This document shows, piece by piece, positions 1-22,953 of a stretch of DNA of 22,953 nt (its first letter is position 1; the number at the start of each line of letters is the position of its first letter). The notes beneath the pieces were generated by a model, which worked only from the letters and a program-made list of their open reading frames with translations, was not told the DNA's origin and made no database searches. Origin of the DNA: a virus; the IMG/VR virus record IMGVR_UViG_3300047550_002518, positions 1 through 22,953 of that record; one strand, written 5' to 3'. Both the position numbers and the translations under genes were made by a program.

Positions 1-107
1 ATTATAGTTTTCATAGCCATACCACCCAAGGGGCCGCCTAAAGCGGTTGCCACCGTTGGAGCTACTGTTGCTATTATTTGCTTAGCTGTGTTTAATAATT
101 CGTCCAT
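1..107 (-). CDS. Partial small membrane protein, holin-like N-terminus
   Basis: Only the first 35 codons are in the window; the gene runs off the left edge on the minus strand. It starts at an ATG at 107 and reads MDELLNTAKQIIATVAPTVA, followed by a Gly- and Ala-rich hydrophobic stretch (ALGGPLGGMAMK). This APT-x-A-TALGGPL-G pattern resembles the first segment of small three-helix phage holins of the GTA type. That is pattern memory, not a search. The start overlaps the end of the 155-aa gene upstream by 26 nt in a different frame, as is common in packed phage operons. It could also be a small membrane or virion protein unrelated to lysis. Confidence 0.5.
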   Translation of the reverse strand, partial: MDELLNTAKQIIATVAPTVATALGGPLGGMAMKTI

Positions 108-549
108 CTTTATCGTCTTCTTTCTTAATTAATGGATTTCTACGTTTCACGAAAAGCATGGGATTATCTTTTTGTGCTATACCACTAGAAACATTAACAG
201 GAATTTCAGATTCCTTTAATAAAGATGACAAAAATGATTGAGTTGACATATTCTTAATGAAAAAATGTTGAGGTGATTTCTCAATAATTTTTCTTATTTT
301 TAAAACTAACAAATCAAATTTTGTAAATGATTTGATTTGTCTATAACTCATTCTTCTTCTAGTTACTAAAATATTACCATTTTGATCTATGACACCGCTG
401 GTAAAAGCTGGCCATTTTTCATAGGGAGTCAAAAATCTAATCAAAAATTCATAGCAATATACATCATTCATTTCCTTATCATCTTGGAAACGAATATTTT
501 TTCTAAATCCGTGTAGATTAAGTATATTGTCTATGTCTTGTTTAATCAT
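82..549 (-). CDS. Conserved T4-like phage protein, 155 aa, unknown function
   Basis: This is a clean ORF in a co-directional minus-strand operon, overlapping the 131-aa gene upstream by 8 nt and the holin-like gene downstream by 26 nt. The core, at about residues 32-90, has an aromatic stretch around YEKW, then GVIDQNGNIL, then FTKFDLLVLKIRKIIEK. Small proteins of marine T4-like phages have the same scheme: a Gly-x-Ile-Asp-x-x-Gly turn followed by an amphipathic helix. The C-terminus is lysine-rich and charged (KKEDDKDGR), and I see no signal peptide or membrane segment. Being among virion genes suggests an assembly or minor virion role, but no catalytic motif is visible. Confidence 0.75.
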   Translation of the reverse strand: MIKQDIDNILNLHGFRKNIRFQDDKEMNDVYCYEFLIRFLTPYEKWPAFTSGVIDQNGNILVTRRRMSYRQIKSFTKFDLLVLKIRKIIEKSPQHFFIKNMSTQSFLSSLLKESEIPVNVSSGIAQKDNPMLFVKRRNPLIKKEDDKDGRIIKHS

Positions 550-937
550 TTTTTCGTCTCAGAACTTCTATTATTTTTTCATCCATTGGAATGTCAATTG
601 TATTAATATTTATATCTTCAATACACATTACATAATTTGGTAATTTATTTAAATATAATAAAAATGGTTTTAACACACACCAATGGTCTTTTAATTTAAG
701 AAATAAAATTCTTGTTATTGCTTGCGAATTGAACACATTATATAAAACAGTCAAGTGGTTTAATACTAATCGTCTTTGTATTAAACCACTCTTTTTATAT
801 TTGTTGAAAATTCTTTTTATGTATATTATTCTTTCTAGATCATCCATAAATTCTTTTGTACTACTACAATTCACATTATCATAGTATTTGGCAGCATACA
901 AAATATAGTTTTTTTCAGTTAAATTTTCAATATACAT
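542..937 (-). CDS. Conserved phage protein with NYxLYAAKYYDN motif, 131 aa
   Basis: The N-terminus (MYIENLTEKNYILYAAKYYD) and the following EF-x-DDLERI-x-YIKRIFNKY and RLVLNHLTVLYNVF segments fit a small all-helical protein that I recognise as widely conserved in T4-like and other large phages, usually beside structural genes. Its function is unknown to me. It is predicted cytosolic, with no signal peptide and no metal or nucleotide motif. It starts at 937, 3 nt after the end of the 95-aa gene, and its last codons overlap the next gene by 8 nt, so it is part of the same operon. Conserved position among virion genes suggests a role in virion assembly. Confidence 0.8.
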   Translation of the reverse strand: MYIENLTEKNYILYAAKYYDNVNCSSTKEFMDDLERIIYIKRIFNKYKKSGLIQRRLVLNHLTVLYNVFNSQAITRILFLKLKDHWCVLKPFLLYLNKLPNYVMCIEDININTIDIPMDEKIIEVLRRKND

Positions 938-940
938 AAA

Positions 941-1228
941 TTAAAATGTTTCTAATGCGATTCTTCTTAAAACATTGTTAGAAATAGCAACGTAAAGGTG
1001 AGTATTAGAAAAAAACAAAGTTCCTTTCGTCATAGTAACACTATTACTAGCCGGCGTATAGTTATTGGCAACAATTAAATTATTGACACTAATGATATTA
1101 ACGTTTGAAAATAATGTAGATAATAAAGTTTTTTCTGTTTCGGCTTGTGTTGTTGGATTTGTCAACACAATTATATAATCATTAGCCGAAACAGAATTTG
1201 CAGTTGGTAATTTTGATATTTTAGTCAT
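941..1228 (-). CDS. Small fibre- or whisker-type structural protein, 95 aa
   Basis: The protein opens with KISKLPTANSVSANDYIIV and continues with a polar Thr/Asn-rich middle. The KIS-x-LP...DYIIV opening, followed by an equivalent of 'the lattice of values to be tested', is often seen at the start of phage tail-fibre and neck-whisker proteins. The C-terminal part (TKGTLFFSNTHLYVAISNNVLRRIAL) is beta-strand-like. It begins within a TAATG overlap with the stop of the 283-aa virion protein, so the two are translationally coupled and probably made together late in infection. Assignment as a virion component is inferred from composition and neighbours. Confidence 0.6.
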   Translation of the reverse strand: MTKISKLPTANSVSANDYIIVLTNPTTQAETEKTLLSTLFSNVNIISVNNLIVANNYTPASNSVTMTKGTLFFSNTHLYVAISNNVLRRIALETF

Positions 1229-2079
1229 TATACATCAGGGAAAATAGAATCGTCGGATGCATCGCTGCCCATCGATCCCATAGCTACTAAGGTTTCATGA
1301 GTCGTTCTTCCTGCTCTTCCACCCGTTCCAACAGTGCGAATTACCCACCCGGCGTGGGTAACACCATTATTTTTTGCGCCACCAACCACAACAACACCAG
1401 TAGCAGGCATTCCACGTAGAGCATGGCCCGTTTGTGTTAACCCCTTCGTTAGTGTGATTCTATCGCCATTTGGAGTATTTGCCAAGGCAACCACAGTTGA
1501 ATTTGCAAATTGAATATAATAAGTGGTACCACTAGTCAAACCGGAAATAGCTGTATTTGTAGCGGATACTTGATAAAGAACTGGATCGCCCGCAACAAAA
1601 AAACCAGCAGATGAAATAGTAATTACACTATTAGCACCACCATTAGGGCCTTCTGAAACAGCAGAATTAGCATTAAAAGTAGTATTAGCCGGTGCAGCAA
1701 TATCAACGGTTGGTCTAGTTTTATAACCAGAAGAACCCGCAGCAGTTACATTTAACGCAGAAATTTTACCAGTTGAATTTGATTGTGCATTGGCACTACC
1801 GCCTGTTCCACCATTTGTAACAGTTAAAGTCACAACTGCATTTGCAGTATAACCCGTGCCAGCATAAGTAATTATACCAGACACAAGATTTCCAGATGAC
1901 ACATTTGCCTCTGCAACATCGATGCCAAACATACCAACAGTTTGATTTGTTATAAATGCACTTACTGTGGTATTGGTGAAAAGAGTATCTCTGTTGGCAG
2001 AATTTGCAGTTTTATTGAATTGTGCTGGCGCCCATAAAACTGAATTTGAAGCTACATCGTTATTACTAAATTGAGACAT
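1228..2079 (-). CDS. Virion structural (decoration or fibre-like) protein, 283 aa
   Basis: The C-terminus, about residues 240-283, has HAGWVIRTVGTGGRAGRTTH followed by ETLVAMGSMGSDASDD. I recognise this signature from structural proteins of marine T4-like phages (cyanophages and relatives). The centre, about residues 60-150, is a Gly/Ser/Thr/Asn-rich beta module with a repeated pattern: GIITYAGTGYTANAVVTLTV, then ALNVTAAGSSGYKTRPTVDI. The same GxGY-x-x-x-P-x-V pattern occurs inside the gp53-like protein at 20701-21498. A further domain at about residues 150-215 has the 'GDPVLYQV...GLTSGTTYYIQ' form of a beta-sandwich seen in fibre proteins. The start at 2079 has an AAGG before it. Its exact place on the virion cannot be told from sequence. 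Confidence 0.75.
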   Translation of the reverse strand: MSQFSNNDVASNSVLWAPAQFNKTANSANRDTLFTNTTVSAFITNQTVGMFGIDVAEANVSSGNLVSGIITYAGTGYTANAVVTLTVTNGGTGGSANAQSNSTGKISALNVTAAGSSGYKTRPTVDIAAPANTTFNANSAVSEGPNGGANSVITISSAGFFVAGDPVLYQVSATNTAISGLTSGTTYYIQFANSTVVALANTPNGDRITLTKGLTQTGHALRGMPATGVVVVGGAKNNGVTHAGWVIRTVGTGGRAGRTTHETLVAMGSMGSDASDDSIFPDV

Positions 2080-2091
2080 TTATTATTTACC

Positions 2092-2346
2092 TTATCGTTT
2101 TACTATTGAAAGAAATGATTTAAAAGAAGTTCGCATTTCTTTAGCTACTTTAGCTTTTCCAAATGGCGAAAGTTTTTGATAATACGCTAAAGCTCTCTTG
2201 GCCAAAGAAGGTTCAATTGTAGCTTGCGTTCCGTCTTCAAAATTATATTCAACACCGATATCTCGCGTAATAGCTTTTTGAAGAGCTTTTGTTATACGCG
2301 AACTAGATTTAATTCTACCGGTGTGTGTAGCTGTAGCTTCTGCCAT
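2092..2346 (-). CDS. Small basic phage protein of unknown function, 84 aa
   Basis: This short Lys/Arg- and Ala-rich protein starts MAEATATHTGRIKSSSRITK and ends in KEMRTSFKSFLSIVKR. It is mostly helical by composition and has no membrane segment or catalytic motif. It lies 1 nt after the 430-aa disordered protein and 12 nt before the 283-aa virion protein, in the same orientation, so it is almost certainly co-transcribed with them. The basic charge could suit nucleic acid or capsid contact, but that is speculation. I do not recognise a named family. Confidence 0.65.
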   Translation of the reverse strand: MAEATATHTGRIKSSSRITKALQKAITRDIGVEYNFEDGTQATIEPSLAKRALAYYQKLSPFGKAKVAKEMRTSFKSFLSIVKR

Positions 2347-2347
2347 T

Positions 2348-3640
2348 TTATTGCTCTTTTATCGTTGGATTTATAACAACATTTTGATTTCCATAATTTA
2401 GATATTCAAATACGTTATTTATGTAATCTAACGCACTTTCCACATTTTGTTCAACCCAATTTTCTGTTGATGAATTATTACTTAATAATTGAGCTAATTT
2501 AACAGATTTATCAGCAATCAACATCAGATTCATTTGAATATTATTTCCGTCATTATTAAATGAAGAGGCACCCGACCCAACCGGAAGTTGGTTCACAACG
2601 TTATCAGATGCCTCATTTACTAAAAAATTTAGCGCCACTTCCGAAATATTTTTTTCAATGCCATGTTCAAAAATAACATCATAGGAATCTTCATTTATAA
2701 CTAAAATTTCTCCTAGACCGAATACGGGATGAAATACAAAGTTTTCCTTTGTGATATCCTGCATTCTTTGTTTAATTCTATCAATGGCAGCTTGTTGTTG
2801 TGGATTTTTTGCTACTGGATTTTTACCTTTAGCAAGATCGTCAGAAAATTTATTCAAATCATCTGTCGATACTTCGCCATCTATCACTTTTCTTGGCTGT
2901 GTCATTTTTGGTGTGGCAGGCGTTGATGGACGCCGAGTAGTTGTGGTAGATGGTTGCCCACTACGACCACTGGTTGTTGGAGGAGGGTTTGGTGTTTCAT
3001 CAGATTTCGGTGTTGAAGTTGAAGGAGGTTTTGGCGTTTCATCAGATTTCGGTGTTGAAGTTGAAGGAGGTTTCAACGTATCTGGATCAGAACCTATACC
3101 GCCTCTTGCTCTTGTAGCAGGTTTATTTTCTTTTTCATCGTCATTTAAATCTGGCGTCGGTAATCTTTCTGCACCAAGTCTTCTACCCGGCGGGACTCTA
3201 AAAGCATCTAATGTGGGAGGTTCCGTAGTAGTAGATGGTCCTTTAACAATAGGTCTCTCTGGTGGAAGGACTTCGCCACTACTACCGCCTCTAGAAGCCG
3301 GTGGGGGTGCTGTAGTAGCAGGGGGTTTACCGCCGCCCGCGCCGCCGCCACCCGGAGCCGGTAAAGCCCGTGGGGAAGGGCTAGGAAGGGCTTTGCGTGC
3401 TAGACCTCCTAGAATACGAGAAACGAATGGAGAGAGAAATTCTTTAATTTCTTCTTTCTCATTTTCTTTCTTCTCAATATTTTTAAATAATTGATCCTTT
3501 GGAACTTTAGGTGTTTTAGGTCTTTCGATAACCTTAACTGGTTCTTGTTCTTCCTTTTTTTCGGAAATGCCTTCAATTTTCATGACAGCATCAATTACGC
3601 TGTCGGTGATATTAAAAGTTTTTCTTATACTGTTTCCCAT
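2348..3640 (-). CDS. Large disordered Pro-rich phage protein with SH3-like C-terminal part, 430 aa
   Basis: Three parts are visible. Residues 1-82 form a conserved-looking head (MGNSIRKTFNITDSVIDAVM, then a Lys/Glu-rich helix). Residues 84-250 form a Pro/Gly/Ser/Thr-rich linker that must be disordered and holds a 14-residue tandem repeat, PPSTSTPKSDETPK. Residues 300-345 contain FVFHPVFGLGEILVI, a short loop and VIFEHG, the pattern of a small SH3-like or CarD-like barrel (HP-x-FG-x-G...V-x-F). The last 60 residues (DKSVKLAQLL...WVEQNVESALDYINNVFEYL) match the helical tail of conserved hypothetical proteins in marine T4-like phages. The linker DNA is much richer in G+C than the surroundings. 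Role unknown; the virion-gene neighbours point to a structural or assembly scaffold. Confidence 0.7.
   Translation of the reverse strand: MGNSIRKTFNITDSVIDAVMKIEGISEKKEEQEPVKVIERPKTPKVPKDQLFKNIEKKENEKEEIKEFLSPFVSRILGGLARKALPSPSPRALPAPGGGGAGGGKPPATTAPPPASRGGSSGEVLPPERPIVKGPSTTTEPPTLDAFRVPPGRRLGAERLPTPDLNDDEKENKPATRARGGIGSDPDTLKPPSTSTPKSDETPKPPSTSTPKSDETPNPPPTTSGRSGQPSTTTTRRPSTPATPKMTQPRKVIDGEVSTDDLNKFSDDLAKGKNPVAKNPQQQAAIDRIKQRMQDITKENFVFHPVFGLGEILVINEDSYDVIFEHGIEKNISEVALNFLVNEASDNVVNQLPVGSGASSFNNDGNNIQMNLMLIADKSVKLAQLLSNNSSTENWVEQNVESALDYINNVFEYLNYGNQNVVINPTIKEQ
2982..3065 (-). repeat. Two tandem 42-bp coding repeats
   Basis: Units at 2982-3023 and 3024-3065 are nearly identical (two differences by eye), and a third broken unit starts at 3066. 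They encode the 14-residue repeat (P-P-S-T-S-T-P-K-S-D-E-T-P-K/N) in the disordered linker of the 430-aa protein. The length is a multiple of three, so gain or loss of units keeps the frame. Confidence 0.9.
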
Positions 3641-3668
3641 TAAATAATCCTCTATTTATATTTTTAAC

Positions 3669-3676
3669 TATTTATT
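3669..3676 (-). promoter_or_regulatory. Candidate T4-type late promoter (AATAAATA)
   Basis: On the minus strand the box AATAAATA lies just after the stop of the 294-aa gene. The end of the box is 28 nt before the ATG of the 430-aa gene at 3640. That spacing leaves room for a start site and the GAGGA ribosome binding site, as at the two boxes near 19840. T4-like phages use a single -10-like late element close to TATAAATA with no -35. No experimental support; AT-rich DNA makes chance matches likely. Confidence 0.45.
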
Positions 3677-4560
3677 CATTTGCATTTTTCTTCAAAATAT
3701 AATTTAAAAATTTTTATTTTTTTTCTTTTTTCTAATTGTTGTTTCTGGTTTATTTCATTATATGATTTTGACATATGTTTTGTAATAGTGTTATGTGGGC
3801 TGCTTAGTAATTCACTATCATAAGATTGAGTGATCAAACTGGGAAGTGTTTTTTTAGTTGAATTTTGTCTAGCAATTCTTTGTATATTATCTATGGATGA
3901 AGATTTATATGTTTTAGTTTTTTGATTTAAACTACCAGTAGTATACCCACGTAAAATCGGTTCATATGCTTGCGTTATAAATGTTGGCGTGGATTGTAAT
4001 TCATATGCGTTTAAATTCTTAATTCTTTCTATATTAGATATAGATGAAGATTTATATTTTTTAGTTTTTTGTTCTATACTTCCTTCGGTATTACCACGTA
4101 AAATAGGAATTGCTTTAATATTTGTTGAAATGTCACTAGAAGATGGCCTATGTGACGGTAAATCTTGTTTACGTTTATTGATATTTTTAGATTTAATTAA
4201 ATTAGATATACCGGAAGCCAAAGTAGCCGCAACCGAAATTGACATATTATTTTTTGGTTCTTCGCTAGTTTTTGTGATAATATTTTTTTCCGTTGACTTT
4301 AATGTTTCTGGTGATGTAGAAGGTTTAACAGGAACAGGCAATGTTTCTGGTGATGTAGAAGGTTTAACAGGAACAGGCAATGTTTCTGGTGATGTAGAAG
4401 GTTTAACAGGAACAGGCAATGTTTCTGGTGATGTAGAAGGTTTAACAGGAACAGGCAATGTTTCTGGTTTTATTTTAAATGGTTCTTTTAAAATTATACC
4501 CAATGTTTTTTTTTCAACTAATGAATAATTTCCATGGAAATTTCTTACTATTTTTTTCAT
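3676..4560 (-). CDS. Repeat-rich disordered phage protein, 294 aa
   Basis: The N-terminal 30 residues are basic (MKKIVRNFHGNYSLVEKK) and run directly into four copies of a 13-residue Pro-rich repeat (PETLPVPVKPSTS), encoded by perfect 39-bp DNA repeats. The rest is Ser/Thr/Lys-rich. It contains two diverged copies of a segment of about 49 residues with the pattern PILRG-x-T-x-GS, QKTK-x-YKSSS, then NI-x-RI and ITQ-Y. The C-terminus is strongly basic. There is no catalytic motif, signal peptide or membrane segment. It sits 35 nt before the 430-aa disordered protein and 21 nt after the 433-aa virion protein, all on one strand. I do not recognise a family. A linker, scaffold or host-interaction protein would fit but is not shown. 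Confidence 0.65.
   Translation of the reverse strand: MKKIVRNFHGNYSLVEKKTLGIILKEPFKIKPETLPVPVKPSTSPETLPVPVKPSTSPETLPVPVKPSTSPETLPVPVKPSTSPETLKSTEKNIITKTSEEPKNNMSISVAATLASGISNLIKSKNINKRKQDLPSHRPSSSDISTNIKAIPILRGNTEGSIEQKTKKYKSSSISNIERIKNLNAYELQSTPTFITQAYEPILRGYTTGSLNQKTKTYKSSSIDNIQRIARQNSTKKTLPSLITQSYDSELLSSPHNTITKHMSKSYNEINQKQQLEKRKKIKIFKLYFEEKCK
4301..4467 (-). repeat. Four perfect 39-bp tandem repeats plus partial fifth
   Basis: Identical units lie at 4301-4339, 4340-4378, 4379-4417 and 4418-4456, and a partial copy follows to about 4467. They are inside the 294-aa gene and encode 13 residues each. There are no mismatches between full units, even at third codon positions, which implies recent expansion by slippage or recombination, or gene conversion. 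Confidence 0.97.
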
Positions 4561-4581
4561 TTTTTTTTATTTCTCCATTTG

Positions 4582-5883
4582 TTATCTAGAAATTTCTTCC
4601 CAATCCAACGAACCAAAAATATTACTATTATGTGTTCCAGCAGCAACAGCAATACTTAATGTGCTTACAGTATTTGCTAAAGAATTTCTTTGTAATTGAA
4701 ATCTAAATAATATATCTCTCAATATCTGTATTGGTATTGAACTTTGCGTAGATGAATTAAAATATCCACTTGCTAATATTTTGCCACCTGTTATTGCTGT
4801 GCCGGAAATTGTATATTCAACAGAAGAATTTGCGCCAGCATCTGTCCACGAAACAGTTGTTACCGTTGCATCTTCAATTATACACCAATTATAGTTTATA
4901 TTATTTCCTGCACCTAACAACGACACAGCAGATAAAATTACAATGGCATCCATTGCAGTAGATTTTAACCTAATAGATACTACAGGATAAAATGTCCCGG
5001 CAGTAGTTAATGTTTTTGCATTAGTTATTGCGGTCCCAACTGATTGTTGTTGTCCATGCAATTCATATCCACCCTCGGATACTACAGAAGAACAAATTTG
5101 TTTCATACTACTATTACTACTAGTAACTTCTATATTTTTTATTTCATAACGTAAAGGAAGACTTGCAGTGGTAATATAGGTTAAATTATTAATATTTGCA
5201 TGATGAAAAGAATGACAATGTATCATTTTTCCATTAATTATAAATCCACAGCGAACGGTTCCTACACCAAGCCATTCAATATCAATCCAAAATATTTGAG
5301 CTTTAGATAAATTCAGTGTTATTAAAGATGGTCCAGTTCCATCCAAAGTATCCATATTCCAATTGGATTTAGAAATTTTTATTTCATTTACACTTCCATT
5401 GACATACGATCTTTCGACTAAATAAATATCGGTTCCATTTTGCTCAAGAAAATATCCATTTTGTGCGCCAAAATATCCAACTCGTTGGCGTAAATTTGTT
5501 TTTGCTTCATTAAAAACAAATGTATTTAATATTAACAAACTTTTTCCTGGTTGATAGGCAAATACTTTTGTAGTTTCTCGTATAATTTCCGCATTTGCAG
5601 ATGTTGTGACATTTAATTCTATTAAACCAGAATTTGCATTAAATTCATAAGTGGTCCCAGCACTATTTGATGTTGCCCATAACCCATTATCTCTATAACG
5701 ATTAGAAGAATCAAATAATGTTAAGGGATTTGATATCCTGGCACGACCAAAAGCATCAATTGCAGTTCCAGTTGGATTTGCTGCGCCAACTAAATTACCA
5801 TATTGATCTGCAAGCATAGCTACTTCAAATATGGTTTTACCATCATTTAAATATTGATGAGTATCCTTACGAAATTGTGCCAT
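4582..5883 (-). CDS. Virion structural protein of marine T4-like phages, 433 aa
   Basis: Several long segments match a virion protein I know from marine T4-like phages: AIDAFGRARISNPLTLFDSS, then VFAYQPGKSLLILNTFVFNE, then NLRQRVGYFGAQNGYFLEQN, WLGVGTVRCGFIINGKMIH and SSMKQICSSVVSEGGYELHG. The protein is beta-rich, with a lectin- or jelly-roll-like look in the middle (about residues 80-260), and has no signal peptide or membrane span. The start at 5883 has only a weak GGA ahead of it, and that GGA and the ATG fall inside an inverted repeat. It is followed at 21 nt by the 294-aa protein. Its exact site (fibre, whisker or capsid surface) cannot be told. Confidence 0.8.
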   Translation of the reverse strand: MAQFRKDTHQYLNDGKTIFEVAMLADQYGNLVGAANPTGTAIDAFGRARISNPLTLFDSSNRYRDNGLWATSNSAGTTYEFNANSGLIELNVTTSANAEIIRETTKVFAYQPGKSLLILNTFVFNEAKTNLRQRVGYFGAQNGYFLEQNGTDIYLVERSYVNGSVNEIKISKSNWNMDTLDGTGPSLITLNLSKAQIFWIDIEWLGVGTVRCGFIINGKMIHCHSFHHANINNLTYITTASLPLRYEIKNIEVTSSNSSMKQICSSVVSEGGYELHGQQQSVGTAITNAKTLTTAGTFYPVVSIRLKSTAMDAIVILSAVSLLGAGNNINYNWCIIEDATVTTVSWTDAGANSSVEYTISGTAITGGKILASGYFNSSTQSSIPIQILRDILFRFQLQRNSLANTVSTLSIAVAAGTHNSNIFGSLDWEEISR

Positions 5884-5937
5884 TTATAATTCCAAATACA
5901 AAAATAGTTACTAATGGTATATTTAGGAATTATAAAT
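5882..5937 (-). promoter_or_regulatory. 12-bp inverted repeat covering a start codon
   Basis: The arms ATTTATAATTCC (5882-5893) and GGAATTATAAAT (5926-5937) are perfect complements separated by 32 nt. In the minus-strand transcript the downstream arm holds the only SD-like GGA and the first two bases of the ATG of the 433-aa virion gene. The upstream arm holds the last codons and the stop of the deaminase gene. A stem here would hide the start until ribosomes finishing the deaminase open it. It is AT-rich, so its stability is modest. Confidence 0.45.
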
Positions 5938-6352
5938 ACTTGTATGAATCTCCGTCGCAGCTATATACAACCTTTCTAATATTAAATGTTGCAATAGCTC
6001 GTTGACAACCCACACATGGCTTACTGATACCCCAAATCAATTCCTTCTTACTGGTATCACAATACTTAATTCTACAAATATAAAGAGTGGACTTACTCAA
6101 TTCATCCAATTCAAGAAATCTCAAAGAATTCTTAATACAATCTGTTTCAGCATGAAGAAAAATAGATTCAATATTCTTTGAAAACTTTGCCTGAAAGGGA
6201 TGACTCTTCATCTGATTGATACCATACGCCACAATATTGTTTTTGTAAACAATACATGCAGCCAATCGTGCGCGATTAGCAGAAATAGTATCGCTCGCCA
6301 GAGCTACCTTCTCCAATTCCTTTAAAATTCTTTCGTCTCGGTTGCGGGACAT
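5930..6352 (-). CDS. Cytidine/dCMP-type deaminase, 140 aa
   Basis: The zinc deaminase signature is complete: H67-A-E69 (the metal His and the proton-shuttle Glu) and P112-C113-x-x-C116 (the two metal Cys). Around these are RARLAACIVYKNNIVAYGIN and KPCVGCQRAIATFNIRKVVY, the usual strands and helices of the cytidine deaminase fold. T4-like phages often carry dCMP deaminase to supply dUMP for dTTP. This protein is shorter than T4 dCMP deaminase (about 190 aa) and I see no second zinc site, so the substrate (dCMP, free cytidine or a nucleic acid base) is open. The start overlaps the metallopeptidase-like gene by 77 nt. No in-frame Met exists between M1 and M48, so the long overlap is needed to keep the N-terminal helix. 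Confidence 0.8.
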   Translation of the reverse strand: MSRNRDERILKELEKVALASDTISANRARLAACIVYKNNIVAYGINQMKSHPFQAKFSKNIESIFLHAETDCIKNSLRFLELDELSKSTLYICRIKYCDTSKKELIWGISKPCVGCQRAIATFNIRKVVYSCDGDSYKYL

Positions 6353-6884
6353 TGTTCAACTTTCCATAAAATTCATCATAAGGCAAAGAAAAATTAATTT
6401 TCTTTAATTTGTAACATTCCGTGAACATGTTAAACAATGTTGTTTCATAACCACTTGCCTCTATTTCCCATGACGACAAACTCTCACTACCACAGAAAGA
6501 GTATGGGTGCAACACTTCATTGATGACAGCACCTTCATCTAAGAATTTAATATTATTAATCCACATTTGTTTTACATGAGCTAATTCATGAAATAATGTT
6601 AAAATCATTTTGTTAAGTTTCAAATTCTCACACAAATCTATACATGATTTATTCTGGTGTTTAATCTCTTTTCCATCAGTAAACATATGGTACGCACACC
6701 CAAATACTTCTACATTATTTTCTGCTTTCAATGTTTTTTTATCTTTTAAGTAGATATTCAAATAATATGTTTTTGTATTTGGTAGAGAAGAGAACAAATA
6801 GGGAACAGAATAATTCACTGCAAATTTGAGGATTTTATTCAAATCGGAATTTTTCTCATTTTTGATATCGACAACAATTTTCAT
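6276..6884 (-). CDS. HExxH zinc metallopeptidase-like protein, 202 aa
   Basis: The zinc-binding motif is at residues 99-103 (LFHELAHVKQ). The sequence WEIEASGYE at 139-147 offers the third ligand (a downstream Glu, gluzincin style), with FLDEGAVINEV between. Such short HELAHVKQ proteins are known in T4-like marine phages and are usually annotated as metallopeptidase-like, with unknown substrates. There is no signal peptide, so it is probably cytosolic. The start at 6884 has a good AAGGAG 8-10 nt ahead and is the first gene of the leftward unit that begins at the divergent region. The last 25 residues overlap the deaminase gene and look unstructured and basic. Confidence 0.7.
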   Translation of the reverse strand: MKIVVDIKNEKNSDLNKILKFAVNYSVPYLFSSLPNTKTYYLNIYLKDKKTLKAENNVEVFGCAYHMFTDGKEIKHQNKSCIDLCENLKLNKMILTLFHELAHVKQMWINNIKFLDEGAVINEVLHPYSFCGSESLSSWEIEASGYETTLFNMFTECYKLKKINFSLPYDEFYGKLNNVPQPRRKNFKGIGEGSSGERYYFC

Positions 6885-6929
6885 TACAATCGTCTCCTTA
6901 AAAAAACTGGTTGGTTCATCATTTTTTTG

Positions 6930-6958
6930 TTGACATCCGTAAAAAATGTGGGTATACT
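6930..6958 (+). promoter_or_regulatory. Strong sigma70-type promoter (early genes)
   Basis: A perfect -35 TTGACA (6930-6935) and a five-of-six -10 TATACT (6953-6958) are separated by exactly 17 bp, the ideal spacing. Transcription would start near 6965 and read into the 142-aa gene at 7038 and the replication genes beyond. This is the form used by host RNA polymerase for early phage genes. Confidence 0.8.
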
Positions 6959-6971
6959 GGGACTGTTCCCA
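6958..6971. repeat. Short palindrome at the predicted transcription start
   Basis: TGGGA (6958-6962) and TCCCA (6967-6971) are perfect inverted arms around a 4-bp centre. They overlap the last base of the -10 and the expected start point, where an operator or a 5'-end hairpin would sit. Arms of 5 bp can occur by chance. Confidence 0.35.
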
Positions 6972-7037
6972 AAGAGATAAAATGATAACAATAATATATA
7001 ACTAGTTATTAATTATTAATCACAAGAAGGACAAATA

Positions 7038-7466
7038 ATGAGATTAGGAATTTCTGAAATTTTGAAAAAAGCTAATGAGATAGATGATTCAGAAAAAAGA
7101 ATTGAATTTCTCCATCAACATAATAATAATGCATTACAAATCGTTTTGAAATACTGTTTTGATGAAAGAATTAAATTTATCTTGCCGCAAGGCAAGGCAC
7201 CGTATAAACCATCTGAATTTCCAGATTCACAGGGCATGTTATATCAGGAAGCCAGAAAACTCTATATGTTTGTGGAGAATGGACACCCCGAATTGCAAAA
7301 ACCTCACAATAAATTCAAAAGAGAACAATTGTTCATCAATCTTCTGGAAAGCCTTGACAAAGATGATGCGGAATTGATAGTGTCTGTTAAGGATAAAAAA
7401 CTTCCTTACAAACGTATTACTAAAAAATTTGTTGATAAAGTATTTCCAGGGTTAATAGATGGGTAA
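7038..7466 (+). CDS. Conserved T4-like phage early protein, 142 aa
   Basis: I recognise this type from cyanophages and other marine T4-like phages, where it lies just upstream of the PhoH-like gene. Diagnostic stretches are EILKKANEI, LHQHNNNALQIVLKYCFDE, GMLYQEARKLYMFVENG and KREQLFINLLESLDKDDAEL. It is helical, cytosolic and of unknown function. The start at 7038 is set by AAGAAGG 8 nt ahead and is the first gene after the sigma70-type promoter. It overlaps the next gene by 8 nt. Confidence 0.8.
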   Translation: MRLGISEILKKANEIDDSEKRIEFLHQHNNNALQIVLKYCFDERIKFILPQGKAPYKPSEFPDSQGMLYQEARKLYMFVENGHPELQKPHNKFKREQLFINLLESLDKDDAELIVSVKDKKLPYKRITKKFVDKVFPGLIDG

Positions 7467-7656
7467 AACATTTAAAAAAACAAATAGTCGTCGTTATTTC
7501 GATGATGATTATGAATATGGTGAAGATTACAGAAATAAAAAGAAGAAAAACAATAGCGACGATTGGAAAAATAAAAGACATAAAGAAAATCGCCGAAATA
7601 AAAATATGTACTCAAATGAAAGTGACGATGATAATGGATTCCAATTTAAATTATAA
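7459..7656 (+). CDS. Small highly charged phage protein, 65 aa
   Basis: The protein is almost entirely Asp/Glu, Lys/Arg, Asn and Tyr (MGKTFKKTNSRRYFDDDYEY and on), with no hydrophobic core except the last residues FQFKL. It is probably disordered. Similar tiny MGKTF-starting charged proteins follow the 142-aa type gene in marine T4-like phages, which supports its being real. The start overlaps the preceding gene by 8 nt. Function unknown. Confidence 0.65.
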   Translation: MGKTFKKTNSRRYFDDDYEYGEDYRNKKKKNNSDDWKNKRHKENRRNKNMYSNESDDDNGFQFKL

Positions 7657-7933
7657 ATTATGGTTCAAAGAAAAACCATTAATTAAAAATTCTGATTTGG
7701 ACGCAGATTATTGCACCACAATTCAATTTAACAAATATTCAATTAAATTGATGCATTGTTTTGAGGGTATTGGCATGTCCGATAAGTATGTCTCAAAAAC
7801 ATATATTGAAATTTTTGATGGTGATGATAATATCACGGAACATTTTTTAGAAGATTATGGAATAGATGTCGCAATTCCGGTGGAAGCAACCACTCAATTA
7901 TTATCTGACATAATTAAGAAAATTATTGATTAA
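7634..7933 (+). CDS. Hypothetical phage protein, about 99 aa
   Basis: The open frame extends upstream to 7502, but the part before 7634 is a basic shadow of the 65-aa gene. I therefore choose ATG 7634 (MDSNLNYKLWFKEKPL), which overlaps that gene by 23 nt; ATG 7628 is equally possible. The core (TTIQFNKYSIKLMHCFEGIG, YVSKTYIEIFDGDD) looks like an alpha/beta domain, and the C-terminus is a helix (TTQLLSDIIKKIID). I do not recognise a family. The next gene begins 24 nt later with its own SD. Confidence 0.6.
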   Translation: MDSNLNYKLWFKEKPLIKNSDLDADYCTTIQFNKYSIKLMHCFEGIGMSDKYVSKTYIEIFDGDDNITEHFLEDYGIDVAIPVEATTQLLSDIIKKIID

Positions 7934-7957
7934 TTTTAGATTCACAAGGTAGTTAAT

Positions 7958-8197
7958 ATGCCAACATACAATTTCAAAAATAAAAAAACTGGCGATCAAT
8001 GGCAAGAAATGATGAGTAATAGTGAAAGGGAAAAATTGTTAAATGATAATCCAGATATTATTCAATTGTTAATTAATCCAGTTTCTCTCGGTGATCCTGT
8101 CACATTAGGAATTAGAAAACCAGATGACAGTTTTCGAGACGTTTTAAAAGAAATTAAGAAAAATCATCCCCGTGGTGGAGGAATTAATACTTTCTAA
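7958..8197 (+). CDS. FmdB-like small protein lacking zinc cysteines, 79 aa
   Basis: The opening MPTYNFKNKKTGDQWQEMMS and the following NPDIIQLL pattern recall FmdB-type zinc-ribbon regulators (MPTYEY...). The paired Cys that bind zinc in that family are absent here. Cys-less versions ending in a Gly-rich INTF tail are found just before PhoH-like genes in marine T4-like phages. The stop is joined to the PhoH-like start by a TAATG overlap, so the two are translationally coupled. Function unknown; a link to PhoH by position only. Confidence 0.7.
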   Translation: MPTYNFKNKKTGDQWQEMMSNSEREKLLNDNPDIIQLLINPVSLGDPVTLGIRKPDDSFRDVLKEIKKNHPRGGGINTF

Positions 8198-8943
8198 TGA
8201 GTGTCGTCAAAAATAAACCAAAAAGAGCAAACGCTAAACATACTGATGCGGTGCCAAAATCTTTGAGCGAAATGTTTGAATTAAGGCAAATTAAGCCTTT
8301 AACTATTCAGCAACAGAAAACATTTGACGCATTTGATGATAATAAACATCTTATACTTCATGGAGTTGCGGGAACAGGTAAAACATATATTTCATTATAT
8401 CTTGCGCTTGACGAATTATTGTCAGGAAATTGCACGCAAAAAAGAATTATAATTATACGAAGCGTAGTTCCTTCAAGAGAAATTGGTTATCTGCCAGGAA
8501 AAATCTCCGAGAAAATCAATATCTACGAATTACCATATGAACAAATTTGTTCTGACTTAGTTAAAACTAAAATTCCAGTTAAATCATCGTATTCAGAATT
8601 GAAATCAAAGGGTATCATTGAATTTCAATCAACATCTTTTGTTAGGGGATTAACTTTTGATGACGCATTTCTTATTATTGATGAAATGCAAAATATGACA
8701 AGAATGGAACTTCACAGCATATTAACCAGAATTGGTAAAAATACTACATTTATAATGTGCGGTGATTGTCGCCAGGATGATCTTAAAGATAAAAGAACCG
8801 AACAAAGTGGTTTATATGAAATAATGGATGTTCTGAGAAATATTGATTCTGTTGAAACTGTAGAATTTGGTATTAAAGATATTGTTCGTTCCGGTTTTGT
8901 GAAAGAATATATTAAAGCCCGTCATGAATTGGGCCTTTACTGA
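8197..8943 (+). CDS. phoH: PhoH-like P-loop ATPase, 248 aa
   Basis: The Walker A motif is GVAGTGKT at residues 56-63, the Walker B motif is FLIIDEMQN at 158-166, and a sensor-like segment FIMCGDCRQDD follows at 186-195. The RSVVPSREIGYLPGK segment near 88-102 is typical of PhoH. The fold is that of RecA/SF1-like ATPases with proposed RNA-related or helicase activity. The gene is very common in marine phages, but its role in infection is not settled. Length agrees with phage PhoH (about 250 aa). It is coupled to the genes on both sides by one-base TAATG/TGATG overlaps. Confidence 0.92.
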   Translation: MSVVKNKPKRANAKHTDAVPKSLSEMFELRQIKPLTIQQQKTFDAFDDNKHLILHGVAGTGKTYISLYLALDELLSGNCTQKRIIIIRSVVPSREIGYLPGKISEKINIYELPYEQICSDLVKTKIPVKSSYSELKSKGIIEFQSTSFVRGLTFDDAFLIIDEMQNMTRMELHSILTRIGKNTTFIMCGDCRQDDLKDKRTEQSGLYEIMDVLRNIDSVETVEFGIKDIVRSGFVKEYIKARHELGLY

Positions 8944-9632
8944 TGGCAAGACACAAAATATTTACTCATATTACAGATTATGATATGAGTAAATTAGATA
9001 TCGTAAAATCGGAAACAACTGAAAGAGGAAGGGTATACTTTCATCCAAATGGATGTTCATATCCTTCCGTAACTACTGTAATGTCTACGCTGTCAAAAGA
9101 AGGAATAGACAAATGGAAACTTCGAGTTGGAGAAGAAGAAGCTAAAAAAATTTTAGTGCAAGCTTCTCGAAAGGGAACTAAATTACATGATATGTGTGAA
9201 CGATATATCATGAATGAAGAAAATTATAAAGATAAAAATGATATAATAACAAATATGTCATTTAAGTTTATTCAAAATTGCCTGGACAAATATGTTGATG
9301 ATGTGTATGGAGTCGAAAAAGCTCTTTATTCAGATTATCTTGGTTTGGCCGGAAAGACTGATCTTATAGCTAAATTCAAGGGAAAATTGTCAGTAATAGA
9401 TTTTAAAACTTCCAAGAAAGAAAAAACAAAGGATCAAATTCTCTCTTATTTTCTACAGGCAACATCCTACAGTATAATGTTTGAGGAACTTACAGGAATT
9501 CCTATTAATAATTTAGTTATTCTAATGACATTTAATGATGGCGGTGGATGTATATTTGAAGAAAAAAGAGATAATTATGTTGAACAATTAATGAATGTGA
9601 TAAAAAAATATAATGAAAGTATGAAATGTTAG
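8943..9632 (+). CDS. PD-(D/E)XK (RecB/MGME1-like) exonuclease, 229 aa
   Basis: Nuclease motifs appear in order: GTKLHDMCERY (His82), GVEKALYSDYLGLAGKTDLI with Glu125 and Asp140, and VIDFKTSKK with Asp153 and Lys155. This is the arrangement of the RecB-type PD-(D/E)XK family as in MGME1-like exonucleases, which use a divalent metal to degrade DNA ends. A YPSVTTVMS segment near residue 40 is also typical. Marine T4-like phages carry such an exonuclease near PhoH and gene 32. It probably acts in replication, recombination or recycling host DNA. It overlaps the gp33-like gene by 7 nt. Confidence 0.85.
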   Translation: MARHKIFTHITDYDMSKLDIVKSETTERGRVYFHPNGCSYPSVTTVMSTLSKEGIDKWKLRVGEEEAKKILVQASRKGTKLHDMCERYIMNEENYKDKNDIITNMSFKFIQNCLDKYVDDVYGVEKALYSDYLGLAGKTDLIAKFKGKLSVIDFKTSKKEKTKDQILSYFLQATSYSIMFEELTGIPINNLVILMTFNDGGGCIFEEKRDNYVEQLMNVIKKYNESMKC

Positions 9633-9817
9633 ATAAACATATAAAAGCAATACGAGAATTATCGGAGAAAAATAATGTGTTGTTGATAGATGCCGTGAAT
9701 CATTATCAACAACGAAATGATTACGATCCTTATTTTATTGCCGAAATAGTTCAGAGTGATAAAGCATTTTTTTCTCAATTGAAAAAAGAGGCAAAAGATT
9801 TAAAACTGGTGAAATAA
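9626..9817 (+). CDS. 33: gp33-like late transcription co-activator, 63 aa
   Basis: This tiny helical protein has the pattern I associate with cyanophage gp33: a first helix (IRELSEKNNVLLIDAVNHYQ), a 'D-x-x-x-IAEIV' segment and a final helix ending near LKLVK. In T4, gp33 bridges RNA polymerase and the sliding clamp and is needed for late transcription. Position supports this, since T4 and relatives keep gene 33 beside gene 59, which follows here with a one-base overlap. It is much shorter than T4 gp33 (about 112 aa). The call rests on weak sequence pattern and synteny. Confidence 0.55.
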   Translation: MLDKHIKAIRELSEKNNVLLIDAVNHYQQRNDYDPYFIAEIVQSDKAFFSQLKKEAKDLKLVK

Positions 9818-10389
9818 TGAACTCTTATGAAGCATACTGCTTATTTTTAGGTCTTTCCCGTCATTTCAAAACACCTTCATATGATTATTTTAAATATAAT
9901 GGAAAAGTTAATGTCAAGGTTGAAACATTTGAAAAAAGAAATGATAAACATGCTTTCTACAGATTATCACGTAAACCCGATCCGCGTGGTTTAATTTTAT
10001 CAAATCTGTTGAAAAATCCTAAATGCTGGGTAACAGATTGCTTGACAAAGGACGGAGACAGAGTATATAATGAATGGTGTAAGGTAAATCAATCTTTACA
10101 ATATGTTTTTAGAAAAGATTTGAATGAATTTTTAGATATTTTTGACGACAACTTTAAAATAGTAGATGGTTATTATCCAAAAATCATTCAAAATTTCCTT
10201 CAACAAAAAATAACAATGGAAACGGTGATAATTATTGATAAACTAACAAATTTCATGGAAATTGTAAACGGTAAAATTATTGATACCGTTATTTGGCCGG
10301 AAATTTTTCAGAAAATTATTAAGTATAGGTCTTTCATACAGGTTGATTTGGAGATATATAGAAATGTAGTAATACAAAAATTCCAATAA
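9817..10389 (+). CDS. 59: gp59-like loader of gp41 helicase, 190 aa
   Basis: The sequence can be followed against T4 gp59: YDYFKYNGKVNVK (YDVIKYN...), FEKRNDKHAFYRLSRK, LILSNLLKNPKCWVTD, YYPKIIQNFLQQKITMETVI and a C-terminal helix region with VIWPEIFQKIIKYRSFI. gp59 is an all-helical protein that loads the replicative helicase onto gp32-covered forks. Length is slightly below T4 gp59 (217 aa). The gene directly precedes gene 32, which supports the assignment. Start at 9817 overlaps the stop of the gp33-like gene. Confidence 0.85.
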   Translation: MNSYEAYCLFLGLSRHFKTPSYDYFKYNGKVNVKVETFEKRNDKHAFYRLSRKPDPRGLILSNLLKNPKCWVTDCLTKDGDRVYNEWCKVNQSLQYVFRKDLNEFLDIFDDNFKIVDGYYPKIIQNFLQQKITMETVIIIDKLTNFMEIVNGKIIDTVIWPEIFQKIIKYRSFIQVDLEIYRNVVIQKFQ

Positions 10390-10394
10390 ACTGT

Positions 10395-10439
10395 TTACAC
10401 AAAATATACAACATATACTAGACATACAAAATATACAAG
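10395..10439 (+). repeat. 9-nt tandem repeats in the gene 32 leader
   Basis: Four 9-nt units follow each other from 10404: ATATACAAC, ATATACTAG, ACATACAAA, ATATACAAG. A weaker fifth unit (TTACACAAA) precedes them at 10395. The array ends in the ribosome binding site AAGAAGGA (10437-10444) of gene 32. T4 gp32 represses its own translation by cooperative binding to an unstructured leader, so this array is a candidate operator. Confidence 0.6.
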
Positions 10440-10453
10440 AAGGATATAAAAAA

Positions 10454-11434
10454 ATGGTAGATTTCGCTACGTTAAAAAATAGTCGTAAAGCTCAAGCTGA
10501 TAAATTAACACAAAGATTACAAGAGCAGAGCGGTAAAAAATCTTTTTCTGATGATACCTATTGGCAACCTACGGTAGATAAAGCTGGAAATGCGTTGGCA
10601 ATTATTCGTTTTCTTCCTCCATCTGCTGTTGATGGCGAAGACGGAGAGGCACTTATTCGTTTTTGGGAACACTCATTCAGTGTTGATCATGGTGATAAAA
10701 AGCGTTGGTATATCGAAAAATGTTTAACGACAATTGGTCAAGACGATCCCGTAGTTGAACATGTTAATGAATTATATGAATCAAAAAATGACGCGAATGT
10801 TGCTTTAGCTAAATTGCGTAAACGTAAACTTTATTATGTTGCAAATATTTTAGTCATTGACGACAAAGGTATGCCGGAAAATAACGGTAAAATTTTTCGT
10901 TTCAAATTTGGTAAGAAAATCTTTGATAAAATCAATGAGTTAATGAACCCTCCATTTGAAGGGGTTGAAGCCATCAATCCTTTTGACATGTGGGAAGGCT
11001 GTAACTTTCGTTTAATTGCAAGACGTGTTGAAGGTCAAAGAAATTATGATTCATCCACTTTCATTACTCCCCCGTCAGCTATTTCGGATGATGATGAAGT
11101 GCTAGAAACTATTTGGAAAAATTCTCATTCTCTGAAAAGCGAGATTGATGAAACCAAGTTTAAGACTTATGAAGAGTTGAAAAAGCGTTTAGAATTTGTT
11201 CTTGGAAAAAATACTAAGACAGAAAATGCTAAACCAAAAGCTCAGAAACTTCAAAAAACTAATCCAAATAGTGTTCCGTGGGATACATCAGAGGATGAAG
11301 ATGAGGAAGAAGAGGTTCAACCTCGTGTGAAAAATTCAAAGGCAAAATCATCAGTTGTAAATACAACAACCGATGACGATGACGAAGATGATGAAGACGC
11401 AAGCTTCTTCAAAAATCTGACAAAAAGAATCTAA
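10454..11434 (+). CDS. 32: gp32-like single-stranded DNA-binding protein, 326 aa
   Basis: The N-terminal LAST-like basic segment, the core with RFWEHSF, KRKLYYVANILVIDDKG, NNGKIFRFKFGKKIFDKINE and WEGCNFRLIARRVEG, and the NYDSSTF segment all match T4 gp32 in order. The C-terminus (about 285-326) is a strongly acidic tail, which in T4 binds partner replication proteins, ending in a short basic FFKNLTKRI. The T4 zinc site (one His, three Cys) is not preserved: only His73 and Cys90 lie in that region. Cyanophage versions also lack it. Translation begins after AAGAAGGA. The stop TAA overlaps the glycosyltransferase start (TAATG). Confidence 0.92.
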   Translation: MVDFATLKNSRKAQADKLTQRLQEQSGKKSFSDDTYWQPTVDKAGNALAIIRFLPPSAVDGEDGEALIRFWEHSFSVDHGDKKRWYIEKCLTTIGQDDPVVEHVNELYESKNDANVALAKLRKRKLYYVANILVIDDKGMPENNGKIFRFKFGKKIFDKINELMNPPFEGVEAINPFDMWEGCNFRLIARRVEGQRNYDSSTFITPPSAISDDDEVLETIWKNSHSLKSEIDETKFKTYEELKKRLEFVLGKNTKTENAKPKAQKLQKTNPNSVPWDTSEDEDEEEEVQPRVKNSKAKSSVVNTTTDDDDEDDEDASFFKNLTKRI

Positions 11435-12081
11435 TGTTTGTAGTAGCATCTTTTAATGATTCTGGGTATGAAAAATTAGCTTCAATCACAGATGAAGTAA
11501 AAAAGGAATATTGCAATAGACATGGTTACACATTTTATTGCAAGAAAGATAACTGGCGAACTCCCGATATGGGATTCGCCAGACTTCATTTAATATTGGA
11601 AATTTTTGAATTATATCCAGATTGTGAATGGTTATTCATTGTAGATTGTGATGCAATGGTAACTAATTTCAATATAAAAATTGAAGATAGAATTAATAAT
11701 TCTGTTCACGTGATATGGACTATGTATTTTAATGGAATAAATGTTGGTAATTTATTGATTAAAAATTCACAAGAGGCCAAAAATTACATTCAAGATTTAA
11801 TCAATCTAGAACACATTTATGTTAATCATTCATGGAAAGAACAACAGGCTGTCATTGATACCTTAAACAAATATAACAATATTATAGGTATTGTTCCTGC
11901 TAGATATATGTCAAGTTTACAAAAACAAATATACACTCACAGTCAACTTCCAACTGATGTTGACTTACTAGGTCAAAATATGATATGGCAGCAAGGAGAT
12001 TGGGCTGTTCATTGGCCTGGATTGACTTTAGAAAATAAAATAGAACAAGCAAAAATAATGGTCAATAATATTGTAAGGTAA
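11434..12081 (+). CDS. Glycosyltransferase, GT-A fold, DxD motif, 215 aa
   Basis: The protein starts VVASFNDSGYEKLASITDEV, like enzymes of the galactosyl/mannosyltransferase GMA12/MNN10 type. The DxD metal and sugar-nucleotide motif is D71-C72-D73 in WLFIVDCDAMV. Acceptor-side features follow: NGINVGNLLIKNS near 100-112, HSWKEQQAVID near 132-142 and the metal-type His193 in AVHWPGLT. There is no signal peptide or membrane span, so it acts in the cytosol on a soluble or DNA acceptor, or peripherally at the membrane. It is the first gene of the sugar cassette, coupled to gene 32 by TAATG and 7 nt before the dehydrase gene. It is the likely user of the sugar made by the following enzymes; the acceptor is unknown. 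Confidence 0.8.
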   Translation: MFVVASFNDSGYEKLASITDEVKKEYCNRHGYTFYCKKDNWRTPDMGFARLHLILEIFELYPDCEWLFIVDCDAMVTNFNIKIEDRINNSVHVIWTMYFNGINVGNLLIKNSQEAKNYIQDLINLEHIYVNHSWKEQQAVIDTLNKYNNIIGIVPARYMSSLQKQIYTHSQLPTDVDLLGQNMIWQQGDWAVHWPGLTLENKIEQAKIMVNNIVR

Positions 12082-12088
12082 TTAGATT

Positions 12089-13423
12089 ATGAGTGAACAA
12101 ATTAATAATATATTAAATGATGTTGAAATTTATATAAAAGATAGGCAATCAAGTTCTGATTGGGTTGAAGGACGCGACCAAATTAATTATTCCGGAACAT
12201 ATTATGATCACAGAGAATATGTTGCTGCTGTGAAAACATTACTTTCCGGTTGGATGGGAATGGGGAAAGATTCAAATCATTTTGAATCACTATTTCCCAG
12301 ACATTTAGGAAAAAAATTTGGTTCATTGGTGAATAGTGGTTCATCAGCCAATTTATTAATGTATGCCACATTATTGAGCAAAAATGCATATGGCTTAAAA
12401 AAAGGCACTCGAATAATTACCCCTGTTGCCGGATTTCCAACAACAATCAATCCAATTTTACAATTGGGGTTTGAACCAGTATTTGTTGACATTGAATTAA
12501 ATACGTTAAATATTGATATCGATCAATTCTATAATGCGTGTAAAACAAGTAATGCACAAGTTGTATGTTTTGCACATGTTTTAGGCAATCCTCCAAATAT
12601 TGATAAAATTTTAGACATTTGCACACAATTTAATCTAATTTTATTGGAAGATTGTTGTGATGCTCTAGGTTCCATGTATGATGATAAATTATTAGGCTCT
12701 TTTGGAGATATGGCAACATGTAGTTTTTATCCCGCACATCATATTTCTTTAGGGGAAGGCGGTTTTGTTGCAACTAAAAATAATGAACTAAATGATGTTG
12801 TGAAATCATTGAGAGATTGGGGAAGAGGTTGTTATTGCCAGGGAGAAAAGGCTAATAAATTAGTTTGTGGAACTTGTGGTAAAAGATTTTCGGAATGGGT
12901 TTCGGAATTACCAGGGGAAATTTTTGATCACAAATATATTTACAATGAAATTGGTTTTAATCTCAAACCAATTGAATTACAGGCATCTATTGGTTTACAA
13001 CAATTACATAAATTGCCGGTGATTAATACTATACGAAGACATAATTTTGAATTACTATTTGAAACATATCGTGATTATGAGAAATATTTCATATTACCAA
13101 GAGCAACGGAAAAATCTGATCCGGCGTGGTTTGCTTTTCCTCTGACAGTGAAAGAAAATTCACCTTTCACTCGAAAAGATATAGTTTCGTATTTGGAAGA
13201 AAAAAAAATTCAGACTAGACCATATTTTGCCGGTAATATTTTATTACAGCCGGGATATTCGGATATTCGTAATAATTATTTTCCTAATGCAAAAACAGAT
13301 TTTCCAAATGCAACTTATGCAACAACATCAACATTTTTTCATGGCACGAGTCCAACTATAAGTGTAAAACAAATGATTTATATCAGAAAAATGGTTAAAA
13401 ACTTTATGAGTAAGTTTCAATGA
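12089..13423 (+). CDS. rfbH: RfbH/E1-type CDP-4-keto-6-deoxyglucose 3-dehydrase, 444 aa
   Basis: This is a DegT/DnrJ-fold protein in which the PLP-binding lysine is replaced by histidine: SFYPAHHISLGEGG, with His217 at the place of E1 His220. It therefore binds PMP and removes the 3-OH rather than transaminating. The [2Fe-2S] ligands of E1 are traceable as Cys190 (LLEDCCDALG), Cys248 and Cys250 (DWGRGCYC) and Cys263 (CGKRF). Asp187 would hold the PMP ring. Other family stretches are CFAHVLGNPPNIDKI and HKYIYNEIGFNLKPIELQAS. Length is that of E1 (about 437 aa). In bacteria the enzyme acts on CDP-4-keto-6-deoxyglucose with the reductase E3, which is not in this window. The spacing between Cys250 and Cys263 is five residues longer than in E1. 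Overlap ATGA with the next gene. Confidence 0.88.
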   Translation: MSEQINNILNDVEIYIKDRQSSSDWVEGRDQINYSGTYYDHREYVAAVKTLLSGWMGMGKDSNHFESLFPRHLGKKFGSLVNSGSSANLLMYATLLSKNAYGLKKGTRIITPVAGFPTTINPILQLGFEPVFVDIELNTLNIDIDQFYNACKTSNAQVVCFAHVLGNPPNIDKILDICTQFNLILLEDCCDALGSMYDDKLLGSFGDMATCSFYPAHHISLGEGGFVATKNNELNDVVKSLRDWGRGCYCQGEKANKLVCGTCGKRFSEWVSELPGEIFDHKYIYNEIGFNLKPIELQASIGLQQLHKLPVINTIRRHNFELLFETYRDYEKYFILPRATEKSDPAWFAFPLTVKENSPFTRKDIVSYLEEKKIQTRPYFAGNILLQPGYSDIRNNYFPNAKTDFPNATYATTSTFFHGTSPTISVKQMIYIRKMVKNFMSKFQ

Positions 13424-14466
13424 GAGTTTGTGATTATATTGCACAACAACTTGTTAATCATGGAATAAAAAATGTTTACGGATTAATGGGTGGCGGTGCT
13501 TCTGGATTGAATGATGGATTTATTAAAAATCCTGACATCAATTATGTTTGTTTTCATCATGAGCAAGCCGCCGGATATGCCGCCATTGGTGAAGCAAAAT
13601 ATACACGGAATTTTGCTGTTGTTAATCCAACTACTGGTTGTGGTGGAACCAATTGTATAACACCTTTGCTTGACGCATGGCAAGATGGCGTTCCTGTATT
13701 GTTTATTTCTGGAAATGTTAAATTATCACAAACCTCTAGATTTATTAATAAATTTAGTCGTGTTAGTATTCGTAAATATGGTATTCAAGAAAACGATATT
13801 ATTAAATTAGTTGGTCCTCTAACTAAAGATTCTATTTTTATTGAAAATTATAAAGACATTCCATATGTTCTAGATATCGCCTTCGATTTAATGACTACTG
13901 GCCGACCCGGCCCGGTGTGGATTGATATTCCATCTGATATACAGGTGGAAAAAATGGATGAAGAAACTTTATCATATAAATTTAGGTTTAGGTCGATCGA
14001 TGATTTATATTCTCATGAGTTTTCTGATAGAAAAATTATTGAGAATGTTGTATATCGTCTTATTAAACACGCAAAAAGACCTATTGTCTTGGCAGGAAAT
14101 GGTATTGCACAAGCAAATGCCATTGATGAATTCATTACATTCATAAACAAATATAAAATTCCATATGTGTCAACATATGGCGCAAGAGACTTTATTCCAT
14201 ATGACGATCCATACAATATTGGATGCATAGGTGTTAAAGGGTCTCGTGCTGGTAATATGGCTATGCAGCACGCCGATGTATTATTGATATTGGGGTGTTC
14301 TTTGAATTCTAGTCATATAGGTTATTCTAGTGAATTATTTTCACCAAATTCATATAAAATAATGGTTGATATTCATCGTGCAGAATTAGATAAAGAAATA
14401 GTTTTCATTGACGAAAAATATAATATGCATTTATCTAAATTTTTTACAGTAGTTAATGGTGTTTGA
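13420..14466 (+). CDS. ThDP enzyme, PYR and middle domains (N-terminal part), 348 aa
   Basis: This is the first two-thirds of an acetolactate-synthase-fold enzyme. Residues 1-175 are the PYR domain with the catalytic Glu48 (FHHEQAAGYAAIGEAKY), then NPTTGCGGTNCITPLLDAWQ and GRPGPVWIDIPSDIQ. Residues 205-340 are the middle domain (KRPIVLAGNGIAQANAID, HADVLLILGCSLN, IMVDIHRAELDKE). The PP domain that binds thiamine diphosphate is absent and is encoded by the next ORF. The stop TGA falls in the normal linker between middle and PP domains, after SKFFTVVNGV. Neighbours suggest a YerE-like role, adding a two-carbon acetyl unit from pyruvate to the 4-keto sugar. FAD binding, as in YerE, is possible but not provable here. 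Start overlaps the dehydrase stop (ATGA). Confidence 0.85.
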   Translation: MRVCDYIAQQLVNHGIKNVYGLMGGGASGLNDGFIKNPDINYVCFHHEQAAGYAAIGEAKYTRNFAVVNPTTGCGGTNCITPLLDAWQDGVPVLFISGNVKLSQTSRFINKFSRVSIRKYGIQENDIIKLVGPLTKDSIFIENYKDIPYVLDIAFDLMTTGRPGPVWIDIPSDIQVEKMDEETLSYKFRFRSIDDLYSHEFSDRKIIENVVYRLIKHAKRPIVLAGNGIAQANAIDEFITFINKYKIPYVSTYGARDFIPYDDPYNIGCIGVKGSRAGNMAMQHADVLLILGCSLNSSHIGYSSELFSPNSYKIMVDIHRAELDKEIVFIDEKYNMHLSKFFTVVNGV

Positions 14467-15211
14467 AATGTTTAATGATTATGAAAAAAAAGCATGGTTT
14501 GATCAATGTAATAGATGGAAAAATAAATGGTCATATCAACTAAAGAAAATGGAAATTGATAAAAAGGATAATTCTCCATTCTCCATTTATGAAATAATGG
14601 AATTAGTAAGTAGATCATTGACAGAAGATATTGTAGTTGTAACTGATGCTGGTTCGCCATCCTACACATGTCCTGTTAATTTGAGAAATGTTCATAATGG
14701 AAGATTTATATTCAGTCAATCACAGGCAGATATGGGATTTTCAATTCCCGCCTCTGTTGGAGTTGCGTTATCTTCAAATAAAAATGTTTTGGTTATTGTT
14801 GGTGACGGTAGTTTTATGAGCAATGTTCAAGAGTTATCCACAATAAAATATTTTAATTTACCTATTAAAATTTTGGTATTGGATAATAGAGGATATATGT
14901 CCATTAAAAATACTCAAAAGAATTTTTTCAATAATAGAGTTTATGGAGTTGATTCAACTTCCGGCGTTAATATTCCTCCAATCGAAAATATGGCCAATGC
15001 TTTTGATTTACAATTCTACAATCTACATTCCATATTAGATAATTTTGATGATATTATCAGGCTTTCTACTCCATGTGTAATGCAAGCCGTTTGTCATGAA
15101 GTAGAAGAAATAATTCCTATGCAATCATTTAAAGTTGTTGATGGTAAAACTATTCAAGCTCCTTTGGATGACATGTACCCATTTTTAGATAATGGTAAGG
15201 AATCGTATTAA
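14456..15211 (+). CDS. ThDP enzyme, PP domain (C-terminal part), 251 aa
   Basis: Residues 42-225 form the pyrophosphate-binding domain. The ThDP/Mg motif runs from VIVGDGSF (Gly116-Asp-Gly) to LDNRGY (Asn144). Upstream is VVTDAGSPSY and FSQSQADMGFSIPASVGVAL, the usual PP-domain entrance of acetolactate-synthase relatives. Residues 1-35 (AWFDQCNRWKNKW) are the linker helix that normally joins middle and PP domains in one chain. With the previous ORF it adds to about 600 aa, the normal size of the whole enzyme. The ATG lies 11 nt inside the previous ORF with no clear ribosome binding site, so its translation depends on coupling or on a +1 shift at GTT TGA. It overlaps the reductase start by TAATG. 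Confidence 0.85.
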   Translation: MVFEMFNDYEKKAWFDQCNRWKNKWSYQLKKMEIDKKDNSPFSIYEIMELVSRSLTEDIVVVTDAGSPSYTCPVNLRNVHNGRFIFSQSQADMGFSIPASVGVALSSNKNVLVIVGDGSFMSNVQELSTIKYFNLPIKILVLDNRGYMSIKNTQKNFFNNRVYGVDSTSGVNIPPIENMANAFDLQFYNLHSILDNFDDIIRLSTPCVMQAVCHEVEEIIPMQSFKVVDGKTIQAPLDDMYPFLDNGKESY

Positions 15212-16059
15212 TGGTTAATGTTTTGGTATTGGGGTCTAAAGGTTTTTTAGGATCGGTGTTGATTAGAGAGCTTCAAAAAAATTCAAATTATAATGTGCAA
15301 GGATTAAATAGAGATAATTATGATTTTACTCATTATCTTTCCACAAAATATTTTATTTCATCCATGGAACCAGATATTATAATTAATTGTGCAACACAGG
15401 GCGGTAAACAGAAATTAGGTGATTTTAATAAAGATGAACTTATCAATAACTTAAAAATTCACCGAAATCTTATGAATTGTAGGGATTATTACGGATTATT
15501 AATTAATATAGGTAGCGGTGCAGAATTTGATATTACCACAAATATTGAAAATGTAAGAGAATGGGATTTTTGTGATATTGTTCCATCTGATAGTTACGGT
15601 CTATCAAAAAATATTATATCAAATGACACAAATTTTAAATGTTTAACTTTACGTCTTTTTATGTGTTTTGATTATTCTGAACCTTCCTTTAGGTTACTTA
15701 AACGTTACTTAATGAATGAAAAAACCACTCTTACTAATCTCAAGAAGATTTCATTTATTTCAGCAATAGATTTTTGTATTATTGTAAAACATTTCATTGA
15801 TTTATATAATTGGAAACATATTTTGAGATTTAGTAATAATTATAATTTAATGATGAATTGCGCATATCTAGAACAAATGTATGTGGATGAAATTTTGGAT
15901 ATTTTTTCAGACATACATAAAATTCCAAAAAAATATGAAATAGAAAGTTACTCAAATAATAGTTACACATGTAATACAGATTTATTGTATGGTCAATTTA
16001 ATGAAGTGGTAAAAAAATTCGAGGGATTTGAGAGTGCCATGAGGAAATATTCTAATTAA
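15211..16059 (+). CDS. NAD(P)-dependent SDR sugar reductase/epimerase, 282 aa
   Basis: The N-terminal Rossmann motif is GSKGFLG at residues 8-14 (GxxGxxG), followed by DIIINCATQGGK. The catalytic residues fit extended SDR enzymes: Ser102 in INIGSGAEFD, and Tyr129 and Lys133 in SYGLSK. It is about the length of RmlD- or YerF-type enzymes (280-300 aa). After a YerE-like step the product carries a ketone on the added two-carbon arm, and YerF reduces it with NADPH; this gene is in the right position to do that. The C-terminal 80 residues are less recognisable. It is the last gene of the cassette, and its end runs 8 nt into the end of the convergent 619-aa gene. Confidence 0.82.
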   Translation: MVNVLVLGSKGFLGSVLIRELQKNSNYNVQGLNRDNYDFTHYLSTKYFISSMEPDIIINCATQGGKQKLGDFNKDELINNLKIHRNLMNCRDYYGLLINIGSGAEFDITTNIENVREWDFCDIVPSDSYGLSKNIISNDTNFKCLTLRLFMCFDYSEPSFRLLKRYLMNEKTTLTNLKKISFISAIDFCIIVKHFIDLYNWKHILRFSNNYNLMMNCAYLEQMYVDEILDIFSDIHKIPKKYEIESYSNNSYTCNTDLLYGQFNEVVKKFEGFESAMRKYSN

Positions 16060-17911
16060 TTTTTCCAATTGCCGGTGAAGGAGGAACATATCTAGGCTCT
16101 GGAATATTAAACACCATAGATTCATTCTGTGGTGTCATTTCCATTGAAAGATTCGGTATTTCATTTATATTCACTGTTTTTTCTTCTATGGAGTTTAAAT
16201 AATTTCTATTCATATTATTATTTTCAATTGCATTATTTTCCATGGAAAATGTATTTTTTATAGAAATTGCTGGGGGTGGTTTACCATAATTTTTAATAAC
16301 TGTAGTTGCCGGCATTTTTTCAATCGTATCGATTTTGTTATTTTTAGACATCGAGGCACTAATCTGTTGTTTATTTACATTTGATGTGCTTTGTCCATTA
16401 GTATGTGAATATGTTGCGGGTATCATAGTTGTTGATACAGAACTTATATTTGTGGAATGTTGTGTAACAGAAGGCGAATTTAAAGAATAATTAGAATTTT
16501 CTGAATTATTGGAATTTTTCAAATACAATTCATTTGTTTCAATATTTGGTATATTATTTATATTCAATTTGTCTGATGATACATTTTTATTATTTACAGC
16601 ACTATTGACACTGTTATCAATTAATGAAGTTCCTTTTGATGATGTATTAAATATTCCTTCAATTGAATTGATATTTGAATTATTAAGTTTTATTCCGTCA
16701 CTATCTATATTTTTATTTCTAGGTGTATTTGAAATATTATGATTTACATTAGTTTTGTTAGATGCTGGTAATATTACTGTTGATGAATTTTTTGTAATGC
16801 TTGTAGTGGACGGAAATTCATTAATATTATTTGATGTTGTGGTAGCAATGTTTCTATTTAAAATATTATCAGTTGATTTATTTTTTGTTGTGAAGTTGGA
16901 AACAGATACGTTTTCTGCCATACCAGATTTAATCGTAGATAATCCGTTTAAATTTTCAACATTATTTTTTATTGATGATAATGTATTTGGTGTTGTTTCA
17001 CTAATTTTGGATGGTGGCACAGACATACCAACATTTTCATTTTTTTCAAAGGTATTTCTTTTTAAATTCAGAAGATCATTTAATTCGTTATTAGTCTTGT
17101 CATTATTTGTTATTTGAACCGTATTTAATGTCGTGTTTTTATTTTTTTGTTGTGGAATTTTTTCCTCCACATTATTTCTAGATTTATTTTGCAATGATAG
17201 TATATTGTTTTCATTAGACGGAACAACTCTACTGGAATTAATATCGGTTTCAATTTTAGATTGATATTCTGGGGAATTTGAAAATAAAGATAATAATTCG
17301 CCGCCGTCGTTATTTCTTGATGCCATCACAACATTTGAAATATTTGTTACTATACTTTCCGGAATACCTATTTCTCTAATTGTTCCGTCTAATAATACTG
17401 AATTGTTTGCAAATTCGGGATCATTTTCTGGAAATGTATCAAATATATCTTTATATACATTTCTTAAAATATTGGTTTCTTCTATTAATGTATTTTTACT
17501 GTTCAAACCAACGTTTTCTGAAATAGAATTCTGCTGATTATTTATGATCACATTATTAATTTCTGGTATTTGGAATTTATTGATGTAATCGTCGCTTATA
17601 ACATTTGATATAGAAGAAATTTTATTTAAATTTACACCATTCACATCTTTAATTTTATTTAAATTGAAAATTTGTTTAATTTTCTGTCTTCGTATTTCCG
17701 GAACAACAACAGACATATTAACAGAAGGCTCTATCTCTGTTACCGGCTTTAACGTATTTTTTAATGAATCAACAATCTGTTCCCCTGAATTAACAAATGA
17801 AAAATTTGTTAATTTTCTTACATTATTATTCAAATCTTCATTTAATAATAAATTTACAGAAGGTATTCTTATATTTGGATTTAATTGTTGAATGTTATTT
17901 AAATTTGACAT
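16052..17911 (-). CDS. Asn/Ser-rich disordered phage protein, 619 aa
   Basis: Roughly a fifth of the residues are Asn, with Ser, Thr and Ile making up much of the rest. There are no long hydrophobic or coiled-coil stretches apart from a Leu/Asn-rich N-terminus (IPSVNLLLNEDLNNNVRKL). One possibly folded segment lies near 145-205 (NTLIEETNILRNVYKDIFDT to VVMASRNNDGGELLSLFSNS). The C-terminus is Pro-rich (FNIPEPRYVPPSPAIGKIN). It starts in a TAATG overlap with the gp51-like gene and is the last gene of the leftward baseplate operon, so it is probably made with baseplate proteins. In T4, genes 27, 28 and 29 follow gene 51, but I see no similarity to gp29, which is helical. Function unknown. Confidence 0.65.
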   Translation of the reverse strand: MSNLNNIQQLNPNIRIPSVNLLLNEDLNNNVRKLTNFSFVNSGEQIVDSLKNTLKPVTEIEPSVNMSVVVPEIRRQKIKQIFNLNKIKDVNGVNLNKISSISNVISDDYINKFQIPEINNVIINNQQNSISENVGLNSKNTLIEETNILRNVYKDIFDTFPENDPEFANNSVLLDGTIREIGIPESIVTNISNVVMASRNNDGGELLSLFSNSPEYQSKIETDINSSRVVPSNENNILSLQNKSRNNVEEKIPQQKNKNTTLNTVQITNNDKTNNELNDLLNLKRNTFEKNENVGMSVPPSKISETTPNTLSSIKNNVENLNGLSTIKSGMAENVSVSNFTTKNKSTDNILNRNIATTTSNNINEFPSTTSITKNSSTVILPASNKTNVNHNISNTPRNKNIDSDGIKLNNSNINSIEGIFNTSSKGTSLIDNSVNSAVNNKNVSSDKLNINNIPNIETNELYLKNSNNSENSNYSLNSPSVTQHSTNISSVSTTMIPATYSHTNGQSTSNVNKQQISASMSKNNKIDTIEKMPATTVIKNYGKPPPAISIKNTFSMENNAIENNNMNRNYLNSIEEKTVNINEIPNLSMEMTPQNESMVFNIPEPRYVPPSPAIGKIN

Positions 17912-18084
17912 TAATTATTTTTTTCTAACAGTTCTTTATCTTTTATGTATTGAATTATCATTGCATTGAAAATTTCTAATTCATAGATTACCATATTTTC
18001 TACTTCCTGAATGCTGTATCCGTGATGTTGATGCATATTGAAAATATTTTGATAAAAAGTTATCATATCATTATGCCCCAACAT
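17911..18084 (-). CDS. 51: gp51-like baseplate hub assembly protein, 57 aa
   Basis: This short gene fills the 175-nt gap between the gp26-like and 619-aa genes. From ATG 18084 it reads MLGHNDMITFYQNIFNMHQ, then HHGYSIQEVENMVIYELEIF, and ends KDKELLEKNN. The 'YQ-x-x-F-x-M-x-x-HH-x-YS-x-x-E-x-E-x-M-x-x-x-EL' pattern is that of the small helical proteins that follow gene 26 in T4-like phages and are annotated as gp51 or as tail chaperones. It starts 2 nt after the gp26-like stop, and its TAA is joined to the next start as TAATG. No strong ribosome binding site is visible, so coupling to gp26 is likely. Confidence 0.65.
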   Translation of the reverse strand: MLGHNDMITFYQNIFNMHQHHGYSIQEVENMVIYELEIFNAMIIQYIKDKELLEKNN

Positions 18085-18086
18085 CA

Positions 18087-18788
18087 CTAGATAAAATTTT
18101 CAAGATCATCTAATACGATTTTCCTGTATTCTCCCTTGGTGTTAGTGTATTCTATTTCATATGTAATTTTTGGCAAATTATCTATAAATTGTTTTAGATT
18201 TTCAAAATATGACGCAGGGAGAGATTCAATATAATTAGTCAATTCTTCTGTTGTCATTGTATTTGTGTTGTATACAGAATTTTCTGTGAAAATTTTTCGT
18301 ATACAATGTTTCAAAAATTCAATGGTTTTTTCTATTGGATCGTCAAATAGCAGCATTTTTTTAACAGTGTCAAAGGTTGGATACATCATTTCCAATCCTT
18401 CATTGTGAGAAAACATTACCAACATTTCATTATTATTAGTAATGAAATTTACATTGGTTATGTCTATAGTTACTTCGTGTTTTTTAATTTTATTGTATTC
18501 GTCTTGTATAAGCAATTTTGTTATCTTGTTAACGGAGGCGGAACGAAGATGAAGAAAAATATATTGAAGTTCATAGAATGGTATTTTATACAAATCTACA
18601 TTATTACTTTCCACCATACAATTATTGAGACAAACCATCATAGCATGTAATAATTCCATTTGATTTTTACTTGATTGCGCGGTTAGTAATATTTTTTCTT
18701 CTTTAATAGTCATAACGCGCATAACTATTTCTTTTTTAGTTATTGGAAGATTTATTAATAAAATTGGGTGATTTACTTGAATATTCAT
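18087..18788 (-). CDS. 26: gp26-like baseplate hub subunit, 233 aa
   Basis: Residues 20-110 carry the mark of the T4 gp26 family: TIKEEKILLTAQSSKNQMEL, then a Cys in MMVCLNNCMV, then PFYELQYIFLHLRSASVNKI. In relatives these read as KEEKILL...C...lf-x-FLKIRSxSVGE. The C-terminal half has helices and the segment VKKMLLFDDPIEKTIEFLKH. T4 gp26 is a baseplate hub protein; in many T4-like phages the longer version is seen, as here. The start is joined by TAATG to the upstream gp54-like gene and the product is made in the same operon as gp4. Confidence 0.78.
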   Translation of the reverse strand: MNIQVNHPILLINLPITKKEIVMRVMTIKEEKILLTAQSSKNQMELLHAMMVCLNNCMVESNNVDLYKIPFYELQYIFLHLRSASVNKITKLLIQDEYNKIKKHEVTIDITNVNFITNNNEMLVMFSHNEGLEMMYPTFDTVKKMLLFDDPIEKTIEFLKHCIRKIFTENSVYNTNTMTTEELTNYIESLPASYFENLKQFIDNLPKITYEIEYTNTKGEYRKIVLDDLENFI

Positions 18789-19387
18789 TATGATGCCCCA
18801 CCAGTGCTAGCGAAGCTTATTTTCATAGAACGAAAGCATAATTTAACTTCTCCTGTTGCATTTAAATCTATATTGTTCCAATCAAGTCCTATTCCAGTTA
18901 GTGAAAGAGGAAAGGCGTCCAATAATTGAACACTGAATAATTTGTTAGTGTTTCCGTAAACATCAATTACGACATCAGCATAGTAATCAGTTGCATAGAA
19001 AACTTCATCGTAATACGAATCTCGTGCACTATTTCTAAATTTGTAATTATTACCGTCAAGGTTTATTACATTACTGATCCATGTATAAAATAATTCATAT
19101 GCGGTATTTGATTCATCCATGTAAAATTCAATATCACATTCGGATATATTTGGTCTAACAGGAATTTCATTGACTCTACCATATCCATTTAGGAATATAT
19201 TTTCTGTTGTTGAATTAATTCCTGGAATATCTGCCGAGAAAGCAAAAAACGAAATATAGTCTGTGTTAAGCAATCTATTCAGAACACTATTATTTCGTAT
19301 GAAAATCCTAACTTCAAATTTAGAAGCAGGCATCATTCCTTTAACTACATCTATTTGAGATATAAAAGCTTGTATATTAAATGGCAT
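18788..19387 (-). CDS. 54: gp54/tail-tube-fold baseplate protein, 199 aa
   Basis: The open frame extends to 19477, but the extra 30 residues are a shadow of the gp4 gene. ATG 19387 (MPFNIQAFISQIDVVKG) shares a TAATG with the gp4 stop and is the likely start. Features of the tail-tube fold follow: SKFEVRIFI, FAFSADIPGI, NEIPVRPNISECDIEFYMDE, ELFYTWI and the C-terminal VQLLDAFPLSLTGIGLDW followed by a strand ending FRSMKISF. T4 gp19 (tube) and gp54 (baseplate-tube junction) share this fold. The placing with gp4 and gp26 and the 199-aa length favour a baseplate/tube-junction role, but a true tube protein cannot be excluded. Confidence 0.65.
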   Translation of the reverse strand: MPFNIQAFISQIDVVKGMMPASKFEVRIFIRNNSVLNRLLNTDYISFFAFSADIPGINSTTENIFLNGYGRVNEIPVRPNISECDIEFYMDESNTAYELFYTWISNVINLDGNNYKFRNSARDSYYDEVFYATDYYADVVIDVYGNTNKLFSVQLLDAFPLSLTGIGLDWNNIDLNATGEVKLCFRSMKISFASTGGAS

Positions 19388-19812
19388 TAGAAATTTATAT
19401 CCAGTTCTTTTTCTGTTAATATTATGAAATGCCAGCCGCTTCCTTTTTTTCCGCAATATTTCAACGCAGCATCCCATTTTTGTTTATTTATTATGAATGT
19501 TTGCATTTCTATTAAATATCTTTTATTCTGTTTTTTTGGTGGTATTGTTTGTTTATATGGTTTTATTTCCAATATTAAATTTCTTCCATCTATTGTTTTC
19601 ATCCACATATCAGGAAAATAACGATGCCATTTATCATCTAATGGATTGTAATATGGAATAAAAAATTCTTCCGATGAATATTGAAGTATGTTTGGATCAA
19701 TATCGGCTCGCATCAATAATTTTAATTCCCATCTACTTCTATAGATTATATTATTTACATCGCCTCTATATTTTTCGGGATTTCGTGGTTTAAAAAAACC
19801 TTTATATGCCAT
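19387..19812 (-). CDS. 4: gp4-like head completion protein (PD-(D/E)XK nuclease fold), 141 aa
   Basis: The whole chain matches the T4 gp4 pattern: GFFKPRNPEKYRGDVNNIIY, RSRWEL with Glu29, SSEEFFIPYYNPLDDKWHRY, FPDMW with Asp68, LEIKP with Glu82 and Lys84, KWDAALKYC and a final FIILTEKEL. The Asp-X13-Glu-X-Lys arrangement is the catalytic core of PD-(D/E)XK nucleases. gp4 is needed to finish DNA-filled heads before tail joining. Length (141 aa) is close to that of T4 gp4 (about 150 aa). AGGAAG precedes the start at 19812, and it is the first gene after the leftward late-promoter-like box. Confidence 0.88.
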   Translation of the reverse strand: MAYKGFFKPRNPEKYRGDVNNIIYRSRWELKLLMRADIDPNILQYSSEEFFIPYYNPLDDKWHRYFPDMWMKTIDGRNLILEIKPYKQTIPPKKQNKRYLIEMQTFIINKQKWDAALKYCGKKGSGWHFIILTEKELDINF

Positions 19813-19821
19813 TGTTCTTCC

Positions 19822-19854
19822 TAAATAAATACATAATTATCCATTATTTATTTA
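19822..19854. promoter_or_regulatory. Divergent pair of late-promoter-like boxes (inverted repeat)
   Basis: TAAATAAATA at 19822-19831 is repeated in inverted form at 19845-19854, with 13 bp between. Each arm contains AATAAATA, one reading rightward (19824-19831) to the gp48-like gene and one leftward (19852-19845) to gp4. The 3' end of each box is 32-33 nt from the ATG it faces, and each leader holds an SD (AAGG rightward, AGGAAG leftward). This is the geometry of T4-type late promoters. The element could alternatively act as a palindromic protein site. Confidence 0.6.
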
Positions 19855-19863
19855 AGGTTCAGA

Positions 19864-20697
19864 ATGCCAACAGCACAAGAAGTATTAGAAAGAGCAAGAA
19901 ATGCATTGACGCAGAGAAATTATAAATTTCCTGCTAGTAGAATTGACACATTTCCACATAAAACATTAATGGTTTTCTACAAATATTCTATTAGTGTTGA
20001 TCCACAAACGTTAACTAGCACACGACCCGGTGCTAATATATTAGGATTGTCAAATCCTTCATCTATACCAAATGCCGGTGCCGGCACGCCAACTGCCGCT
20101 ATAACATTACCAGTTCCAATTAGAATTCTTGAACCATACAGCGTTAAATACGATACAGGTAATTTTGAAGCATTGAGAGATTTTATAAAATCATATATTT
20201 CTCGCAGAGGACAAATAAGCCGTTCTAACAGCGACTTATTAGATAGTATTGGCACATTTGCTGGTCCGTTATTAGGAATGGGATTGAACCCATACACAAT
20301 AACAAGATTGAAAAACGTTGAATTGAGAAAATACCAGTTATTTTGGAAATTACATCCAGAAAATGAAGAAGAAACAAATACTGTTGAAAATATAATTCGA
20401 GAAATACGATTAAGAATGCATCCGGAACCAGATTTATTTGGACTTTTGTTGAAATATCCAGAATTAATAAATTTTAGAATATTGGGACCAAGAAATCCAG
20501 ATCATGTATTTCCTGTTGCTCCGTGTGTAATTGAAAAATTTTTCGTTGATAGAACTGCTGCTGATTATCCTTCATTTTTTTCCGGAACAGGAACACCAAC
20601 AGTTTATGGTCTATATTTAAATTTAGTTGAAATTAAACCATTATTAAGAAATGGTAATGAACTGAATACTCTTAATTCTTCCATACTAGGGATATAA
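19864..20697 (+). CDS. 48: gp48-like baseplate tail-tube cap/initiator, 277 aa
   Basis: The N-terminus (PTAQEVLERARNALTQRNYK, then SRIDTFPHKTLMVFYKYSI) and AAITLPVPIRILEPYSVKYD are like the tube-cap proteins of T4-like phages. The block GMGLNPYTITRLKNVELRKY, QLFWKLHPENEEE, NTVENIIREIRLRMHPEP is the conserved 'NP...R...F-x-W-x-L-x-P-x-N-x-xES-x-x-I-x-x-II...HP' core I associate with gp48. gp48 sits at the baseplate centre and nucleates tail-tube growth together with gp54. It is the first gene of the rightward late operon, followed 3 nt later by gp53. Start chosen by the AAGG at 19854-19857. Confidence 0.72.
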   Translation: MPTAQEVLERARNALTQRNYKFPASRIDTFPHKTLMVFYKYSISVDPQTLTSTRPGANILGLSNPSSIPNAGAGTPTAAITLPVPIRILEPYSVKYDTGNFEALRDFIKSYISRRGQISRSNSDLLDSIGTFAGPLLGMGLNPYTITRLKNVELRKYQLFWKLHPENEEETNTVENIIREIRLRMHPEPDLFGLLLKYPELINFRILGPRNPDHVFPVAPCVIEKFFVDRTAADYPSFFSGTGTPTVYGLYLNLVEIKPLLRNGNELNTLNSSILGI

Positions 20698-20700
20698 TAT

Positions 20701-21498
20701 ATGCCAGGATATTTTAAAAATTTTCCAACAATACATTATAAATCGGAAAATGTTGATACTGTTCTTTGTAATATTTTAGTTAAAGGAAATCTACGAGATA
20801 TTTCAAAGAAGGCTATTCTTCAAACTTTGGCTATTCAGGAAGGAGACAGAGCCGATTACATTGCACATTTATTGTTCAATGATTCCTCTTATGATTATTT
20901 GTTTTACATTTTGAATGATATAATCGATCCGTATTATGAATGGTATTTAACAGCTAAACAATTGGATGAATATATTAAGGATAAATATGAATTTCCCGAT
21001 GATGTAAAACATTACAAATTAGATATAGTGGAAAATTACGTCGAATCTATAGAAGTTACACAAGCCGGAAGCGGGTATTCAAACACAGATTATGTTATAA
21101 TTAGTGGGGGAACTAAAGACGCACGAGGAAATATAACAACAAATGTTTCTGGTGGAATAACCAATATAAAAATGAAACGAAAAGGTGCTGATATTTCTGT
21201 TCCTGAAATTGTAATTTATAATAGCGGTGGAGATATTAGTAATGGAACCAATTGTAGATTGATACCTGTTATAACAAATACTCGTTCTCTTAGTAATACT
21301 GTTTTAATAAACACAGACACATACGATCAATTATCGGAAGCACGTCAATTATTATATATTCCCGTCACACATGCAGAATATGAATATGAAGAAAATGAAA
21401 AACGACGATTTTTGAATGCGGTTTTACCTAATGTCGGTTATCAAATAGATGGGGAAATAAAAAGTATGTTGCGTGGATTGGACGTGAATTTGAAATAA
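20701..21498 (+). CDS. 53: gp53-like baseplate wedge protein with inserted GSGY module, 265 aa
   Basis: The N-terminal 110 residues are gp53-like: YFKNFPTIHYKSENVDTVLC, NILVKGNLRDISKKAILQTL, IQEGDRADYIAHLLFNDSSY and DYLFYILNDIIDPYYEWYLT. The family keeps the 'GD-x-x-x-x-IA-x-x-L-Y-x-x-x-x-x-W-x-x-x-x-x-N-x-I-DP' scheme, a LysM-like start that joins wedges to the hub. The C-terminus (TYDQLSEARQLLYIPVTHAE, YEYEENEKRR) is also typical. Between them, at about residues 118-195, is a beta module: IEVTQAGSGYSNTDYVIISG and IYNSGGDISNG, absent from T4 gp53 (196 aa). It resembles the module in the 283-aa virion protein. One base separates this gene from gp27. Confidence 0.82.
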   Translation: MPGYFKNFPTIHYKSENVDTVLCNILVKGNLRDISKKAILQTLAIQEGDRADYIAHLLFNDSSYDYLFYILNDIIDPYYEWYLTAKQLDEYIKDKYEFPDDVKHYKLDIVENYVESIEVTQAGSGYSNTDYVIISGGTKDARGNITTNVSGGITNIKMKRKGADISVPEIVIYNSGGDISNGTNCRLIPVITNTRSLSNTVLINTDTYDQLSEARQLLYIPVTHAEYEYEENEKRRFLNAVLPNVGYQIDGEIKSMLRGLDVNLK

Positions 21499-21499
21499 A

Positions 21500-22885
21500 A
21501 TGGTAGAAGTAACATCGCCCGGAAATTTAAATTTTACGAAAATTAATAAAGCTTTATTGACTCCAATTAATAAAGTTAACGACTCCGTGCAGGAACTAAG
21601 TTTAATTAAATATATTATTTCATTTGAATTTACAACACGAATGGACAATCACACTCTGTTCGGAACTTTAATATTGAATGATTATGATGGTATAATGAAT
21701 AATGAAATGTTCACTATAACAGGTGAAGAATTTGTGATAATTGAAATGGAAAATATAGAAGGAACTAAATTTTACTATAAATTTGTTGTTGGTGGAATAG
21801 ATTTAGAAGTTAAAAATGAGAGTGGCGATAGTGCTTTATTAATTTTATCTTTGGTATCTGTTGATTTTTTCTCCAATTCATTTCTATTCAAATCTCGTGG
21901 GTATGTTAATTTAAATATAACTGATATTGTGAAAAAAATATTGGATGAGGAATTGCGCAGTGAAATACCATTAGAGACGTTTGAAGATACTCTTTCAAGT
22001 AGAACATTTGCTTTCACCAAGATACGTCCATTTGAAAAAATAGAAATTCTTCAACAACAATCATACTCTAAAAATGATTATTTATTTTCAAAATTCTTTT
22101 TCTATGAAACAAAAACCGGGTACAATTTTAGATCATTTGAAGATATAATTAAAAAGAGTAATGCAAACACTACTCCATTGACGTATTATTATTCTGAATT
22201 ATCTGCTAATTTGAAAATCGGTAATCCTTTCTTTAGAAATATAAAGAAATATGAGGCGTTCACCAGAAGCAATAATTTTGAAAGAATAATCAATGGTTTC
22301 TATAGTGGCGAAGTTCAACGTTTCGACTTTAATACTAAAAGGGTGACAAAAGAATTGTTTAGTATGGCAGATGATATTAAGAAATTTGTTCATGTTGGAA
22401 CCGATGATAAAACTTTAGAAAATTTATCATTGAATGTATCTGAAAATTTCTCTAAATCCATAGGGAAATCTAGCATGTACACTTATTTTCTTCCGTGGAA
22501 TAGTGAAGATGAAATGAATGATCTGACTTATAAATACTACCAATACACAAAACCATTCAATCATCTACTAAAAGAAAATACTTTGAATATAATTATAGAT
22601 GGAACTTTTTTGATAGAGTTGGGCGATCCTTTAATTGTAGAAATAACTGACAACAATCATCCGAATGATATGAATAAAAATATTGATATGAGATATTCTG
22701 GCCGTTACATTGTTCATGGAATTAATCATATAATTCAACAGAAAGATCAATTCGGAATGTTTTATCATGATATGTGTGTATCTCTTGTCAGAGATTTAAT
22801 GCCAATTTCGCAAACGAAATTTAATCAAAAAACCTTCAATGGTTATGACATAAAAACATTACAAAATACAGATTATATCTCGTGA
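21500..22885 (+). CDS. 27: gp27-like baseplate hub protein, 461 aa
   Basis: The first 130 residues look like the tower/barrel start of gp27-type hubs: IKYIISFEFTTRMDNHTLFG, TLILNDYDGIM, FTITGEEFVIIEMENIEG and a following strand-rich part (LLILSLVSVDFFSNSFLFKS). EILQQQSYSKNDYLFSKFFF resembles the gp27 segment after the tube domain, and TLNIIIDGTFLIELGDPLIV near 360-380 fits the last barrel. T4 gp27 (391 aa) forms the trimeric hub that holds the gp5 lysozyme spike. The gp5-like gene follows at 12 nt, which supports the call. Somewhat longer than T4 gp27. Confidence 0.72.
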   Translation: MVEVTSPGNLNFTKINKALLTPINKVNDSVQELSLIKYIISFEFTTRMDNHTLFGTLILNDYDGIMNNEMFTITGEEFVIIEMENIEGTKFYYKFVVGGIDLEVKNESGDSALLILSLVSVDFFSNSFLFKSRGYVNLNITDIVKKILDEELRSEIPLETFEDTLSSRTFAFTKIRPFEKIEILQQQSYSKNDYLFSKFFFYETKTGYNFRSFEDIIKKSNANTTPLTYYYSELSANLKIGNPFFRNIKKYEAFTRSNNFERIINGFYSGEVQRFDFNTKRVTKELFSMADDIKKFVHVGTDDKTLENLSLNVSENFSKSIGKSSMYTYFLPWNSEDEMNDLTYKYYQYTKPFNHLLKENTLNIIIDGTFLIELGDPLIVEITDNNHPNDMNKNIDMRYSGRYIVHGINHIIQQKDQFGMFYHDMCVSLVRDLMPISQTKFNQKTFNGYDIKTLQNTDYIS

Positions 22886-22897
22886 GGAATATAAAAA

Positions 22898-22953
22898 ATG
22901 GTTAATGTGCCTGAATTTATGGGAACAAATGGGTTTACATGGTTTATCGGTGT
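22898..22953 (+). CDS. 5: gp5-like baseplate spike/OB-fold protein, N-terminal fragment
   Basis: Only the first 18 codons are in the window (MVNVPEFMGTNGFTWFIG). The FTWFIGV segment corresponds to NLNWFVGVVED at the start of T4 gp5, whose N-terminal OB domain docks on gp27. GAGGA at 22884-22888 is a well-placed ribosome binding site. Whether a lysozyme domain follows, as in T4, cannot be seen; many marine T4-like phages have gp5 without it. Confidence 0.7.
   Translation, partial: MVNVPEFMGTNGFTWFIG

Follow-up and report, generated by a model that had tools for sequence, protein, structure and literature searches.

A tandem array of short, nearly G-free units immediately upstream of gene 32 probably forms the leader portion of an autogenous operator acting on gp32 translation, T4-like but with a different repeat unit and no detectable pseudoknot, as argued below by analogy with known systems and from conservation among relatives. 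The array was found in a 22,953-base virus record of a T4-related phage, hereafter called the window, in which a PhoH-like gene, an exonuclease, a 63-aa ORF, the gp59 helicase loader and gp32 form one gene row. Gene 59 (9817..10389, + strand) encodes the 190-aa gp41 helicase loader (phrog_269, E 3e-48; PF08993 and PF08994), gene 32 (10454..11434, +) the 326-aa single-stranded-DNA-binding protein (phrog_224, E 8e-93; PF08804, E 2e-36; PDB gp32 chains 8gme and 1gpc), and an unstructured gap of 64 nt (10390..10453, +) separates the two.

Within this gap the array, proposed here as a gp32-binding tract of the mRNA leader (10395..10439, +), comprises a weaker unit TTACACAAA (10395-10403) and four 9-nt units with the core ATAYAC, namely ATATACAAC (10404-10412), ATATACTAG (10413-10421), ACATACAAA (10422-10430), which reads ACATAC at its core, and ATATACAAG (10431-10439). 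The sequence AAGGA (10440..10444, +), read as the Shine-Dalgarno, abuts the last unit, and the array ends 14 nt before the gene 32 ATG (10454). An earlier note on this DNA had described just such an arrangement, four successive units plus a weaker one running straight into the ribosome-binding site, and both the repeat finder and shuffled sequences agree with it: TRF reports 10399-10438 with period 9, 4.4 copies, 77% matches and a score of 52, and the self-match at lag 9 in 10390-10439 reaches 28 of 41 positions, a value attained by 0 of 20,000 dinucleotide shuffles (p 5e-5 after correction for the best lag among 4-14). Across the whole window this is the highest value, and 50-mers with 28 lag-9 matches start solely at 10387-10397; likewise, the array is the sole match in the window to ATACN{4,8}ATACN{4,8}ATAC, that is, to three ATAC cores 8-12 nt apart. 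Two further claims of that note stand in part. The shared core is exact (ATATACAA) in two of the four units, the remaining two reading ATATACTA and ACATACAA, and the supposed lack of G is nearly complete, with a single G at 10421 within 10395-10438.

To place the array among relatives, we assembled gp32 leaders drawn from the best 80 of several hundred matches in each collection scan. A single-protein scan gave three loci and a neighbour-gene scan returned the contig of locus L001 again, hence the use of gp59 and alignment queries; among the matches listed, these yielded 346 sequences (345 loci plus the window), 329 of them with a usable gp32 start and 60 nt upstream. Two loci were excluded as copies (L004 of the window, L167 of the L001 contig), and the nonredundant set holds 118 gp32 leaders whose proteins are less than 80% identical, 116 of which had enough upstream sequence for the counts of upstream elements, folding at -90..-45 and pseudoknots. 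Starts of gp32 were picked automatically, those of L178 and L180 looking one ATG too far downstream, and the P-SSM2 start was set by homology 75 nt before the annotated one. The ATAC motif was picked after inspection of the initial leaders, further loci were fetched after that choice, and the autocorrelation tests are motif-free. Control leaders lie near gene 32, many of them within coding sequence.

For comparison we used 358 nonredundant leaders belonging to other genes at these loci. At least two ATAC cores occur at -60..-7 in 82 of the 118 gp32 leaders and in 8 of the 358 controls, at least three in 56/118 and 1/358; at less than 70% protein identity the corresponding gp32 counts are 43/63 and 31/63. 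Of 209 spacings between neighbouring cores, 127 measure 9, 10 or 11 nt and 148 fall within 8-12 nt. The window fits this comb: it has at least three ATAC cores, spaced 8-12 nt, and the series runs up to the gene 32 Shine-Dalgarno. Its nearest relative among the matches listed, L001 (gp32 identity about 67%), carries units of equal length, and there the array (~2955-2996) is the translated last stretch of gp59 (KYT EDT NYT NYM EK) and serves two readings at once. L090 and L091 (gp32 51%) carry a non-coding array of mixed spacing, and by eye no array is present in the gene 32 leaders of LIMEstone1, Menlow and BUCT608.

The cores keep register with the start codon. Their starts cluster at about -5, -16, -26 and -36 from the gene 32 ATG, and the best period relative to the ATG is 10.0 (R 0.45, n=316), an R that 0 of 500 shift controls reach. 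At -9..-4 an ATAC is found in 45/118 gp32 leaders against 21/358 controls, at -18..-14 in 60/118 against 5/358, and all 118 gp32 genes together have just four in their first 60 nt past the ATG. In the first nonredundant set (83 leaders), both the Shine-Dalgarno and the last ATAC could be located in 75, and the two abut in 34 of these. The comb thus traverses the ribosome-binding site and all but stops at the ATG.

A period of the same size emerges when no motif is specified. Pooled leaders show excess self-match at lags 9, 10 and 11 (z 6.9, 3.6 and 4.1) and depletion (negative z) at lags 6-8; among leaders with at most one ATAC core (36), z is 3.7 at lag 9 and 5.1 at lag 10, and leaders at less than 70% identity, with the window and L001 left out, give z 3.7, 4.5 and 3.4 at lags 9, 10 and 11. 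The best lag per leader falls at 9-11 in 76/118 gp32 leaders against 31/118 controls, and 37/118 gp32 leaders are individually significant against 10/118 controls. Controls have an excess of their own at lags 6, 9, 12, 15 and 18 (lag 9 z 3.3), which we attribute to the many control leaders inside coding sequence, and the 53 G-poor ones also show some excess at lag 10 (z 3.8, ratio 1.08). In the set retrieved with the cyanophage query, where AATCC or AATCT is common (34 nonredundant leaders), z is 8.5 at lag 9 and 4.1 at lag 10; the corresponding comb pattern was found in four of eight records, once each and always at the gp32 leader by coordinates, and the whole 252-kb P-SSM2 record holds a single match, at that leader. 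The T4-query set, with CTGTTAA/UUAAA-like units (38 leaders), has a period of 10 with a weaker one of 5 (lag 10 z 5.8, lag 5 z 2.5, lag 9 z 0.0); it includes some phages outside the family and five with ATAC arrays, without which lag 10 stands at z 5.0, and 5 of its 38 leaders are individually significant. In aggregate, then, the lineages with other cores, marine cyanophages (AATCC-like) and T4-type phages (CTGTTAA/UUAAA-like), retain a period of 9-10 nt.

That the leader can hardly fold, as the earlier note proposed, agrees with a predicted minimum free energy of 0.0 for -50..+3 and of -0.7 kcal/mol for the 64-nt leader plus ATG, and gp32 leaders as a group fold less than control leaders (median -1.5 vs -5.15 kcal/mol). 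Loss of the period or of low structure in related phages had been named beforehand as evidence against the proposal; both are kept in the sampled leaders. The T4-like pseudoknot that the note suggested looking for upstream did not materialise: an H-type search, blind to other structure classes, gave no candidate in the window at -130..-65 or -95..-30, and none in L001, while recovering the 28-nt T4 pseudoknot at its reported operator place (p 0.005). L090 yields a weak candidate, with p 0.045 in one frame of view and 0.175 in another, and because 17/116 relatives have candidates at p<=0.05 against 5.8 expected, some lineages may possess a pseudoknot. A search of window 10100-10700 against Rfam found nothing at E<=1, and on seven loci Rfam matched tmRNA only, revealing phage-borne tmRNA genes in two gp59-gp32 loci (L103 544-908 and L157 167-536; Rfam beta_tmRNA, permuted tmRNA).

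Upstream of the array, other elements recur in some relatives. The late-promoter octamer TATAAATA is present in exact form upstream in 28/116 gp32 leaders against 14/339 controls, and in L030 and L138 inspection by eye shows it ahead of a short hairpin, with the array beyond; the mean z of a 5' hairpin after the octamer is -0.88, with z<-1.5 in 5 of 17. The stretch -90..-45 folds more strongly than in control genes (mean z -0.86 vs -0.26, p 0.008) but its folding does not exceed that of -130..-85 in these leaders (p 0.28); extra structure at -90..-45 of gp32 leaders is therefore suggestive only; the window has no fold signal there (z 0.1). In L098, L157 and L120, for example, the ATAC array is preceded on its 5' side by a conserved TTATG..GTGGATAAG-like element; counted as GTGGATAAG-like, it occurs in 35/116 gp32 leaders against 6/339 controls, no stem could be established for it, and the window does not contain it. 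The window has five exact octamers against 6.2 expected, none near gene 32. A consensus scan of 6800-12200 gave 39 promoter-like sites against 29.9 expected in shuffles, and a promoter within the array was rejected, as none of the 39 sites falls inside it. The gene 32 transcript in the window may start further up, for instance at a candidate promoter within gene 59, a sigma-70-like TTGACA-18-TATAAT with 12 of 12 consensus positions matched (10042..10071, +; consensus match only).

These observations can be set against what is known of gp32 autoregulation. T4 and RB69 gp32 repress their own message, according to PMC535899. In T4, PMC535899 and PMC3014915 describe a pseudoknot that nucleates binding and a UUAAA/UAAA tract that carries cooperative binding over the ribosome-binding site; the former adds that this tract, which occupies the position of the array, is essential and that the T4 footprint ends at G(+3). 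The T4/RB69 operator resembles that proposed for the window in lying between gene 59 (or segG) and gene 32 and in having unstructured A+U-rich repeats that run into the ribosome-binding site; the window differs in lacking a detectable 5' pseudoknot and in having an ATAYACAA-like unit of period 9 rather than UUAAA/UAAA. Similar in the former respect is the RB49 gene 32 leader, an operator candidate reported to have no pseudoknot, whose units are given as UUAA/UUAAA in PMC535899, whereas PMC3014915 states that no A+U-rich sequence is present there. Repeats before gene 32 are therefore already known in T4, RB69 and, by one account, RB49. The leaders of P-SSM2 and its cyanophage and pelagiphage relatives share with the array class a 9-10-nt comb through the Shine-Dalgarno before gene 32, with AATCC/AATCT in place of the ATAC of the window, and we found no operator function reported for them in the literature retrieved.

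Because of the T4/RB69 precedent, and because the T4 footprint ends at G(+3), near the end of the comb, we take the array as a gp32 binding tract, and we infer that gp32 is the ligand, that it represses by binding and that the array lies inside the transcript. The unstructured, nearly G-free leader would then offer a series of similar short sites, one every 9-10 nt or so, leading into the ribosome-binding site and, in relatives, through it. When in excess of available ssDNA, gp32 would coat the leader cooperatively in a fixed register, hiding the Shine-Dalgarno and start codon, until ssDNA pulled it off the leader and translation resumed. The suggestion of a possible gp32 operator in the earlier note is accordingly the best-supported reading of the conserved period, the low structure and the near-confinement to gene 32 described below, shorn of the pseudoknot and of the idea of one protein per repeat. 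The latter finds no support, given a period of 9 in the window against a T4 gp32 site of ~7 nt on ssDNA (PMC10484735) and the depletion of lags 6-8 in pooled leaders; either the protomers would adopt a wider register on leader RNA, or the sequence would be read by some contacts only.

A scan of 17 whole records (1.76 Mb) for the triple-ATAC pattern returned 29 rows, 8 of which, in six records, are at gp32 leaders by locus coordinates; the 21 outside gp32 compare with 19 for a reversed control pattern, and no second class of site was seen in these records. Such near-confinement points to an element for gene 32 in particular rather than to a general enhancer or to a factor controlling many genes. 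It is therefore unlikely that the array acts simply as a translation-enhancing leader, an unstructured A-rich tract for ribosomal protein S1 or ribosome standby that involves no repression by gp32. The leader is indeed unstructured, A-rich and directed into the Shine-Dalgarno, and the lag-10 excess of the G-poor controls would be in keeping with this idea; an enhancer, however, should also serve other abundant phage proteins, which the counts outside gp32 and the single nearby leader in 358 with three cores speak against, and the precedent in T4 and RB69 is repression (PMC535899). The same near-confinement makes it quite improbable that a different phage RNA-binding regulator, RegA or some unknown protein, uses the array as its operator on gene 32: RegA, found widely among T4-related phages, recognises translation starts that are unstructured and A+U-rich (PMC3014915), but it acts on many genes.

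At the DNA level, tandem transcription-factor sites or -10-like hexamers that overlap one another, with a phasing close to the 10.5-bp helical repeat, would account for a period near 10, for the TATACA/TATACT within the units and for the late-promoter octamers upstream in some relatives. A DNA-level element needs no register with the start codon, however, and a comb that keeps one, crosses the Shine-Dalgarno and all but ends at the ATG suits a translation-level element; as the consensus scan also placed no promoter inside the array, we regard a DNA-level role as very unlikely. Least credible is a coding by-product, that is, a repeat of three codons in the gp59 tail or debris left by slippage in it. 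The array of L001 is the end of gp59, and past its own stop the gp59 frame of the window has no further stop codon through the array until a TAA at 10447-10449; yet the array is mostly non-coding in L090 and the wider set, spacings spread over 8-12 nt rather than over multiples of 3, and the gp59 tail is not common to the gp59 of phiM12 or DLP6. A gp32 operator acting on translation thus remains the preferred reading.

If the operator reading is correct, the comb touches on an older problem. PMC535899 calls it unclear how gp32, with little sequence preference on ssDNA, recognises its own mRNA, and also notes high sequence divergence of gene 32 upstream regions among T4-like phages; translational autocontrol by gp32 in diverse T4-related phages is said to need more thorough study (PMC3014915). 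Since a comb registered on the start codon is conserved where a T4-like pseudoknot mostly goes undetected by a simple search, the sequences suggest that recognition generally depends on the spacing of the repeats, the pseudoknot having been added in particular lineages. More tentatively, and with considerable doubt on our part, gp32 may read its own message across T4-related phages in a fixed ~10-nt register that differs from the ~7-nt packing of T4 gp32 measured on ssDNA, protein and unit (ATAC, AATCC, CTGTTAA/UUAAA) having drifted together with the spacing kept. A ~10-nt ruler, if real, would explain how a sequence-neutral ssDNA-binding protein picks one mRNA without a pseudoknot, and the conserved comb opens the recognition question to direct footprint and spacing tests. 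In the literature on the operator, with subscription journals mostly outside coverage, we found no report of a conserved 9-10-nt register with lineage-specific units.

Two features elsewhere in the window deserve mention. Directly 3' of gene 32 lies a nucleotide-sugar cassette (11434-16059, +), which we take, as a guess, to be a branched-chain deoxysugar pathway; it encodes a glycosyltransferase (PF05637), a DegT-type aminotransferase (PF01041), a TPP enzyme and an NAD epimerase (PF01370), the TPP enzyme being split into two overlapping ORFs (13420-14466, N and middle domains; 14456-15211, C domain), and its first three genes adjoin gene 32 in L001 too. The window also contains in-gene tandem repeats of 39 nt (4301-4468, 4.3 copies, 100% matches) and 42 nt (2976-3073, 2.3 copies), in genes on the minus strand that encode proline/threonine-rich repeats.
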